DNA of 64,000 nucleotides from an uncultured Bacteroidales bacterium (GTDB lineage Bacteria; Bacteroidota; Bacteroidia; Bacteroidales; Bacteroidaceae), in the NCBI GenBank assembly GCA_902802265.1, contig CADCLN010000001.1:124001-188000 (forward strand). Reading direction: 5' to 3'. This document shows positions 1-64,000 of this stretch, one piece after another; within the stretch, counting starts at the first letter, position 1; every line of letters starts with the position of its first letter. Under the pieces are notes generated by a model that saw nothing but the letters and a program-made list of their open reading frames with translations, was not told where the DNA came from and did no database searches. Position numbers and translations under genes: made by a program.

Positions 1-129
1 AGTATTCACGCTTTCATATTGCGGCAACATAGAAAGGTCACAACCCAGCGTGTATTTGTTTTGGGAAAACACAATAGTGCTTGCCAACAAGGCAAGCACT
101 ATTGTGCATGATATTTGCTTGAATGTCAT
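1..129 (-). CDS. Secreted protein N-terminus, probable GH53 endo-beta-1,4-galactanase (partial)
   Basis: Translating the minus strand from the ATG at 129-127 gives 43 residues with no stop before the window edge. A short polar start (MTFKQIS) is followed by a hydrophobic core (CTIVLALLASTIVF), a likely signal-peptidase site near SQN, and then a mature start containing LGCDLSMLPQYE. This resembles the G-[AGC]-D-[IL]-S-x-LP-x-YE stretch at the start of GH53 arabinogalactan endo-galactanases, as I remember that family. The ATG lies 3 nt after the mdh stop, so the gene may be read from mdh transcription. Galactan cleavage would fit the other pectin-degrading genes here. The catalytic residues lie outside the window, so the family call is tentative, but a secreted protein start is well supported. 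Confidence 0.55.
   Translation of the reverse strand, partial: MTFKQISCTIVLALLASTIVFSQNKYTLGCDLSMLPQYESVNT
70..106 (-). repeat. Perfect 16-bp inverted repeat (hairpin) inside the signal-peptide codons
   Basis: Positions 70-85 and 91-106 are perfect reverse complements (arm CACAATAGTGCTTGCC) with a 5-nt loop. On the minus strand the hairpin is followed by TTTTCCC, so it could terminate or attenuate transcription coming from mdh. It lies wholly inside the start of the downstream secreted-protein gene and encodes the near-symmetric peptide TIVLALLASTIV. Confidence 0.75.
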
Positions 130-132
130 AAA

Positions 133-1122
133 TTACAAGTTTGGATTGATTTTGCTCCACTCGCTGATAGCTGGTACAATGTTGAGTGTCACCAGTTCGT
201 CACGCATCTTGCAAAGGTGCTCGTAGCTTGCGTCCAGCTTAGCATTCTCTTCTGCTGTGCCCTGTGGAACCTTGTAAGAACAACCATTCTTGTCCAAAGT
301 AGTGTCCATTGCCATCATAATGTGGTCATACTTTCCGTTAGAAACGTATGTTCCAGCAGGATAGCGGAATGGTTCACCACCCATTACACTGGCAATCATC
401 TGTACAGAAAGGAGTGATGGACTCTGGAAAGAACTACGTCCACGCAGTTCGATAATCTTTGCACCACCCTTGGTTACATCCACCTTCATTTGCTCCCACT
501 CCTCGGCGGGGAATGCAGGTGTTCCGATAAGTTCAGTAAGAGGCTTGCCGGCAATCTTCACAGCGCTGCCAAATACAGCCATCTGTTCACCGTGACCGCC
601 AAATGTATGAGCGCCTGTCACCTGATTCTGCATGACACCAAACTTCTTGGCCAAAGCTGACTGAAGACGAGTAGAATCAAGACCTGCCAATGTGGTAACT
701 TGACCTGGCTTCAAGCCTGAATAAAGCAAAGTAACAAGACCTGTCAAGTCTGCCGGATTGAAGATGATAACAACATGCTTTACATCAGGGCAATACTTCT
801 TGATGTTTTCGCCCAATTCCTGAGCAATTTTGCAGTTGCCAGCCAACAAGTCTTCACGAGTCATGCCAGCCTTACGAGGTGCACCACCTGAAGAAATAAT
901 ATACTTGGCATCCTTGAAAGCCTCAGCCACATCGGTTGTGGCCGTGATGTTAGCATCACAGAAACCAGACTGACGCATTTCTTCTGCTACACCTTCTGGT
1001 GAGAACACATCATAAAGACAAATGTTTGTTGTAAGGTTCAGCATCAATGCAGACTGAACCATGTTAGAGCCAATCATACCAGCAGCTCCAACGATAACGA
1101 GTTTTTCGTTTGTAAGTGCCAT
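133..1122 (-). CDS. mdh: Malate dehydrogenase
   Basis: 329 residues. It oxidises malate to oxaloacetate with NAD in the cytoplasm; in Bacteroidales it mainly serves the reductive branch from oxaloacetate towards succinate. The N-terminal Rossmann fold shows IVGAAGMIGSN (about residues 9-19). The substrate-binding and catalytic region shows GLDSTRLQSALAKK (the Asp-Arg pair) and TGAHTFGGHGEQM with the catalytic His of the lactate/malate dehydrogenase family. The length is normal. The start MALTNEKLVIVG places the Rossmann strand directly at the N-terminus. No clean TAnnTTTG box was seen upstream. Just downstream, 3 nt past its stop, a secreted glycosidase-like gene begins on the same strand. 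Confidence 0.93.
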   Translation of the reverse strand: MALTNEKLVIVGAAGMIGSNMVQSALMLNLTTNICLYDVFSPEGVAEEMRQSGFCDANITATTDVAEAFKDAKYIISSGGAPRKAGMTREDLLAGNCKIAQELGENIKKYCPDVKHVVIIFNPADLTGLVTLLYSGLKPGQVTTLAGLDSTRLQSALAKKFGVMQNQVTGAHTFGGHGEQMAVFGSAVKIAGKPLTELIGTPAFPAEEWEQMKVDVTKGGAKIIELRGRSSFQSPSLLSVQMIASVMGGEPFRYPAGTYVSNGKYDHIMMAMDTTLDKNGCSYKVPQGTAEENAKLDASYEHLCKMRDELVTLNIVPAISEWSKINPNL

Positions 1123-1342
1123 AAATTATTTTTTATTATAAAGTGTTGGTAAAATATATTTTTGTTACTACTTTATTTATTCTTGCAAGTTCACCGAATG
1201 TCTTGCTCACTCAAAGCGCAAAATTATTCTTTATTTTTTTTATACACAATATTCTGACTGTTTTTTTACCTTAAAAACACCCACAAAATGCTTTTTTAGC
1301 TTTTTTTCGTCGTTTTATGCCACTTTTGTTTTGCAAAAAACA

Positions 1343-1350
1343 TAACTTTG
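1343..1350 (+). promoter_or_regulatory. Bacteroidota -7 box for the outer-membrane protein gene
   Basis: TAACTTTG matches TAnnTTTG exactly and lies 24 nt before the chosen ATG at 1375. A good -33 TTTG at the usual spacing is not evident, although TTTTG occurs at 1324-1328. Confidence 0.5.
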
Positions 1351-1374
1351 CAGAAACAATCAAAAATACACCCA

Positions 1375-2115
1375 ATGAGAAAAACACTTGCAAGCCTTGC
1401 ATGGATGGCCACATTCACTTGCTCGCTCTGTGCACAAAGCCTCTTCAATGGCGGTCACAGTGATGCACCCTATGGATTCACCATCGGCTACGTCAGCAAA
1501 GATTGGCGAACTGACATGGACGGAAGAGTCGTACACGAAAACCTCTGGGGAGAACATGACAAACGAATGCACGGAATGCAAATGGGTTTCACTTATCAGC
1601 CGTGCCTGCCCATCGGAGCAGGCATCCACACAGGATTGTTCTACGAATGTTATTTCTCTGTCAGCCAATCGGTAAGAGACGCAGGTTACGACGACTTCAC
1701 AGAACACAATCTCTATTTGCCTATTCATCTGCAATGGCGGCTGCCCATCACCCAGCAAGCCTCCATCAGCCTTTTTGGTGGCATTGGACTCAACTGGGCC
1801 ATTTCTGGCACCTACAATGAACGCTATCGTGAATACATTTATGACGGCTACAACTTATGGGCTGCCATCGGCTTTCCTGTTGGTGGACGCTATGTGGAGG
1901 GTTCACGCATCGGTGAATATCAGAAATATGGACAAGGTGACTGGCCACGCCGATTGAATATGCAATGGGAATTTGGCTGCCATCTGCGTTACAAATATTT
2001 CCAACTGGATTTCACCTATTCCATCGGTGACACCAATCACGAGTTTTACAGGGGATATAAAACCCGTCAAGACAAACTCGCTATCTGCCTCAGCTTCGTC
2101 ACCAATTTTAAATGA
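1375..2115 (+). CDS. Secreted/outer-membrane beta-barrel-like protein of unknown function
   Basis: 246 residues from the ATG at 1375, chosen over the upstream TTG because it directly starts a signal peptide (MRKTLASLAWMATFTCSLCAQS). The mature part is rich in Tyr, Trp, Gly and Phe with alternating hydrophobic strands, for example QMGFTYQPCLPIGAGIHTGL and QLDFTYSIGDTNHEF, and ends in LAICLSFVTNF. This is typical of small Bacteroidota outer-membrane beta-barrel proteins (porin-like or OmpW/PorT-like folds). No enzymatic motif is visible. It stands alone between mdh (opposite strand) and the aminopeptidase P gene, 78 nt upstream of the latter and possibly co-transcribed with it. The function is unknown; the barrel assignment rests on composition and the terminal aromatic residue. 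Confidence 0.7.
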   Translation: MRKTLASLAWMATFTCSLCAQSLFNGGHSDAPYGFTIGYVSKDWRTDMDGRVVHENLWGEHDKRMHGMQMGFTYQPCLPIGAGIHTGLFYECYFSVSQSVRDAGYDDFTEHNLYLPIHLQWRLPITQQASISLFGGIGLNWAISGTYNERYREYIYDGYNLWAAIGFPVGGRYVEGSRIGEYQKYGQGDWPRRLNMQWEFGCHLRYKYFQLDFTYSIGDTNHEFYRGYKTRQDKLAICLSFVTNFK

Positions 2116-2193
2116 AGTAATTGCTCGTTTTAAGCAAACATAAAGATTCGGCATTTTGCCATATCACAGAAAAAACTCCTAAAAATACGTCCC

Positions 2194-3957
2194 ATGACAA
2201 CAACTCAAAAAGAAAACCTTCTACGCACCCTCATGCAACGTGAAGGTATCCAAGCATTTATTACCCCAAGTACAGACCCGCACGCTGGTGAATACGTTCC
2301 TGAACGATGGAAATCACGCCGTTGGATTTCTGGATTCACAGGCTCAGCAGGCATTGCAGTCGTGACCACAAAACAAGCTGCACTTTGGACAGACTCACGC
2401 TATTTCATTCAAGCCACAGAACAGCTGCAAAACTCCGACTTTCAACTAATGAAAGAAAAGATTGAAGGCACACCCACTATTTCTGAATGGCTCGGCAAAA
2501 TCCTACCCCAAGGCAGCACTGTGGCTGTTGACGGTTGGGTAAATACAGTCAGCGAAGTGGAAGACTTGAAAGTCAAGCTCAAAGCCTACGACATCCATGT
2601 GCGCACAGACATTGACCCCTACGAAGAAATCTGGACAGACCGTCCAGAAGCTCCCCGAAGCAAGGCTTTCATCCAGCCTTTAGAATACAGCGGTGAAAGT
2701 GCCGCCTCGAAATTGACACGAATTCGCAAAGAAATAGGAAGCAACGCGCTCATAGTCAGTTCTCTTGAAGAAATTGCATGGACGCTCAATTTGCGTGCAG
2801 ACGACGTAGCCTACACCCCCTTTGTACTGAGTTATCTCATCATTACACCATCCGACGCCACATTGTTTATATACAAAGAAAAGCTGACACCTGAAATCAT
2901 AAGCTACCTCAAGGGTGAAGGTGTTCAAACCCGCTGCTACACAGAAATCCTGCAAGCAGCACAGGAACTCGAAATCCCAGCAATTACACAGCCCGACAAA
3001 ACCAACTATGCCGTCTATTCTGTTGTCAAAACACCTATCCAAAAAGAATCTCCCATCAGTCAACTGCTCATTTTCAAAAACGAAACAGAAATAAAATGCT
3101 TCCGACGGGCCATGGAAAAAGATGGTGTTGCGATGGTAAAATGGATGAAATGGACATTGGAAAACGTGCCCAAAGGCAACCAGACCGAACTTTCGTTGGC
3201 TGCAAAATTAGAGCAATTCCGTCGCGAACAGCCACTTTGCATGGGCATCAGCTTTGAAAGCATTATGGGTTATGCCCACCACGGAGCCATCGTGCACTAC
3301 GACCCTACACCTGAAACCGACATTCCTGTTAAGCCTGAAGGCCTTCTGCTTATTGACTCTGGCGGACAATATCTTGACGGAACAACAGACATTACACGCA
3401 CCATCCCTTTGGGGCCACTCACTTGGGAAATGCGGCGCGACTACACACTGGTACTCAGAGGATTCATCAACTTAGGCCGAGCCGTTTTTCCCAAGGGCAC
3501 CTGCGGCACACAACTCGACACCTTGGCACGCATAGAAATGTGGCGTTACGGCATCAATTATCTGCACGGCACAGGACACGGTGTGGGACAGTTCATGTCT
3601 GTACACGAAGCTATCGACCTACACCAATTCCGTATGCAATGGCGACCACAGCCACTGCTTCCTGGTATGACTATTACTGATGAACCAGGCATTTACATCG
3701 AAGGAAGCCACGGAGTCCGTCACGAAAACACCATGCTCGTCGTGCCTGCCACAGAAGGCATCACTTTCGGTCCCTACTACACCTTCGAGCACCTAACCCT
3801 CTGCCCCATCCTCACATCTCCCATTCTCGTGGACATGCTGACCACAGACGAGCGCAACTGGTTCAACAACTATCAGCAAACCGTCTATGACCGCCTCTGC
3901 CCCTACCTTGACGACGACCATAGTAAATGGCTCCACGAAGTCACTCGTCCAATCTAA
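2194..3957 (+). CDS. pepP: Xaa-Pro aminopeptidase (aminopeptidase P, M24B)
   Basis: 587 residues, the length of three-domain aminopeptidase P enzymes of the XPNPEP1 type. It removes an N-terminal residue preceding proline from peptides in the cytoplasm, using two metal ions. Two N-terminal creatinase-like domains (residues 1-300, beginning with FTGSAGIAVVTTKQAALWTDSRYF) precede a pita-bread catalytic domain. The metal ligands are visible as the two Asp in DSGGQYLDGTTDITRT, the His in HGTGHGVG, the Glu in TDEPGIY and the Glu in RHENTMLV. No signal peptide is present. The next gene starts 65 nt downstream on the same strand. Broadly a housekeeping peptide-recycling enzyme. Confidence 0.93.
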   Translation: MTTTQKENLLRTLMQREGIQAFITPSTDPHAGEYVPERWKSRRWISGFTGSAGIAVVTTKQAALWTDSRYFIQATEQLQNSDFQLMKEKIEGTPTISEWLGKILPQGSTVAVDGWVNTVSEVEDLKVKLKAYDIHVRTDIDPYEEIWTDRPEAPRSKAFIQPLEYSGESAASKLTRIRKEIGSNALIVSSLEEIAWTLNLRADDVAYTPFVLSYLIITPSDATLFIYKEKLTPEIISYLKGEGVQTRCYTEILQAAQELEIPAITQPDKTNYAVYSVVKTPIQKESPISQLLIFKNETEIKCFRRAMEKDGVAMVKWMKWTLENVPKGNQTELSLAAKLEQFRREQPLCMGISFESIMGYAHHGAIVHYDPTPETDIPVKPEGLLLIDSGGQYLDGTTDITRTIPLGPLTWEMRRDYTLVLRGFINLGRAVFPKGTCGTQLDTLARIEMWRYGINYLHGTGHGVGQFMSVHEAIDLHQFRMQWRPQPLLPGMTITDEPGIYIEGSHGVRHENTMLVVPATEGITFGPYYTFEHLTLCPILTSPILVDMLTTDERNWFNNYQQTVYDRLCPYLDDDHSKWLHEVTRPI

Positions 3958-4022
3958 AATGCTGTTTCGCCAGTCTCGATACATTTCAACATTACACCTA
4001 AATTCCCAAAAGACAATATCCT

Positions 4023-4565
4023 ATGGCTCTTATAAAAACCGTTTGCGGTCTCACTCCCAAATGGGGCAAAGACTGCTATTTCAGTGAAAACGCAACTCTC
4101 GTAGGCGACGTAACCCTCGGCAACGGCTGTACCGTATGGTTTAATGCCGTCATCCGAGGCGATGTACACTATATCAAAATAGGCGACCGCGTCAATATAC
4201 AAGACGGTTCCTGCCTACATACCCTCTACCAGAAAGCCCCCATCGAAATTGGCGATGATGTCACTATTGGGCATAACGTCACCCTCCATGGATGCCGTAT
4301 CAAATCAGGAGCACTCATCGGCATGGGCGCCACAGTCCTTGACGATGCCATCATTGGCGAAGGAGCCATCGTGGCCGCCGGTGCTCTTGTCTTGAAAAAC
4401 ACCCAGATAGGAGATGGCGAACTCTGGGGCGGCGTTCCCGCCAAATTCATCAAAAAAGTAGATCCCGAACAAGCCAAAGAACTCAACATCGGCATTGCCC
4501 AACACTATGCCATGTATGCCGACTGGTATCGAGACAGCACCCCTATGCCCGAACAAGAATCATAA
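4023..4565 (+). CDS. Gamma-carbonic anhydrase family hexapeptide-repeat protein (YrdA-like)
   Basis: 180 residues forming a left-handed beta-helix of imperfect [LIV]-G-x4 hexapeptides (VGDVTLGNGC, IGDRVNIQDGS, IGDDVTIGHN, IGEGAIVAAGA, IGDGELWGG). The three metal-binding His positions of the gamma class appear present: CLHT, TIGHN and LHGC. The C-terminal helix ends with HYAMYADWYRD. The family includes true zinc or iron carbonic anhydrases and many members with no shown activity, so the biochemical role is uncertain. It follows the aminopeptidase P gene on the same strand and may share its transcript. Confidence 0.85.
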   Translation: MALIKTVCGLTPKWGKDCYFSENATLVGDVTLGNGCTVWFNAVIRGDVHYIKIGDRVNIQDGSCLHTLYQKAPIEIGDDVTIGHNVTLHGCRIKSGALIGMGATVLDDAIIGEGAIVAAGALVLKNTQIGDGELWGGVPAKFIKKVDPEQAKELNIGIAQHYAMYADWYRDSTPMPEQES

Positions 4566-4640
4566 CCATAAAACCTCGTAACCGTAAACTCAGTTACGAG
4601 GATACACAGCTTCGGATAAAGATCATCTAACTCTTTTCTC

Positions 4641-4712
4641 GATGAAACTTTGCTCCTGTCAATTCAAAACACGGCACTTGTCGTTTCAAAACTGAACTTT
4701 TGTAAAATCGAG
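4641..4712 (+). repeat. 72-bp dispersed intergenic repeat, copy A
   Basis: Aligns without gaps to three other intergenic copies at 33891-33962, 42645-42716 (minus) and 53687-53758. Shared blocks include GAAACTTTGCT, TCAAAACACGGC and CTTGTCGTTTC. The unit itself is built of three degenerate 22-bp subunits. It lies between the gamma-carbonic anhydrase and the esterase genes. Confidence 0.85.
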
Positions 4713-4756
4713 ACAAAACTTTACCGTGCATAAAAATTCAAACCTAACCGACCGAC

Positions 4757-5704
4757 ATGACACTATTACCAAAATTCAAATGGACTGCCGTCCTGGCGAT
4801 GCTGACAACTGCCACCACCCTCTTCGCACAGTCCAACCAACAAGAAACCAACCGTGTACCTGTACTTCTGGTAGCAGGACAGTCGAATACCGACGGGCGT
4901 GTTCCGAACCAAGACTTGCCCGACTACCTGAAAGCTTACAGCGAAGCCAACGGCGGACATTACAAATATGCGCAATGGTGCTATGGTTCAATGGACCACA
5001 TCCAGACTCGCGACAGCCTCACAGGTTCGCTGTTTGCCCCCTACAGGCCTTTCGTTGCCAAAGAGGACAACCACGAGCGGCATGGCTATGATGCCTACCT
5101 GTACTACCTGTTGGAACAGGAATGGCAGCAACCTTTCTACGTGGTGAAATGGAGCCTTGGCGGAACGGCCATCCACCCCAAAGCCAGCTCAACAAACGCG
5201 AAACATTGGTGCGCCATGCCTGAATATCTGGCTGAGAATCAAAGCACACTCAATGGAGGAAAATCTCTGCTGAAATCGTTCATTGAAGAATTGGACCTCT
5301 GTATAGATGGTCCCCTAAAACAGCTGCAACAGGGCTACGACATCAAAGCAATGGTCTGGCACCAGGGCGAGAGTGATTACCGGCACGGCAATGAGTACTA
5401 TGAACAACTGCGAACCGTGGTACTCTACATCAGGCAGCATTTAGTAGAAAAGACGGGCAACCCGCGCATGGCTGACTTTCCCTTCATTTGCGGAACGGTG
5501 TCCAGTCTAAATCGCTGCTACAGCAAAGAATTGGAGGACGGCATGTACCAGCTTCAGAACGACCTGAAGAACTTTTATGTCATTGATATGCATAACGCTG
5601 CCCTCCAGAGAGACAAGCTCCACTTTACCGCCAGTTCAGCAGAAGAATTGGGCAAAAAGATGTTTGAAAAAATGAAAAAACTGGGCGCCACCAACTTGAA
5701 ATAA
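4757..5704 (+). CDS. Secreted SGNH/GDSL carbohydrate esterase (sialate O-acetylesterase-like)
   Basis: 315 residues with a signal peptide ending near ALFAQS. Block I is VLLVAGQSNTDGR (GQSN carries the nucleophilic Ser) and the later block WHQGESDY is diagnostic of the SASA/DUF303 carbohydrate esterases. The catalytic Asp/His appear as the segment DKLHFTASSAEELG near the C-terminus. Such enzymes remove acetyl groups from plant polysaccharides or sialic acid; in this pectin/xylan-degrading setting a plant polysaccharide deacetylase in the periplasm is the more likely role, which is inference. It is transcribed away from the ribosomal-protein operon and shares a bidirectional terminator with it. 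Confidence 0.83.
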   Translation: MTLLPKFKWTAVLAMLTTATTLFAQSNQQETNRVPVLLVAGQSNTDGRVPNQDLPDYLKAYSEANGGHYKYAQWCYGSMDHIQTRDSLTGSLFAPYRPFVAKEDNHERHGYDAYLYYLLEQEWQQPFYVVKWSLGGTAIHPKASSTNAKHWCAMPEYLAENQSTLNGGKSLLKSFIEELDLCIDGPLKQLQQGYDIKAMVWHQGESDYRHGNEYYEQLRTVVLYIRQHLVEKTGNPRMADFPFICGTVSSLNRCYSKELEDGMYQLQNDLKNFYVIDMHNAALQRDKLHFTASSAEELGKKMFEKMKKLGATNLK

Positions 5705-5730
5705 AATGAGAAATCGTAGCGACAGGACAC

Positions 5731-5770
5731 AAAAAAAGACTGGCACCTCACTGGATGTCAGTCTTTTTCT
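5731..5770. terminator. Bidirectional terminator between esterase and rplI
   Basis: Stem AAAAAGACTG (5733-5742) pairs with CAGTCTTTTT (5759-5768), with A-runs on one side and T-runs on the other. It can serve both the plus-strand esterase gene and the minus-strand rpsF-rpsR-rplI operon. Confidence 0.8.
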
Positions 5771-5789
5771 TTATCAGCATTTATCTGAA

Positions 5790-6338
5790 TTATTCTGCTG
5801 CTGGAGCTTCTTCTGCTTCTTCTGCAGGTGCTTCCTCAGCGGCAGGAGCTTCTTCTACTACTGGAGCGGGAGCTGCCTTGGGAGCCTTTGCGATAGGCTC
5901 TGAGGGAACCACTTCTACAGAGATAACCACGCTGACTTCACGATGGAAGTGTACAACAGCTTCGTATGAACCGATAGCCTTTGCAGCCTTCATGGTGACA
6001 ATCTTTGCATCGGTTTCGAGTCCCTTTTCTGTGAGGGCTGCTGCAATTTCCTTTGGACCTACAGAACCATAGATATTCTTGCCTTCAGAAACTTTAGCTT
6101 TGATTTCAAGGGCAATGCCCTGATATGCAGCAGCACGTGTTTCTGCATCAGCCTTGATTTTTGCAATTTTGTGAGCGCGCTGCTTCAATTCCTCGTTGAG
6201 CTGCTTGATGGCTTTCTCGGTAGCGAGTACTGCCAAGCACTGAGGAAGAAGGTAGTTGCGACCATATCCGTCCTTCACGGTAAGGACTTCGTCCTTGTAG
6301 CCTAAGCCAGGAACGTCTTTCTTAAGAATGATTTTCAT
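5790..6338 (-). CDS. rplI: 50S ribosomal protein L9 with an acidic Ala/Glu tail
   Basis: 182 residues. The N-terminal rRNA-binding domain starts MKIILKKDVPGLGYKDEVLTVKDGYGRNYLLP, the classic L9 signature, followed by the long connecting helix and the C-terminal domain (to about residue 147). Beyond the usual end lies a roughly 35-residue extension of Ala, Pro and Glu repeats such as EEAPAAEEAPAEE. L9 binds 23S rRNA near the L1 stalk. It is the last gene of rpsF-rpsR-rplI, 21 nt after rpsR. The tail is low-complexity and probably disordered; similar tails occur in other Bacteroidota ribosomal proteins, to my knowledge. Confidence 0.95.
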   Translation of the reverse strand: MKIILKKDVPGLGYKDEVLTVKDGYGRNYLLPQCLAVLATEKAIKQLNEELKQRAHKIAKIKADAETRAAAYQGIALEIKAKVSEGKNIYGSVGPKEIAAALTEKGLETDAKIVTMKAAKAIGSYEAVVHFHREVSVVISVEVVPSEPIAKAPKAAPAPVVEEAPAAEEAPAEEAEEAPAAE

Positions 6339-6359
6339 ACTGTTCTTTCCTCCTATAAA

Positions 6360-6635
6360 TTATTTCAACAAGTCTGTAACGAATGGAAGGAGTGCAAGGT
6401 GACGGGCACGCTTGACTGCCTGAGCAACACGACGCTGATACTTAAGTGAAGTGCCTGTGATGCGACGTGGCAAAATCTTGCCCTGCTCGTTGAGGAACTT
6501 CTTGAGGAACTCAGGATCCTTGTAGTCGATGTACTTGATGCCGCTCTTCTTGAAACGGCAATACTTCTTTTTCTTAACGTCAATTGTGGGGGCGTTAAGG
6601 TAACGAATTTCTGAAGGATTGTTTGTAACTGCCAT
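6360..6635 (-). CDS. rpsR: 30S ribosomal protein S18
   Basis: 91 residues. The core contains [38 protein letters not shown] and ends with [14 protein letters not shown], both standard S18 features. S18 dimerises with S6 on the platform of the 30S subunit. It lies 3 nt downstream of rpsF and 21 nt upstream of rplI. The start [14 protein letters not shown] is the only reasonable Met. Confidence 0.96.
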
Positions 6636-6638
6636 GAT

Positions 6639-6977
6639 TTAAGCCTCCTCTTGTTTCTTGTTACGACGCTTTTCAGCGTAAGCTGCTGCGTACTTTTCGT
6701 TTTTAACTGTGAGGTAGCGGAGTACGCGCTCATCGCGACGCATCTGCAACTCATACTTAGCAATCACTGCTGGCTCTGCCTTGAACTCAATCAACTGGTA
6801 GAAACCAGAAGACTTGCGGTCAATGTTGTAGGCCAACTTCTTCAGACCCCAGCTCTCTTCGTTGATGATCTCTGCTCCGTGCTGAACGAGATAATCTTTG
6901 AACTTGTCTGCCGCTTCCTTTATCTGTGCTTCAGATAAAACGGGAGTTAAAATGAAAACGGTTTCGTATTGATTCAT
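6639..6977 (-). CDS. rpsF: 30S ribosomal protein S6
   Basis: 112 residues beginning [26 protein letters not shown], the standard S6 N-terminus. An upstream in-frame Met adds 26 residues that look like translated leader, so the CAT at 6975-6977 is taken as the start. The protein is a partner of S18 on the 30S platform. The C-terminus is a basic tail, [14 protein letters not shown]. It is first in the operon, with a TACCTTTG promoter box about 76 nt upstream, leaving a leader of about 69 nt that includes a short GCGAA/TTCGC hairpin. In many bacteria the S6:S18 pair represses its own leader; that has not been shown here. Confidence 0.95.
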
Positions 6978-7052
6978 CTGAGTCAATAAATAAGTTGTTG
7001 TTAATAAATTGTTTTTATTCTGCATTTTCGCGAAGTTTCGCAAAAAGCGGTG

Positions 7053-7060
7053 CAAAGGTA
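7053..7060 (-). promoter_or_regulatory. -7 box for rpsF-rpsR-rplI
   Basis: CAAAGGTA on the plus strand reads TACCTTTG on the minus strand, an exact TAnnTTTG match, upstream of rpsF. Confidence 0.65.
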
Positions 7061-7249
7061 GGCAAAAAAAGTGAATTGGGAAAAAGGAAACATGAAAAAT
7101 ATGTATTTCTTTGACGAAAAAAGCTTCCTTTGGGACTGGAATGCGAGAAAAAAAGGCCTGGAAATTAAAATTCTTAGCGATTTATTTCGCTGTTTGCCGA
7201 AAAATCACTTACTTTGCAGTCATGAACATAAACTAAAAATAACTATACA

Positions 7250-7423
7250 ATGAAGAATCTCGGTATTATCCTTATCATGATTGGTGCATTTGCGCTTGTG
7301 CTCTGTGCCGTAGTTCCATTTATGGCTGACCTTGCTGACCAGAACTGGTACACTGGGGGCAGCGATGCTCTGACTATTGCTGGTCTCATCACACACATTC
7401 GTATCAACAAGAAAATTTATTAA
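7250..7423 (+). CDS. Small 57-residue membrane protein
   Basis: ATG at 7250, stop TAA at 7421-7423. The product starts MKNLGIILIMIGAFALVLCAVV, a clear transmembrane helix. A short loop (LADQNWYTGGSD) follows, then a second weakly hydrophobic stretch (ALTIAGLITHI) and a basic end (RINKKIY). Similar short proteins beginning MKNLGIIL are common in Bacteroidales, to my knowledge, with no assigned function. It is followed directly by a strong terminator, so it is a single-gene unit. A degenerate -7 box (TTACTTTG) lies about 34 nt upstream. The compact gene, hydrophobic pattern and terminator argue that it is real. Confidence 0.7.
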   Translation: MKNLGIILIMIGAFALVLCAVVPFMADLADQNWYTGGSDALTIAGLITHIRINKKIY

Positions 7424-7460
7424 CGCGGTCAGCTTGACAGACGCAAGGTTTTGCACAGAA

Positions 7461-7507
7461 AAAAGAAGCGGGGCACTCCACACTGTTGGGAGCGCCCCGC
7501 TTCTTTT
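7461..7507. terminator. Strong bidirectional terminator
   Basis: A perfect 14-bp stem (AAAAGAAGCGGGGC at 7461-7474 with its complement at 7494-7507) is flanked by A and T runs. It serves both the 57-residue membrane-protein gene and the response-regulator gene converging on it. Confidence 0.9.
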
Positions 7508-7518
7508 AGGTTCTGCTT

Positions 7519-8229
7519 TTAATTCTCTTCAGAGATAACGAGCTTGTAGCCCTTTCCGTGCACATTGAGGATTTCCACGTGCGGGTCTTCGCTGAGGTGC
7601 TTACGCAATTTGGTGATGTAAACATCCATCGAGCGGGCATTGAAATAGTTATCGTCAATCCAGATGGTCTTCAACGCATAGTCACGCTGCAAAAGTTCGT
7701 TTGCCTTGTTGCTGAGCAAGGTGAGCAGTTCAGCCTCCTTGGTCGTGAGCTTTGTCTGCTTGTCGCCAATGGAGAGCACCTGCTTCTGTGTGTCAAACGT
7801 GAAGCGGCCAATCTGATGAATCAGCTGATCTTTATTCTTCTTTCCGCGTACACGACGCAAGATGGCTTCGATACGGAACACCACTTCTTCCATGGAGAAG
7901 GGCTTGGTGATGTAATCATCTGCACCCAATTCGAAACCTTCGCGAATGTCGTCCTTCAGATTCTTGGCTGTCAGGAACATGAAAGGGGTTTCGGGGTTGA
8001 TTTCATGGATGCGACCAGCCAGTGTGAAGCCGTCCATCTTGGGCATCATTACGTCGAGGATGCAGATGTCGTGCTGTCTGGTGAGGAACGCATCGTAACC
8101 TTGTTCACCATCTACACAGAGATCGGCCTTATAACCTTTTGCTTCGAGGTATTCGCGCAGAAGCATACCCAGGTTTTCATCGTCTTCGCATAACAGGATG
8201 CTAACGTCTTCATTTTTGTCTTCAATCAT
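7519..8229 (-). CDS. rprY: OmpR-family response regulator (RprY-like)
   Basis: 236 residues. The receiver domain has the acidic pocket EDDEN, the phospho-acceptor Asp in ICILDVMMPKMDGF, Thr in FLTAKN and Lys in ITKPF. The C-terminal OmpR/PhoB winged helix includes LTTKEAELLTLLSNKANELLQRDYAL and MDVYITKLRKHL. Length and sequence type fit RprY of Bacteroides fragilis, and the cognate sensor kinase gene lies 64 nt upstream. It acts as a cytoplasmic DNA-binding regulator; in Bacteroidota RprY has been linked to envelope and redox stress. The symbol is assigned from family likeness and gene order, not from alignment. Confidence 0.85.
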   Translation of the reverse strand: MIEDKNEDVSILLCEDDENLGMLLREYLEAKGYKADLCVDGEQGYDAFLTRQHDICILDVMMPKMDGFTLAGRIHEINPETPFMFLTAKNLKDDIREGFELGADDYITKPFSMEEVVFRIEAILRRVRGKKNKDQLIHQIGRFTFDTQKQVLSIGDKQTKLTTKEAELLTLLSNKANELLQRDYALKTIWIDDNYFNARSMDVYITKLRKHLSEDPHVEILNVHGKGYKLVISEEN

Positions 8230-8293
8230 AATTGTCTTTGTTTTAAATGGTTAATAATATGTATTCAGTTATTTTTCTCAGAAGAATCTGCAT

Positions 8294-9835
8294 TTATTTA
8301 TCGTTCTTGACAACAGGCAGCTTGATAATGAACTTTGTGCCGATGCCCAATTCACTTTCGGCGTGAATGGTTCCGTGATGGTCTTCCACAATTTTCTTCA
8401 CGTATGCCAATCCCAAACCAAAGCCCTTCACATCGTGCAAATTACCAGTGTGCACACGGTAGAATTTTTCAAATATTCGCTTCAAATCGTCCTTGGCTAT
8501 GCCGATGCCGTTGTCCTGGATAGAAAGGCACACTTTTCCGGACTCGTTCCAAGTCATCACCTTCAGTTCCAGCTCAATGTCACTGCGCTTATACTTCACG
8601 GCATTGTCCATCAGATTGAAAACAACATTGGTAAAGTGCATGTCGTCCACGTAGATGAACGGGTCTGTAGCATCGGTCTGAGTGATAATCTTTCCACCAT
8701 TCTTCTCCACCTTGAGGGCAAAAGTGTGCACAACACCTGCCACCAGTTCGTTCAAATCCACATCTCGCATACGAAGGTTGGTGTTTTGATGCTCATACAT
8801 AGAAAGTTGCAACACTTTCTCCACCTGGAAACGCAAGCGCTTTGTCTCATCCATGATAGTCGTAGTGAGACGCTTCATCGTTTGCGGCGTCTTGTTCACA
8901 CTGTCGTCGCCCAACATCTGAGCAGCCAACGAGATGGAACTGATAGGTGTCTTGAACTCATGCGTCATATTGTTGATGAAGTCGTTCTTTACTTCGGTCA
9001 ACTTTTTCTGGCGGAAAATCAGCACCAAGGTAACAACGAAAGTAACAAGAAGCACCAGTGTGAAGATGAGCGAAGGTGTGATGAACCAAATGGAATGGTA
9101 AATAAATTGGCTTTGCTTGGGGAAATGCACCTTCAACACACCCGCCTTCTGCACAGGGTCGTTCTGGAAAAGTTCCACTTGAAAGGCCTTGTCACTACCC
9201 TCTTCTTCATAGTCGGGACATTTATAAATAAGGTTTCCCTCATTTGTCTCTACCGTAAAGTGATACTTCAGTTCAATGCCGTTGTTGTTGAGTTCAGTCT
9301 TCAGGTATTGGTCCAGTTTCTTAAAATCAACACGGTCGGCAAGCGGACGGTCGTGCGCCGTGTAAAGAATGCTGTAGATAACTTCGTCGAGCAAACTTTT
9401 CTCATAGCTGTAACGCTTAGCCATGATTTCCTGCAGTGAACGGAACTTGTCTTTATGTGCACCCGAATTGCGTTTGGTGAAATATTTGTCCGACATAGAA
9501 GTGCTGGCTGTTGTTTCCAGCGAGGTGAACACACTTCCGTCTTTCGCCCTGACCTGGTGGGTGCGCTGTATGACGGCTGAGTCTGTACTCACCATGATGG
9601 AGTCGATAGCCGTGGCTATGCCTATCATCGCATCAGAACCTTGTTCCAAATAGCGAGAAGCCTCATCCACCTCCAGCTTATGAGCCACCTGATTGATGCT
9701 TCGGCTCACATATTCCTCAAAGTGAGCCTTACGCATTCCTAAGATTTCATCAATGTAGCGTACCTGCAAGCCTAAAAGACAGGCAAAGGAAATGCCCATG
9801 ACGACAGCTAATATAGTGATTGTCGATTTCTTCAT
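8294..9835 (-). CDS. rprX: Membrane sensor histidine kinase (RprX-like)
   Basis: 513 residues. One N-terminal transmembrane helix (ITILAVVMGISFACLLGLQV) and a second near residue 255-280 (SLIFTLVLLVTFVVTLVLIF) enclose a periplasmic sensor domain of about 230 residues. The HisKA box is NNMTHEFKTPISS, with the phospho-accepting His. The ATPase domain shows the N box (MDNAVKYK), G1 (DNGIGIAKDD), the F box (FEKFYR) and G2 (GFGLGLAYVKKI). It is read first in a two-gene operon with rprY. A degenerate -7 box (TTACTTTG on the minus strand) lies a few tens of bases upstream. A long open frame on the opposite strand is a codon-usage shadow. Confidence 0.9.
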   Translation of the reverse strand: MKKSTITILAVVMGISFACLLGLQVRYIDEILGMRKAHFEEYVSRSINQVAHKLEVDEASRYLEQGSDAMIGIATAIDSIMVSTDSAVIQRTHQVRAKDGSVFTSLETTASTSMSDKYFTKRNSGAHKDKFRSLQEIMAKRYSYEKSLLDEVIYSILYTAHDRPLADRVDFKKLDQYLKTELNNNGIELKYHFTVETNEGNLIYKCPDYEEEGSDKAFQVELFQNDPVQKAGVLKVHFPKQSQFIYHSIWFITPSLIFTLVLLVTFVVTLVLIFRQKKLTEVKNDFINNMTHEFKTPISSISLAAQMLGDDSVNKTPQTMKRLTTTIMDETKRLRFQVEKVLQLSMYEHQNTNLRMRDVDLNELVAGVVHTFALKVEKNGGKIITQTDATDPFIYVDDMHFTNVVFNLMDNAVKYKRSDIELELKVMTWNESGKVCLSIQDNGIGIAKDDLKRIFEKFYRVHTGNLHDVKGFGLGLAYVKKIVEDHHGTIHAESELGIGTKFIIKLPVVKNDK

Positions 9836-10001
9836 GATTCCACAATATGCTTTTTGTTACTAAAAGCAATGCAAAGTAACAGTTTTATTAAACGACCACA
9901 AAATAATTAACTTAAAATCTTTTGAAAATGTGAAAACAAAATATTTATTTAACAAACAACCTCGTTTTACTTTGTTTTTTATTAATCACACATAAATAAA
10001 A

Positions 10002-10027
10002 GGAGGTTTGCAGACTTGCAAACCTCC
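10002..10027 (-). terminator. Terminator of the EF-G2 gene
   Basis: An 11-bp stem (10002-10012 with 10017-10027) has loop GACT on the plus strand. Read on the minus strand, the stem is followed by TTTTATTTATG. Confidence 0.75.
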
Positions 10028-10043
10028 ACTGAAAAAAGAAAAC

Positions 10044-10088
10044 TTAAAATGGGATAGCGGGGACCCGCCTTGTAAGCACCCATTTTAA
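10044..10088 (-). other. Structured 3' UTR hairpin of the EF-G2 gene
   Basis: A 10-bp outer stem (TTAAAATGGG at 10044-10053 with 10079-10088) encloses a 5-bp GC stem (GCGGG at 10057-10061 with 10064-10068). It lies between the EF-G2 stop codon and its terminator. The role is unknown. Confidence 0.55.
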
Positions 10089-10102
10089 ACAGGAGTACGG
10101 AA

Positions 10103-12262
10103 TCAATCCTCGTCCTTATTCTCAGCCTCAAACTCAGCCATGAGTTTCTGCTGAATATCTGTTGGAACAAGTTCGTAACTTGCAAACTTCATGGTGAAGC
10201 TGGCACGTCCACCTGTAATGCTTGAAAGCGCTGTAGAATAACTGCTCAAGCTCTTCAATGGAACCTTTGCCACAAGTTTCTCATAACCGTTCTCCGATTC
10301 AGAACCGACAATCATGCCACGACGGCCCTGCAAGTCGCTCATCACGTCACCCATCTTGTCGCTTGGCACAAACACTTCCACGTCATAGATTGGCTCCAGC
10401 AGCTTTGGACCAGCCTGCTTGAAGGCATCCGAGAATGCGTGGCGACCAGCGAGCATAAATGAGAGTTCGTTTGAATCAACGGGGTGCATCTTGCCATCAT
10501 ATACGATGACACGAACATCGCGAGCATAAGAACCTGTCAGTGGACCTTGTTCCATACGGCTCATCACACCCTTCAGGATAGCAGGCATGAAGCGTGCGTC
10601 AATAGCACCACCCACAACGGAGTTGATGAAGACAACCTTGCCGCCCCATTCCAGGTCAATCTCTTCTTTACCCTTCGGAGTAATCTTGAACTCCTGGTTA
10701 CCAAACTTGTAAACCGTTGGGTCGGGCATTCCTTCAAAGTAAGGCTCAACAATCAGGTGAACTTCACCGAACTGACCGGCACCACCCGACTGCTTCTTGT
10801 GGCGATAGTCGGCGCGGGCAGCCTTTGTGATGGTTTCGCGATATGGAATCTTGGGTTCTTCAAATACAATCTTAATCTTTTCGTTATTCTCCATTCGCCA
10901 CTTCAATGTGCGGAGGTGGAACTCACCCTGACCCTTGACGAGTGTCTGCTTCAGTTCCTTGCTCTGTTCCAGAATCCATGTTGGGTCTTCCTGGCTCATG
11001 CGCTGGATGGCAGCCACCATCTTTTCCGTGTCAGCTTCGTTCTCTGCTTTGACGGCACGTATATATTTGGGGTTCGGATATTTAACGAAATTGAAACGAT
11101 GGTCGCAATCCTTGCCAACCAAAGTGTTGCCTGTGCGTACATCCTTCAGCTTCACGGTGCAGCCGATATCACCGGCAACAAGTTCGTCAACCTTAATGCG
11201 GTTGGCACCGGCACAGGCAAAGAGCTGTGCCATGCGTTCCTTGCTACCACGGTCGCTGTTTGTCAGGTCGTCACCTTCGTGAACCTTACCCGACATCACC
11301 TTGAAATACTGCACGCCGCCGATATGTGGTTCGTTGGCAGTCTTGAAGAAATAGAGAGAAGTTGGAGCATTTGGATCGGGCACCACTTCCTCGCCACGTG
11401 TGTTGTGAACCTGTGGCATCTGGTCAACAAACGGAACCACGTTGCCCAAGAATTCCATCAAACGGCGAACACCCATATCCTTCACTGCACATACGCAGAA
11501 TACAGGATAGATGGAACGTGCGGCCAATCCCTTGCGGATGCCCTCACGCATTTCATCTTCAGTGAGTTCTTCTGTCTCAAAGAATTTCTCCATGAGCGTT
11601 TCGTCATTTTCAGCAGCAGCTTCCACCAAAGCCTTGTGCATCTCCATTGCCTTATCCATCTGGTCGGCAGGGATAGGTTCAATCGTAGGAGCACCACCTT
11701 CGGGCTTCCACGAATACTTCTTCATCATCAACACGTCGATGAGCGCATTGAAGTCTGGGCCTTCGTTGAGCGGGTACTGAACAGGAACCACCTTCGGACC
11801 ATAAATCTCGGTGAGCTGTTCTACAACTTGATGGAAGTCGCATTTTTCAGAATCCAGCTGATTCACAAGGAAGATAACGGGCTTGCCCAGCTTCTCCGTG
11901 TAACGGAAATGATTCTGTGTGCCGACTTCCGGACCATACTGGCCGTTGATAAGCAAAACAGCCGTATCGGTCACATTGAGTGCTGTCATCGCCGCGCCAA
12001 CGAAATCGTCTGCACCAGGACAATCAATGATGTTGAGTTTTTTGCCATTCCACTCCACATGGAAAACGGTGGAGAATACGCTGTAACCGTACTCCTGTTC
12101 CACGGGGAAATAGTCACTCACTGTGTTCTTTGCTGTGATTCGTCCGCGGCGGCTAATTATGCCAGCCTCATAAAGCAGCGCCTCCGTAAGAGTGGTCTTA
12201 CCGGCACCATCATTGCCAAGCAAGGCAATGTTCTTGATTTCATGGGTGTTGTAAACCTTCAT
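10103..12262 (-). CDS. fusA2: EF-G paralogue (EF-G2-like translation factor) with an altered GTPase centre
   Basis: 719 residues with the full domain order of elongation factor G (G domain, domain II, domains III-V ending in GGRASFTMKFASYELVP). The P-loop is GNDGAGKTT (residues 16-24). The switch II DxPGH motif reads DCPGAD (80-85), so the catalytic His is Ala84. The NKxD base-recognition motif reads NQLD (134-137). Canonical EF-G has DTPGHVDF and NKMD. Bacteroides thetaiotaomicron EF-G2 is reported to lack GTPase activity yet support translation during carbon starvation and gut colonisation. This protein looks like its counterpart. Functional equivalence is inferred. It is a single-gene unit with its own terminator. 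Confidence 0.87.
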   Translation of the reverse strand: MKVYNTHEIKNIALLGNDGAGKTTLTEALLYEAGIISRRGRITAKNTVSDYFPVEQEYGYSVFSTVFHVEWNGKKLNIIDCPGADDFVGAAMTALNVTDTAVLLINGQYGPEVGTQNHFRYTEKLGKPVIFLVNQLDSEKCDFHQVVEQLTEIYGPKVVPVQYPLNEGPDFNALIDVLMMKKYSWKPEGGAPTIEPIPADQMDKAMEMHKALVEAAAENDETLMEKFFETEELTEDEMREGIRKGLAARSIYPVFCVCAVKDMGVRRLMEFLGNVVPFVDQMPQVHNTRGEEVVPDPNAPTSLYFFKTANEPHIGGVQYFKVMSGKVHEGDDLTNSDRGSKERMAQLFACAGANRIKVDELVAGDIGCTVKLKDVRTGNTLVGKDCDHRFNFVKYPNPKYIRAVKAENEADTEKMVAAIQRMSQEDPTWILEQSKELKQTLVKGQGEFHLRTLKWRMENNEKIKIVFEEPKIPYRETITKAARADYRHKKQSGGAGQFGEVHLIVEPYFEGMPDPTVYKFGNQEFKITPKGKEEIDLEWGGKVVFINSVVGGAIDARFMPAILKGVMSRMEQGPLTGSYARDVRVIVYDGKMHPVDSNELSFMLAGRHAFSDAFKQAGPKLLEPIYDVEVFVPSDKMGDVMSDLQGRRGMIVGSESENGYEKLVAKVPLKSLSSYSTALSSITGGRASFTMKFASYELVPTDIQQKLMAEFEAENKDED

Positions 12263-12387
12263 ATTTATTTTGAGTTAAACATTATTTACTGTCTGCAATA
12301 GGATTTGTGTCCTATGCCTCCAATTTCGGGCTAAAATTACGTAAAAATAACGGACTGGAGAGCCTATTTTTTATGTTGTAAAACATT

Positions 12388-12421
12388 TTTGCCGTTCTTG
12401 CCTAAAAAAACCGTATATTTG
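12388..12421 (+). promoter_or_regulatory. Promoter of hemW
   Basis: TTTG at 12388-12391 and TATATTTG at 12414-12421, an exact -7 box with 22-nt spacing. The predicted transcript start is near 12428, giving a leader of about 77 nt before the chosen ATG. Confidence 0.6.
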
Positions 12422-12504
12422 CACTCATTTTGGAGGCTTCCGGCGCACCCAAAGAGCCCAATTGCACCCTTCAGAACACTTTTTTACAACAAAAACGAAA
12501 CATC

Positions 12505-13629
12505 ATGGCTGGCATATACATTCACGTTCCCTTTTGCAAAAGTCGTTGCATCTACTGCGGTTTTTTCTCTACCACCCAGCTGTCCCTTCGCGATGACTAC
12601 ACACGCGCGGTGTGTCGCGAACTGGAGCTGCGCAAAGACTATCTGCAGGGGCAGCCCATCGAGACCATCTACTTTGGCGGAGGCACCCCCTCGCAACTTC
12701 CCCTTCAACACATCGAAAGAATGCTGAACACTATATATAATATGTATAATGTACGCGCGAGGGAAATTACCGTGGAGTGCAATCCCGACGACGTGGAAAA
12801 ATTCGTAAAAGGACTGCACACACTGGGCATAAACCGACTGAGCATGGGCATACAGACCTTCAACGACGAGCGACTGCAGTTCCTGCATCGACGCCACACC
12901 GCCGCCCAAGCCGCAGAAGCCGTCCAGCAAGCCCAAACTGCTGGCTTCGACAACATTAGCATCGACCTCATGTTTGGTTTTCCATCCCAAACACTGGACG
13001 AATGGAAACAAGACGTGAACAAAGCTACCTCCTTAGGCATCCAGCACCTGTCCGCCTACTCACTCATGTACGAAGAAGGAACCCCGCTGGAACAAATGCT
13101 CAGCCGTGGCGACATCACCGAAACAGACGACGAACATTCACTTGCCATGTACGAATACCTGCTCGACGCCACAGCAGAAGCAGGCTTCGAACACTACGAA
13201 ATCTCCAACTTTGCCCTTCCTGGCAAACGAAGCCTCCACAATTCCAGCTATTGGCACGGCATCCCCTACCTTGGCATCGGAGCCGGCGCCCATTCTTTCG
13301 ACGGAGAAACGCGGCAATTCAACCCCAACTCCCTGTCCGATTACATCAACGGAGTGCAGCAAGGCAACATTCCCTTTGAAAAAGAGTCGCTGAACGAAGC
13401 CGAAAAATACAATGAGTTTGTCTTTACCGCCCTGCGTACCCGTGAAGGAATGAACACCACCGAACTGGCAAGACGTTTTGGCAAGACGTTTCACGACTAC
13501 TGCCTGAAAAATGCGCAACAACACATCTGCCACAAAACGCTCGTCCTCGAAAACGGTCAGCTGCACCTCGCACGAGGGGGACTTTTTATCTCCAACGACA
13601 TCCTTTCCGATTTGATGTGGACAAACTAA
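12505..13629 (+). CDS. hemW: Radical-SAM haem chaperone HemW (formerly called HemN-like)
   Basis: 374 residues from the ATG at 12505, which begins MAGIYIHVPFCKSRCIYCGFF. The upstream in-frame extension of 25 residues has no family likeness. The CxxxCxxC motif holds the [4Fe-4S] cluster, and a fourth Cys is absent right after it, as in HemW rather than HemN. Next come ETIYFGGGTPSQLP (SAM binding) and SIDLMFGFPSQT. The C-terminal HemN_C domain includes EFVFTALRTREGMN. HemW binds and delivers haem to respiratory enzymes, and many entries are misnamed coproporphyrinogen oxidases. The length is usual for the family. Confidence 0.9.
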   Translation: MAGIYIHVPFCKSRCIYCGFFSTTQLSLRDDYTRAVCRELELRKDYLQGQPIETIYFGGGTPSQLPLQHIERMLNTIYNMYNVRAREITVECNPDDVEKFVKGLHTLGINRLSMGIQTFNDERLQFLHRRHTAAQAAEAVQQAQTAGFDNISIDLMFGFPSQTLDEWKQDVNKATSLGIQHLSAYSLMYEEGTPLEQMLSRGDITETDDEHSLAMYEYLLDATAEAGFEHYEISNFALPGKRSLHNSSYWHGIPYLGIGAGAHSFDGETRQFNPNSLSDYINGVQQGNIPFEKESLNEAEKYNEFVFTALRTREGMNTTELARRFGKTFHDYCLKNAQQHICHKTLVLENGQLHLARGGLFISNDILSDLMWTN

Positions 13630-13762
13630 AAAATCTAATTGTGTACGGAAACAATGAACTCCATTTCACTAAAAATGTCTCATTTTTCCCAAAAATGAAG
13701 TTTTTTTAGTTAAAATCGAAAAAAAAACTCCTTTTGGAGTACAACGTATTGCAAAAAGTTCA

Positions 13763-13770
13763 TACCTTTG
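13763..13770 (+). promoter_or_regulatory. -7 box of the small lipoprotein gene
   Basis: TACCTTTG, an exact match, lies 52 nt before the ATG at 13823. No -33 TTTG at the standard spacing was found. Confidence 0.55.
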
Positions 13771-13822
13771 CATCGGTTTTTTAAAGCAAATATTGTTTAA
13801 CATTTTAAAAGTAAAAGAAATC

Positions 13823-14008
13823 ATGAAAAAGTTGGTATTCGCTTTCGCTACTGTAGTAGCTATGTCTTTCGCATCTTGTGGTGGTAACACTAAGCCTGCA
13901 GGTACTGCTGACACACTCACTGCAGACACAGAGTATGTAGAAGTTGCTCCTGACACTACTGCTGTTGACACTACTGCTGCTGCTGACACTACTGCTGTTG
14001 CTCAGTAA
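13823..14008 (+). CDS. Small Thr/Asp/Ala-rich lipoprotein
   Basis: 61 residues from the ATG at 13823. The signal peptide MKKLVFAFATVVAMSFASC ends in a lipobox-like SFASC, and the Cys is followed by GGN. The mature protein is only about 40 residues of low complexity, with repeats of ADT and DTTA (for example PDTTAVDTTAAADTTAV). Small acidic lipoproteins of this kind are frequent in Prevotella and Bacteroides; I know of no assigned function. The gene is flanked by its own promoter box and a hairpin-plus-T-run terminator, supporting a monocistronic and perhaps highly expressed unit. Confidence 0.75.
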   Translation: MKKLVFAFATVVAMSFASCGGNTKPAGTADTLTADTEYVEVAPDTTAVDTTAAADTTAVAQ

Positions 14009-14032
14009 TTCATTAGCGACAAAACAACTTTC

Positions 14033-14091
14033 CGAGGCACAGCCTCGAAGAGAGATTTGGACCTGCAAGACAACGTCGAGCAGGTTTTTTT
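14033..14091 (+). terminator. Double hairpin terminator after the small lipoprotein gene
   Basis: A first hairpin (CGAGGC at 14033-14038 with GCCTCG at 14042-14047) is followed by a second (ACCTGC at 14061-14066 with GCAGGT at 14080-14085). The second is followed directly by seven T residues. Confidence 0.8.
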
Positions 14092-14160
14092 GTGCCCTTT
14101 CCCGTGTGCCACAGCCACGGCGCACCCATGTTGCCAATGTTGCAACATTTTACCACCACA

Positions 14161-14270
14161 TTACCACTGTAGTGGTAAAACTTTACCATTGCAGTGGTAA
14201 AACTTTACCAATGTAGTGGTAAAACCTTACCAACGAAGTGGTAAAACCTTACCAACGAAGTGAGAATATC
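14161..14270. repeat. 22-bp palindromic tandem array 1
   Basis: Five consecutive 22-bp units start at 14161, 14183, 14205, 14227 and 14249. Unit 1 begins TTACCACTGTAGTGGTAA, a perfect 8-bp dyad around two bases. TTACCA and TGGTAA are kept in units 1-4 while the centre varies (CTGTAG, TTGCAG, ATGTAG, ACGAAG). The fifth unit is decayed. There are no spacers and no cas genes. The rest of 14092-14316 shows nothing else recognisable. Confidence 0.92.
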
Positions 14271-14316
14271 GTCACGTCCCAATTATTCCACGATTTATCA
14301 GAATAGCACCCATTTA

Positions 14317-14348
14317 TTTGGCAGTCTGAATTTTTCGTTATACCTTTG
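14317..14348 (+). promoter_or_regulatory. Textbook promoter of the GH35-like gene
   Basis: TTTG at 14317-14320 and TACCTTTG at 14341-14348, exact motifs with 20-nt spacing, 54 nt before the ATG at 14403. Confidence 0.8.
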
Positions 14349-14402
14349 CGAACAAATAAAAAGAATCATAGACGGACAACAACCAGATTAAACATTTGTG
14401 AC

Positions 14403-15986
14403 ATGAAAAGGCTAACAGTATTCCTCTTTACATTGTTCTCCTTACAGATTGTTTGGGCAGGCGACAGACTCTCGATGCTGCCGCAACCCATCCTTGGCGG
14501 AGAGCTGAGCAACTCCGCAGCCACATCGGTGGAGGACATCAACGAGGTGATGCCGCGAATGCGGGCATTAGGGCTGAACACGGTACTTGTGCCAGCCTAC
14601 TGGGAATTGATGGAGCCTGTGGAGGGACAGTTCGACTTCACGCTCATCGACCGTACCATCGAAGTGGCGCGACGAGAGCAGCTGCACGTGGTGTTCCTCT
14701 GGTTTGGCGCGTGGAAGAACTCCATGTCGTGCTATGCACCTGGATGGTTCAAGCAGGACACGAAGCGATTCCCACGGGCAATGACAGCCCAGGGGAAGCA
14801 GATGGAGATAGCCTCGTGCTTCAGCGACAATGTGCTGCAAGCCGATCTGAAAGCTTTCTCAGCCCTGATGCGGCACATCAAGGAGTGCGACCCGCAACGC
14901 GAGGTAGTCATCATGATGCAGATAGAGAACGAGATTGGTATGCTGGAGTCGGCACGCGACCACTCACCTTTAGCCGAAAAAGCCTACAAGCAGGAGCGAT
15001 GGGCAGAGCGTTACGGCACCGATGAATATGCCGACGAGAAGTTTATGGCTCTGAGTTATGCCCGTTACGTGGAACACCTGGCCCAAGCAGCACGTCAGCT
15101 TCACGACATGCCGCTCTATGTGAACGCCGCGATGAATAGCCGAGGACGCCGTCCTGGAGAATATCCCTCGGCAGGGCCGTTGGCACATCTTATCGACTTT
15201 TGGCACGAGGGATCGCCCAGCATAGACTTGCTCGCTCCCGACATCTACGACACAGGCTATAAATCGTGGTGCGGGCAATATGCCATGCCTTTGCGACCCC
15301 AAGATGGTGGAACGGTGAAGAACCGCCTTTTTATTCCAGAAAGCCGTTGCTGCGAGAACAGCGGCGTGCGTGCCCTTTATGCCTTCGGAGAGCATCAGGC
15401 ATTGGGCTTCAGTCCTTTTGCCATCGACCAGGCCAGTTCCAAGGAGACGAAATCCGTGACACAAGCCTATGCCCTGCTGCGACAAATTTTTAACACAAAA
15501 CGCCCGTTGAACACCTGGGGACTATTGTTTGACCAGGAAGACCGCGAGCGCATCATCGAGGCGGACGGCGTAGTGATGACCTGCCGCCACTACTTCACAC
15601 TCCCCTGGGACCCTCGTGCCACAGACGGCACGACTTGGCCCGAAGGCGGTGCCATGCTCATCTGCCTCGGCAAGTTCGACTATCTGTTAGCGGGCAGCGG
15701 AGTGGTCGTCGATTTCAAGACCCCCACAGAGAAGCAGCAAGAGCAGCAAAAGGCGTTGGGTGAGGATGGTTTTGCCGAAGCAGGAGGAAACACCAGCCAC
15801 GCAGCCGTCAAAGGTTTCAAAGGCAAACGCCTGGGTCTCCTTTCCGTGGATGAAGTCTCCATCGGAACGGATGGCACCATGCAATACTTGCGCCGCCACA
15901 ACGGAGACCAGACCCATCAAGGTCGTCACGCTCGCATCGGTGTTGGGGACTGGAAGCTGCTCCACATCAAACTCTATGAATATTAA
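14403..15986 (+). CDS. Secreted GH35/GH42-like beta-galactosidase with C-terminal DUF5597-type domain
   Basis: 527 residues from the ATG at 14403, chosen because it starts a signal peptide (MKRLTVFLFTLFSLQIVWAG); the upstream TTG frame overlaps the promoter box. A clan-A TIM barrel is evident: LNTVLVPAYWELMEPVEGQFDF, VVFLWFGAWKN, the acid/base Glu in MMQIENEIG (E177) and a likely nucleophile in FIPESR (E313). The C-terminal part (about 390-527) resembles the DUF5597 beta domain found on Bacteroidota beta-galactosidases. It probably cleaves beta-galactosides from plant galactan in the periplasm. The exact CAZy family is uncertain between GH35 and related clan-A families. Confidence 0.78.
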   Translation: MKRLTVFLFTLFSLQIVWAGDRLSMLPQPILGGELSNSAATSVEDINEVMPRMRALGLNTVLVPAYWELMEPVEGQFDFTLIDRTIEVARREQLHVVFLWFGAWKNSMSCYAPGWFKQDTKRFPRAMTAQGKQMEIASCFSDNVLQADLKAFSALMRHIKECDPQREVVIMMQIENEIGMLESARDHSPLAEKAYKQERWAERYGTDEYADEKFMALSYARYVEHLAQAARQLHDMPLYVNAAMNSRGRRPGEYPSAGPLAHLIDFWHEGSPSIDLLAPDIYDTGYKSWCGQYAMPLRPQDGGTVKNRLFIPESRCCENSGVRALYAFGEHQALGFSPFAIDQASSKETKSVTQAYALLRQIFNTKRPLNTWGLLFDQEDRERIIEADGVVMTCRHYFTLPWDPRATDGTTWPEGGAMLICLGKFDYLLAGSGVVVDFKTPTEKQQEQQKALGEDGFAEAGGNTSHAAVKGFKGKRLGLLSVDEVSIGTDGTMQYLRRHNGDQTHQGRHARIGVGDWKLLHIKLYEY

Positions 15987-16108
15987 CTGCTTTCCTGTTC
16001 CACGGTAACAGGATTTGAGCAGCATCATTCCATAGAACACACCGCATCATACAGCTAACAACAGAAATTTTTTTCGCAAAACAAGGAGATTATTACAAAT
16101 ATTTTCCT

Positions 16109-16116
16109 TACCTTTG
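16109..16116 (+). promoter_or_regulatory. -7 box of the hsd operon leader
   Basis: TACCTTTG is an exact match. The expected transcript start is near 16123, about 330 nt upstream of the hsdM start codon, implying a very long 5' leader. Confidence 0.65.
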
Positions 16117-16122
16117 CGAGCA

Positions 16123-16450
16123 AATATAAAAAAACTTGTCGGCCTCAACAGCCGGCGGCATAAACCTCAGCGGAGGATTTGTGCAAAAAACATAATAACA
16201 ACATAGCATCAGCTATTTGTTCAGAGAATCATGAAACGTAGGAAATTTCAATGATTGTAATATGGCGAACAAGTCAGCGGATGTCCGTGCGATAGCGCGG
16301 ACATGACTTGTATCTACATATTACGGGTATTCCTACGACCTCATGATTCAAGAGAAGAGCCATGTTTCGCGCTTCTTTTGTGTCCTGAGGTCTTTTGGAA
16401 TCCACCTGTAAGCCAACCTGAAGATATAGTCTGAGTGCTCTCAACACTAT
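16123..16450 (+). ncRNA. Structured leader RNA of the type I R-M operon (no known family assigned)
   Basis: The centre is a rod of nested helices: GAATCATGA (16226-16234) with 16341-16349, CGTAGGAA (16237-16244) with 16330-16337, GTAATATG (16257-16264) with 16317-16324, ACAAGTCA (16269-16276) with 16304-16311, and TGTCCG (16282-16287) with 16298-16303 capped by GATA. Smaller hairpins precede it (16140-16154, 16165-16176, 16203-16216). TTCAGA (16220-16225) can pair with TCTGAG (16430-16435) to close the whole. AGGT/ACCT (16388, 16404) and TTGG/CCAA (16395, 16413) would form a pseudoknot. AAGATATAGTC (16421-16431) equals the conserved 3' strand of P7 in group I introns, but no clear partner GACTA was found. 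It could be a cis-regulatory RNA, a group I-like relic or an independent ncRNA. Confidence 0.55.
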
Positions 16451-16455
16451 CGTAC

Positions 16456-17949
16456 ATGATTACAGGAGAAATCAAAAACAAGATTGATGCGATATGGGAC
16501 ACCTACTGGGTAGGTGGTATCACGAATCCCATGTCTGTACTGGAACAAATGACCTATCTCTTCTTTATGAAGATGTTGGACGATGCACAGCTGAAGAAGG
16601 AGGCTGAAGCCAACATCTTAGGTGTGACGATTGCCAACCCCACATTTAAGGAAGGTCTGTGGCATAACCCTGAAACGGACAGCGACGTAGCTTACGAATC
16701 CTTGCGCTGGCATGTGTTCAAGAACATGGAGGCCACGCAGATGTTCAACACCATTCGCAACGATGCCTTTGCGTTCATCAAGAACCTCAGCGAGGGCAAA
16801 TCGTCTGCCTACAGCCGTTTCATGCGCGATGCCGTGTTCCTCATTCAGAGTCCACGCACATTGACCAAGATTGTCGATGGTGTGGATGCTTTGGATATGA
16901 CCAACCGCGATGCCATGGGCGATGTGTACGAGTACATACTTGGAAAGATGGCGGCGAGTGGCAATAATGGTCAGTTCCGTACACCCAGGCATATCATCCG
17001 CATGATGGTGGAACTGATGCAGCCCACGCTGAAGGACGAAATCTGCGACCCTGCGATGGGCAGCGCGGGCTTCATCGTGGAGAGTGCCAAGTACATAGCA
17101 ACCCACTACAAGCAAGATCTGCTAAAGAAGGAGAACGCGGAACGCTTCAGAGGCAGCATGTTTCATGGCTTCGACACAGATAGCACCATGTTGCGCATTG
17201 GTGCGATGAACCTGATGCTGCATGGTGTGGAAGAGCCCGATGTGGCTTATCGTGACAGTCTTTCGTCGAGCAACAACGACACAGAACGCTATACGCTTTG
17301 CTTGGCCAATCCGCCGTTTTCGGGTAGTGTGGATAGTGAAGACATCAACAAATCGCTTCTTGCCGTCACCAACACCAAGAAGACAGAACTGCTGTTTGTC
17401 TCGCTGTTTATCAGAATGTTGCAGACAGGCGGCCGTTGTGCCAGCATCGTGCCAGACGGCGTATTGTTTGGCAACTCCAATGCGCACGTGGCTTTGCGTA
17501 AAGAACTGGTAGAGAATCACACCCTGCGTGCAGTTATCTCTATGCCGAGCGGTGTGTTCCAACCTTATTCGGGTGTGAGCACAGCCATACTGATTTTCAC
17601 CAAGACCAACGCAGGCGGAACTGATAAGGTTTGGTTCTACGACATGCAGGCAGATGGCTATTCGCTCGACCAAAAGCGCACGGAGGTAACAGAGAACGAC
17701 ATCCCCGATGTGATAGCCCGTTTCCATCACCTTGAAGCTGAAGCCCAACGCAGCCGTAAAGACCAGTCTTTCCTGGTTCCTGTTGACGAGATACGCAGCA
17801 ATGAATACGTGCTTTCCATCAACAAATATAAAGAGGTGGAGCGTGAAGCGATTGAGTACGAAAGCACCGAGGTGATTCAAGGCCGCATCGAAGCCTTAGA
17901 GAGTGAGATTACAGCAGCCATTAACGAGTTCCGTAGTAAATTCATGTAG
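16456..17949 (+). CDS. hsdM: Type I restriction-modification DNA methyltransferase subunit M
   Basis: 497 residues from the ATG at 16456; the seven upstream in-frame residues begin with a GTG inside the leader RNA and are unlikely to be used. The helical N-terminal HsdM_N domain (MITGEIKNKIDAIWDTYWVGGI) is followed by the N6-adenine methyltransferase domain. Motif I is DPAMGSAGF (about residue 198) and the catalytic motif IV is NPPF (about residue 285). With two M subunits and one S subunit it methylates adenine in a bipartite target, protecting host DNA. It is followed after 3 nt by hsdS and then hsdR in one operon. Confidence 0.95.
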   Translation: MITGEIKNKIDAIWDTYWVGGITNPMSVLEQMTYLFFMKMLDDAQLKKEAEANILGVTIANPTFKEGLWHNPETDSDVAYESLRWHVFKNMEATQMFNTIRNDAFAFIKNLSEGKSSAYSRFMRDAVFLIQSPRTLTKIVDGVDALDMTNRDAMGDVYEYILGKMAASGNNGQFRTPRHIIRMMVELMQPTLKDEICDPAMGSAGFIVESAKYIATHYKQDLLKKENAERFRGSMFHGFDTDSTMLRIGAMNLMLHGVEEPDVAYRDSLSSSNNDTERYTLCLANPPFSGSVDSEDINKSLLAVTNTKKTELLFVSLFIRMLQTGGRCASIVPDGVLFGNSNAHVALRKELVENHTLRAVISMPSGVFQPYSGVSTAILIFTKTNAGGTDKVWFYDMQADGYSLDQKRTEVTENDIPDVIARFHHLEAEAQRSRKDQSFLVPVDEIRSNEYVLSINKYKEVEREAIEYESTEVIQGRIEALESEITAAINEFRSKFM

Positions 17950-17952
17950 GGT

Positions 17953-19092
17953 ATGAAAGAAGGATGGGAATATAAGAAGTTAGGAGAAGTTGCAACATTT
18001 ATAAATGGTTTTGCATTCAAGCCTTCGCAATGGGTTGAAAGTGGAACACCTATTATTCGTATTCAGAATCTTAACAATCCAACAGCCCCTTATAATTATT
18101 TTAATGGTGAAGTACCAAGCAAATATGTTGTAAAGAAAGGGGACGTTTTAATCTCATGGTCTGCAAGTTTAGGAGCATATGAATGGAAAGGTGATAAAGC
18201 CTACTTAAATCAACACATATTCAAAGTTGTTTTTGATAAGACTGATATAGATAAGCATTTCCTAAAATATGCAGTGACAAGCAAACTTACCGAGATGGAC
18301 AAAGATGCTCATGGGGCAACTATGAGACATATAGTTAAGACGGATTTTGATAACACAAAAATACCTTTTCCCCCACTCTCCGAGCAGCAACATATTGTTG
18401 AAGAGTTGGACTTACTGAGTTCCATCATCGAAAAAAAGAAAGCCCAATTAAACGAACTGGATAATCTGGCGCAGTCTCTCTTCTATGAAATGTTTGGCGA
18501 CCCTATCACTAATGAAAAGGGATGGGAAGTGAAGAAGATGGGAGAAATAGGATCAGTTGAACGTGGTATTGGCATATCTAAAAAAGATTTTGTTGATAAT
18601 GGCCTGCCTTGCATTCATTATGGACAAATACATACCATCTTTGGTCCAACTACCTATAAGAATAAAACATTTATACCATCCGACCTTCTGCCCAAATACA
18701 AATTTGCACACCCTGGGGATGTAATAATGGCAATTACAAGTGAAGATGTTGAAGGTTCTTGCAAAAGTACAGCATGGTTGGGTAATTATGATATAGTAGT
18801 TGGTTCAGATGCTGCGATATTCCATCATTCAATAAATGGTGTTTTCATTTCCTATTATACAAAAACGAAAGCATTTTATATCGAAAAAGCTAAATATGCA
18901 AACGGCTTCAAAGTGACTCATATTTCAGCAAAGGAAATAGAATCAATCCCAATGCCTCTTCCCCCATTGGATTTGCAATACAAATTTGCAGAAAGTATTG
19001 AATCCATTGAACACCAAAAGGAACTAATCAAGCAGTCCATCAAGGAGGTTGAGACACTATTCAATAGCCGCATGGATGATTATTTCAACTAA
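17953..19092 (+). CDS. hsdS: Type I restriction-modification specificity subunit S
   Basis: 379 residues with the classic two-half layout. Target-recognition domain 1 starts GWEYKKLGEVATFINGFAF and is followed by a conserved coiled-coil spacer (LSEQQHIVEELDLLSSIIEKKKAQLNEL, split here into its heptads). Domain 2 starts GWEVKKMGEIGSVERG and ends with a second helix (SIEHQKELIKQSIKEVETLFNSRM). The two half-domains choose the two parts of the DNA target. It is more AT-rich than hsdM and hsdR, as usual for rapidly exchanged specificity genes. No second S gene or invertase was seen nearby, so shufflon-type switching is not indicated here. Confidence 0.92.
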   Translation: MKEGWEYKKLGEVATFINGFAFKPSQWVESGTPIIRIQNLNNPTAPYNYFNGEVPSKYVVKKGDVLISWSASLGAYEWKGDKAYLNQHIFKVVFDKTDIDKHFLKYAVTSKLTEMDKDAHGATMRHIVKTDFDNTKIPFPPLSEQQHIVEELDLLSSIIEKKKAQLNELDNLAQSLFYEMFGDPITNEKGWEVKKMGEIGSVERGIGISKKDFVDNGLPCIHYGQIHTIFGPTTYKNKTFIPSDLLPKYKFAHPGDVIMAITSEDVEGSCKSTAWLGNYDIVVGSDAAIFHHSINGVFISYYTKTKAFYIEKAKYANGFKVTHISAKEIESIPMPLPPLDLQYKFAESIESIEHQKELIKQSIKEVETLFNSRMDDYFN

Positions 19093-19098
19093 AAACGC

Positions 19099-22000
19099 AT
19101 GAGGAACTTTGACTATCTACAGGACATAGAAGCACTACGCGACCTATACGGTTTTTGTAGTGCTGCCGAGGACACGCAGCAGACCAACTATGATGTGTGT
19201 GCGCTGAATGGCAGGCGAGCCTTGGAATGGATAGTAAAGTCTATCTACACCCTAAAAGGCATCCAGACAGATCCGCGCACAAATCTGCTTGAACTGATGT
19301 CGAGCGAACCGTTTACGCAGTTCATTGGCGACGACGACAAGTTGCTGATGGAGGCTCACTATGTGCGCAAGATAGGCAATAAAGCTGCTCATGCCGGTGG
19401 GGTGAAAGGCGGCGAAGCGTTCTTCTCGCTCCTTAATATATATAATGTGGTAGGTGGCATCCTGCTTAAACTAAGGTATATCCCAAGCCTGGCACCCTTC
19501 CGCAAAGAACTGATACCAAAGAAGCCTACGCTAACGGTGGTGCCTACAGACACCGTGCCTACAGCAACGGCGCAGTTTGTGGAAAGTGTAGAAAAGGCAT
19601 ACTTGGAAACCCCGCAGAGCATTGAGGGCAAGATAGACCACAACGAAGCAGAAACACGCAAGCTGTTCATCGACATGCTGCTGGAGGAAGCGGGCTGGGA
19701 GGTACTGGACAAAGAAGGAGCCATCGTGCCCAGCAAGGCGTGCATTGAGATAGAAGTCAACGGTATGCCGAACAACACAGGCTTAGGCTATGTGGACTAT
19801 GTGCTGTTTGGCGCAGACGGAAAACCGCTGGCTGTGGTGGAAGCCAAGCGCACCACCGTGAGCCAAGAGAGAGGCAGGCAACAAGCCATTCTCTATGCGG
19901 ATTGTCTGGAGAAACGCTATGGCGTGAGACCTGTCATCTATTACACCAACGGCTTCAAGACCTGTATCATCGACGGATTGGGCTATCCCGCAAGACGTGT
20001 TCAGGGGTTCCACACAGAAGCAGACTTGACGGTATTGCTGCAAAGGCGCGGAAGAAACAACATTACAGACCTTAGCATCAATGAGGATATCACCGACCGC
20101 GAATATCAGAAGCGGGCCATCCGAAAAATGTGCGAACACTTCAACGCGATGCACAGAAGGGGCTTGATTGTGATGGCAACAGGAACGGGCAAGACGCGTG
20201 TGGCTATTTCGCTCTGCGATGTGCTGATGCGTAATGCCTGGGCAAAGAACATCCTGTTCCTTGCAGACCGTACAGCATTGGTGAAGCAGGCGCACAAGAA
20301 CTTTACCAAGCTGTTGCCCGGCGCCACGACTGCCCGCCTGGATGACTTCAAGACAACAGACAAGGAGACTGTGATGCAAGCCCGCATCCTGTTCAGCACC
20401 TATCAGACGATGATTAACTACATTGACACGGAGGAGAAAGAATTCAGCATTGGCCGTTTCGACGTGATTATCATTGACGAAGTACACAGAAGCATCTTTG
20501 GGAAATATACCAGCATCCTCAGTTACTTTGACGCGTTGATGGTGGGTCTGACGGCTACGCCCAGAGAGGATGATGACAAGGACACCTATGACAAGTTTGA
20601 ATGTGAGAGCGGAAATCCCACCTTTGAATATACGCTACAAGAAGCGGTACTTGACAAGAAACTTGTTGACAAGGTTATATTCTCGCGCACTACAGATATA
20701 TTGAAGAACGGCATCAAGTACGACAAGCTTTCCAAGCAGGAGAAAGATCAGCTGGAAAGCATTTGGCAGTATGAAAAGGCCCGATACAACATTCCCGACG
20801 ATGAGGAATATAGCCGCAACATTGAGAGCAACGAGCTGTTCAGTTTCATTTACAACATAGACACCATCGATAAGGTGCTGGTAGATTTGATGGAGAACGG
20901 CTTGAAGATAAACGGTGGTGACACCATCGGCAAGACCATCATCTTTGCCCATAGGCACAAACATGCGGAAATGATTGTTGAGCGATTCAAGAAACTCTAT
21001 CCATCGTTGGGCGATGATTTCTGCCAGCTGATTGACAACCAAGTAAACTATGCGCAGAGCATCATTGACACCTTCGAAGTGAGAGGAAAGATGCCCCAGA
21101 TAGCAGTCTCTGTGGATATGCTCGACACAGGCATCGATGTGCCGGACATCTTGAATCTGGTGTTCTTCAAGCAAGTGCATTCAAAGATTAAGTTCTTGCA
21201 AATGTTGGGACGAGGCACACGAACCTCTGAGGAAATCTTCGACGAAGGGAACACGCCAGAAGAAAGGGCGAAGAAGTGTTTCTATGTTTTTGACTGGTGC
21301 GGAAACTTTGAGTTCTTTGGCGAGAATCCCGAAGGCTTTAAGCCGTTGAAGTCTATTTCGCTCACAGAACGATTGTTCGATTTGCGGGTGGATTTGGCCA
21401 TAGCCCTACAGCATGAACGATTCCAGAATGACGATGGGGCAAAAGCTCTGCATGATGAGACGAAATCCATCCTGACGGGCCAAGTGGAAGGACTGAACGA
21501 TAAGCATATCTCCGTAAGAGAGCGTCGGGATTTGGTGGATAAATACAGGAAGAAGGACAGTTGGGTGTATCTGTCGAACACGGATGGCATTGAACTGAAG
21601 GACAGTATAGCTCCATTGCTTGTAAACAATTCCACCAATATTGGAGCCACGAAGTTTGACATTCTTATGATCAACATAGAATTGTCAACCGTCGTGGATG
21701 ATGTCAATGGTGAAAAGTCCAAGCAAGTGGTTGAAAATATAGCAAAGAGGCTGCAGGAGAAAGCAAGCATCAAGCAGGTGAACGACAAGATGCCGCTGAT
21801 AAAAGCACTTTCCAGGCATGACTTCTGGGACGGTGCTTCATTGGACAAATTGGAAAATGTGCGCAAGGAGATAAGAGATTTGGTGCAGTTCCTGACGAGC
21901 CTTTCTAATCAGACGTTCACCATCAACATAAAAGATACGGTAGAAGTCAAGGAGGCACCCTGCGATGTGCCATTGCAGACTTCTTACAAGCAGCGGGTCA

Positions 22001-22455
22001 TTGACTTCCTGGCAGAAAACAGAAAGCTGCCAGTGATTCAGAAGATTGTTAACATGGAGAAGCTGACGCTTGCCGACATCCGTGAACTGGAGAAGATTTG
22101 CTGGAAGGAATTAGGCACAAAGGAGGACTACGAAAGTTTCATTGCCAAGAGCAACATGATATGTGGCGACAGTGTGGGTGCATTTATTCGGGCACAAATT
22201 GGTGTTGACCGCCATGTGGCCATGGAACGTTTCTCGCAGTTCCTGTCAGACACGAAGCTTAATTCTTTGCAAGAGGAGTATATCAAGAGCATCATCACAT
22301 ACGTTTGTGATAATGGTGACATTACGCCTAACACGCTGCTGGAAGAAGAGCCCTTTGCTCAATACGAATGGATTGACACGTTTGGCAAGAACTTCATAGC
22401 CGTGCGAAACTACGTAAATGATATACACGACATGGTAAGAGTGGCTTGTGGTTGA
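19099..22455 (+). CDS. hsdR: Type I restriction enzyme subunit R (EcoEI-like)
   Basis: 1118 residues. An N-terminal DUF4145-like helical part (about residues 1-130) is followed by a PD-(D/E)xK nuclease domain with GYVDYVLF and VVEAKRT (about 235-250). The SF2 translocase motor has Walker A MATGTGKTRVA (about 358), motif II DEVHRS (about 459), motif III GLTATPRE, and a C-terminal helicase lobe with DMLDTGIDVPD and LGRGTRT. The EcoEI_R-type C-terminal domain contacts the MTase core. It translocates and cleaves unmethylated foreign DNA. The start is 6 nt after the hsdS stop. It appears intact, so the R-M system is probably active. Confidence 0.94.
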   Translation: MRNFDYLQDIEALRDLYGFCSAAEDTQQTNYDVCALNGRRALEWIVKSIYTLKGIQTDPRTNLLELMSSEPFTQFIGDDDKLLMEAHYVRKIGNKAAHAGGVKGGEAFFSLLNIYNVVGGILLKLRYIPSLAPFRKELIPKKPTLTVVPTDTVPTATAQFVESVEKAYLETPQSIEGKIDHNEAETRKLFIDMLLEEAGWEVLDKEGAIVPSKACIEIEVNGMPNNTGLGYVDYVLFGADGKPLAVVEAKRTTVSQERGRQQAILYADCLEKRYGVRPVIYYTNGFKTCIIDGLGYPARRVQGFHTEADLTVLLQRRGRNNITDLSINEDITDREYQKRAIRKMCEHFNAMHRRGLIVMATGTGKTRVAISLCDVLMRNAWAKNILFLADRTALVKQAHKNFTKLLPGATTARLDDFKTTDKETVMQARILFSTYQTMINYIDTEEKEFSIGRFDVIIIDEVHRSIFGKYTSILSYFDALMVGLTATPREDDDKDTYDKFECESGNPTFEYTLQEAVLDKKLVDKVIFSRTTDILKNGIKYDKLSKQEKDQLESIWQYEKARYNIPDDEEYSRNIESNELFSFIYNIDTIDKVLVDLMENGLKINGGDTIGKTIIFAHRHKHAEMIVERFKKLYPSLGDDFCQLIDNQVNYAQSIIDTFEVRGKMPQIAVSVDMLDTGIDVPDILNLVFFKQVHSKIKFLQMLGRGTRTSEEIFDEGNTPEERAKKCFYVFDWCGNFEFFGENPEGFKPLKSISLTERLFDLRVDLAIALQHERFQNDDGAKALHDETKSILTGQVEGLNDKHISVRERRDLVDKYRKKDSWVYLSNTDGIELKDSIAPLLVNNSTNIGATKFDILMINIELSTVVDDVNGEKSKQVVENIAKRLQEKASIKQVNDKMPLIKALSRHDFWDGASLDKLENVRKEIRDLVQFLTSLSNQTFTINIKDTVEVKEAPCDVPLQTSYKQRVIDFLAENRKLPVIQKIVNMEKLTLADIRELEKICWKELGTKEDYESFIAKSNMICGDSVGAFIRAQIGVDRHVAMERFSQFLSDTKLNSLQEEYIKSIITYVCDNGDITPNTLLEEEPFAQYEWIDTFGKNFIAVRNYVNDIHDMVRVACG

Positions 22456-22499
22456 GCGATGTTCTTTGCCATCTGCTTCAGGAAGAAAGAGAGCACAAA

Positions 22500-22534
22500 A
22501 AAACTACAGCATGAATTAAACATACTGTAGTTTT
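22500..22534. terminator. Bidirectional terminator between hsdR and the sigma factor gene
   Basis: AAAACTACAG (22500-22509) pairs perfectly with CTGTAGTTTT (22525-22534). Poly-A lies on one side and T-rich sequence on the other. It serves convergent hsdR and the ECF sigma gene. Confidence 0.8.
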
Positions 22535-22558
22535 GACAATTCTTTTAATGCCATAAAC

Positions 22559-23137
22559 TCACGCAATATTCTTTGCCATCTTCTTCAGGTTGATGAGGGC
22601 GTAGCGCATACGACCCAAAGCGGTGTTGATGCTGCAATTGGTGAGTTCGGCAATTTCCTTGAATGAAAGTTCTTCGTAGTAGCGCATGGTCAAGACTTGT
22701 CGCTGATTTTCGGGCAGGCGACTGATGAGGTGCTTGACATCTGCTATGAGCTGCCGGTTAATCATTTCCTGTTCACGGTTTTCATTGACAGCCAACGAGG
22801 GGTCGTTGAAAAGGTCTGTCTCAGAATCATCGTTTGAAATGACGGTTTCTTCTGGTTCTTTGCGGAAATGGTCAATCACCAAGTTGTGGGCTACACGCAT
22901 GAGCCATGCTTGGAATTTACCTGTCTCCTGATATTTCCCGTTGCGAAGTCGCACAACGACTTTCACGAAAACATCCTGGAAGAGGTCTTCTGCAAGTTCC
23001 TGATTCTTTACGGCGTAAAAGATGTAAGAAAAAACTTTGCTTTCATAACGTTTCATCAGAACGTCAAAAGCATTGTCATTGCCTTTAATATACATTTCGA
23101 CCAATGTTTCATCGGTCATGGCATTCATATTTTTCAT
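22559..23137 (-). CDS. ECF-type RNA polymerase sigma factor
   Basis: 192 residues. Region 2 includes DAFDVLMKRYESKVFSYIF-like helices and DLFQDVFVKV, followed by WLMRVAHNLVIDHFRK. Region 4 includes LPENQRQVLTMRYYEELSFKEIAELTNCSINTALGRMRYAL, the helix-turn-helix that reads the -35 element. A second start five residues in (MTDETLVE) is equally possible. The linker between regions is long and acidic (SNDDSETDLFNDPS). No anti-sigma gene or SusCD pair is adjacent, unlike many Bacteroidota ECF factors, so its signal is unclear. The upstream -7-like box is degenerate (TTTCTTTG on the minus strand). Confidence 0.9.
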   Translation of the reverse strand: MKNMNAMTDETLVEMYIKGNDNAFDVLMKRYESKVFSYIFYAVKNQELAEDLFQDVFVKVVVRLRNGKYQETGKFQAWLMRVAHNLVIDHFRKEPEETVISNDDSETDLFNDPSLAVNENREQEMINRQLIADVKHLISRLPENQRQVLTMRYYEELSFKEIAELTNCSINTALGRMRYALINLKKMAKNIA

Positions 23138-23284
23138 TATTCTCTATTATTAAAATTAGAGTAATGTTTCTTCTATAGGCAATAACGTTTTAGGATTAAT
23201 ATTTCAGTTTTTCTACCATTATGATACTATTCTAATGGTTTTCGGCTGCAAAGAAACATCTTTTTTCTGAAAGAGCCAAATATT

Positions 23285-24241
23285 TTAACAAAAAAATGCG
23301 CTTTCGGCTAATTTATATCCTCTGAGCAAATCAAGAGTGGGCATTCGCTTCTTGCCTTCAAGCTGCAAAACGTGTATATTGAGCAGTCCGTCGGCGGTAG
23401 CAACTTTCAGGTATGTCTTACCGTCTGTGAGGATTTGTCCTGGCTGGTAAGCGGAAGCAGAAACCGTTTCCTTTGTGGCTTCGTAAATCTTGACCGATTT
23501 CCCCTCAAGCGTAGTCCACGCTGCTGGATAGGGCGAGAGTCCACGGATGAAATCATAGACTTTCTGCATGGGCTGATTCCAATTGATGCGACAGGTTTCA
23601 CGGAAAATCTTAGGGGCTGGCGTAGGCTCTACACCCTGAATGTCGGCTTGGGGAACCGTTTTGAAAGTTCCATCGATGATGCTATCGACGGTCTTGGTGA
23701 CCAGTTGTCCGCTAAGCTGCATCAGTTTGTCGTGTACCACGCCCACATTGTCTGTGTCGGCGATGGGAATGCGCACTTGGTCGATGATGTCGCCTGTATC
23801 TATTTCGTGCTTCAACATAAATGTGGTCATGCCCGTCTCTGTTTCGCCGTTGATAATGGCCCAGTTGATTGGGGCTGCTCCACGGTATTTTGGCAATAGG
23901 CTGGCATGGGCATTGAAGGTTCCCAATGGGGGCATGCTCCACACCACTTCGGGCAACATACGGAATGCCACAACCACTTGCAGGTCGGCACGCAGAGCAC
24001 GCAGTTCTTCCACAAAGGCTGAATCTTTCAACTTCTCTGGCTGAAGCACCTTTAACCCGTGTTCAACGGCGTATTGTTTTACCGGACTGGGCTGAAGCAC
24101 ACTGCCATGACGTCCCATGGGTTTGTCGGGCATCGTCACCACTGCCACCACATTGTAGCCGCCTTCGACCAGGGCACGCAGGCTTTCAACTGCAAAATCG
24201 GGCGTGCCCATATATACGATTCTCAAACTTTCTTTTGTCAT
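23285..24241 (-). CDS. fmt: Methionyl-tRNA formyltransferase
   Basis: 318 residues. It formylates initiator Met-tRNA using 10-formyl-tetrahydrofolate. The N-terminal domain starts IVYMGTPDFAVESLRAL and contains the catalytic triad segment NAHASLLPKYRGAAPINWAI (Asn, His) plus the later HEIDTGDII (Asp). The C-terminal OB-like domain carries tRNA-binding residues. The start ATG overlaps the clc stop by 4 nt, which points to translational coupling at the end of the prfC-sua5-clc-fmt string. Confidence 0.95.
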   Translation of the reverse strand: MTKESLRIVYMGTPDFAVESLRALVEGGYNVVAVVTMPDKPMGRHGSVLQPSPVKQYAVEHGLKVLQPEKLKDSAFVEELRALRADLQVVVAFRMLPEVVWSMPPLGTFNAHASLLPKYRGAAPINWAIINGETETGMTTFMLKHEIDTGDIIDQVRIPIADTDNVGVVHDKLMQLSGQLVTKTVDSIIDGTFKTVPQADIQGVEPTPAPKIFRETCRINWNQPMQKVYDFIRGLSPYPAAWTTLEGKSVKIYEATKETVSASAYQPGQILTDGKTYLKVATADGLLNIHVLQLEGKKRMPTLDLLRGYKLAESAFFC

Positions 24242-26046
24242 TCTGGACTAAACTTTATCAATGTCTTTCGATAGGAATTAAACAATCCTGAGCGGCTGAT
24301 GAAGCCGACATATCTGAAATCATTATCGAGGATAGGCAAATTCCATGCCCCTGTTTCATCAAATTTCTTGGTGACAATCTGAAGTGTGTCGTTGATACTG
24401 AGCGTAGCAGGAGGTTCTTTCATGAAAGAAGAAACCTTGTATTGATGATACAATTCTGTGCGGAACATATAGTTGCGGACTGTATCCAATGAGACAACTC
24501 CCAGAAAACGTCCGCTATGATCCACAACGGGGAAGATGTTACGGTGCGACTTTGAAATCGTATGGGTAAGTTGGCTCAGTTCCATGTCGGGTGTCACGGT
24601 GCGGTAATCGCGTTCTATGAGAGATTCCAAATTCAGCACAGTCAGGATGGCTTTGTCTTTGTCGTGTGTCAACAGTTCGCCCTTACGAGCAAGACGCATG
24701 GCATAAATGCTGTGTTGCTCAAAAAGGTTGATGATCAGATAGCTCACTACGGAAACAATCATCAGGGGAACAAACAGGTCGTACCCGCCCGTCAATTCGG
24801 CAATCAGGAAGATACCCGTCAGCGGGGCGTGCATCACACCCGACATCAAACCTGCCATGCCATAGAGACCACAGTTTTCTGCCGAAAGGAATGTTGCCTT
24901 TCCCAACGAAAGTCCAAAGAGCAAGTCCCAAAGGCTGGCAAAGACAAATCCGGCAATACAGCCGACAAACAGACTGGGTGCAAAGATTCCGCCACAACCG
25001 CCACCGCCATTGGTCGCCGTGGTCGCAAAGACCTTAAACACCAGAACCAGCGAGAGATAAATCAGCAGGTTGGTCTGTCCGCCATAGAACAAAGAGTGTT
25101 GGGTGATTTCTTCTGCCGAAGCATGGTTGATGAGCTGGTCAATGACACCATATCCTTCGCCATACATCGCAGGAAAGAAATAAATCAGAATGCCCAGGAT
25201 AGAAGCTCCCAACAGGAACTTATAGAGCGGTTTCTTTATTTTACCGAAAATCTCTTCAAACCAATTCATGGCTCGGGTAAAATAGAGAGACATCAGTCCG
25301 CAAAAGACACCCAAAAAGAGGCATCCTGGTATGACATCAATTGTAAAGGCTTTTGAGAGCACAAAGTTAAACTGCGGTGCTGTTCCATAGAATCCGTATG
25401 ATACACAGACCGATGTAATGCTCGTCACCAAGAGGGGCAAGAGGGAGGACATGTTGAGTTCCAGCATCAGCACTTCGGTCACAAACATGACACCCGCTAT
25501 GGGTGCCTTGAACACTCCCGACACGGCACCTGCAGCACCGCAACCCACCAGCAGCATCATGATGTTGGGCGGCATGTGGAAGCGTTTGCCGAAATCTGAA
25601 CCCCATGCAGCTCCTGTCAACACAATCGGAGCCTCGGCTCCTACCGAACCGCCAAAACCTATGGTGATGGCACTGGCAATGATACTGGACCAGCGATTGT
25701 GTGATTTGATTCGGCTGCGACCTCTTGACATGGCATACAATATCTTGGTTACGCCATGGCTGATGTCACCCCGAACAATGTATTTCACAAAGAGCATACA
25801 CAGCAGGATGCCCACAGCAGGATAGAGGAGATACAACTCATTCGTCTCGTCCATTGAGAAGCTGGAAGTCAGCAACTGCTGGATAGCCTGAATAATCCAT
25901 TTCAGCACAAATGCGGTAACACCCGTGCACACACCTACAGCCACACTGATAATCAGCACAATCTGATTCTGCGTGTGGTCACCTTTTATCCATGTCGTTA
26001 TGGCATTCAAAAAGGTTATTTCTTTTCGTCTTATTCTAAAAAACAT
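24238..26046 (-). CDS. ClC-family chloride channel/antiporter with C-terminal CBS domains
   Basis: 602 residues. About ten membrane helices in residues 30-440 are followed by a cytoplasmic pair of CBS domains (about 450-600, including YRTVTPDMELSQLTH and PATLSINDTLQIV). The gating-glutamate region reads GGSVGAEAPIVLTG where canonical ClC proteins have GREGP; the Glu is kept but the neighbourhood differs. The later anion-binding loop is GGGGCGGIFAPSLFVG. It could be a Cl-/H+ antiporter or a channel gated by nucleotide binding to CBS. The ATG overlaps the sua5 stop by one base (TAATG) and its stop overlaps the fmt start, so it is embedded in a translation-related operon. Confidence 0.9.
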   Translation of the reverse strand: MFFRIRRKEITFLNAITTWIKGDHTQNQIVLIISVAVGVCTGVTAFVLKWIIQAIQQLLTSSFSMDETNELYLLYPAVGILLCMLFVKYIVRGDISHGVTKILYAMSRGRSRIKSHNRWSSIIASAITIGFGGSVGAEAPIVLTGAAWGSDFGKRFHMPPNIMMLLVGCGAAGAVSGVFKAPIAGVMFVTEVLMLELNMSSLLPLLVTSITSVCVSYGFYGTAPQFNFVLSKAFTIDVIPGCLFLGVFCGLMSLYFTRAMNWFEEIFGKIKKPLYKFLLGASILGILIYFFPAMYGEGYGVIDQLINHASAEEITQHSLFYGGQTNLLIYLSLVLVFKVFATTATNGGGGCGGIFAPSLFVGCIAGFVFASLWDLLFGLSLGKATFLSAENCGLYGMAGLMSGVMHAPLTGIFLIAELTGGYDLFVPLMIVSVVSYLIINLFEQHSIYAMRLARKGELLTHDKDKAILTVLNLESLIERDYRTVTPDMELSQLTHTISKSHRNIFPVVDHSGRFLGVVSLDTVRNYMFRTELYHQYKVSSFMKEPPATLSINDTLQIVTKKFDETGAWNLPILDNDFRYVGFISRSGLFNSYRKTLIKFSPE

Positions 26047-26612
26047 TATTCTCTGATGATGGTAAACTGGCCATCTTCACTCATTTTGATGATGCTGGAG
26101 GGCTTGTGTTTCTCCTTGCATTGCTGACTGTAATGCACCACATAATCCACCGCCTGTTTGATTTCATCCGATATTTCATCAAACGTCCGTGCTGTGGGTT
26201 CGCCGCTGATATTGGCGCTGGTGGAAACAATGGGCTTCTGGAATCGGTAGCACAGTTCCTTTGAGAACTGTTCGCGGGTAATACGAATGCCTGCCGACCC
26301 ATCCTCTGCCAACAGATTGGGAGCCAGCCCCGACACATGGTCAAAGATAACCGTCAAGGGACGTTCACTCATTTCAATCATGTCCCATGTGACATTGGCA
26401 ACCTTCCGTACATAGCGAGAAAGACGTGCCTCGCTGTCAACCAAACAAATCAGCGCTTTGGAGTCTTCTCTGCGTTTGATTTCATACACCTTCTTGACAG
26501 CTTCGGGATTGGTGGCATCGCAACCAATACCCCATACGGTATCTGTGGGATAGAGGATAACCCCACCTGCTTTCAGCACTTCTATGGCTTTTTTTATTTC
26601 GTCTTGTAACAT
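26046..26612 (-). CDS. tsaC: L-threonylcarbamoyladenylate synthase (Sua5/YrdC family)
   Basis: 188 residues. It makes threonylcarbamoyl-AMP for the t6A modification of tRNAs reading ANN codons. The YrdC fold shows GGVILYPTDTVWGIGCDATN, KRREDSKALICLVDS (substrate-binding Lys/Ser) and PLTVIF, plus GIRITREQFSKELC and IVSTSANISGEP. Length matches the short TsaC form without the Sua5 C-terminal domain. A CCCCCTCTAG repeat with an AGTAAAT tract sits directly before the start codon. The stop overlaps the clc start. Confidence 0.92.
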   Translation of the reverse strand: MLQDEIKKAIEVLKAGGVILYPTDTVWGIGCDATNPEAVKKVYEIKRREDSKALICLVDSEARLSRYVRKVANVTWDMIEMSERPLTVIFDHVSGLAPNLLAEDGSAGIRITREQFSKELCYRFQKPIVSTSANISGEPTARTFDEISDEIKQAVDYVVHYSQQCKEKHKPSSIIKMSEDGQFTIIRE

Positions 26613-26614
26613 CG

Positions 26615-26681
26615 GTCCATTTACTATTTATTACTATTTACCATTTCTTTCTCCCCCTAGAGGGGGAGTTGGAGGGGGTCT
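26615..26681 (-). repeat. CCCCCTCTAG-type intergenic element, copy 1, with AGTAAAT tract
   Basis: Contains the near-palindrome CTCCCCCTAGAGGGGGAG (26651-26668) and a flanking TTACTATTTA-type tract (26620-26645). In minus-strand reading the order matches copy 3 at 58196-58265. It starts within a few bases of the prfC stop and ends just before the start codon of the next gene. Confidence 0.85.
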
Positions 26682-26682
26682 T

Positions 26683-28275
26683 TTAAAACTCCGATGTGAA
26701 ATGGAATTTGATATGTTTGAAATCTTGCTGTGCCATTTGCAGAACATAGTTGGAGTCGGCAAGGAACACGTCGCGTCCCTCGCGGTCTTTCGCCATGTAT
26801 TGATACTTACGCTTCTTGAAAGCATCCAACTCTGCGTCGTCGTCGCTCTCTACCCAGCAAGCCTTGTAGAGCGAGATAGGTTCCCACTTGCACTTGGCGT
26901 TATATTCGTTTTCAAGTCTGTACTGAATCACTTCAAATTGCAGCTGACCGACCGTACCGATAATCTTTCGCCCATTGAACTGATTGATGAACAACTGAGC
27001 AACACCTTCGTCCATCAGCTGATTGATGCCTTTTTCCAATTGCTTCGTCTTCATGGGGTCGGCATTTTCTATGTATTTGAACATTTCAGGAGAGAAGGAT
27101 GGCAAACCTTTGAAATGCAGCTGTTCGCCTTCGGTCAGTGTGTCGCCGATTTTAAAGATGCCATTGTCGGGCAGACCTACGATGTCGCCTGGCCAAGCTT
27201 CGTCAATCGTTGACTTGCGCTGTGCCATGAACTGTGTCGGACTGCTGAAACGCACGGTTTTCCCAGCCCGCACATGCAGATAGGGAGCATTACGCACAAA
27301 TTTACCAGAACAAACCTTGCAGAAAGCCGTACAACTTCTGTGATTAGGGTCGATGTTTGCTGTGATTTTAAAGACAAAGCCCGTAAACTTAGGTTCTTCA
27401 GGCTGCACCAATCGTTCTTCCGCCGTGGTCGGACGTGGCTGGGGAGCAATCTCCACAAAACAGTCGAGCAATTCCTGCACACCAAAATTGTTCAGAGCTG
27501 AACCAAAGAACACAGGTGCCACTTCTGCATCCAGATAAGTCTGGACATCAAAAGGATCGTACACTCCGTCTATCATCTCCAAGTCTTCACGCAACTTGCC
27601 CGCATCCATGTCACCCACCATTTCGTCGAGCTGAGTGGAGTGAATATCCACATTCACCTTCTCTGTCACCACTTGCTTGTTAGGCGTAAACAAGTTCAGA
27701 TTGTTTTCGTAGATATTATAAACGCCCTTGAAGCGTGCACCCTGATTGATGGGCCAGCTCAACGGGCGTACATGAATTTGCAACTCACTTTCCACTTCAT
27801 CCAGCAAATCGAATGGGTCCCTACCCTCACGGTCCATCTTATTGATAAACACAATGACGGGCGTTTTTCTCATGCGGCACACCGTCATCAGTTTGCGGGT
27901 CTGTGCCTCTACACCCTTTGCGCCGTCAATGACAATGATGGCCGAATCGACAGCCGTCAAGGTACGGAAGGTGTCTTCTGCAAAGTCCTGGTGACCTGGC
28001 GTATCGAGAATATTCACTTTGTAGGGTGGCTGATTGGGGTCGGCACTTTGGGGCAAATAGTCAAACTCCATCACGGAAGTGCTGACCGAAATACCACGCT
28101 GTTTCTCAATCTCCATCCAGTCCGATGTGGCTGTCTTCTTAATTTTGTTCGACTTCACCGCCCCTGCTACCTGAATCTGCCCGCCAAAAAGCAGCAACTT
28201 CTCGGTAAGCGTCGTCTTACCTGCGTCAGGGTGCGAAATAATGGCAAATGTACGTCTTCTTTCTATTTCGTTCAT
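26683..28275 (-). CDS. prfC: Peptide chain release factor 3
   Basis: 530 residues. A GTPase that recycles RF1/RF2 after termination. The G domain shows [16 protein letters not shown] (G1), [14 protein letters not shown] (G2 region), [13 protein letters not shown] (G3, catalytic His present) and VFINKMDRE (G4). The remainder carries domains II and III typical of RF3 (for example [18 protein letters not shown]). The catalytic His and NKMD are intact, in contrast with the EF-G2 paralogue nearby. It is first of the string prfC-sua5-clc-fmt, with its own promoter at 28355-28386. Confidence 0.95.
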
Positions 28276-28354
28276 AAAAAAACCAACTCTCTTTCCATGT
28301 ACAAACCGCTGTCATCAATGGACAATTTCACCTTGTACACGATAAAACAGAGTG

Positions 28355-28402
28355 CAAAGTTAGCAAAAAGTTTTCGTTTTAACAAAAATTCTCCTATCTT
28401 TG
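28355..28402. promoter_or_regulatory. Overlapping divergent promoters for prfC and the GH35 gene
   Basis: On the minus strand, TTTG (28383-28386) and TAACTTTG (28355-28362) are 20 nt apart and point to prfC. On the plus strand, TATCTTTG (28395-28402) lies 29 nt before the GH35 ATG, with only TTTT-like sequence at the -33 position. The two elements interleave within 50 bp. Confidence 0.72.
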
Positions 28403-28431
28403 CCCCATAATTTCTATATAATCTTAGTCTT

Positions 28432-30501
28432 ATGAAGAAAATCCTTCTTTTGTTTGCACTCTTACCACAAATCCTTTGTGCGCAAACGACTTTTAAATTT
28501 GGTACATACACCAACCCTGACGGCAGAATTTTGCAAGTAGATAGCCGAGGATTCGTCTTTGACAACAAACCGATCATCCCTGTCATGGGTGAAATCCATT
28601 ATGCGCGTGTTCCCGAACAAGACTGGCGGAGAGAAATTCGCAAAATGAAGGCGGGCGGCATCACCGTCATTGCCACATACGTCTTCTGGATTCATCATGA
28701 ATACGAAGAAGGGCATTGGGACTGGAGTGGCAACCGCAACCTGCATCGTTTTGTTGAAATCTGTGGCGAGGAAGGGATGCCCGTTGTGCTGCGTGTGGGC
28801 CCCTTTTGTCATGGCGAAGTCTATCAGGGCGGTTTCCCCACATGGATGGTGCAAAAATCCATAGACCATCCGCAGCAATACAAACTGCGTTCCACTGCTC
28901 CTGGCTTTCTGGCTGCCACCAACCGACTCTACAACAACATCTTCGCACAGGTGAACGGATTGCTATGGAAAGATGGCGGGCCCATCATCGGCATGCAGCT
29001 TGAAAACGAGTGCCGTGGTCCCTGGACATACTATGCTGCGCTGAAGGAAATGGCTCTCAAGATAGGTTTCGACCTGCCATTCTACACACGCACGGGTTGG
29101 CCCAAGCTCAACGGGAAGGAAGTGTTTGGAGAAATCCTGCCGCTCTACGGTGACTATGCCGACGGATTCTGGGACCGTTCCATGGCAGACATGCCTGGCG
29201 ATTATCCCAAAGCCTTCATCATGAAGGACACTCGTCTTTCGGCTGTGATAGCTACAGAAAGTCTCGGCACCAACCAAAGCACAGAGATGGAACAGAGCGA
29301 TTTGTCATACCCTTACTTTACATGCGAACTGGGAGGCGGCATGATGCCAGCTTACCATCGCCGCATCAACATCTCGGGCAGAGAAATGAAGCCGCTGGCC
29401 ATCTGCAAACTGGGTTCTGGCAGCAACTTGCCTGGCTACTATATGTATCATGGCGGCACCAATCCCTATAATCCTCAGCACACGATGGCCGAAACACAGG
29501 CCACGTCGGTCACCAACTACAACGACATGCCCTATATGAGTTACGACTTCCAGTGTCCGCTGGGCGAAATGGGACAACCGCTCGACGAGTCATACCATTC
29601 AGGCCGTCTGCTCCACCAAATGTTGGCAGATTGGGGTGACCAGCTTTCCCAGATGGACGTGGACACACTCAGCGACCACTACAGCCGTCGCGGAGCGTTT
29701 GAGTTTTATAACGACTATGTTCGCATCCTCCATGAGCAAGGTCAGTCCTACTGCACCTTCCGAGGCATGAAGGCAGGAAACGCCACAATAGACTGGACAA
29801 CCGTAGAACCATTCTGCCAAGCAGACGGCACACTCTACTTCATAGAAATTCCTGGAAAGAAGCCACAAATCTCTATTAACAAAAAGGTATATAAGGCAAA
29901 ACTGAACAAACCCTTCAGCGCCGCAGGGCTTACCCTTTGCGTCTTGTCGAAAGACAAAGCCTACACAGCTTTCAAAATAGATGGCCAGCTGCACTACGCC
30001 CAGCATCATGGCATCCTCTACAAAGATGGCAACACCATCGTGGAGGAATATTGGCAAACTACTCCTTGTGACATCAAGGCTACCCAAACGCAATCCGCTG
30101 CCGCTCCACGCAAAGTACAGCTTGGCAGTCAGAAAGTTGCTGCCATGCCGACCAACGCAGACTTTGAAAAAGCAGCCATCTACGCCCTTGACCTCACCTC
30201 GTTTACGTCCAACGACAACGCTGATCAGTTCCTCAAAATCAACTACAAAGGCGATGTTGCCCGTGTCTATGCCAACGGTAAACTCGTTGAAGACAATTTT
30301 TGGAATGGGAAACCCATGCTTGTCCGTCTCGCAGACCTAATCGGGAAAAAAGTTGAGCTGTGCATCCTTCCGCTTGCCAAGGATTACCCCATCTATTTCC
30401 AAGCCCCACAACGGGCTGAGATAGAAAAAGCGCCCAACGGCATCCTGCTCTCACTCGACAGCATCGAACTGCTGACCCGCCACACCCTTCGGGTGCACTG
30501 A
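28432..30501 (+). CDS. Secreted GH35 beta-galactosidase
   Basis: 689 residues. The signal peptide MKKILLLFALLPQILCAQ is followed by a GH35 TIM barrel: GEIHYARVPEQDWRREIRKMK, ATYVFWIHHE, LRVGPFCHGEVYQGGFPTWM, the acid/base Glu in GMQLENECRG (E193) and a nucleophile Glu in YFTCELGGGM (E299). C-terminal jelly-roll domains follow (about residues 550-689). It removes terminal beta-galactose, probably from pectic galactan or arabinogalactan. It converges on xylA with a large hairpin between them. Length is typical for Bacteroidota GH35. Confidence 0.9.
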   Translation: MKKILLLFALLPQILCAQTTFKFGTYTNPDGRILQVDSRGFVFDNKPIIPVMGEIHYARVPEQDWRREIRKMKAGGITVIATYVFWIHHEYEEGHWDWSGNRNLHRFVEICGEEGMPVVLRVGPFCHGEVYQGGFPTWMVQKSIDHPQQYKLRSTAPGFLAATNRLYNNIFAQVNGLLWKDGGPIIGMQLENECRGPWTYYAALKEMALKIGFDLPFYTRTGWPKLNGKEVFGEILPLYGDYADGFWDRSMADMPGDYPKAFIMKDTRLSAVIATESLGTNQSTEMEQSDLSYPYFTCELGGGMMPAYHRRINISGREMKPLAICKLGSGSNLPGYYMYHGGTNPYNPQHTMAETQATSVTNYNDMPYMSYDFQCPLGEMGQPLDESYHSGRLLHQMLADWGDQLSQMDVDTLSDHYSRRGAFEFYNDYVRILHEQGQSYCTFRGMKAGNATIDWTTVEPFCQADGTLYFIEIPGKKPQISINKKVYKAKLNKPFSAAGLTLCVLSKDKAYTAFKIDGQLHYAQHHGILYKDGNTIVEEYWQTTPCDIKATQTQSAAAPRKVQLGSQKVAAMPTNADFEKAAIYALDLTSFTSNDNADQFLKINYKGDVARVYANGKLVEDNFWNGKPMLVRLADLIGKKVELCILPLAKDYPIYFQAPQRAEIEKAPNGILLSLDSIELLTRHTLRVH

Positions 30502-30509
30502 GAGCACAA

Positions 30510-30556
30510 AGAAGACAGAGGGCACAGAGATTTTTTCTCCATGCCCTCTGTCTTCT
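30510..30556. terminator. Convergent terminator hairpin between GH35 and xylA
   Basis: A perfect 15-bp stem pairs 30510-30524 (AGAAGACAGAGGGCA) with 30542-30556. The loop contains TTTTTT. GTGCAC hexamers at 30493-30498 and 30569-30574 extend the symmetry. Confidence 0.75.
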
Positions 30557-30580
30557 CTGTGCCTTCTGTGCACGTCAGCA

Positions 30581-31894
30581 TTAAGCATACATGGCAACGA
30601 TTGCCTCGTACAGTTCCTGCTTGCCAGAAGTCTGCTTAGGCTCACCGTTCTTCTTGCCATACTCGTAAACCTGTTCCAGGGTGAGCTTGCCGTCTTCGAA
30701 GTCCTTACCCATGCCGCTGTCGAAGCTTGCATAACGCTGAGCCTTCATCTGCTTGTATGGGCTTTCTTCCAGCAACTTAGCTGCACATTCCAGAGCACGA
30801 GCCATTGCGTCCATACCAGCGATGTGAGCAATGAAGATGTCCTCCAGGTCTGTAGAGTTACGACGAGTCTTAGCGTCGAAGTTCGTACCGCCATGACCCA
30901 GACCACCGCCACGGAGGATTTCCATCCAAGCCTGTGTCAGTTCGTAGTTGTCAATGGGGAATTGGTCTGTATCCCAACCGTTCTGGTAGTCACCACGGTT
31001 AGCATCGATAGAACCCAACATGCCATTATCAACAGCAACAGCAAGTTCGTGCTCGAAGGTATGACCAGCCAATGTTGCGTGGTTTACTTCGATGTTCACC
31101 TTGAAATCCTTGTCCAGACCATGAGCCTTCAGAAAGCCGACAACAGTTTCTGTGTCAACATCATACTGATGCTTGCTGGGTTCCATTGGCTTGGGCTCGA
31201 TGAGGAATGTGCCCTTGAAGCCCTTGCTGCGAGCATAGTCACGTGCCATGCCCAGCATAGTAGCCATGTGTTCCTTTTCGCGCTTCTGGTCTGTGTTGAG
31301 CAAGCTCATGTAGCCTTCACGACCACCCCAAAATACATAATTCTCAGCACCCAGCTTGATACCAGCGTCGATAGCGTTCTTAATCTGAACGATAGCGCGA
31401 GCTACAACGTCGAAGTCTGGATTCGTAGAAGCACCGTTCATATAACGAGCATTGCCAAATACGTTGGCAGTTGACCACAACAGCTTGATGCCTGTCTCCT
31501 GCTGCTTCTGCTGCAGATAGTCTGTGATGGCCTTCAGGTTGCTTTCATACTCTGCAATAGAGCTACCTTCGCTAACCAAGTCAACATCGTGGAAGCAATA
31601 GTAAGGAATGCCCAGCTTCTGCATGATTTCAAAACCAGCATCAGCCTTCTGCTTAGCAATAGTCACAGCGTCAGCACCTTCGTTCCATGGGAACTTCTTT
31701 GTACCGCCACCAAACTGGTCGCCGCCTTCTGCACAAAGTGTGTGCCACCAAGCCATTGCAAAGCGCAGCCAGTCCTTCATGGGCTTACCCATGATTACCT
31801 TTTCTGCATCATAATAGTGGAAAGCCATAGGATTCTTGCTTTCCTTGCCTTCAAACTTAATTTTACCAATCTCTGGAAAATACTCTTTTGCCAT
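30581..31894 (-). CDS. xylA: Xylose isomerase
   Basis: 437 residues, the class II length. It converts D-xylose to D-xylulose in the cytoplasm using two divalent metals. Conserved pieces are [39 protein letters not shown] and [17 protein letters not shown], which carry the metal-binding Glu/His/Asp residues, plus [20 protein letters not shown]. It is second in the xylB-xylA pair, 115 nt after xylB with a CCCCCTCTAG element in the gap. Confidence 0.96.
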
Positions 31895-31954
31895 AAATTT
31901 TTAATTTTAAAAGGTTTATAATTAAAGTTTCGTAAAATCTCCTTCAACTTGTCC

Positions 31955-31998
31955 ACCCCCTAGAGGGGGAGCTAGAGAGGGTCTTATAGGGGGTCTGT
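31955..31998 (-). repeat. CCCCCTCTAG-type intergenic element, copy 2
   Basis: Contains CCCCCTAGAGGGGGAG followed by CTAGAGAGGGTC and a further GGGGGTC block. It lacks the AGTAAAT tract. It lies between xylB and xylA, about 60 nt before the xylA start. Confidence 0.8.
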
Positions 31999-32009
31999 CT
32001 GGTCTTTCT

Positions 32010-33488
32010 CTACTTTCCTTCCAGCACATTTACCCAACGCTTATATGCTTCTATATAAGCACAGTTGTCTGCTACAGGCTCTTCTGTCACAATGTGCTTC
32101 AGCGTCTTAAATGCATCATCGCTATCCTTATAGATGCCTGCACCAATACCAGCACCGTATGCTGCACCCACAGAACCATCCGTTTCGTACAACTCGATGC
32201 TTGCACCAGTCACAGCTGCCAATGTTCTGCGGAACATCGGATTCAAGAACATATTGGCATGACCTGCCTTGATGGTCTTGATTTCGATGCCCATGCCCTT
32301 CATGATTTCCATGCCGTAAGCAAACGAGAACGCAATGCCTTCCTGAGCAGCACGCAGCAGATGGGCCTTCTTGTGAATGTTAAAGTTAATGCCGTGGATG
32401 GAGCAACCCACTTCTTTGTTCTGCAACAGACGTTCTGCACCATTGCCAAACGGAATAATCGTCAGCCCTTCACTACCCACAGGCACCTCATCCGCCAGCA
32501 CATTCATCTCCGAATAGCTTATTCCTTCGGGAGCCACGGTGCGCTTCATCCAGGCATTCAGAATGCCCGTACCATTGATACACAGCAACACACCCAGGCG
32601 CGTGTCGGGCTGCAAGTGGTTCACATGTGCAAAGGTGTTCACACGCGACAACTTGTCGTAGTTCACTTCGCCAAGCACACCATAAACCACACCGCTGGTG
32701 CCACCCGTAGCAGCAATCTCACCTGGTTTCATAACATTCAGCGACAAGGCGTTGTTGGGCTGGTCACCGCCACGATAACTAATGGGTGCACCTTCAGGAA
32801 TACCGAGTTCATCGGCGACAGCCTTGCAAACTTTCGACTGTACAGAGAACGTAGGAACGATGTCTGCGATGATATCTTTGGGGAAACCAAAATAGTTCAT
32901 CACGTCGTCCGACACATTATTAGATATATAATCCCAGAACATGCCTTCCGACAGTCCTGAAACCGTGGTTTGCATTTCACCGCCCGACAACCGCATAGCG
33001 ATGTAGTCGCCTGGCAACATAATCTTGTAAATCTTTCCGAACACCTCTGGCTCGTTCTCCTTTACCCAAGCCAACTTAGCAGCGGTGAAGTTTCCTGGAG
33101 AATTAAGCAGGTGACTCAGACAACGCTCTCCGCCAATAGCCTCAAAAGCAGCCTGTCCGTAAGGCACAGCCCTGCCATCACACCAAATGATAGAGGGGCG
33201 CAAAGCCTTTGCCTGTTTATCCACACACACCAAGCCATGCATTTGGTAACTGATGCCAATAGCTTTCACCTTGCTCAGTCCACCAGCCTTTTCAGCAACA
33301 CGCTTCGTAGCCATCTTCAGTTCGTCCCACCACATCTGGGGGTCTTGTTCTGCCCAACCAGACTGTTTTGAAATAATGGGAGCTTCACAGTCAGGATACT
33401 GTGCACTTGCCACAGTCTGTCCTGTCTCCGCATCAACCAGCGCCGCCTTTACCGACGACGTTCCAATGTCATAACCGAGTAAATACAT
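32010..33488 (-). CDS. xylB: Xylulokinase
   Basis: 492 residues of the FGGY carbohydrate-kinase family. The N-terminal phosphate loop is LLGYDIGTSSVKAALVD. GISYQMHGLVCVD and IIWCDGRAVPYG carry the substrate-binding residues. The C-terminal ATPase lobe has GATGGTSGVVYGV-like sequence and GAAYGAGIGAGIY. It phosphorylates D-xylulose to xylulose-5-phosphate for the pentose phosphate pathway. It is first in the operon with xylA. Upstream is only a shortened -7-like GTAATTTG. The kinase family also uses other sugars, but pairing with xylA makes xylulose the clear choice. Confidence 0.94.
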   Translation of the reverse strand: MYLLGYDIGTSSVKAALVDAETGQTVASAQYPDCEAPIISKQSGWAEQDPQMWWDELKMATKRVAEKAGGLSKVKAIGISYQMHGLVCVDKQAKALRPSIIWCDGRAVPYGQAAFEAIGGERCLSHLLNSPGNFTAAKLAWVKENEPEVFGKIYKIMLPGDYIAMRLSGGEMQTTVSGLSEGMFWDYISNNVSDDVMNYFGFPKDIIADIVPTFSVQSKVCKAVADELGIPEGAPISYRGGDQPNNALSLNVMKPGEIAATGGTSGVVYGVLGEVNYDKLSRVNTFAHVNHLQPDTRLGVLLCINGTGILNAWMKRTVAPEGISYSEMNVLADEVPVGSEGLTIIPFGNGAERLLQNKEVGCSIHGINFNIHKKAHLLRAAQEGIAFSFAYGMEIMKGMGIEIKTIKAGHANMFLNPMFRRTLAAVTGASIELYETDGSVGAAYGAGIGAGIYKDSDDAFKTLKHIVTEEPVADNCAYIEAYKRWVNVLEGK

Positions 33489-33715
33489 ATCTACAAAGAA
33501 TTTGGTTCAACACAATTTTGCTGCAAATTACGTGCTTTTTTCTCAAATCTGTAGCAATTTTTGTTTCTAATTCTTTTCATTATGTTTCAATTTATATTTT
33601 TTCACACAATAACCCCCTTTTTGTCCCATAAAACAGCTTAGGCGGATGTAGCGTCACTCTGAAGGACGAAATCCGATGCACGAAGGAAGATAGATACATA
33701 ATACACGCAGCGGGA

Positions 33716-33869
33716 AAGTTCTCCTACTGCCGGCGCACAGTTTTCCCACTCCAGTGGCACAGTTCTCTGACGGCAGTCGCAATGCAGTGCTACCCCAGCC
33801 GCACAGTTCTCCCACTTTGGCGGCAGAACTTTCCCACCGCGGTCAGAGAACTGTGCCAATGAGGTTTTA
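33716..33869. repeat. 22-bp tandem array 2
   Basis: Units start at 33716, 33738, 33760, 33782, 33804, 33826 and 33848. A representative unit is CAGTTTTCCCACTCCAGTGG plus CA. The frame of exactly 22 bp holds for all seven, though the sequence is more diverged than in array 1. CCACTCCAGTGG in unit 2 matches the CCACTGTAGTGG core of array 1. It lies between xylB and nth, in a 570-bp gene-free stretch otherwise holding only repeat copy B and the nth promoter. Confidence 0.82.
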
Positions 33870-33890
33870 CTACTATCACATGAACTCAAA

Positions 33891-33962
33891 TACAATACTT
33901 GACTGTTGAAACATCAAAACACGGCTCTTGTCGATTCATAACTGAACTCTTGGTAAATTCAG
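33891..33962 (+). repeat. 72-bp dispersed intergenic repeat, copy B
   Basis: Aligns gap-free with copies A, C and D (shared TCAAAACACGGC, TCTTGTCGATTC and AACTGAACTCTTG), more diverged at its 5' end. It directly follows tandem array 2, linking the two 22-bp-periodic repeat types at one locus. Confidence 0.78.
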
Positions 33963-34007
33963 CCTCAACTACCCCAACAGCGTTTTCCACAACATTTTCT
34001 CAAAACT

Positions 34008-34039
34008 GTTGGAGCATAACAAAAAAACGCTTACCTTTG
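34008..34039 (+). promoter_or_regulatory. Promoter of nth
   Basis: GTTG at 34008-34011 (one base off TTTG), then 20 nt, then TACCTTTG at 34032-34039. The ATG is at 34059, giving a leader of about 13 nt. Confidence 0.7.
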
Positions 34040-34058
34040 CGGGCAAAATAAAAAATGC

Positions 34059-34694
34059 ATGAAAAAGCAAGAGCTATACAATCGAATTGTGGCGTATTTC
34101 AGCGAACAAATGCCCGATGTGGATACGGAACTGGAGTATGCTTCACCGTTTCAACTGTTGGTGGCTGTGATATTGAGTGCACAGTGCACCGACAAACGGG
34201 TAAACATGGTTACGCCCCCGCTGTTTCGCGACTATGCCACGGCTGCAGAGATGGCTGAAGCAACGCCCGAAGTCATCTACGAGTATATCAAGAGTGTGAG
34301 TTATCCCAACAACAAGGCCAAGCACCTGGTGAGCATGGCACAAATGCTGCTACGCGACTTCGGAGGTGTAGTACCCGACAATCTGGACGACTTGGTCAAA
34401 CTGCCTGGTGTTGGCAGGAAAACAGCCAACGTCATCCAAGCCGTTGTGTTCGGCAAATCTGCCATGGCTGTGGATACGCACATCTTCCGTGTGAGCCATC
34501 GCCTCGGACTGGTACCCGACTCCTGCACGACACCCTACGCAGTAGAAAAGGAGTTGACCAAGCACTTTCCACCTGATGTCATCCCACGTGCCCATCATTG
34601 GCTTCTGCTGCATGGTCGATATGTCTGTCAGGCACGCACGCCGAAATGCGGTCAATGCGGACTGGCAGAGGTTTGCAAAAGCGTGCGATTATAG
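34059..34694 (+). CDS. nth: Endonuclease III
   Basis: 211 residues. A bifunctional DNA glycosylase/AP lyase for oxidised pyrimidines. The helix-hairpin-helix is LPGVGRKTANVIQ, with the catalytic Asp in AVDTHIFRVSHRLG. The C-terminal [4Fe-4S] loop has four Cys in CQARTPKCGQCGLAEVC (C-x6-C-x2-C-x5-C is kept). The start at 34059 (MKKQELYNRIV) is chosen over an overlapping ATG at 34055 in another frame. It is a stand-alone gene with its own promoter. Confidence 0.95.
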   Translation: MKKQELYNRIVAYFSEQMPDVDTELEYASPFQLLVAVILSAQCTDKRVNMVTPPLFRDYATAAEMAEATPEVIYEYIKSVSYPNNKAKHLVSMAQMLLRDFGGVVPDNLDDLVKLPGVGRKTANVIQAVVFGKSAMAVDTHIFRVSHRLGLVPDSCTTPYAVEKELTKHFPPDVIPRAHHWLLLHGRYVCQARTPKCGQCGLAEVCKSVRL

Positions 34695-34708
34695 CGGGCA
34701 GTTTTGCA

Positions 34709-34819
34709 ACCACAGATTACACAGATTACTCTTTACACAGATTACACGAATCTCTTTTATAAACAGTTTTTCCCAAAGCCCAGCGGGGGCTTTGGGAAAA
34801 ACTGTGTAAAATCTGTGGT
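34709..34819. mobile_element. MITE-like element with ACCACAGATT terminal inverted repeats (111 bp)
   Basis: Begins ACCACAGATTACACAG (34709-34724) and ends with the inverted form CTGTGTAAAATCTGTGGT (34802-34819). Inside is a perfect 19-bp hairpin (34763-34781 with 34787-34805, loop AGCGG). It carries no coding capacity. It lies between convergent nth and a GH2 gene and may act as a terminator. The same ends recur at 58890-59235. Confidence 0.75.
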
Positions 34820-34849
34820 CCTTATACTTCCAAAGGTTGAGTACGGCTA

Positions 34850-37800
34850 TTATCTGCCGTTTAGCCGTTGCAGAAAATCAATCTCCACGATGCGGAGTTC
34901 TCCCTTCACCTTCTCGCTGCCTGGCGTCTTGTAAAGATCGAGTTCTGTGGCAGGACCGCCTGCCAATTCTGTCACTTGTCCGAAAGCATCGTTGTCGGTG
35001 GCTGAACCAGACTGGCGGAGGGTGTATTTCTTTGCCTTGACTGGTTTGTCGGGGAAAAGAGAAATGTAACCTAACGATTTATCGGTATTACCTTTCCAAA
35101 TGAGCTGACCATCGGCATACACTTCAAGGGGATAGGAACGTTGCCGCCAACCCGTCAGTTTCAGACTGATTTCATCAATGGCTGCAGGTTCGCTCAGTTC
35201 GTAAGTAATCCATGCCGTCGAGAGTTTGCCATCGTTTTTCCATTCGGACAGTTCGTTGTCGTCCCAACTACGCTGCACATCTGCCGTATTGGATCCAGCC
35301 GTAGCCGAGAGGATGCTGACGGTATGTTTCTTCTCTGTATAGGAAGGGGTAGCAGGTGTTTCGCCACGGTCGAGCACACCCTGCAAATGATCTGAAGCGA
35401 TGTAGCGCGATAATCCCGCATTGATTTGCTGGGAGTCTGCCGTGGTGTTCCATTCCAGCACAGCGTCTTTCATGTCTTTGGCACGAGCCGTCAAACGGAT
35501 TTTTCCTGCTTTGGTGGTGGAGCGCACCAGTACGCGGCTGACACCAGCCTCAACAGGAAGGTCTTTCGCAAGGATGTAGTTGTCGCCATCGGGACTTTTA
35601 CCGATGCCACCACGCCACTCGCCTTCGCCCTCCAGTGTCCAATGGATAAAGCGGTTGTCCAACGGGCAACGCTGTCCGTCTTCATCTACAATCTCCACCT
35701 GCACAAGGGCAAGGTCGGCACCGTCTGCCTTCATGCCGCCATCGGGGTTCTGCATCAAGGTGAGACGGATGTGGTCGGCACGTCCAGCCGTCTGGTGACT
35801 GGCTTCCGACTCTACGGTAACGCCGTCGGCAGCATAGCTTACAGCCTTGATGGTGCCTGGCACGTATGCCACATCCTTGAATGTGTGGAGGAAGGTGTAG
35901 GCAGGTTGTAAGCTCTTGCCGACGGATTTTCCGTCCACAAACAACTCCACGATGGGCGAAGTGGAAACGACATAGACGTCTTTCACCACGCCGTCGGGGT
36001 AGTCCCAGTGCCCGATGATGTAACTGGCTTTGTGCTGTACATCTACCCAGGAATTCCACATCACTTGATGTGCAAAAAAGGCGTCCTTCGGAATGCGCAT
36101 GGCATCCACCACTCCGCTGGTGCGGTAGTTCATTTCGCTGCGTCCGTGGGTGTTGGTATCGGAAAACACAATCTTCACACCTCCGCTGCTGACACGCCGT
36201 CCCATTCCTGGGCGTACAATATAATAATCGTGCCAACGACGAATCTGTTCGATGGTGAGCTGGTCCTGGTTCTGGTTGTAGATGTCGGCAGGCGCTTTGC
36301 GGTAGTAGGGTCCTGCTCCCTGCTTGTGATAAGGATAGGAATAGTCGTCCCAATACATGCGGTAGCCCTCGTCGCGGCAATACTCCATGGCCCACATGGG
36401 ATGCTTTCCCGACTTGTTGATGTAGAGCATTTCACCACCATATTCCGCTTCGTTGATGTCAAGCATTTCGCGTGAACCTGTGGCACGTCCACCATAGGGG
36501 TCGTACTGATTGCGAATGGCAATGAGCTGCTTCATGTGGTCGCGGCTGATGCTTTCGTTGCCGCCTTCATAGAAAAGGATGCTGGGGTTGTTGCGATTGT
36601 AGATGATGGCGTCGCGCATCAGTTCGGTACGTTGCGTCCAATGCCGCCCTTCCACATCTTTTTCCGCATCGCCGGCAGGCATGGCTTGAATCAAGCCCAC
36701 ACGGTCGCACGACTCCACATCCTGACGGGTGGGCGTGACGTGCATCCAACGCACCAGGTTTCCACCCGACTTGACGATGAGGTCGTTGCTGTAGTCTGAC
36801 AACCAAGCAGGGATGTCGATTCCCACAGAGGGCCATTCGTTGCTGGTGCGCTGTGCATAGCCATGCATCATGATGCAACGGTCGTTCAGCCATATCTTTC
36901 CTTCGCCGAATTGTGTTTTGCGAAAGCCTGTACGGATGGAGACTTCATCGGTGGCAGAACCGCCAGCCACCAATCTTGACTTGACGGTGTAGAGGTAGCC
37001 ATAACCCCACGACCAGAAGTGAACATCCGCAAGCCGCCGCTGGGCAGCAAGTGTGGCAGTGTCGCCAGCGGCTATCAACTGCGGTTTGCCTGTAAAGCAA
37101 GCCACTTGCTTGCCTTCGTTATCAAGAACAACAGCCTGCAAGGCGACTTTTTGAGCCGATGTGGAACTGTTGATGACTTGTGTTTCTACGTGTGCCGTCA
37201 CTTTCCGTCCCTTGATGTCGTAGTCTGTGCCATAAATGTAGGTACCCGTTGTGCCTAAGTTGGAGAACAGCGGCAAGGTCTGATAGACGGCACCCGTCAC
37301 ATGCAGATAGACATTCTTGGGCAGACCGCCCATGTTCATGTTGAAGTTCTTGTTGTTCCACTGAAAGGAGGTCGGTGCTAGCTTGTTGTTCGGCAGATTG
37401 TTCCCGTCCTTCGTTTCTGCTGCAGTTTTAGGCACCAGCAGTTCTGTGCCGTCGGGGTTCTTCTCTTTGTAAGCCCAATCGTTGTCTGTGAGCACCTCCA
37501 GCCGGTTCTGCTTCCCTATATATAAATAAGGTGTCAACTCGAAACCGAAAGCCATCACGCCGTTCTGATGCAAGCCCAGCCTGTGACCGTTCAGCCACAC
37601 TTCGGCACTTTGGCGGGCACCTTCAAACTCAATGAATATGTGTTTGCCTGCCCATTCCTGCGGGGCGGTGAACACTTTTGTATAGCGACAGGTGTCGTCG
37701 GGCAATGAAGCAATGCCCACACGATAAGCATAGTCCTCATTCCAAGCATGAGGCAATGTGACTGTTCGCGTCTCTCCTGGATGCAGAATCGCCTCTTGAG

Positions 37801-37900
37801 GGTAATGAATCTGCCAATCTCCATTGAAGTTTAGCCGCTGTCGCTGCGCCATGACAGACGAAGTGCAGAGAAGGGGTATGATTACAAGGAACTTCTTCAT
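34850..37900 (-). CDS. Secreted GH2 beta-galactosidase-like glycosidase
   Basis: 1016 residues. Signal peptide MKKFLVIIPLLCTSSVMAQ. A GH2 sugar-binding domain (residues about 20-200, with VTLPHAWNEDYAYR and EFEGARQSAEVWLNGHRLG) and an Ig-like domain precede the TIM barrel. The acid/base Glu is E449 in YEGGNESIS, and a likely nucleophile lies in MWAMEYCRDEG. DUF4982-like and Ig domains follow, and a C-terminal discoidin-like domain (about 870-1000, ending KAKKYTLRQSGS and a short tail). It is downstream of the PL11 lyase (35-nt gap) in one operon, suggesting it trims galactose or another sugar from rhamnogalacturonan fragments. GH2 specificity cannot be read from sequence. Confidence 0.87.
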   Translation of the reverse strand: MKKFLVIIPLLCTSSVMAQRQRLNFNGDWQIHYPQEAILHPGETRTVTLPHAWNEDYAYRVGIASLPDDTCRYTKVFTAPQEWAGKHIFIEFEGARQSAEVWLNGHRLGLHQNGVMAFGFELTPYLYIGKQNRLEVLTDNDWAYKEKNPDGTELLVPKTAAETKDGNNLPNNKLAPTSFQWNNKNFNMNMGGLPKNVYLHVTGAVYQTLPLFSNLGTTGTYIYGTDYDIKGRKVTAHVETQVINSSTSAQKVALQAVVLDNEGKQVACFTGKPQLIAAGDTATLAAQRRLADVHFWSWGYGYLYTVKSRLVAGGSATDEVSIRTGFRKTQFGEGKIWLNDRCIMMHGYAQRTSNEWPSVGIDIPAWLSDYSNDLIVKSGGNLVRWMHVTPTRQDVESCDRVGLIQAMPAGDAEKDVEGRHWTQRTELMRDAIIYNRNNPSILFYEGGNESISRDHMKQLIAIRNQYDPYGGRATGSREMLDINEAEYGGEMLYINKSGKHPMWAMEYCRDEGYRMYWDDYSYPYHKQGAGPYYRKAPADIYNQNQDQLTIEQIRRWHDYYIVRPGMGRRVSSGGVKIVFSDTNTHGRSEMNYRTSGVVDAMRIPKDAFFAHQVMWNSWVDVQHKASYIIGHWDYPDGVVKDVYVVSTSPIVELFVDGKSVGKSLQPAYTFLHTFKDVAYVPGTIKAVSYAADGVTVESEASHQTAGRADHIRLTLMQNPDGGMKADGADLALVQVEIVDEDGQRCPLDNRFIHWTLEGEGEWRGGIGKSPDGDNYILAKDLPVEAGVSRVLVRSTTKAGKIRLTARAKDMKDAVLEWNTTADSQQINAGLSRYIASDHLQGVLDRGETPATPSYTEKKHTVSILSATAGSNTADVQRSWDDNELSEWKNDGKLSTAWITYELSEPAAIDEISLKLTGWRQRSYPLEVYADGQLIWKGNTDKSLGYISLFPDKPVKAKKYTLRQSGSATDNDAFGQVTELAGGPATELDLYKTPGSEKVKGELRIVEIDFLQRLNGR

Positions 37901-37935
37901 GTTCTATTCTTTTCTGACAAAGGTTTTCAATCTGT

Positions 37936-40900
37936 TCAGAAGGTTGTGTCACGCTGACTGCCAACTTCCAAGTAGCGGTCAATCAGGTTTGTGATGTCTT
38001 CTACCGTGATGCCTTCAGCACCCTCCAGATAAAGGTCTATCAAGTCGGTGATGTCTTCGACGGTGATGTCGGCTTCCACCACACGGATGATGCCTTCCTC
38101 AGCCAGGGCAGATGTGTCCCAGCGGTAGCCAATTTGGGGTTTTGCAGGCAGCATGACGGGTTCGCCGTCAATGGTTAATGTACCCGAACACTTGATAATC
38201 TGGATGTCCTGATCAGGTATATAACTGTATTTGTCGTTCAATTCGGACATTTCAATGACAGGCGAAGTGAATTTCGCATTGCCCTGAACGGCAATCACGT
38301 CGGTGCTGGTCTTCGTGGCTGTTGAACGTGTGCGAATCTGGATAATAGCACCTTCCTCAGCAGTCAGACTACCATTCACCGTCAGCGTGCCGACCATGGT
38401 TTTCAGTGTAGGACTCTTATAGAGCGCACCCAGTGTAGCCCCCTGCTTCAGGGTCAAGTTGTTCACCTGACCGTTGCCTTTCAACGTTGCTCCGCTATGC
38501 ACTGTAATTTTACCTGAAGTGACTGCTGCCGATGTGCAGTTTGCCCACACCGTTCCTTCATAGACGTTGAGCGCACCCGTCGAACTTCCGGTCAACGTCC
38601 AGCAGCCATCGCCGTATTTGTTGACAGTGCTCGTAAACGTTCCAGAAAATGCGTCGTCATTGCCAGCATAGCCAATGGACCAAGTGCCGCCGCCCAGTGT
38701 GCCAGCACCCTGCACACCACCTAACGTATAGGTGAAGTTCTGAACATTGCTGCCACCAGCCTTGTAGCCTGTTACAGCCACATCTTCGTTCACCACAAGC
38801 GTAGCCTTCTGCATGTCAATATCCTGACAGAAGCGGTTGGCACCCGAACCCAGTTCAACGATACCTTCGAAGTCCTTTGCATTCATAAAGTTGTCAAAGC
38901 GCACATAGCCCGAAGACAGTTTAATCGTACCCTTACCCAACAGCGTACTGCGGAAGGTACCACGCCCAGAACCAACGAAAGTAAGGGTATTACCTTCGTC
39001 AATGTTCAGCTTGTTCTGGAATGTCGGTGCGTCGCTTGAATTGGTCGTATAAAACTGAACGAAACGCACATTGCCTGTGACATGTACTTCGCTGTTAGCC
39101 GAACCCAACGTGGCACCTGTTGTGCCCTGGGCAATAGTTCCTTCAGCAAAGATGGTCGATTTGTAGGAATTGGCTGAAGAATATGACACCGACAACTGAC
39201 CCGCACCCGTCTTTTTCAGCACACCCGCAGCGGAGCCCGTCAGCAGTCCCTTCAGCGTCGTAGAACTGTTGGCAGGAATCTGGAATGTGGCCGTATCTGT
39301 CAACTGAATGCCTCGGTCGGTGGCAAGGCTGGAGCCGTCGAACACAAGGGTTGCCTTACCTACTTTCCACTTGCTGCTGCTCTTGCTGCCTACGCCGATG
39401 CTTGAAGGCGAACCCTGCATGGAGAGTTCTTTCAGCACAACCGTACCGGCATTGATGACGGTAGCTCCTGTATAGTCAGCGTTCTTGGTGGCAAGAATCA
39501 GCTTGCCCGAACCATTCTTCACCAATCCGCCTTCGCCTGTCAAACCACCATTGCCCAGCAAGGTGTAAGTCTTTTCAGTATTGACTTCCATGCCAGCAGC
39601 AGGCATCAGTTCGGGGATGTTGACGGTCGTATTCACTGTGCCGTCGTCGAAAACGATGCTATCCTGTGCCACGAAGGTAGTGGGCACACCATCCACCAGC
39701 CAGTTTTCCGTCTGATAATCCCAAATGTTGGTTTCGTTGCCTGTCCAATGTACGTTTGCCAAAGCTTTACGCTGTCCGTGAATCACCAGACTAATGGCAC
39801 CTTCGGCATTTATCACTTCGTAAGAAAGTCCAACGATGCCCTGCACCTCACAAAGTGCCACATCGCCATTGAACTCACCTGTGTATTCCACCATTCGGTA
39901 AGTACCTTCCTGCAACTGCGTAGAAGCAATGTTGAACACCAACGGCTGGGTAATGGCAAGGTTTCCGTTCACCTTCAAGCCTGTACCCTTGTCGAGGTCT
40001 ATATCCACAAACGTTTTCTTGTCAAACGTGAGGTCGCCCTGCACCGTCAGGGTTTCAGTGGGACGAATCACACCTTCTGCATAATTGAGTGAACCTTCAA
40101 ACGACAGTTCACCCACAGTACCCTTGCCCGAAAGCACACCACGTGCCCGCAGCTCAATGGGGCTCTCTACGGTGCCGTTTACTTCAAGCGTACCCTCAGA
40201 AACCACCACCTTGCCCGTCGTGGTGATGTCGGCATTGACGACAAGTGTGCCCTGCATACCCTTCCACAGAGCCACACCGCCTTCAACAGGACTGTTCAGG
40301 GTCAGCGTCTGCTCCCTCACGGGCATGAAATATGCGTTCTGAACACTTTGTGAAGGGGCAGCAACGACAACATTGCCCAGCGTCAGGTCATAGACAGCCG
40401 TGGCTTCGTCCGCCTTCATCGTCGGTGGCAGGGGCGGACGCGGCATGTCGTAACCCAAATAGAAACTGGTGTTGGGCGACTGATAATAACCACGATTCGT
40501 AATTTGTCCAAAGTAATTGGGGTCTTCCAGCAAGCAATAGATGTTGTTGACAGAAGTCGTATAGTTCGTGGCATAAAGCACAAAGCCCACATCGCCCGTG
40601 GCATCATGTTCCGTCAGAATAACCTCTTCGCGCCAGTCGCCCAGAATATCGCCCCAGAACAAAGGACGCACACCCGATTCCAAGGCTACTGCCCAACCAG
40701 ATTCCCGCGAGGGCTGAATCTGGCGTGTATATCCTGTGCCGCCATCATATTTTCCGATGACCAGCGCAGCATCATCGCCCGAACCAGGTGTCCATGCACA
40801 CTCACGCAGTAAGTCATCGTCCCACCATATACCTTCGTAGGGATAGGGGTGATCACTGCTGATGACCTCGCCCTTGGCATTGTACATATTGGGCAAGGTT

Positions 40901-42435
40901 GACCACATTTCGTAACCCTTGTATTTGGGGTCCACGTCCATACACTCGCCGCGCCCCACGTCGCCCACACTGCTCATGTACCAACGCTTAATGCTCGTGC
41001 CGTCAAATGCACTGTAAAGAATCGTACCGAGCATATCGGGTGCGTTCTGCTGAATCGCAAAAATCTCCTGCCCTGGACGGTCGGGGTCAATGTCGCTCAA
41101 GCGGAAACGGTCACCGTGACCGATACCCGAGTTCCAAAGCATCTTTCCCGTGTTGTCGAGCGCGTATGCACCATTCATCACTTCGTCACAGCCATCGCCG
41201 TCCACGTCGCCAATGCGGATATGGTGGAACTCCGACGGATTGCCGTTGTCCCAGAAGGGGAAGCGGAACAGCTCCCTGAACTCGCCGCCTTCATAGCCGT
41301 AAGCGTAAGTAAAGTAGTGATGAACGCCCTTATTGGTACGCACCTGAAACTGGGCCACAATGCTCTGGTGCACGCCGTCCAGAAACGCCGAACCCATCGC
41401 AGCCGACATATAGGGATATTCATCATTCATAAAGGCAGACTTGTTGGTGCGTGTATATTCCATATCCCTGTCCTTAGGCATCGTCATGGGGCATACATCC
41501 TTCTGTTCGCCCGTCATGCCGTCGATAATGAGCATATAGTGCTGCGGATTCTTCCCTCTATTATAATAAGTATAGTTCACTACGCCGTCGCCGTCAATGT
41601 CGGGATTCGATCCGTCGCTGCTCACAGTCTGCATGCCCGACCCCGTGCTGCTGGCTTGCTGGCCATTATAATAAAGGTATTTGCCCATGCACCTGTTCTC
41701 TACATCCCACAGACGTGCACCCTCGCACACCTGCACACAGACTTCGCCGCGTCCGTCACCGTCGAAATCGCCTACGGTGACACCGTCGTTCTGACCGCCA
41801 AAGGCAAAGAAATGGATTCCAAGATTAACGGTCCACAGGTGCCTGCCGTCACGGGTATAAGCCTCCAAATAGTCACCGCCCAGCTTGTCTGCACCGTGAC
41901 CCTCATAACCATTCATGTCTTTATGGTTATAAACACGATTGACCACATACTCCATTTCACCGTCTCCGTTCAAATCCACTGGCCAACAGAACTTCGACGT
42001 GAACAGCGTGTCTTCACGGTTGACCACAGGCGAACCTGCTCGCTTATAATTCACACGTATTGCTGCATTCGCCCATGAGTTATCGACGAAATGGAAAGGG
42101 ACGGACAACGCACCTTCCTTTCCATCGGCATCGACCAATGAAACAGCCAACTGACTGCCATAAGGAATGGCACTGAGCTGAGCCTGGTAGTTGTTCCGCA
42201 GGATAGGACCCGCCAGCTTCACATAGCTGCCTGCGCCCGTGCGATCTACATAGAGATTGTACTTTGCATCCTCTGGCTCTTGCGCCAGACGACGCCATGT
42301 TACGGTCACTTTACTGTCACGCTGGGCTGCGATTACACCGCGACCCAAAGACATTTGCTGACGTTGCGCCAAGCCCCTTGCGGGAGTCAGTGCCAACGCC
42401 AGCAAACCAAGAATAGGTAATAGGTTAGATTTCAT
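37936..42435 (-). CDS. Secreted rhamnogalacturonan lyase (PL11) with beta-helix repeats and dockerin-like tail
   Basis: 1499 residues from the Met at 42435 (MKSNLLPILGLLALALTPARGLAQ is a signal peptide; an upstream extension of 58 residues covers the promoter). Residues about 25-620 match PL11 rhamnogalacturonan lyases of the YesW/YesX type: LGRGVIAAQRD, an eight-bladed propeller with calcium loops (DLNGDGEMEY, DFDGDGRGE, DIDGDGVVNY, DVDGDGCDE) and NIYCLLEDPNYFGQITNRGYY. About 650-1400 is a long series of beta-strand repeats like autotransporter-associated repeats (GSGKLILATKNADYTGATVI). The end has two dockerin-like repeats, TVEDITDLIDLYLEG and TVEDITNLIDRYLEV. The lyase would cut the RG-I backbone outside or at the cell surface. 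Confidence 0.88.
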   Translation of the reverse strand: MKSNLLPILGLLALALTPARGLAQRQQMSLGRGVIAAQRDSKVTVTWRRLAQEPEDAKYNLYVDRTGAGSYVKLAGPILRNNYQAQLSAIPYGSQLAVSLVDADGKEGALSVPFHFVDNSWANAAIRVNYKRAGSPVVNREDTLFTSKFCWPVDLNGDGEMEYVVNRVYNHKDMNGYEGHGADKLGGDYLEAYTRDGRHLWTVNLGIHFFAFGGQNDGVTVGDFDGDGRGEVCVQVCEGARLWDVENRCMGKYLYYNGQQASSTGSGMQTVSSDGSNPDIDGDGVVNYTYYNRGKNPQHYMLIIDGMTGEQKDVCPMTMPKDRDMEYTRTNKSAFMNDEYPYMSAAMGSAFLDGVHQSIVAQFQVRTNKGVHHYFTYAYGYEGGEFRELFRFPFWDNGNPSEFHHIRIGDVDGDGCDEVMNGAYALDNTGKMLWNSGIGHGDRFRLSDIDPDRPGQEIFAIQQNAPDMLGTILYSAFDGTSIKRWYMSSVGDVGRGECMDVDPKYKGYEMWSTLPNMYNAKGEVISSDHPYPYEGIWWDDDLLRECAWTPGSGDDAALVIGKYDGGTGYTRQIQPSRESGWAVALESGVRPLFWGDILGDWREEVILTEHDATGDVGFVLYATNYTTSVNNIYCLLEDPNYFGQITNRGYYQSPNTSFYLGYDMPRPPLPPTMKADEATAVYDLTLGNVVVAAPSQSVQNAYFMPVREQTLTLNSPVEGGVALWKGMQGTLVVNADITTTGKVVVSEGTLEVNGTVESPIELRARGVLSGKGTVGELSFEGSLNYAEGVIRPTETLTVQGDLTFDKKTFVDIDLDKGTGLKVNGNLAITQPLVFNIASTQLQEGTYRMVEYTGEFNGDVALCEVQGIVGLSYEVINAEGAISLVIHGQRKALANVHWTGNETNIWDYQTENWLVDGVPTTFVAQDSIVFDDGTVNTTVNIPELMPAAGMEVNTEKTYTLLGNGGLTGEGGLVKNGSGKLILATKNADYTGATVINAGTVVLKELSMQGSPSSIGVGSKSSSKWKVGKATLVFDGSSLATDRGIQLTDTATFQIPANSSTTLKGLLTGSAAGVLKKTGAGQLSVSYSSANSYKSTIFAEGTIAQGTTGATLGSANSEVHVTGNVRFVQFYTTNSSDAPTFQNKLNIDEGNTLTFVGSGRGTFRSTLLGKGTIKLSSGYVRFDNFMNAKDFEGIVELGSGANRFCQDIDMQKATLVVNEDVAVTGYKAGGSNVQNFTYTLGGVQGAGTLGGGTWSIGYAGNDDAFSGTFTSTVNKYGDGCWTLTGSSTGALNVYEGTVWANCTSAAVTSGKITVHSGATLKGNGQVNNLTLKQGATLGALYKSPTLKTMVGTLTVNGSLTAEEGAIIQIRTRSTATKTSTDVIAVQGNAKFTSPVIEMSELNDKYSYIPDQDIQIIKCSGTLTIDGEPVMLPAKPQIGYRWDTSALAEEGIIRVVEADITVEDITDLIDLYLEGAEGITVEDITNLIDRYLEVGSQRDTTF

Positions 42436-42470
42436 TGACAAAGTATTTAATAATTGGTTTATTTTTGTTT

Positions 42471-42505
42471 TTCGCTGTGCAAAGGTAGATGTTTTGCACA
42501 GCGAA
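42471..42505 (-). promoter_or_regulatory. Promoter of the PL11-GH2 operon embedded in a 13-bp operator-like dyad
   Basis: Perfect inverted repeat TTCGCTGTGCAAA (42471-42483) and its complement (42493-42505) with a 9-bp spacer. The minus-strand -7 box TACCTTTG (42480-42487) lies inside the left arm and spacer. The predicted transcript start is near 42473, so most of the dyad is upstream DNA rather than leader RNA. Confidence 0.7.
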
Positions 42506-42644
42506 AAGGGTAAAAAACTTAACAAAAAAGTGTAAAATCGTACCAAAAACGCAAAACTTTCAATTTTGATACATAAAAAACGAAGTGAATGCCCTTCAAA
42601 AAAAATCAACTGTGACCGTTCAGTTTTATGTACAGAGGTACATC

Positions 42645-42716
42645 ATCGAATGAACAAGAGTTAAGTTTTGAATTGACAAGTGCCGTGTTTTGAATTGACA
42701 ACAGCAAAGTTTCGTC
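42645..42716 (-). repeat. 72-bp dispersed intergenic repeat, copy C
   Basis: Read on the minus strand it aligns gap-free with copy A (GAAACTTTGCTGTTGTC and TCAATTCAAAACACGGCAC). Its 22-bp subunits are the clearest of the four copies, with CTTGTCAATTCAAAAC twice in register. The rest of 42506-42979 holds no convincing gene; an 80-codon frame at 42726-42968 has no support. Confidence 0.85.
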
Positions 42717-42979
42717 TTTTTAATCATGAAACGTTCACTTTTTATTTCATCATTTTTACATCATCACAACTTCTTTTTCGGTGGCAGCAGAAAGGAGAGT
42801 GCTAACACACAGACACGAAAAAGCACAGCCGTGTCTCCTGCGAATAAGCGACTGAAGGGGTATGCTCATTTCAATGAGCACAAGGCGTTTTTTTGCAAAA
42901 AACCATCAAAAGGAAGTATAAAAAGAGGGAAAAGATGCGATTTTAGGAAAACAGAATGGGCTGAATGAAAGTTTTTTGG

Positions 42980-42987
42980 TATATTTG
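42980..42987 (+). promoter_or_regulatory. -7 box of the AraC-type regulator gene
   Basis: TATATTTG, an exact match, lies 31 nt before the ATG at 43018. No -33 TTTG was seen at the usual spacing. Confidence 0.55.
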
Positions 42988-43017
42988 CGCAGATTTTAAC
43001 CGGAATCTGAGACAGGC

Positions 43018-45540
43018 ATGAGATACAGGAAGTGGGCTTTGATGCTATGGATGCTGTCGCTGATGACCATCTGTCACGCAGCTATTCAGGGGTTTCGCTG
43101 CACGGGGTTGCCTAATCAGGCACAGTTGCCCGTGCCGCAGGTAGGTTTTGTATTGCAAGACCAAGCGGGCTACATGTGGTACGGAACACAGGGCGGCGGC
43201 GTGTGCCGTGATGACGGCTATCAGGTGCGCACGTTCAACAGCAACCAACAAGGTTGCAAGGACATCGAAAATGACGAGGTGACGGCACTGGCAGAAGACC
43301 CCCTAAAAGGGCGCATCTGGGTGGGAACGCGCAGCGGCCTGTATTACATCGACCAGCAGGACGGCAGCGTTCACAACATCACCCTGGAAGAGACACGGCA
43401 CAAGAAGATTCATTGCATGGCGGTGAGAAAGGACGGTAGCCTGTGGTTCGGCGTGGAACGCAAAGTGGTGTTACTGTCACCCGAACTTAAGGTGCTAAAG
43501 AGCTTCTCCATCGGAGACAATCCACGCGAAGAACCCAAGAGCATGATGATAGACCACGAGGGCACGCTCTGGGTGTGCATCCTGCGCGGCGGACTGCGGG
43601 CTGTCGGCAAGGATTGCAAAAAACTGGAGGTGAAGCCGTGGACGCTGGACGCCGCAGCCCATTACATGGTGGAGGACACCCTGCACCAGTGTTACTGGGT
43701 TGGCACATGGGGCAAGGGCGTAGTGAGCTACCCTGATATGCACTTGCACCCCGCCACATTGCACACAGAGGACACCAGCCTGTTTGACAGCAAAGTGAAC
43801 AACATGGTCATTGACTACGCGAACCAACTGCTCTGGACTTCTACGGCAAGCAACCTGTTTGCCTATTGTATAATGTCGGTATTCGGCATTGACAACCACC
43901 GCATTAATACGCTACTGCCGATGGAGACTGCGAATTTCATGTCGCAGGAAAAGAAGGTCATTGGCAACCTGTTTCTGGATAGATTTAATAATGTGTGGGT
44001 GCCTGGAAGTATGCCGCACACATTCATCGTTTCACCCATCGGTGGATGGGGTGATATTCGCCGCGACCCTGTTCAGGCAATGGAACAGCAGATTGGTTAC
44101 AAGGTGATGGTCAGCCGCATCATTCGCGAAGGGGAACTTTACTGGATTTACCAAGACCGCATACGGCTTTCCCTCTACAACAGCCGCACAGGCAAGCTTT
44201 CTTTCATGGCAAACGAAGCGCAGCCCAAAGCACAGAGCACGAACAAGGCACTCTGTCGGCGATGGGACGCCAAGGGGGTATGGACGTGCAGCGGGCACAA
44301 ACTGCTGCAGGCATGGAACGAAGGCGGAACAATACAGTGGAAGGAGTTGACCAACGTGCAGTTGCCCAACTATATCTCTGCCCTCAACGACGTGGGCAAT
44401 GGACAATTGCTAATCGGCACAGAGAAACAGGTGTACTGCTATGATTACCGGCATCAGACCCTGAAAGCTTTGACGGACTCCATCGGCATTGTGCAGAGTG
44501 TAGGCTACGATGACAAAGGCAAGCTGCAATACACCCTGCGTGCAGGTCAGCATCTGCCCATTACCGACTCCTTCGGACACGTTTGGCAACTCACGGAAAC
44601 CAGCCTCACGGAAACCAATCCACGAACAGGTGCTTCACGCACAATACGGCCTACGGATTCCGATGTGCAGATGGAGCATTTCACCGATTTCTGCCTGGCG
44701 GATGACAGCATTTGTCTGGGCGGCATCGGGGCTATCTGCATCGTTGGTCACAGCCCTGCACTGGACAAGCCGCAGGGGCGTACCGACTCCATCGTGCTGA
44801 CGGACAACATTCACTTGAGCACCCTCAATCCGCTCTATGCACACACCACGCGCTTTGCTTATCGCGGTTCTTCTTCCGACAAGTGGATTTATCTGGAGCC
44901 AGGCAACAACACCATAGACCCCAGCACCCTGCACCACAACACGCAGACCATCGAAGTGATGGCTACCGACCCCTTCGGACGGTGGAGCCAACCGCAAGTG
45001 CTCCCATTTACACACCCCCACGACGGCAATAGCTACCATGGGCTTTGGCTACTCCTTGTACCGCTCTTGGGTTTAGGGTGGTGGTGGATGAGAAAGAGGG
45101 GGGCTCGCCCTGCTGAGACTTTGCCCGACCCGCCCAGCGGGGATGATGGAGACGGGGCGGTTGCTGCTGACCCTCGCCCCCTTGCTGAGGGAGATGGAGC
45201 AGATGTTTCTCCTTTCCTTGTTCAAGTGATAGGTCTTATTCAGAAGAATCTGGATAATCCTGCTTATGACATAGCGTGTCTGTGTACTGACATGGCGGTA
45301 AGTCGCATGAATTTGTATCGCAAGTTTCAAGCAGTCACTCAGCAAACACCATCCGAATTTATTCGAAGCATCCGTCTGAAGCACGGAGCGGAATTGCTGC
45401 AAAGCACTGAGCAGTCGGTAAGCGAAGTGGCATACGCTGTAGGTTTCACCTCGCCGCAGTATTTCATCAAGTGCTTCAAGGAAGAATATGGTGAAACGCC
45501 CAAGAAATTCAGACAGCAGAATGGTGCTGCGCAAAAATAA
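43018..45540 (+). CDS. Membrane one-component regulator: Reg_prop propeller, Y_Y_Y domain, TM helix, AraC DNA-binding domain
   Basis: 840 residues. After a signal sequence (MRYRKWALMLWMLSLMTICHA), residues about 25-600 form the two-component-regulator propeller (FVLQDQAGYMWYGTQGGGV, GRIWVGTRSGLYY, GSLWFGVERK, GTLWVCILRGGL). A Y_Y_Y-like domain (about 600-670) and one TM helix (LWLLLVPLLGLGWWW) follow. After a Pro/Gly/Asp-rich linker comes an AraC/XylS domain (about 740-835, VSRMNLYRKFQAVTQQTP and VAYAVGFTSPQYFIKCFKEEYGETPKKFR). Hybrid two-component systems of this family are about 1300-1400 residues and contain kinase and receiver domains between TM and HTH; both are missing here. It is divergent from the PL11-GH2 operon and is the obvious candidate regulator. 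Confidence 0.88.
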   Translation: MRYRKWALMLWMLSLMTICHAAIQGFRCTGLPNQAQLPVPQVGFVLQDQAGYMWYGTQGGGVCRDDGYQVRTFNSNQQGCKDIENDEVTALAEDPLKGRIWVGTRSGLYYIDQQDGSVHNITLEETRHKKIHCMAVRKDGSLWFGVERKVVLLSPELKVLKSFSIGDNPREEPKSMMIDHEGTLWVCILRGGLRAVGKDCKKLEVKPWTLDAAAHYMVEDTLHQCYWVGTWGKGVVSYPDMHLHPATLHTEDTSLFDSKVNNMVIDYANQLLWTSTASNLFAYCIMSVFGIDNHRINTLLPMETANFMSQEKKVIGNLFLDRFNNVWVPGSMPHTFIVSPIGGWGDIRRDPVQAMEQQIGYKVMVSRIIREGELYWIYQDRIRLSLYNSRTGKLSFMANEAQPKAQSTNKALCRRWDAKGVWTCSGHKLLQAWNEGGTIQWKELTNVQLPNYISALNDVGNGQLLIGTEKQVYCYDYRHQTLKALTDSIGIVQSVGYDDKGKLQYTLRAGQHLPITDSFGHVWQLTETSLTETNPRTGASRTIRPTDSDVQMEHFTDFCLADDSICLGGIGAICIVGHSPALDKPQGRTDSIVLTDNIHLSTLNPLYAHTTRFAYRGSSSDKWIYLEPGNNTIDPSTLHHNTQTIEVMATDPFGRWSQPQVLPFTHPHDGNSYHGLWLLLVPLLGLGWWWMRKRGARPAETLPDPPSGDDGDGAVAADPRPLAEGDGADVSPFLVQVIGLIQKNLDNPAYDIACLCTDMAVSRMNLYRKFQAVTQQTPSEFIRSIRLKHGAELLQSTEQSVSEVAYAVGFTSPQYFIKCFKEEYGETPKKFRQQNGAAQK

Positions 45541-45826
45541 TTATTCCCTCGCTGTCGCAGCGAAGGAATAATCAGATGAATGTTTAATGTTATTTAGGGA
45601 ATGGACTCGAACCTCACGGTTCGTTGGGGGTGTTTCAAGGAGAAAAATTTGGGGACAACTCCTTGAAACTGTCCAATTGCATAATAACAATTGAAAAGAT
45701 GCTCGTGGCCATGACGCCAATCATACTTTATCACTAAACCACAACCGACAAGGCTTGACGAGCTCTAATCAAAAGTCAATGCTTGTTAAATCAATGTAGC
45801 TATGAAAAAAGTTCTATCTTCTTTTG
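45533..45826 (-). ncRNA. Candidate small RNA transcription unit (about 290 nt)
   Basis: Bounded on the minus strand by an exact -7 box (45833-45840) and a hairpin terminator followed by TTATTTTTG. There is no convincing reading frame inside. Internal structures are a CGAACC/GGTTCG hairpin with GTGA tetraloop (45608-45623), an 11-bp helix pairing 45632-45642 with 45659-45669, a competing 5-bp helix (45653-45657 with 45670-45674), a CAATTG hairpin (45674-45693) and GCTCGT/ACGAGC (45701-45706 with 45758-45763). It lies downstream of the rhamnose operon and ends inside the 3' end of the AraC gene. Not a tRNA, tmRNA, 6S, SRP or RNase P RNA as far as motifs show. Confidence 0.5.
45541..45571 (-). 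terminator. Terminator of the candidate small RNA
   Basis: A 14-nt stem (45541-45554 with 45558-45571, one mismatch) has a 3-nt loop. On the minus strand it is followed by TTATTTTTG. It also sits directly after the plus-strand AraC stop codon. Confidence 0.75.
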
Positions 45827-45832
45827 CAAGGG

Positions 45833-45840
45833 CAAAGGTA
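45833..45840 (-). promoter_or_regulatory. -7 box of the candidate small RNA
   Basis: CAAAGGTA on the plus strand reads TACCTTTG on the minus strand. TTG (minus strand, 45863-45865) lies at 22-nt spacing. Confidence 0.55.
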
Positions 45841-45985
45841 TAACTTTTTTTCCAAACCACCGCAATTTTTCAACTTTTTTTTGCATCTATGCGCAGTATT
45901 TGAAAGTTTTTTGGAGAAAAAAGACGAACCTTTTCGTCAAGCATAACGAATGGTTCGTCTTTGAAATGAAAGGGATGAAGCTTTG

Positions 45986-46807
45986 TTAACAGGGGCGCTG
46001 CTTCGGCAAATGGAACACATCCTGCACTTCTTTCATGGCAGCAGCGGTCATGCCGTCGGGTTCGCTGCCCATGTTACGGGCACACATATAGATGTTGGCT
46101 GCTTTGCAGAGCACGTCGGTTTGGTCGAAAGCATCCATGATGTCAGTGCCGACGGCAACGGTGCCATGCTTCTCCCAAAGCACTACGTCGTGTGTTTTGA
46201 TTTGTTCGAGGGTAGCTTCTGCCAATTCAACACTGGATGGCAATGCGTAGGGTACAATGCCGATGCCAAGCGGAGCAAAAGCAAGTGTTTCGGGAATCAT
46301 GGACCAAAGTACACGAGTCATTTCATCGCCACGGAGGAATCGCTGGATGTGTGACATGGCCACGAGTTCGATAGGATGGGTGTGGAGTGTAGCTTTGTAG
46401 CAAGAACCTGTTTCCAAAAGATAGTTCTGCAAGGCAAGGTGCGTAGGCAATTCGCTTGTGGGCACAACAGGTTCGTCTGCTATGATTTCGTAATTGGCGC
46501 AGTCATCACAGATGCGGACAATGCTTCCGTTCTGCATAGGAAATTTTGCCAGGTCACGCATACGTTTGCCTGTGCCTTTACAGTAGAAATATTTGCCTTT
46601 GAGTTGTGGCAAGGTCATGCCGATTGGCTTCACAGGCGTAATGGCAGACATAGCCTTACATTCGTCATCCATAAACTCGGTGACGTTCACGGTGATGTTG
46701 CCACCGTTGCGCTCTGCCCATCCTTTCTGCCAAAGGTATCCTGTGACCTCTGCAATCTGGTCAACCACGGCCCTTAAGCCTGGGCGACCATCTAATATAC
46801 TTTTCAT
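45986..46807 (-). CDS. rhaD: L-rhamnulose-1-phosphate aldolase
   Basis: 273 residues of the class II aldolase/adducin family. It splits L-rhamnulose-1-phosphate into dihydroxyacetone phosphate and L-lactaldehyde. The zinc-binding site is visible as LHTHPIELVAMSH, with a further His in WEKHGTVAVG. The N-terminal part has GWAERNGGNITVNVTE, a substrate-binding loop. The length fits RhaD (about 270) and is longer than FucA (about 215). It is last in the five-gene operon with rhaB, 34 nt after the transporter gene. Confidence 0.9.
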   Translation of the reverse strand: MKSILDGRPGLRAVVDQIAEVTGYLWQKGWAERNGGNITVNVTEFMDDECKAMSAITPVKPIGMTLPQLKGKYFYCKGTGKRMRDLAKFPMQNGSIVRICDDCANYEIIADEPVVPTSELPTHLALQNYLLETGSCYKATLHTHPIELVAMSHIQRFLRGDEMTRVLWSMIPETLAFAPLGIGIVPYALPSSVELAEATLEQIKTHDVVLWEKHGTVAVGTDIMDAFDQTDVLCKAANIYMCARNMGSEPDGMTAAAMKEVQDVFHLPKQRPC

Positions 46808-46841
46808 GTTTTTTCGTTTTTGAGTTATATCAAACTAATTA

Positions 46842-48182
46842 TTAAATATTATCTCCATAACGCTCTTGGGTAATTTGCTCCAATGACTTGCCACGGGTGT
46901 TTGGCATACCCAGCAGACCAACGACCAAAGAGATGAGCAACAGAGCTACCATGCAGTAGGCGGCCAGTGTGAAACCTTCGCCATTGTCACCATAAATATA
47001 GGTAAAGACGAGCCCCCAGACAGCAGACAGACCACGAACAATGAAGAACATCAGTCCCTGAGCACCTGCACGGAACTTGGCAGGGAACAGTTCACTGCCC
47101 CACAGCGCATAGAACACCTGCACAGAACTACCATTGTTCACACCCCACAAGATGGTGAACAGCCAAATGCCCGCAATGGTCGATACGCCGCCACCAATGA
47201 TGAGAATCCATGCAGTGAGCGCAGCTGCCAAACCAAACACATAGAAGAAGCGGTGAGCCACCTTATCTACAAAAAAGGAGATTATCAAGGTAGTGACAAC
47301 CACAAAGACCCAGCTTACACAACTCAGCATGTTAGCCGTTTCATTGCTCAAACCGCCAGCCGTTTCGTAAATGTGAGGCATAAAGAAACCCATGACCGAA
47401 GCCACAAGATTCCACGTCAGATAGATAGCAGCCAGATAAGCCACCGTCTTGACAGCAATCTTATTGGTAAACAGCAGCTTGATATTATCAACAATACCAC
47501 TCTTATCTTTTGCCTTGTTGGCTGTAAATTCTGCACTCTCCTGCAACTGTCGCTGAAGGTTCCAAGCAATAAAGGCTACAACGAAGAGGGTCAGAAACAC
47601 AACCCGCGAGCTAAACACCTCAACGGCAGCCTGTGCAGCATTTTCACCAACAAAGCTGTGCGCCAACGATTCAACGGGTGCATAGAGGTAACCACCAGGA
47701 GCAAACAACATGCCGAACAGCAGAATGCACATCGGACCGATGCCCCATGACATCTGCGAAATGCAGATATTGCGTCCACGATTGTTCACCTCCGAACTTT
47801 CCGAAATATAAGTCCAGGAGGCTGGCACACCGATGCCGACAGAAATGCCTGTCACAAGGAAACCGCAGAGCAGCATCGGGAAGTTGACCGTGCACATGAT
47901 AATCAGCACACCCAGCATATAGACCAGCAGGTTGTAAGTAAAGATGAACTTACGTCCAAATTTGTCGGCCAGGAAGCCGCCGATGATGGCACCGATGGCT
48001 GCACCCAGCGCATTCGCACTTAGAGCATTGAGCCATCCAAGATGCATTTCAGTAAGTCCCAGGTAGTTCTGCCACAGCGTCACACCACTGGCACCAGCCA
48101 CGATAGCTCCTGCATCCAAATAATTATTGAGCGAAACCGCAAGGGTGCTCTTCAAAGAACTTGACTTTGCCATATTCGTCAT
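46842..48182 (-). CDS. MFS sugar transporter, probably for L-rhamnose
   Basis: 446 residues with twelve predicted helices. The family signature between helices 2 and 3 is GGFLADKFGRKFIF, and the C-terminal cytoplasmic end reads MPNTRGKSLEQITQERYG, typical of the sugar-porter branch. A second Met three residues in (MAKSSSLK) may be the true start. It is not the RhaT-type rhamnose permease. Its place between the isomerase (9-nt gap) and rhaD makes L-rhamnose the likely substrate, with L-arabinose as the main alternative because the operon starts with an arabinofuranosidase gene. Confidence 0.85.
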   Translation of the reverse strand: MTNMAKSSSLKSTLAVSLNNYLDAGAIVAGASGVTLWQNYLGLTEMHLGWLNALSANALGAAIGAIIGGFLADKFGRKFIFTYNLLVYMLGVLIIMCTVNFPMLLCGFLVTGISVGIGVPASWTYISESSEVNNRGRNICISQMSWGIGPMCILLFGMLFAPGGYLYAPVESLAHSFVGENAAQAAVEVFSSRVVFLTLFVVAFIAWNLQRQLQESAEFTANKAKDKSGIVDNIKLLFTNKIAVKTVAYLAAIYLTWNLVASVMGFFMPHIYETAGGLSNETANMLSCVSWVFVVVTTLIISFFVDKVAHRFFYVFGLAAALTAWILIIGGGVSTIAGIWLFTILWGVNNGSSVQVFYALWGSELFPAKFRAGAQGLMFFIVRGLSAVWGLVFTYIYGDNGEGFTLAAYCMVALLLISLVVGLLGMPNTRGKSLEQITQERYGDNI

Positions 48183-48191
48183 TGAGTTACG

Positions 48192-49622
48192 TCATCTGCA
48201 AACTACGTCGCATTCAATATTGAAAATCTTCGCCACCTTCAGGATGGTGTCGATATGACGACCCACGGCTGCAGCCATGTGGTGGGTAGGTCCTGCTTCG
48301 CTCCACTTGTTGACAAATTCGCGGCATGGAAGCGAGAATTTGGTCCGCATATTGGTATCTCCAAACATGAAGATAGGTCCTTCTTCATTGACACCTTCCG
48401 CAACCACAAACTTGAACACGCCATTCGCATCTTGCGTGATAGCCAAGTAAGTGACTGGGCCTGTAGGTGGATAGAACTGAGTGAGGTAGCCACCACCGGT
48501 CTTGCCATGGAACACGGGCACAATCTTCATCGTAGGCTTGTGAGCTTGCGAAATGTCAAAATCACCCGACCCCGAATGGCCGATGATGCAGATATCCTTG
48601 GGAAAATCGATGCTGTACATTTCGGCGAGTGTACCTGTACCGCTGATAGTCTTCAGTATGGACATGGCCATTGCCACTTTCATGTCGCCCTCAACGGCGC
48701 AAGCTGTGTGTTGCTTGATAAGCATGGAGAAGGCAGGAATCAGCATAGAGTCGAGCTTGCCGGCTACACCCTGGGCAAAGCCTGCATAATGAGATGCAAT
48801 CATACCCAATTTCTCATCCTTCACCCACTGTTCGAAGGCTACGACATATTTAGCCATGTCCCAAACCTTCTCAATGGTTCCGCCACCTTCAATCTCGAAA
48901 GTGTCAAGGATGTCTTGTGCCTTGGAACGAATAGCCTCTTCATCGGTAATATTGTCAGCAATAGCCCACATCTGTTCCCAATCAAACTGCTTGGTGTAAA
49001 CAAACATACGATGGTAGAGGTTGGTCTCATCGATATAGAGATCCATCATGCCAGGATACGGACGGCCTATCTGAGCAATATTGGTGTCGCGGAAACGGCG
49101 ACGCACCTGGGCAGCACGGCACCAGTCCTCTATTTCGGCCTGTACACCTGGGTCGCCGCCCTCGACAACACCTGTAATCACAGCCGAGCGCTTGCCTGCA
49201 CGGTTAAGGTCGGCCACCATTTCACCGATGGCACCACAAGCATACAATTCGCCCAGCCAAGTGGGGATATCGGTCTTAGCGTAATCGGGAGCCAGTTTCT
49301 TCTGTACATTCACAATTACAACAGGAACATCTATGTCGCGAACAGCAGGCAACATATTATAAGATGTGCAGTAGGTCAACATCTGCAGGATGACAAGGTC
49401 AACATCTGCAGCACGGAATTTATCTCCGACAGTCTGCGACTGCTCTTTGGTTGTCACCATGCCGCCGTCAATGAGTTCAACGGTGCAGGGAAGGGTTTTC
49501 TTAAAAGCCTCATACTGCGCCTGAAACTCAAGCACGAGGGATGGAAACTGTGGAAGGTATGCACCGAGTGCAATGGAAAAGACACCCACACGTGCCTTTG
49601 TCTCAACTAATGGTTTTGCCAT
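48192..49622 (-). CDS. L-arabinose/L-fucose isomerase-fold sugar isomerase
   Basis: 476 residues. The N-terminal Rossmann-like half (VGVFSIALGAYLPQFPSL, DVDLVILQMLTYCTSYNM, VPVVIVNVQKK) and the C-terminal half (CAVEGDMKVAMAMSILK, GHSGSGDFDISQ and a metal-site region with AVGRHIDTI) place it in the fucose/arabinose isomerase superfamily. It is divergent from canonical AraA, which starts with a FWFVTGSQ-like strand. No TIM-barrel RhaA-type rhamnose isomerase is present in the operon. The likely role is therefore isomerising L-rhamnose (to feed rhaB and rhaD), or L-arabinose released by the operon's GH51. Substrate cannot be decided from sequence. Confidence 0.75.
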   Translation of the reverse strand: MAKPLVETKARVGVFSIALGAYLPQFPSLVLEFQAQYEAFKKTLPCTVELIDGGMVTTKEQSQTVGDKFRAADVDLVILQMLTYCTSYNMLPAVRDIDVPVVIVNVQKKLAPDYAKTDIPTWLGELYACGAIGEMVADLNRAGKRSAVITGVVEGGDPGVQAEIEDWCRAAQVRRRFRDTNIAQIGRPYPGMMDLYIDETNLYHRMFVYTKQFDWEQMWAIADNITDEEAIRSKAQDILDTFEIEGGGTIEKVWDMAKYVVAFEQWVKDEKLGMIASHYAGFAQGVAGKLDSMLIPAFSMLIKQHTACAVEGDMKVAMAMSILKTISGTGTLAEMYSIDFPKDICIIGHSGSGDFDISQAHKPTMKIVPVFHGKTGGGYLTQFYPPTGPVTYLAITQDANGVFKFVVAEGVNEEGPIFMFGDTNMRTKFSLPCREFVNKWSEAGPTHHMAAAVGRHIDTILKVAKIFNIECDVVCR

Positions 49623-49640
49623 AATTTTGCTTGTTATTGG

Positions 49641-51113
49641 TTAGTTAGTTTTTGTTATTTCAAGATAACGCTGATAAGCAGCATCCCATGCGTCACTGTC
49701 TTGTGGCTGATAGGTCTTCATCTCGATGCTGTTGGCAATGATGCGACGCATTTCGAACAGATCGCCCACCACTCCTGCAGCCTTGGCTTGCAGCATGATG
49801 TTTCCAATGGCAGTACCTTCGATAGGACCTGTCACCACCTCCAATCCTGTGCTATTAGCAGCAAACTGCATAAGGAACTGGTTCCACACACCACCGCCGA
49901 TGACGTGCAAACGCTCGATGGGGAACGGAGCCAAATCCTTCAGATAGCCAATGACCTGGCGGTAGCGCATGGCAAGACTTTCAAAGATGCAACGGGCTAT
50001 CTCCTGATGCGTTTCGGGCACAGGCTGACCCGTCTTTCGGCAATAATTTTGAATAGCCTCAATCATGCTGGCGGGGTTGGCAAAGTCGGGAGCATCGGGG
50101 AAAATGAACGAGCGGAAGGGAGGTGCCTCCATGGCACTGGCATTAAGTTCATTCACATTGGCTGGTGCATCCTTAAATTCCTTGCGGCTACGTTCTAAAA
50201 GCCACATACCGCAGATGTTTTTTAGGAAGCGGGTTGTGCCTTCGACACCACCTTCATTCGTGAAGTTATACTCAAAACTCTTCTTCGAAATGATGGCATC
50301 CTTCGTCTCGATGCCCAGCAGCGACCACGTGCCACAACTGAGATAGGCAAACCTTTCGTTCTGAGCGGGAACGGCAGCCACAGCCGCACCCGTGTCGTGA
50401 CCAGCCACAGCCACTACAGGGACAGCACCCAGCCCCGTCATCTGCTGCACTTCGGGCGTAAGCACCCCTACCCTGTCCGACGGATTGACATACCTGCCAA
50501 ACTGACTTTCCTTCAAGCCGATGACCTCAATGAGTTCGGGGTCAATCTTCTTGGTGCGGGGGTCAAGCATCTGACTGGTCGAAAGGATGGTGTATTCACA
50601 CACCGCCTCACCCGTCAGCATATACATCAGAGCATCAGGCACAAACAGAATCTTGTCGGCAACCTCCAGTGCAGAATCCTTATTCTTGCGCAGCGTACTG
50701 AGTTGGAAGAGGGAGTTGAACTGCATAAACTGGATGCCCGTCTTCTTATAAACCTTCTCCTTCGAAATCAGTTTGAAATACTCCTCCATGGCATGGTCTG
50801 TGTGCGGATCACGATAGCAATACGGATTGCGAAGCACACCGCCGTCCTTGCCGATGCAGACAAAATCCACACCCCAGGTGTCAATGCCGATGGAAGCAAT
50901 TTCAATCTGCTCCTCGGCCACCACCTTCAAACCACGGATAATTTCGTTATACAGGGCATAGATATCCCAAAAGAAATGTCCTCCCGTCTGAATGATGGGA
51001 TTGGAGAAACGCGTCAGCTCACGCTGCTCCAATTTGCCGCCCACGATGCTACCCAAAATGGTACGTCCACTGGTAGCACCCAAGTCAACAGCAAAAAAGT
51101 TTATTGATTGCAT
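49641..51113 (-). CDS. rhaB: Rhamnulokinase
   Basis: 490 residues from the Met at 51113 (MQSINFFAVDLGATSGRTI); the 22 residues in front have no family likeness and cover the gene gap. An FGGY kinase with phosphate loop VDLGATSGR, substrate loop IGIDTWGVDFVCIG, the RhaB-typical YCYRDPHTDHAMEEYF, and C-terminal GHDTGAAVAAVPA and SCGTWSLLGIE. GGGVWNQFLMQFAANSTGLEV forms the ATP site. It phosphorylates L-rhamnulose. It lies 16 nt after GH51 and 18 nt before the isomerase. L-fuculokinase is the nearest alternative, but the RhaD-type aldolase in the operon favours rhamnulose. Confidence 0.88.
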   Translation of the reverse strand: MQSINFFAVDLGATSGRTILGSIVGGKLEQRELTRFSNPIIQTGGHFFWDIYALYNEIIRGLKVVAEEQIEIASIGIDTWGVDFVCIGKDGGVLRNPYCYRDPHTDHAMEEYFKLISKEKVYKKTGIQFMQFNSLFQLSTLRKNKDSALEVADKILFVPDALMYMLTGEAVCEYTILSTSQMLDPRTKKIDPELIEVIGLKESQFGRYVNPSDRVGVLTPEVQQMTGLGAVPVVAVAGHDTGAAVAAVPAQNERFAYLSCGTWSLLGIETKDAIISKKSFEYNFTNEGGVEGTTRFLKNICGMWLLERSRKEFKDAPANVNELNASAMEAPPFRSFIFPDAPDFANPASMIEAIQNYCRKTGQPVPETHQEIARCIFESLAMRYRQVIGYLKDLAPFPIERLHVIGGGVWNQFLMQFAANSTGLEVVTGPIEGTAIGNIMLQAKAAGVVGDLFEMRRIIANSIEMKTYQPQDSDAWDAAYQRYLEITKTN

Positions 51114-51129
51114 AGGGTTTTTGATCGTA

Positions 51130-53130
51130 TTACTTCTTAATCTTATACATACAGAATGTGCGGGCAGGAACAACCACATCTTCTACAGGCGTGTTGAAAG
51201 TAGTCTTTCCCGTCATCGGCACCACCTTAATGGGGTCGTCAAACGTGTTTTCCGCCACCAAGTCATAACTGTGGAACACCGTGTATTTACCTTCGTGCTT
51301 ACCCTTCATGCCCTTCAGGTTCAACGAAACAGGCTGGTCGTTATCACTGGTATTGACAACCTTTACAATGATTTCGTCCGTATTCTTGTCATACACCGCA
51401 CTGGCAAACAAACCGTCCTGGTCAGGATTGCCAGCCACAGGCTTGCCCCTCATCGTCAGCTGAACCACATTCGTACCCTTGTTCAGCGAATAAAGCTGCT
51501 GCACATAGTAAGAAGAAGAATTGAACGAGCGCAGATTGTCATACCAAATGGCATCGGGTCTCCACTGCCAGCCCTCCACATGCGCAAACAACGGAGCGTA
51601 TGTTGCCATCTCCACCACGTCGGCATTGCGCTCCAGACCCGTCATGAAGGCAGCCTCCATCAGGGCAGCATTGAAGTGGTTCCACTTCTTGCCCTTTCCG
51701 TGGCAAGCATATTCACCAGCAAACACCTTTGGAGCACCCTTGCCACGCTTGTAGTTGTCGTAGCGATTGCCACTCTTCAGGAACCAGTCCTCGTTGCGAT
51801 AGAAATGCTCGTCGTACAGGTCCACCTTCAGTTCGCTCATCTTCGGCTGCAGCATGTCAAACTTGTCGCCCTCAGAGTCTGGTCCCGTCGTACCGATATA
51901 CTTGATTTCGGGGTGAACCTTGCGCACAGCATCGAGGAAAATCTTTAGGCGCTTCGTGAACACAGGATTATCCTTGTAGTCCCACTGCTCGTTGCCAATG
52001 CCCACATACTTCAGGTTGAACGGAGCAGGGTGCCCCATGTCGGCACGCAACTTAGCCCACTGGTTCTTGGCAGGGTCGCCGTTGGCAAACTCGATGAGGT
52101 CAATCACATCGTCAATGTAAGGCTGCAACTGGTCAATGGGCACATGCACCTCGTCCTCCTTCTTTCCGCGCGTAATGTCATTCTGGAACTGGCACGACAG
52201 CCCCACACTCAGCACAGGCAGCGGTTCAGCACCAATTTCTTCGGACAACTGGAAGAACTCGAAGAAGCCCAGGCCGTAGCTCTGATAATAATCTGGGAAA
52301 TACCGATGCGTAAACGTGTAATGCCAGCGGTTCTCGTTCAGCGGACGATTTTCCACAGGGCCCACCGAATTTTTCCACTGATAGCGCGTAGCCAGGTCAG
52401 TGCCCTCCACGATGCAGCCGCCAGGGAAGCGGAACACGCCAGGCTTCAGCTGTTCCAGCGCTTCAGCCAAATCGCGGCGCATACCATTTTCGTGTCCCTT
52501 GTAAGTATTTACAGGGAAGAGGCTCACGTGCTCCAAATCGGTGGTCACCTTCGAGTCGCCCCACACGCGCAGATGCGCCCTGGCAAAAGTCCTCGCAGGC
52601 CTGATTGTGGCCGTGTACTTCTTCCACTCCTTGCCGCTTACCTCCACACTGGCATTGCCCAATTTCTGGTCATCGCCCATCGTGGCATTATCCACCAAGT
52701 CAATCCACAGCTTAGCCTTGCCGCCATCGGGCACACGAGCCCAGACAGAGAAGCGGTAATCCTCGCCGCCCTTCACGCCCATGCCGAAGAAGCCACGATT
52801 CTCAATCATGGTGTACTTGTCAGTATGTCCCGACGGAGCCAGACGCACATAGTGCGGATTCCGCTTGAAGGGACCGTCGTCCTTCAGCGTCACCTTTCCA
52901 GAAATGTCCCATCCGGCAAAATGATTCGGAAATTCAAACGAGCGGTTCATCACCAGTTCAGCGTAAAGACCGCCATCGGCAGCATAATTGATGTCCTCAA
53001 AAAAGATGCCATACATGGTTGAGGGAATCGGCGCACCCAGCTTCTGCGTATTGATGTCGAGCGTGTGAGTTTGCGCCGTCATGCCAGCCGTCACCACCAG
53101 TGACGCCAGCATCGCATTAAATCTTTTCAT
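51130..53130 (-). CDS. Secreted alpha-L-arabinofuranosidase (GH51)
   Basis: 666 residues. Signal peptide MKRFNAMLASLVVTAGMTAQ. An N-terminal carbohydrate-binding-like jelly roll (about 60-200) is followed by the GH51 TIM barrel: RFPGGCIVEGTDLATRYQWK, KYVGIGNEQWDYKDNP (acid/base Glu) and KVFAGEYACHGKG (nucleophile Glu). A C-terminal beta domain ends VVPARTFCMYKIKK. It releases arabinose from arabinan or arabinoxylan side chains. It is first in the operon, with an exact promoter upstream, so arabinose release and rhamnose breakdown are co-expressed. Confidence 0.92.
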   Translation of the reverse strand: MKRFNAMLASLVVTAGMTAQTHTLDINTQKLGAPIPSTMYGIFFEDINYAADGGLYAELVMNRSFEFPNHFAGWDISGKVTLKDDGPFKRNPHYVRLAPSGHTDKYTMIENRGFFGMGVKGGEDYRFSVWARVPDGGKAKLWIDLVDNATMGDDQKLGNASVEVSGKEWKKYTATIRPARTFARAHLRVWGDSKVTTDLEHVSLFPVNTYKGHENGMRRDLAEALEQLKPGVFRFPGGCIVEGTDLATRYQWKNSVGPVENRPLNENRWHYTFTHRYFPDYYQSYGLGFFEFFQLSEEIGAEPLPVLSVGLSCQFQNDITRGKKEDEVHVPIDQLQPYIDDVIDLIEFANGDPAKNQWAKLRADMGHPAPFNLKYVGIGNEQWDYKDNPVFTKRLKIFLDAVRKVHPEIKYIGTTGPDSEGDKFDMLQPKMSELKVDLYDEHFYRNEDWFLKSGNRYDNYKRGKGAPKVFAGEYACHGKGKKWNHFNAALMEAAFMTGLERNADVVEMATYAPLFAHVEGWQWRPDAIWYDNLRSFNSSSYYVQQLYSLNKGTNVVQLTMRGKPVAGNPDQDGLFASAVYDKNTDEIIVKVVNTSDNDQPVSLNLKGMKGKHEGKYTVFHSYDLVAENTFDDPIKVVPMTGKTTFNTPVEDVVVPARTFCMYKIKK

Positions 53131-53177
53131 TTGAAAATGTCAAGGTATTAAAGGGTTAATATTAGGGTTTGATGCCG

Positions 53178-53208
53178 CAAAGATACAAACAAACCTTCAC
53201 AATGCAAA
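53178..53208 (-). promoter_or_regulatory. Promoter of the GH51-rhaB-isomerase-MFS-rhaD operon
   Basis: On the minus strand, TTTG (53205-53208) and TATCTTTG (53178-53185) are both exact, with 19-nt spacing, 48 nt before the GH51 start codon. Confidence 0.78.
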
Positions 53209-53251
53209 GAGAAAGTGAAAGTTTTTCTGAAAAAACACATTTTCTGTGGGA

Positions 53252-53295
53252 AAGTTTTCATGTTAGAACAGCAGTGCAGTGCCACGGAGATGACA
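53252..53295. repeat. Degenerate 22-bp units resembling array 2
   Basis: Two 22-bp units (53252-53273 and 53274-53295) begin AAGTTTTCATG and GTGCAGTGCCAC. They resemble units 1 (AAGTTCTCCTAC) and 4 (ATGCAGTGCTAC) of array 2. The likeness is weak. The rest of 53209-53391 holds nothing recognisable. Confidence 0.4.
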
Positions 53296-53391
53296 CTGAA
53301 CTGCTTATTTTTTTCATCTGAACAGATTTCGGTGCATCTTGCAAGATGAAGATTGTGAAGAGGCCGTAATCTTTCTTTTTGCGAGGATTTG

Positions 53392-53423
53392 TTTGGTCGT
53401 GTTGGAATGATTCCGTATCTTTG
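53392..53423 (+). promoter_or_regulatory. Textbook promoter of a small membrane-protein gene
   Basis: TTTG (53392-53395), 20 nt, then TATCTTTG (53416-53423). The ATG at 53446 is 23 nt past the box. Confidence 0.78.
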
Positions 53424-53445
53424 CGGTCAGAATGAATGCATCATC

Positions 53446-53661
53446 ATGGGCTATTTTATTTTGTTTTTCAGTTTGTGCACCATCGCTGTTTTTGTTTATA
53501 GCTGGCTGCAGAATCATCTTTCCGAGAATGGTGACCGCGTGTATTACATCGGTGACTGTAGGGATGCTCCTGGCTATGCAGACAGGGGAAAGTCTAAAGG
53601 GTGCAGTCCTTTGGTTTTTGCATTTATTTTCATTCTTGCTCTTTTTATTTTGCTGCAGTAA
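53446..53661 (+). CDS. Small 71-residue membrane protein of unknown function
   Basis: Start at 53446 (MGYFILFFSLCTIAVFVYSWL) chosen because it begins a transmembrane helix at a natural distance from an exact promoter. A polar loop of about 30 residues with two Cys (ENGDRVYYIGDCRDAPGYADRG) separates it from a second helix (PLVFAFIFILALFILL) that ends the protein. An alternative frame starting at 53432 is longer (202 codons) but runs through repeat copy D and antisense to a pseudogene, so it is judged less likely. I do not recognise the family. Confidence 0.5.
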   Translation: MGYFILFFSLCTIAVFVYSWLQNHLSENGDRVYYIGDCRDAPGYADRGKSKGCSPLVFAFIFILALFILLQ

Positions 53662-53686
53662 TGTCCTACCCTTTATCTATAGTGAT

Positions 53687-53758
53687 GACGAAACCTTGCT
53701 GTTGTCAAATCGGAACACAGCACTTATCGTTTCAGAACTTAACTCCTGTTTAATCGGT
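53687..53758 (+). repeat. 72-bp dispersed intergenic repeat, copy D
   Basis: Aligns gap-free with copies A, B and C (GACGAAACCTTGCTGTTGTC and CAGAACTTAACTCCTG). It lies directly downstream of the small membrane-protein gene. Confidence 0.82.
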
Positions 53759-53789
53759 TATTTACCGAAGCAAACAAAAATCCGAAAAA

Positions 53790-54549
53790 CTACGGACAGA
53801 CAGGACGAACACATCGCCCTCTGCATCGGCTGCCGGTGCGATAGTCGATGTAGATATCCCAGTTGCTTATGCGCCAGTTATACGAGAAAGTCATGTACCA
53901 CGCCATGGACGATTCGAAGCCTCCGAGCGAATTGGTCCAGCCTTCTCCATCATACGAACCTATACGACCGAGCGTCTCACTATAGTAGGAACGTGTTGCG
54001 GGCAGGAAGATGGAGCGACCATTGGGACCTTTCACGATAAATCCGCCTGGACTCAAACCCAACCAGGTGCATTGTTTTATCAGTTCGTCCACTTCTTTGG
54101 ATGTGGGCATTCGCCAGGAGCCGCCCCAGTTTACATGGGCTGCATCGTCTTCGGGGTCGAGAATGGTCTTGTTGTCAACAGTACCGTTATGGGCGTTGTT
54201 GTTGTATTATGTCAAAGTCCCCGAATTGCCTTCGCACAATTTGTAGCTTTTCCAAGTATATTGTGTCTTTGGTTCGGTTTCTCCCCATTCAAAGAAGTCG
54301 CCATAGTCGTCATGGTGTCTGCACCGATGTTGGTTTCTGCTCACATCACGGAGAGACCGAGATCAACAAAACGGTGACCAGATTCTATGTTTGAACCATT
54401 GCCATAAACTTTCTCACCAGTCAGATAGCCATTGATGAGCAGGGTGATGTCCTCCACATCCAGTTGTTTGTTGTGGTTCAAGTCACCGTTACATTTGTAG
54501 TCAGCACGGTTGCTGCCAGCAACAACAGGGAAGCGTAAACTTTCTTCAT
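53790..54549 (-). pseudogene. Decayed secreted protein with dockerin-like repeat and FISUMP domain
   Basis: Reading the minus strand from the ATG at 54549 gives a signal peptide (MKKVYASLLLLAATVLTT). A frameshift then leads into a dockerin-like repeat (CNGDLNHNKQLDVEDITLLI), followed by RFVDLGLSVM, where a TGA replaces the Trp normally found before A-x-x-NIGA. A second frameshift precedes YGDFFEWGETEPKTQYTW, and a TAA replaces a Lys after NSGTLT. The last open part runs WGGSWRMPTSKEVDELI to CVRPVCP, the usual end of the Fibrobacter succinogenes major paralogous domain. At least two frameshifts and two stops make this a pseudogene. Such proteins are surface or secreted and of unknown function. 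Confidence 0.85.
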
Positions 54550-54651
54550 GAATATCATTTTTGGGGTGTGCAAATGTAGTAATTACAATTCTTTCTGCAA
54601 AACTTTTCGTGGAAAAACCTTCCTTTCCCTCAACAGTTTCTGCTTCCGATG

Positions 54652-54683
54652 TTTGGATATTCTGGAAAGAACCCGTAAATTTG
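54652..54683 (+). promoter_or_regulatory. Promoter of the MATE gene with the -7 box 4 nt before the ATG
   Basis: TTTG (54652-54655), exactly 20 nt, then TAAATTTG (54676-54683). The start codon is at 54688-54690, where transcription itself should begin. Confidence 0.72.
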
Positions 54684-54687
54684 CAGC

Positions 54688-55986
54688 ATGAATCTGCGTA
54701 ACCAACAAATTCTGCATATCGCCCTGCCGAGCATCGTGAGCAATATCACGGTGCCATTGTTGGGACTGATAGATGTGGCCATCACGGGACACATCGGGGA
54801 TGCTGCATATATTGGAGCCATCGCCGTGGGAGGCATGTTATTCAACATTATTTACTGGATGTTTGCCTTCCTGCGAATGGGCACCAGTGGCATGACAGCA
54901 CAGGCCAGGGGGCGGCGCGATTTTGACGAAGTGGTAAAGTTACTGGTCAGAAGCGTGGGGCTTGCATTGGGCATTTCGCTGGTATTGCTCGTTCTGTCGC
55001 CTATCATTCAGGATGTAGCCCTGAACATTATTGCGCCAGGGGCAGAAGTTGAACATTTAGCTTCGTTGTATTTCAACATCTGCATCTGGGGCGCACCAGC
55101 CTCGTTGGGGCTATTTGCCCTAAATGGTTGGTTCATAGGAATGCAGAATTCCAAGACACCGATGGCGATTGCCATCAGCCAGAACATTCTGAACATCGTG
55201 GCCAGCTTGTTTCTCGTCTTCGGACTGGGCATGAAAATTGAAGGTATTGCCCTGGGTACAGCCATTGCACAATGGGGTGGATTCGGGGCAGCAGTGGTAT
55301 TACTGCTGAAATATTATGCAAGGCTATGGAAACACGGATGGCCCCAAAGCATCTGGAATGTGGCGGCCATTCTGCAATTCTTCAATGTGAACAAGGATAT
55401 TTTCCTGCGCACTTTGTGCCTCATCTTCGTCCATTTCTTTTTCATTGCAGCTGGAGCCAAACAGGGTGACACAGAACTGGCAGTCAACACGTTGCTGATG
55501 CAATTCTTCACACTCTATTCATATTTTATGGACGGTTTCGCCTTTGCGGGAGAAGCCCTTGCAGGGAAAGCTGTCGGTGCTCAGAATTTACGAATCTATC
55601 ACAGCGTCGTGAAGCATCTTTTCGGCTGGGGGGTAGCAATGGCTGGGATTTTCACTTTTCTCTACTTCGCAGCAGGACCATGGTTTCTCCGCTTGCTGAC
55701 TGACGATGCATCTGTTGTCCAGACAGCTGCCACCTATCAACCCTGGACCTTATTACTTCCCCTTTGCGGCATGGCAGCATTTATCTGGGACGGCATCTAC
55801 ATTGGAGCCACCGCCACACATTATATGTTACTAAGCATGGTTGTAAGCATGGCCCTTTTCTTTGGTTTATGCCAGCTACTTATTCCTCCCCTCGCCAACC
55901 ACGGCTTGTGGATTGCTTTCCTTTGCTACCTTGCCATGCGGGGTGCAGTACAGACATTGACAAGAAAACAGATTATCAAAAAATAG
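54688..55986 (+). CDS. MATE-family multidrug/Na+ exporter (DinF-like branch)
   Basis: 432 residues with twelve predicted helices in two bundles. It starts MNLRNQQILHIALPSIVSNITVPLLGLIDVAITGHIG, matching the MATE N-terminal half, with FRMGTSG-like LRMGTSGMTAQARG in helix 3. The second half contains YFMDGFAFAGEALAGKAVGAQN, the repeat counterpart. The DinF subgroup shares these features. It exports cationic compounds using H+ or Na+. Its promoter predicts an mRNA with no or almost no 5' leader. It is followed 11 nt later by a TfoX-like gene. Confidence 0.9.
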   Translation: MNLRNQQILHIALPSIVSNITVPLLGLIDVAITGHIGDAAYIGAIAVGGMLFNIIYWMFAFLRMGTSGMTAQARGRRDFDEVVKLLVRSVGLALGISLVLLVLSPIIQDVALNIIAPGAEVEHLASLYFNICIWGAPASLGLFALNGWFIGMQNSKTPMAIAISQNILNIVASLFLVFGLGMKIEGIALGTAIAQWGGFGAAVVLLLKYYARLWKHGWPQSIWNVAAILQFFNVNKDIFLRTLCLIFVHFFFIAAGAKQGDTELAVNTLLMQFFTLYSYFMDGFAFAGEALAGKAVGAQNLRIYHSVVKHLFGWGVAMAGIFTFLYFAAGPWFLRLLTDDASVVQTAATYQPWTLLLPLCGMAAFIWDGIYIGATATHYMLLSMVVSMALFFGLCQLLIPPLANHGLWIAFLCYLAMRGAVQTLTRKQIIKK

Positions 55987-55997
55987 AAAAAAGAATT

Positions 55998-56378
55998 ATG
56001 GCAAGCAATGCTGATTTTGTGAAATACATCGCTGAACAATGCGCCGAAGCTGGTGAAATCATGACTAAAAAGATGTTCGGTGACTATGCGATTTATTGCA
56101 ACGGAAAGATTTTCGGCCTCATCTGTGACGACCGTTTCTACATCAAGCCTACCACAGCTGGGCGCAAACTACTCCGCGAGGTTGTGCTTCGTCCACCCTA
56201 TGAGGGTGCCAAAGATTACTTCTACATTACTGACGTGGACGACCATGCCTACCTTTCCCAACTGGTTCGCGCCACATACGCCGAACTGCCTGCACCCAAG
56301 AAGAAAAAGCCTCAGTCGTCACTTGCATCGAAAACTTCTGGCGGAAAGCGCAATTCATCCTCTGGGTCATCCCTGTAA
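55998..56378 (+). CDS. TfoX N-terminal domain protein
   Basis: 126 residues from the ATG at 55998 (MASNADFVKYIAEQCAEAGEIMTKKMFGDYAIYCNG), the usual start of this family. Single-domain TfoX_N proteins are common in Bacteroidota. They resemble the N-terminal half of the competence regulator TfoX/Sxy but lack the C-terminal domain, and their role is not established. The core ends near residue 100 (YAELPAPKKKKP); the Ser/Lys/Gly-rich tail overlaps the opposite-strand gene by 67 bp. It probably shares the MATE transcript. Confidence 0.85.
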   Translation: MASNADFVKYIAEQCAEAGEIMTKKMFGDYAIYCNGKIFGLICDDRFYIKPTTAGRKLLREVVLRPPYEGAKDYFYITDVDDHAYLSQLVRATYAELPAPKKKKPQSSLASKTSGGKRNSSSGSSL

Positions 56379-56677
56379 TCCTCATAATGATCCTGATAAT
56401 AATCTGGGTCGTTATGTTCCTCTGTAGATGACCGTGCTGACTCTGCCCATATCCGCCGTTCTATCTCTTTGGCCGTAGCAGAGTCCACGGCATAATGACT
56501 GTCAGGCACAGCAGCATTTCCTTTCACACTTTCCATCCGCTGCCGCCACTTTTCCCAACGCTCGTTACGCACTCTCTCATCTTTCCGATGCTGCTCATTC
56601 ACCCACCACAACAACATGCCCATAAAGCCAAAAGCCACAAGCAAATAAAGACAACCAAAGTTAGTGTTCTTTTGCAT
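56312..56677 (-). CDS. Small membrane-anchored protein with acidic C-terminus, unknown
   Basis: 121 residues. An N-terminal transmembrane helix (FGCLYLLVAFGFMGMLLWWV) is followed by a highly charged, probably coiled segment (NEQHRKDERVRNERWEKWRQRM) and an acidic tail rich in Asp, Glu and Tyr. I do not recognise a family. It lies 15 nt after the GIY-YIG gene on the same strand and overlaps the TfoX gene tail-to-tail. Base composition is like the host genes and unlike the AT-rich GIY-YIG pair. An alternative start at residue 19 is possible, since a TAACTTTG-like box (56656-56663, minus) lies inside the first codons. Confidence 0.55.
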   Translation of the reverse strand: MQKNTNFGCLYLLVAFGFMGMLLWWVNEQHRKDERVRNERWEKWRQRMESVKGNAAVPDSHYAVDSATAKEIERRIWAESARSSTEEHNDPDYYQDHYEDYRDDPEDELRFPPEVFDASDD

Positions 56678-56692
56678 AAAAATCCGCCATCA

Positions 56693-57244
56693 TCATTTAC
56701 CCTTACGCAACAAACATAATTTATTCCTGTAGTTCATATTCTCCACATTATTGTTATTTTGTATATTAAGAGGTGGATTATATACATTGATAAGCTCCTT
56801 TTCTTCTTCTTTATAGTTTGGATTTTCCATATACAGCACAATTAAATTCTCAACCATCCAATCTGTTATTTTCGTTTCATCTTCCGACTTAAACTTTGTT
56901 TTACCATTGTCTTTCTTATCGCGTGGTATAAAATCAAACCCTCGCAAACTACCCAATGATTTACGTAATGTCGATTTGCCGGCATTATCACCAAAATGAA
57001 TTTCTATTATCCGCTTATTCAAATTGCTCTTGCTAATACCTGTATATAAAACATTATATTCTACACCTTCATAAACAATCGTTTTATATACAGGTTTTTC
57101 TTCTATTTGAGGCTGAAGCAAATCTACTCCTTGACGCAACAAAAAAATATAGTTGCCAGCACAAGAAGGAAGTGAAGTCGGCTCTTGAGGATTCCACATT
57201 TTTAATTCTGATTTTCTTCCACATCCAAACATATTCCAAAACAT
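56693..57244 (-). CDS. GIY-YIG nuclease-domain protein
   Basis: 183 residues. The GIY-YIG core is recognisable: GNYIFLL (GIY strand), about 30 residues later LYTGIS (YIG strand), then SKSNLNKRIIEIHF with the catalytic Arg, KSTLRKSLGSLRG, a conserved Glu region (ENLIVLYMENP) and the terminal NPPLNIQNN with the active-site Asn. This arrangement resembles small stand-alone GIY-YIG proteins related to Hpy188I-like and COG3680-type nucleases. The gene is AT-rich compared with its neighbours, a sign of transfer. It lies 4 nt after a 103-residue gene on the same strand, as part of a small cassette that may be a restriction, toxin or mobile function. Confidence 0.75.
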   Translation of the reverse strand: MFWNMFGCGRKSELKMWNPQEPTSLPSCAGNYIFLLRQGVDLLQPQIEEKPVYKTIVYEGVEYNVLYTGISKSNLNKRIIEIHFGDNAGKSTLRKSLGSLRGFDFIPRDKKDNGKTKFKSEDETKITDWMVENLIVLYMENPNYKEEEKELINVYNPPLNIQNNNNVENMNYRNKLCLLRKGK

Positions 57245-57248
57245 AACA

Positions 57249-57560
57249 TTAGCCCTCCATTACATACAAGTCAAAATTTTTCCCCATTCGAATCACCAAA
57301 TTTTTGCCACTTGCCAATTGTTTAAAAGTATCACTTCTGTCCAAGACATCTTTTAAATCTCTTGCTACAGCGGTTCCTTTTTTTGTTGGGACATTTACTC
57401 CTTTTATGTCAAGGCGGAAATTATACCCTGATTTATTTCTATTGCCCACACTATAAAAGGATTCTTTGTTTAACACCTTTTCATCACCTCCTTTTTTAAT
57501 GGCTTCTAAAATCCAAGGAAGATTATCTTCCCAAATTTTCACATACAATTCTTTTTTCAT
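57249..57560 (-). CDS. Hypothetical 103-residue protein of the GIY-YIG cassette
   Basis: 103 residues, AT-rich, starting MKKELYVKIWEDNLPWILEAIKKG and containing FYSVGNRNKSGYNFRLDIKG and GKNLVIRMGKNFDLYVMEG. No signal peptide, membrane helix or known motif was seen. The mixed alpha/beta pattern suggests a small soluble protein. It is tightly linked (4 nt) to the GIY-YIG gene and 30 nt downstream of a decayed WYL regulator on the same strand. A partner, antitoxin or immunity role is possible but is inference only. Confidence 0.7.
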   Translation of the reverse strand: MKKELYVKIWEDNLPWILEAIKKGGDEKVLNKESFYSVGNRNKSGYNFRLDIKGVNVPTKKGTAVARDLKDVLDRSDTFKQLASGKNLVIRMGKNFDLYVMEG

Positions 57561-57589
57561 AAATTTAAATTGTTTTTGTTGATAATTAT

Positions 57590-58073
57590 TTATTGATTAC
57601 GCCTCAATGCTTCTTCGTACACCTCTCTCACTCTTTGCCGAAGTGATTGCGGCTTTATCACAGTTAATGAACGACTACGCGAAAGCAGTGCCATCACAAA
57701 ATCGTTAGTTATTCGCGGGGGCGGAGAGAGATGCGAAATTCATCAGGCGTATCGACCAATATCTTTTGAGAATGATGCAAAGGGACTGATTTTAAGAAAT
57801 ACCCATCAAGTGCATCGTAAGAAAGTTCAATTTCTTCTGGCAGGGTCTTCCGGATTGTTCCAAATGCCATAGCAATCACGAAAAAGACTTTTCACATCTA
57901 TACTTTCATCACGAACAAAAGGCCTGTCTTTGTGTATCTGCAAATTTTAAATGCGGTCTATTCCAAAACTTTTCAATTGTCCATCTTCTTTTGTCAACAA
58001 ATACCAACGCTGGTTTATTTCTCAGTTTGTCTATTGTCAACAAGTATCTAATCAATGTTTCTATCGGTTTCAT
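57590..58073 (-). pseudogene. Decayed WYL-domain transcriptional regulator
   Basis: The N-terminal fragment starts at 58073 with MKPIETLIRYLLTIDKL. After a frameshift the frame continues PFVRDESIDVKSLFRDCYGIW. A further shift gives LPEEIELSYDALDGYFLKS and VPLHHSQKILVDTPDEFRISL, typical of the end of WYL regulators. A last shift leads to RITNDFVMALLSRSRSL and VIKPQSLRQRVREVYEEALRRNQ, followed by TAA at 57590-57592. Intact family members have about 300 residues; only about 160 codons remain, so the middle is deleted and there are at least three frameshifts. WYL proteins often control phage-defence and DNA-damage loci. It lies 30 nt upstream of the two-gene GIY-YIG cassette. Confidence 0.82.
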
Positions 58074-58093
58074 CAGCCCACGCGTTTTTGCTG

Positions 58094-58101
58094 CAAAGAT
58101 A
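58094..58101 (-). promoter_or_regulatory. -7 box of the WYL pseudogene and cassette
   Basis: CAAAGATA reads TATCTTTG on the minus strand, 20 nt before the WYL start codon. The cassette genes have no own box, so this may still drive them. Confidence 0.55.
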
Positions 58102-58150
58102 AGTCTTCTGAACGACAAAAGATGTCGCAGGGCAAAAAAATCCACTTTTT

Positions 58151-58183
58151 TTTGTTTTTTTAAAAGAAAAGGTTGTACCTTTG
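58151..58183 (+). promoter_or_regulatory. Promoter of the HAD phosphatase gene
   Basis: TTTG (58151-58154), 21 nt, then TACCTTTG (58176-58183). The transcript leader then runs through a CCCCCTCTAG element to the ATG at 58271. Confidence 0.75.
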
Positions 58184-58195
58184 CGGCAGAAAAGA

Positions 58196-58265
58196 AGACC
58201 CCCTCTAACTCCCCCTCTAGGGGGAGGATAGTAAATGGTAAATGGTAAATAGTAAATAGTAAATA
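58196..58265 (+). repeat. CCCCCTCTAG-type element, copy 3, with five 7-bp AGTAAAT-type repeats
   Basis: CCCCCTCTAACTCCCCCTCT at 58199-58218, with AGGGGGAG following, is succeeded by a tract of RGTAAAT units (58231-58265: AGTAAAT, GGTAAAT, GGTAAAT, AGTAAAT, AGTAAAT). The whole sits in the 5' leader of the HAD gene, ending 5 nt before its ATG. Confidence 0.88.
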
Positions 58266-58270
58266 ACGTG

Positions 58271-58948
58271 ATGGAAGGATTCGATTTTAAGGTAGCGCTG
58301 TTCGATCTGGACGGCGTGGTACTGGACACGGAAAGCCAGTATTCGGAGTTCTACGGAGCGATAGGCAGGGAGTTTCACCCTGAAACACCCGATTTTGCCC
58401 AACGCATCAAGGGTATGACGCTGGAGCAGATTTATGGTGCGTGGTTTGATGGACAGCCCGACGTGCAGGCTGAAATTACGCGCCGGCTGAATGTGTTTGA
58501 AGCCAACATGAAGTATAATTACATCGAAGGTTTTCCCACATTCATCCAGGAACTGCGCGCGGCGGGCATCAAGACGGCTATCGTCACAGCCAGCAACGAC
58601 GAGAAGATGCAGAGCGTGTATCGGGCGCATCCTGAGTTGCTGTCGCTCTTTGACCGCATCCTCACGGCAAAGGATTATGCTGCCAGCAAACCTGCTCCCG
58701 ACTGCTATCTGCGGGCGGCTGAACTGTTCGGCGCAGACCCTTCGGCGTGCGTGGTGTTTGAAGACAGCATCAATGGGCTGAAGGCTGGACGTGCGGCGGG
58801 GGCTTTCGTTGTGGGGCTGACTACCACGAATCCAGAAGAAAAAGTGGCACCGTTGGCAGACATCACCATGGCTGACTTCACGGGGGCTAACCACAGATTA
58901 CACAGATTTTTCAACTACGAATTTGACGAATTAAACGAATTTTTTTAA
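58271..58948 (+). CDS. HAD-superfamily phosphatase, beta-phosphoglucomutase-like
   Basis: 225 residues from the ATG at 58271 (a GTG at 58268 directly precedes it). Motif I is FDLDGVVLDTES with both Asp, motif II is TAIVTAS, the Lys of motif III is in SKPAPDCYLRAA, and motif IV is VVFEDSINGLKAG. A helical cap occupies residues 20-85. The subfamily (IA, third-motif EDS) includes beta-phosphoglucomutases and sugar-phosphate phosphatases. The last 19 residues (NHRLHRFFNYEFDELNEFF) are encoded by a repeat element (58889-58945), and its TAA stop overlaps the next repeat copy, so the native C-terminus has been replaced. Confidence 0.88.
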   Translation: MEGFDFKVALFDLDGVVLDTESQYSEFYGAIGREFHPETPDFAQRIKGMTLEQIYGAWFDGQPDVQAEITRRLNVFEANMKYNYIEGFPTFIQELRAAGIKTAIVTASNDEKMQSVYRAHPELLSLFDRILTAKDYAASKPAPDCYLRAAELFGADPSACVVFEDSINGLKAGRAAGAFVVGLTTTNPEEKVAPLADITMADFTGANHRLHRFFNYEFDELNEFF

Positions 58949-59235
58949 CCACAGATTACGCAGATTGCTCGAAACCCTCGAAATAGACGACACAAAAATC
59001 AAGCCGACGTTGCCCCTGCGGGGAGGCTTAGATTTTGGGGAGTATGTAAGAGGCTCGACGAAGTCATTTTTTTAACAACGGATTGAACGGATTTGGGGGG
59101 ACTACGAATTTGACGAATTTGGCGAATTTTTAGCTCGACGAAGTCAATTGGACGAACTTTAATCCGTTTAATTTGTTTAATCGTTCCGCAGGAACTTGTT
59201 GATAAAAAACATGAAAAATCCATGTAATCTGTGGT
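58890..59235. mobile_element. MITE-like element with ACCACAGATT terminal inverted repeats (346 bp)
   Basis: The left end (58890-58912) and right end (59213-59235) are inverted copies matching at 21 of 23 positions, starting ACCACAGATTACA on one side and ending TGTAATCTGTGGT on the other. Internal direct repeats include ACTACGAATTTGACGAATT (58913 and 59101 regions) and CTCGACGAAGTC (59054 and 59143 regions). No reading frame is convincing. It overlaps the last codons of the HAD gene and ends 18 nt before the GH2 start codon. Related to the 111-bp element at 34709-34819. Confidence 0.75.
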
Positions 59236-59253
59236 AAAATAGTAAATAAAATT

Positions 59254-61341
59254 ATGAAAACTCGGAAATTCCTAATCGGCATTACGCTGTTGGCCTTGCA
59301 CACAGCGGTTCAGGCACAAAGTCAGCAACTCTTCGACTTCGGCTGGCAATTCACTCCCATGGCTGACGGCAAGGCGTCGAACAGCGTGTTGGTTGATTTG
59401 CCCCACGACTGGGACATCTACACGGCTCCAGACCCTGAGACGGGGGCTACGGGCACGGGTGGTGGATGGTTCCCAGGAGGAAAGGGTGAGTACCGAAAGA
59501 CGTTCAAGACACCCGACAGCGAGGTGGTGAAACTCCATTTCGAGGGTGTCTATCAGAAGGCGGAGGTCTTCATCAACGGAAAGAAGGCTGGACAGCATGC
59601 TTATGGCTACACACCTTTCACCGTGGATATTACTTCTTATTTATATAAGGGGAAGAAGCAGGAGAACGAAGTGCTTGTCAAGGTGGACAATAGCACACAA
59701 CCCAACTGCCGCTGGTATAGTGGTTCGGGCATTTATCGTCATGTGTGGCTGCAAACCATGCCGCTGTTGCACATTGCCGAAAACGGCGTATTCATCACAA
59801 CTCGTGAGGTTTCTGCAGACAGGGCAACGATGATGGTGGACGTAACGGTGGTGAATGAGTCGGACCGTGATAGGGATGCGATGGTGGTCATCGGCAGCGG
59901 ACAGATGATGGTTCATGTACCTGCCAAACAAACAAAAAGCATCACAATGTCTTTCTTTGTGAAGAATCCTCAACTGTGGTCACCCGACAGTCCTCGTCTG
60001 TATGATGCCAAGGTGGAGCTGAGGGAAGCAGGAAGCCTCATTGACCAACACAACGTGAATTATGGCATCCGCACTTTTTCTTACGATGCCGAACAGGGGT
60101 TTGTACTCAACGGCAAACCGATATTGATTAACGGTGCCTGTGTTCACCACGACGACGGTGTGCTGGGTGCCATGGCTTTCGATGCTGCTGAAATCAGGAA
60201 GGTACGACTGATGAAGCAGGCTGGTTTCAATCTGATTCGCACATCGCACAATCCCGCAACCCGTGCTTTCATGGATGCTTGTGACTCCATCGGTATGCTG
60301 GTCATTGACGAAGCTTTCGACGGATGGCGTACAGCAAAGAATCCATACGACTATGCTACCGTTATCGACTCCTGTTATCGTGAAGATATTCATGCCCTTG
60401 TTCTGCGTGACCGCAACCATCCCTGCGTCGTCAGCTGGAGCATTGGCAACGAAGTTATGGAGCGCAAGGACATCGGTGTAGTCACAACGGCACGACGGTT
60501 GAAACGAGCCATTCTGGAATGTGATTCTACCCGTCCGGTGACAGAAGCCCTCTGTGCATGGGACAGCGATTGGGAAATCTACGACCCCCATGCCGAAGTG
60601 CTTGACATCGTGGGCTACAACTACATGATACATAAGCACAAGACGGACCATCAGCGTGATCCGAAGCGAGTAATGTGGCAAACAGAGAGTTATCCTCGGG
60701 ATGCGTTCCAAAACTGGGCTAACACGACGGACTATCCCTACATTATCGGCGACATAGTGTGGACTGGGCTTGACTACTTGGGTGAATCTGGCATTGGTCG
60801 CTATTATTACAGGGGAGAGCGCGAAGGTGAACATTATGTGGGCGGCGGTCAGCCTGAGTGGCATGGTGCTTACTGCGGCGATGTGGATATTACAGGCTGG
60901 CGCAAACCCATTAGCCACTATCGTGAAATGTTGTGGAAGGATGGTCACGACCTCTATATGGCTGTGAAGGAACCCAATGGTTATCATGGAGAAATCAGGG
61001 AAACGGCCTGGAGCGTATGGCCGACGTGGGAGTCTTGGAACTGGGAAGGCTGGGAAGGAAAGCCAGTAGAAGTGGAAATCTACACGAAAGCACCTGAAGT
61101 AAGCCTTTACCTGAACGACAAACTCGTTGGCAGACAGAAGGTCAACCGCGAGACGAAGTACAAAGCTGTGTTCTCTGTTCCTTACGAAGCGGGAACACTA
61201 CGGGCCGAAGCCGAAGGAAACAGCGTAACCCTGAGCACGGCTGCCCAGCCTGCACGTTTGCGGCTGACAGCGGACAAATCTTTGCTGAGGGCCGACGGTC
61301 AAGACCTTTCGTTCATCACGATTGAAGTGGTGGATAGTTAA
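59254..61341 (+). CDS. Secreted GH2 beta-galactosidase, C-terminus cut by an in-frame stop
   Basis: 695 residues. Signal peptide MKTRKFLIGITLLALHTAVQAQ. The GH2 sugar-binding domain (DLPHDWDIY, FEGVYQKAEVFINGKKAG, TPFTVDITSYL) and Ig-like domain precede the TIM barrel. The acid/base is E400 in SWSIGNEVME and the nucleophile E478 in MWQTESYPR. A DUF4982-like domain and the start of an Ig/DUF5627-type domain follow. The frame stops at a TAA (61339-61341) after SFITIEVVDS but continues open and homologous for another 100 codons (to 61644). The catalytic part is complete, so a shortened enzyme could still be active. It starts just after a MITE-like element. Confidence 0.85.
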   Translation: MKTRKFLIGITLLALHTAVQAQSQQLFDFGWQFTPMADGKASNSVLVDLPHDWDIYTAPDPETGATGTGGGWFPGGKGEYRKTFKTPDSEVVKLHFEGVYQKAEVFINGKKAGQHAYGYTPFTVDITSYLYKGKKQENEVLVKVDNSTQPNCRWYSGSGIYRHVWLQTMPLLHIAENGVFITTREVSADRATMMVDVTVVNESDRDRDAMVVIGSGQMMVHVPAKQTKSITMSFFVKNPQLWSPDSPRLYDAKVELREAGSLIDQHNVNYGIRTFSYDAEQGFVLNGKPILINGACVHHDDGVLGAMAFDAAEIRKVRLMKQAGFNLIRTSHNPATRAFMDACDSIGMLVIDEAFDGWRTAKNPYDYATVIDSCYREDIHALVLRDRNHPCVVSWSIGNEVMERKDIGVVTTARRLKRAILECDSTRPVTEALCAWDSDWEIYDPHAEVLDIVGYNYMIHKHKTDHQRDPKRVMWQTESYPRDAFQNWANTTDYPYIIGDIVWTGLDYLGESGIGRYYYRGEREGEHYVGGGQPEWHGAYCGDVDITGWRKPISHYREMLWKDGHDLYMAVKEPNGYHGEIRETAWSVWPTWESWNWEGWEGKPVEVEIYTKAPEVSLYLNDKLVGRQKVNRETKYKAVFSVPYEAGTLRAEAEGNSVTLSTAAQPARLRLTADKSLLRADGQDLSFITIEVVDS

Positions 61342-61644
61342 GGCCGAGTCTGTCCTGAAGCATCCATCCCCTTCGAAGTGAAGGTCAGCGGACAGGGACA
61401 ACTGATGGCTGCTGCCAGTGCCGACTTGAAGGATAGCGAACCTTCTACTTCGTCGCGAGTTACAACCTGGAAGGGGCGTGCGCTGATTGTTGTGCGCAGT
61501 TCACAGAAAAAGGGTAAGCTACATGTCAATGTCCTGCCCGTCGTGCCTGGAGTGGACTTCACACGCACAACCATCCATATACCGATGCAAGCCGGCGTGA
61601 AGAGCATCCTGCCTGCATCTCAGATTGATATTTCTGTCAGGTAA
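61342..61644 (+). pseudogene. Detached C-terminal tail of the GH2 gene
   Basis: In the same frame as the GH2 gene, straight after its TAA: GRVCPEASIPFEVKVSGQGQ, then LMAAASADLKDSEPS and RALIVVRSSQKKGKL, ending SQIDISVR and TAA at 61642-61644. This is the normal end of GH2 enzymes of this layout. One base change (for example AAA to TAA) explains the split. No ribosome start is evident for separate expression. Confidence 0.85.
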
Positions 61645-61648
61645 GAGG

Positions 61649-64000
61649 CTATAGGCCCAAAATCACACCTTCCTTTTTTATACCATCCATCTTGATGGTG
61701 AGAGGTTGAGAGAAGCGGACATGGCGCACATGTTCGCTTTCTTCAACGGCTGGCATGGCACCCAACAGGGCTTGCTTGTAGATGCCGTCGCCGAGGAAGT
61801 CGTTGACGGTGAAGTAACCCACACCAAAGCTGGTGAGGTTCTGGAAGAAGTGCGTACCCTGGCTGGGTTCGACATGGAAACTTTGCAATCCGGCTTCCAC
61901 AATGACTTTGGCTGCAGAAATATGAGGCCACTTCACAGGAATGCCCAACCAGGGGTCGCTGCTGCCCCAACGCCCTGGACCGACCAACACATAGTGGTCG
62001 CCACGCTGCAGGAAACCTCGGTTGATATGCTCCACTTCGTCGGCAATCAGTTGGTTGTTGGCCGCCGAGAAGTTTTCTGTCTTAATATAAACAATGTCCT
62101 GCACATCAGTAATGATACCATGCCCGATGGCATTGTGGCTGCGAATCAGGCAGTCTTCATCAGGAATGAGTCGGATGTCTTCATCAAGCTGAAGCGTATT
62201 GTCCACCATCGGACGAATCTGCAACAGATAAAGTTCACCACGCTTGTCGGGATGCAAATCCACCGCCAGTTCTATTTCGACAGGACGCGCCATTTCCTCT
62301 TGTCCATAACGCAACACTTTCTGCAAAAGTTCTGACAAGGGAATGACACCATGCTGCAAAACTCCTGCAAAACTGATGATTTTTCGGTTTTTACCCTCAT
62401 AGAATCCGTCGTAGATGCACTGATCATAGGGGTCAAAAGTGGAGACAATCCACTGCAACGAACCGTCGTTTTCAGCATCTCGCACCGTAACCGTCTTGAG
62501 ATTAAAAGCATCGTTGACTTGGAACTGGACATTCGAAGTGTTCAAAGGTTCCAATGCATAAAACTTCGTCTGAGTTTCACGCAGAGCAATCTCCATTTCA
62601 CTCATTTGCAGAATCTTGTCGGGATGAGCAGGACAAACGCGGAGGGAAAGACCGCCGTCAACAATGTATTTGCCCAGTCCAAGAGCCAGCTGAACCACGC
62701 CGTCTTCTGCCTTTTCGTCACCAATGGGATAGTAGTTAATGCTGCGGGCCACACCCGAAATGGCAGGATAAAAGCCGCTGGGATAGTCTTGACCAACCAC
62801 TTCCTGCAAGATAATCGCCATCTTCTCTTGGTCAATCACATTGGAAGTCGCAACCATATAGTCCTTCGAAGCACGGTAGAAGACAGAGGCGTAAACACTC
62901 TTAATGGCATTCGACAACATTTCAAGCCGCACATATTTATCCTCGACAAAAGGAATCATGTACGTGGAATAAATACCGGCAAAAGGCTGATAGTGACTGT
63001 CTTCAAGCAACGACGAAGAACGGATGGCCAACGGGGCATGAACCACATCGCTGAAGGACATGAGGTCGTCAGCCAGATTCTCCGGCAAACGAGCATGAAG
63101 GAAATACTGCAAAATTTCCTCATCAGGCATATCACTCAATGCCACTTCATACAGACCATTGTTTTCCATAAACTGGTCGAAAATATCCGTACAAAGCACC
63201 ACCGTCTTGGGAATCATCACATGAACATTGGGATAATCGTTCAAATCTGTACGCCGCTTGATGATGTTGTCAAGAAAAGCCAAGCCACGTCCCTTGCCCC
63301 CCAACGAACCTTCTCCGATGCGGGCAAACTGACTGTAAGCATCGTAGCGGTCACGGTGGAAGATGGCTACCACACCTTGGTTTTTCATGCGGCGATAAGT
63401 GACGATAGCGTCAAAAATGTACTGACGGTGACGGTCCACATCGCTCAACTTGTCCCATGTTATCTTCTTCAGAAACTCCGAAATGGGGAAAAGTGCACGG
63501 CTACTGAGCCAACGGCTTACGTTGTTACGCATCAGATGGTATTGCAAAGACTCCGCAGGAATCTTGAAGATGTTTTCGTGCAATTCCCTCAGATTGTGCA
63601 CTCTAATCAGTTCACGCATAGAATTGGGGTCACGAAAGACAAAGTCGCCAAAACCGAAATGCTTCGTCAGCACCTTTTTCAAGTCGTGGTCTATCTTCTT
63701 CGAATTTTTGTCAATAAAAGCAGCACGACACTTGTCAGCATACTCCTTACGCCCTGTTTCGTTGCTGTTCAGCACCAGCGGCACGTATTGATCCACATTG
63801 CGGATGGCTTGCAACAATTTGTAGCCAGCCAATTCATCCTTCTCCGTATCCCCATCATGGATGGGGTAACGGCAATCGCTGATGACACCCAGCACATTGT
63901 CGCTGTAGCGGCTATAAAGTTCCCAAGCCTCATCGTAGTTTCGAGCCAACACAATCTTTGGACGACCACGCATTCGCAGCATTTCCAACTGAGAGTTCAA
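61649..64000 (-). CDS. PEP synthase/pyruvate phosphate dikinase-like protein (5' end outside the window)
   Basis: 783 residues visible, open to the window edge, so the N-terminus is missing. Residues about 15-130 resemble a receiver-like alpha/beta domain (VLGVISDCRYPIHDGDTEKDEL, YVPLVLNSNETGRKEYAD). The PEP/pyruvate-binding (ATP-grasp) domain follows from about 225 (IGEGSLGGKGRGLAFLDNII, APLAIRSSSLLEDSHYQPFAGIYSTY). The last part repeats an ATP-grasp element (ELYLLQIRPMVD) and ends with a distinct C-terminal domain (YVLVGPGRWGSSDPWLGIPV). No phosphohistidine or PEP-synthase C-terminal TIM barrel is visible, so it is probably not a true PEP synthase. Bacteroidota have proteins of this layout, about 990 residues, annotated as phosphoenolpyruvate synthase. 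Confidence 0.82.
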   Translation of the reverse strand: MNSQLEMLRMRGRPKIVLARNYDEAWELYSRYSDNVLGVISDCRYPIHDGDTEKDELAGYKLLQAIRNVDQYVPLVLNSNETGRKEYADKCRAAFIDKNSKKIDHDLKKVLTKHFGFGDFVFRDPNSMRELIRVHNLRELHENIFKIPAESLQYHLMRNNVSRWLSSRALFPISEFLKKITWDKLSDVDRHRQYIFDAIVTYRRMKNQGVVAIFHRDRYDAYSQFARIGEGSLGGKGRGLAFLDNIIKRRTDLNDYPNVHVMIPKTVVLCTDIFDQFMENNGLYEVALSDMPDEEILQYFLHARLPENLADDLMSFSDVVHAPLAIRSSSLLEDSHYQPFAGIYSTYMIPFVEDKYVRLEMLSNAIKSVYASVFYRASKDYMVATSNVIDQEKMAIILQEVVGQDYPSGFYPAISGVARSINYYPIGDEKAEDGVVQLALGLGKYIVDGGLSLRVCPAHPDKILQMSEMEIALRETQTKFYALEPLNTSNVQFQVNDAFNLKTVTVRDAENDGSLQWIVSTFDPYDQCIYDGFYEGKNRKIISFAGVLQHGVIPLSELLQKVLRYGQEEMARPVEIELAVDLHPDKRGELYLLQIRPMVDNTLQLDEDIRLIPDEDCLIRSHNAIGHGIITDVQDIVYIKTENFSAANNQLIADEVEHINRGFLQRGDHYVLVGPGRWGSSDPWLGIPVKWPHISAAKVIVEAGLQSFHVEPSQGTHFFQNLTSFGVGYFTVNDFLGDGIYKQALLGAMPAVEESEHVRHVRFSQPLTIKMDGIKKEGVILGL

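Follow-up and report, generated by a model that had tools for sequence, protein, structure and literature searches.

The leader of the hsd operon

When restriction-modification (R-M) and other defence genes are expressed, above all on entry of an operon into a new host, is largely an open question. The window (the whole 64,000 nt stretch analysed, from an uncultured Bacteroidales bacterium) carries contiguous type I R-M genes in the order hsdM-hsdS-hsdR, and the question raised by this locus is whether the long segment in front of hsdM is a functional leader RNA and, if so, whether it switches. The original prediction placed a promoter box at positions 16109–16116, and the box TACCTTTG is present there; we take it to be the Bacteroidota promoter box of the -7 type, TAnnTTTG. 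Transcription would start just after position 16116. In the list of open reading frames (ORFs), no plus-strand ORF of at least 60 aa starts between position 16008 and hsdM (the domain scan covers large ORFs only). The ORF list begins hsdM at GTG 16435, which is in the same frame as ATG 16456, the likely start codon. The gene directly upstream (window positions 14346–15986) is glycoside hydrolase-like, with a DUF5597 domain, and is unrelated to defence.

The 335 nt leader has a predicted folding energy of -119.7 kcal/mol. The mean of 100 dinucleotide shuffles is -78.3 kcal/mol (sd 5.5, z = -7.53), and none of the 100 folds as well. The features of the leader and operon are listed in Table 1.

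Table 1. Features of the hsd leader and operon (window positions)
Feature	Position	Strand	Evidence
Promoter box TACCTTTG	16109–16116	+	sequence
Variable 5' domain with small hairpins	16117–16202	+	fold; differs among related leaders
Hairpin B, AUAGC-AUCA-GCUAU	16203–16216	+	sequence
Closing strand C, partner 16418–16422	16220–16224	+	minimum-energy fold; swap test
Rod helix 1, 9 pairs	16226–16234:16341–16349	+	sequence
Rod helix 2, 7 pairs	16237–16243:16331–16337	+	sequence
Rod helix 3, 8 pairs	16257–16264:16317–16324	+	sequence
Rod helix 4, 8 pairs	16269–16276:16304–16311	+	sequence
Rod helix 5, 10 pairs	16281–16290:16295–16304	+	sequence
X1, pairs with X3 (rod) or X2 (alternative)	16226–16234	+	swap test, covariation
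Y1, partner Y2	16237–16243	+	swap test, covariation
X2, alternative partner of X1	16246–16255	+	swap test
Z, H1, H2, stacked apical stem	16257–16324	+	sequence, covariation
W1, partner W2 in alternative fold; 2-base overlap with Y2	16325–16332	+	swap test
Y2, partner Y1	16331–16337	+	swap test, covariation
X3, partner X1 (rod) or X4 (alternative)	16341–16349	+	swap test, covariation
M hairpin, then U-run	16353–16376	+	covariation (helix 7); U-run count
X4, alternative partner of X3	16381–16392	+	swap test
W2, partner W1	16398–16409	+	swap test
Closing strand P, partner C	16418–16422	+	swap test, minimum-energy fold
Possible small hairpin, ends 5 nt before start codon; absent from minimum-energy fold	16426–16450	+	hairpin count in related leaders
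hsdM, N-6 DNA methylase	16456–17949	+	Pfam PF02384, PF12161
hsdS	17953–19092	+	Pfam PF01420
hsdR	19099–22455	+	Pfam PF04851, PF08463, PF04313

The rod of nested helices lies at the positions first proposed, with lengths of 9, 7, 8, 8 and 10 pairs in place of 9, 8, 8, 8 and about 9; base 16304 is claimed by both helix 4 and helix 5. The predicted minimum-energy fold of the window is an alternative structure and not the rod, and in it positions 16227–16235 pair with 16247–16256. The closing helix originally drawn between 16220–16225 and 16430–16435 is not found in this fold, which pairs 16220–16224 with 16418–16422 and 16430–16435 elsewhere. The region of hairpin B pairs with 16426–16439 instead. 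A similar pattern (GCRTNNRC-like) is found upstream of 78 of 123 related leaders.

A conserved RNA family

The Rfam search and covariance model proposed as checks were both carried out. At gathering score no Rfam family matches the leader in the window or at 40 further loci; the sole Rfam matches in those loci are one tRNA (L142) and one RNase P (L243), both elsewhere than the leader. The covariance model of the core, R1, has 161 positions and was built from 12 sequences, and its base pairs covary (see below). A second model, R2, was built from 87 members.

By DNA search a match to the leader is found in 12 of 45 genomes of the genus, the genome of the window included; three of the 11 others show an HsdM relative downstream, one of them close. 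A BLAST search of the leader against plasmids and phages gave no matches. R1 reaches much further. In the genus, 41/45 genomes have a match at E ≤ 0.01, and a single genome can hold as many as 13 copies. R1 also matches 253/399 genomes of the same bacterial family in 23 of 30 genera (E ≤ 0.001), and 31/395 genomes of the phylum (E ≤ 1e-5). R2 matches 43/45 genus genomes with up to 16 copies (E ≤ 0.001). The window leader is real and structured, and it is not private to the hsd operon. It belongs to a conserved RNA family that is new to the sources searched. The family is large (253/399 searched genomes of the bacterial family) and is absent from Rfam release 15. No description of such a leader was found in print among the titles and opening abstract lines listed in literature searches, or in the portions available of PMC8040213, PMC7366714, PMC10994844 and PMC2864571; an unnamed motif in the tables of PMC8040213 may correspond to it.

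A short core pattern searched over named genomes gave at least 119 loci, of which 80 were given to R1 and 33 match. Sorted by record title, the matches among these 80 are 29/43 in Bacteroidota or unnamed bacteria, 4/6 in Kiritimatiellaeota, Verrucomicrobia or Planctomycetes and 0/31 in other phyla. The matching records include Segatella copri, Palleniella muris, Mucilaginibacter and Terrimonas. Four loci (L223, L262, L265 and L245) are in records titled Kiritimatiellaeota and Verrucomicrobia, which suggests either transfer between phyla or mixed assemblies. In a viral collection, 4 of 80 loci with the core pattern match R1. Three of the contigs in this collection (L411, L401 and L416) are 4.2–4.5 kb in length and have an R1 match before a protein that by eye resembles the HSDR_N-domain protein at L218. 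Small plasmids or phages are possible identities for these contigs.

The genome of the window has further R1 leaders. One (G000:C37:1772-1932) precedes a second HsdM-type gene, another (G000:C19:21884-22041) a methylase-like gene pair, and a weak one (G000:C24:28247-28421) a secreted-looking protein. R2 counts six leaders in all in this genome. A rule by which copies within one genome avoid sharing X1 was considered and is not established (0/113 pairs share it, compared with about 2% between genomes).

Conservation of base pairing

In the alignment of 87 distinct members, 95.9% of cells hold standard pairs and 29 of the 40 pairs show changes on both sides. The cells changed on both sides number 753, compared with 198 in shuffles. 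Slid versions of the alignment score far lower than the real pairing, and shuffles are lower than the real alignment on four of five measures; the exception is how many further pair types the rod has, a count that shows no excess (432 of 500 shuffles are as high). H2 of the apical stem has many G-U pairs, and at two apical-helix positions G-U is the commonest pair type (UG in 49/87, GU in 52/87).

These G-U pairs bear on the proposal that the conserved segment acts as DNA, as a recombination or insertion site. In favour of such an element, the core can be nearly identical before unrelated genes, which implies that the module has been exchanged. G-U pairing at these two positions and the location of the core between promoter box and start codon argue against it, and the DNA-level element was rejected as very improbable.

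Since the covariation alignment was fitted to the model and leans towards its structure, pairing was also tested without an alignment. In this swap test the duplex energy of a strand with its own partner is ranked against the energies it gives with the corresponding partners from near relatives whose copy of the strand is different. It was run on 123 of 205 leaders, after removal of near relatives and short flanks, and a second time on 30 to 201 of the 205, depending on the strand. In the second run, with p values that treat the leaders as independent, which they are not fully, the mean rank is 0.99 for X1:X3 (p = 3.5e-27), 1.00 for Y1:Y2 (n = 30, p = 1.9e-9), 0.71 for X1:X2 (p = 9.1e-17), 0.64 for X3:X4 (p = 6.8e-10) and 0.63 for W1:W2 (p = 1.9e-8). 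For C:P the rank is 0.63 (p = 1.7e-10), in a comparison of the C region with a 45 nt P region that does not by itself single out the exact partner. Among the control pairs, made of non-partner strands, X1:X4 has a mean rank of 0.44 (p = 0.004, in the opposite direction), X2:X3 0.48, X2:X4 0.52 and Y1:X4 0.54.

Two competing folds

The paired strands define two folds. Fold A is the rod, formed by X1:X3 with Y1:Y2. Fold B, the minimum-energy fold of the window, is a nested alternative in which X1:X2 forms with X3:X4 and W1:W2. The two are mutually exclusive, and both exceed the controls in the swap test, the rod far more strongly. The rod is a covarying structure common to the family, and the alternative fold is supported more weakly. 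Because both sets of pairs are kept better than the controls, the element is read as having two states.

Predicted energies were compared in 122 of the 123 leaders (one with an N was removed). The energy of fold A minus that of fold B averages +3.6 kcal/mol (sd 9.3); fold B is lower in 81 leaders and fold A in 41, and the two are within 5 kcal/mol in only 38. Fold B has at least five X1:X2 pairs in 70/122 leaders, X3:X4 in 86/122 and both in 53/122, with at least four W pairs in 64/122. Many members lack the alternative pairs or form them only weakly.

A constitutive structured leader, which stabilises the mRNA or tunes its translation and does not switch, would have the rod as its sole functional fold, and the complementarity of X1:X2 and X3:X4 would be a folding intermediate or a by-product. 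That X1:X3 and Y1:Y2 covary far better than every other pair agrees with this. Against it, X1:X2 and X3:X4 beat the swaps between near relatives where control pairs do not, and the minimum-energy fold of the window uses both of these helices. We consider a constitutive leader rather unlikely. Since each of the two competing foldings does better than its controls, the RNA switch of the original prediction is plausible; the switching itself, its trigger and its effect on expression stay predicted. The leader is probably a two-state switch.

Promoter, start codon and readout

The position of the core relative to promoter and gene is similar across leaders. Of the 123 leaders, 120 were searched for the sequence TANNTTTGC in the 260 nt before the core. 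It is present in 77 of them, where base shuffles predict 3.5, and its distance to the core is mostly 60–135 nt. With ORF choice allowed up to 500 nt after the core, an ORF was called for all but 8 of the 205 leaders; the called start codon is 25–75 nt after the core in 148/197, and in 116/130 of those before the R-M/defence set.

Could the element be an independent, trans-acting small RNA that is merely placed beside these genes? It is multi-copy, has its own promoter box and a compact fold, and its structure ends before the gene. The regular distance to the start codon argues against this, as does the plus strand of the window leader, where a scan limited to loops of 3–8 found no terminator-like site. 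A trans-acting RNA is improbable. A leader-peptide attenuator, in which the frame from ATG to TGA at 16231–16254 is translated, is scarcely credible. This frame is present in the window and a few relatives, but ATG is at the site in 7/123 leaders and any of ATG, GTG or TTG in 28/123, and the length is not fixed. The attenuator was rejected, since the one frame tested is not a conserved short frame.

A hairpin of at least five pairs that ends no more than 9 nt from the start codon is present in 69% of 58 leaders and in 41% of shuffles, a modest excess over chance. The minimum-energy fold of the window lacks the start-codon hairpin: the bases pair elsewhere, and the arm at 16426–16430 is taken by upstream bases. 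In some leaders, L018 among them, strand P shares bases with the 5' arm of this hairpin. The overlap and, in the window, the loss of the arm suggest control of ribosome loading. A U-run of at least four follows the M hairpin in 89/123 leaders (31 expected), so a transcriptional readout is also possible.

The reading that we prefer is a family of cis-acting mRNA leaders, much used by defence genes, with two states and a translational readout; we give it a probability of roughly 0.6. The element, which belongs to the conserved RNA family, would form the 5' leader of the hsdM-hsdS-hsdR mRNA, and through helix C:P the RNA would close on itself just before the start codon. X1 would pair with X3 and form a long rod together with Y1:Y2, or alternatively with X2, while X3:X4 and W1:W2 form. 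Near P and the next 14 bases, pairings of upstream strands would compete with the small start-codon hairpin. The state reached probably sets ribosome loading on the first gene.

Two short words in the leader had suggested a link to group I introns. The P7-like word AAGATATAGTC is at 16421–16431 and GTTCAGAGA is at 16219–16227, as a decayed or derived group I intron might retain them. In Rfam there is no group I match at gathering score or at E up to 10, where the search over positions 15980–16560 gave seven weak hits, none of them to group I. AAGATATAGTC occurs in only 6/205 related leaders and the P7 partner word is absent; the segment is an untranslated leader flanked by the promoter box and the start codon, and no reading frame is seen to be interrupted by it. 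The likeness is a matter of chance. The leader is not a member of the group I introns, and descent from one has a negligible probability.

Genes downstream of the leader

Within the bacterial family, 124 of 163 leaders precede a gene of the R-M/defence set. These 163 loci are the best-scoring matches listed plus chosen regions, with at most four selected per genome besides the automatic loci, and proteins were labelled R-M/defence by single-linkage cluster, on the basis of scanned representatives, and not one by one. Two loci counted as other look like R-M leaders, L026 at a contig end and L107 before a shortened type IIG-like gene. The link to defence falls with match score. At 85 bits or more, 93/112 family-level leaders precede an R-M or other anti-phage gene; the defence set follows 26/41 at 70–85 bits, 5/7 at 60–70 bits and 0/3 below 60 bits. 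The phylum and pattern searches contributed 42 loci from outside the family, and only 7 of these have a gene of the set downstream; in this sample the link there is weak or not visible. Upstream neighbour ORFs that resemble the defence set number 0/78.

The methylase families in the set are N6_Mtase/HsdM, EcoRI_methylase, N6_N4_Mtase, D12, Eco57I, MmeI-like type IIG and C5 methylase. Other members are HSDR_N, PLD-SNF2 helicases, a ShosA/DprA-like protein and a DUF4011 Hhe/ProA-like protein. These protein families are mutually unrelated. Leaders L031 and L032 are very similar to each other (identities of this type are inflated, as only ungapped columns are counted) and precede unrelated genes, which implies that the leader moves between systems. 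Conservation of the RNA before unrelated proteins, with the same module in many unrelated defence operons, argues that the signal is probably general to the cell and not specific to one enzyme.

The original description of a structured leader RNA in front of an R-M operon is strongly supported by the covariation, the promoter placement and the recurrence before other R-M and defence genes in the family. The leader is not obligatory for such genes. Among N6_Mtase loci fetched, R1 matches 6/30 and is absent from 24/30; among EcoRI-type loci it matches 8/30. R2 adds two weak matches among loci of these two types.

The remaining downstream genes encode acyltransferases and, among weaker matches, surface and secreted proteins. 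Leaders L060, L094, L112, L146 and L028 are located before membrane acyltransferase-type genes (Acyl_transf_3 or MBOAT), assigned for L146 on similarity alone. Genes of this type do not count as classical defence genes.

Comparison with known systems

Riboswitches and orphan candidates (Rfam cis-regulatory) likewise have a conserved covarying fold, a probable 5' leader position and alternative pairings. The present leader has the conserved covarying structure that is asked of a riboswitch. It differs in that it matches no Rfam family and that its genes share a role, mostly defence, and not a metabolite or pathway; ligand binding is putative.

R-M systems can be controlled by C proteins, encoded by a small HTH gene beside the R-M genes; at this locus the hsd genes are contiguous, and the ORF list has no plus-strand ORF of 60 aa or more in the segment before hsdM. 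In the portion available of PMC12255303, RptR is a repressor of R-M systems. RptR and C proteins resemble the present leader in its proposed role, a shared control of R-M and defence genes; those regulators are proteins, whereas the conserved part here is an RNA structure.

JUMPstart/ops leaders act with RfaH, and JUMPstart is short. As in the present family, many operons that are otherwise unrelated have one leader element in common; such sharing would imply a single common factor. In contrast to JUMPstart, listed as a gamma-proteobacterial motif in the portion available of PMC2864571, the present leader is about 330 nt, has extensive covariation and is found in Bacteroidota.

A second leader class

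Twelve further EcoRI-type loci (L306, L308, L309, L313, L314, L315, L323, L327, L330, L331, L332 and L334) have a second kind of leader, also of about 330 nt. Its motif is AAGCATTYGCTATTATTTCGCG, and a strong hairpin, GATTGATAGTT..AACTATCAATC with slight differences, immediately precedes the start codon. The plan is similar, with a promoter box, a GCATTYGC hairpin, closing strands and a hairpin directly before the ATG; the kinship of both classes was judged by eye. The second-class leaders have no Rfam match.

A wider and more tentative reading takes in both classes. The two-state switch class and at least one sister class, that of the EcoRI-type methylases, might form a dedicated defence leader, taken up within one bacterial family by many anti-phage systems that are unrelated to each other. 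The expression of a whole set of defence operons might then depend on a single signal, from the cell or from infection, and more distant relatives of the RNA in the phylum would serve other genes. A shared RNA leader would, if true, be a common control layer across unrelated systems, and defence genes could be found by their leader instead of by their protein.

The second-class motif is found in 31/301 genomes of the family, and a reversed control gives 0 among the matches listed. Thirty loci were fetched and 27 have an ORF; 22 of these resemble the defence set.
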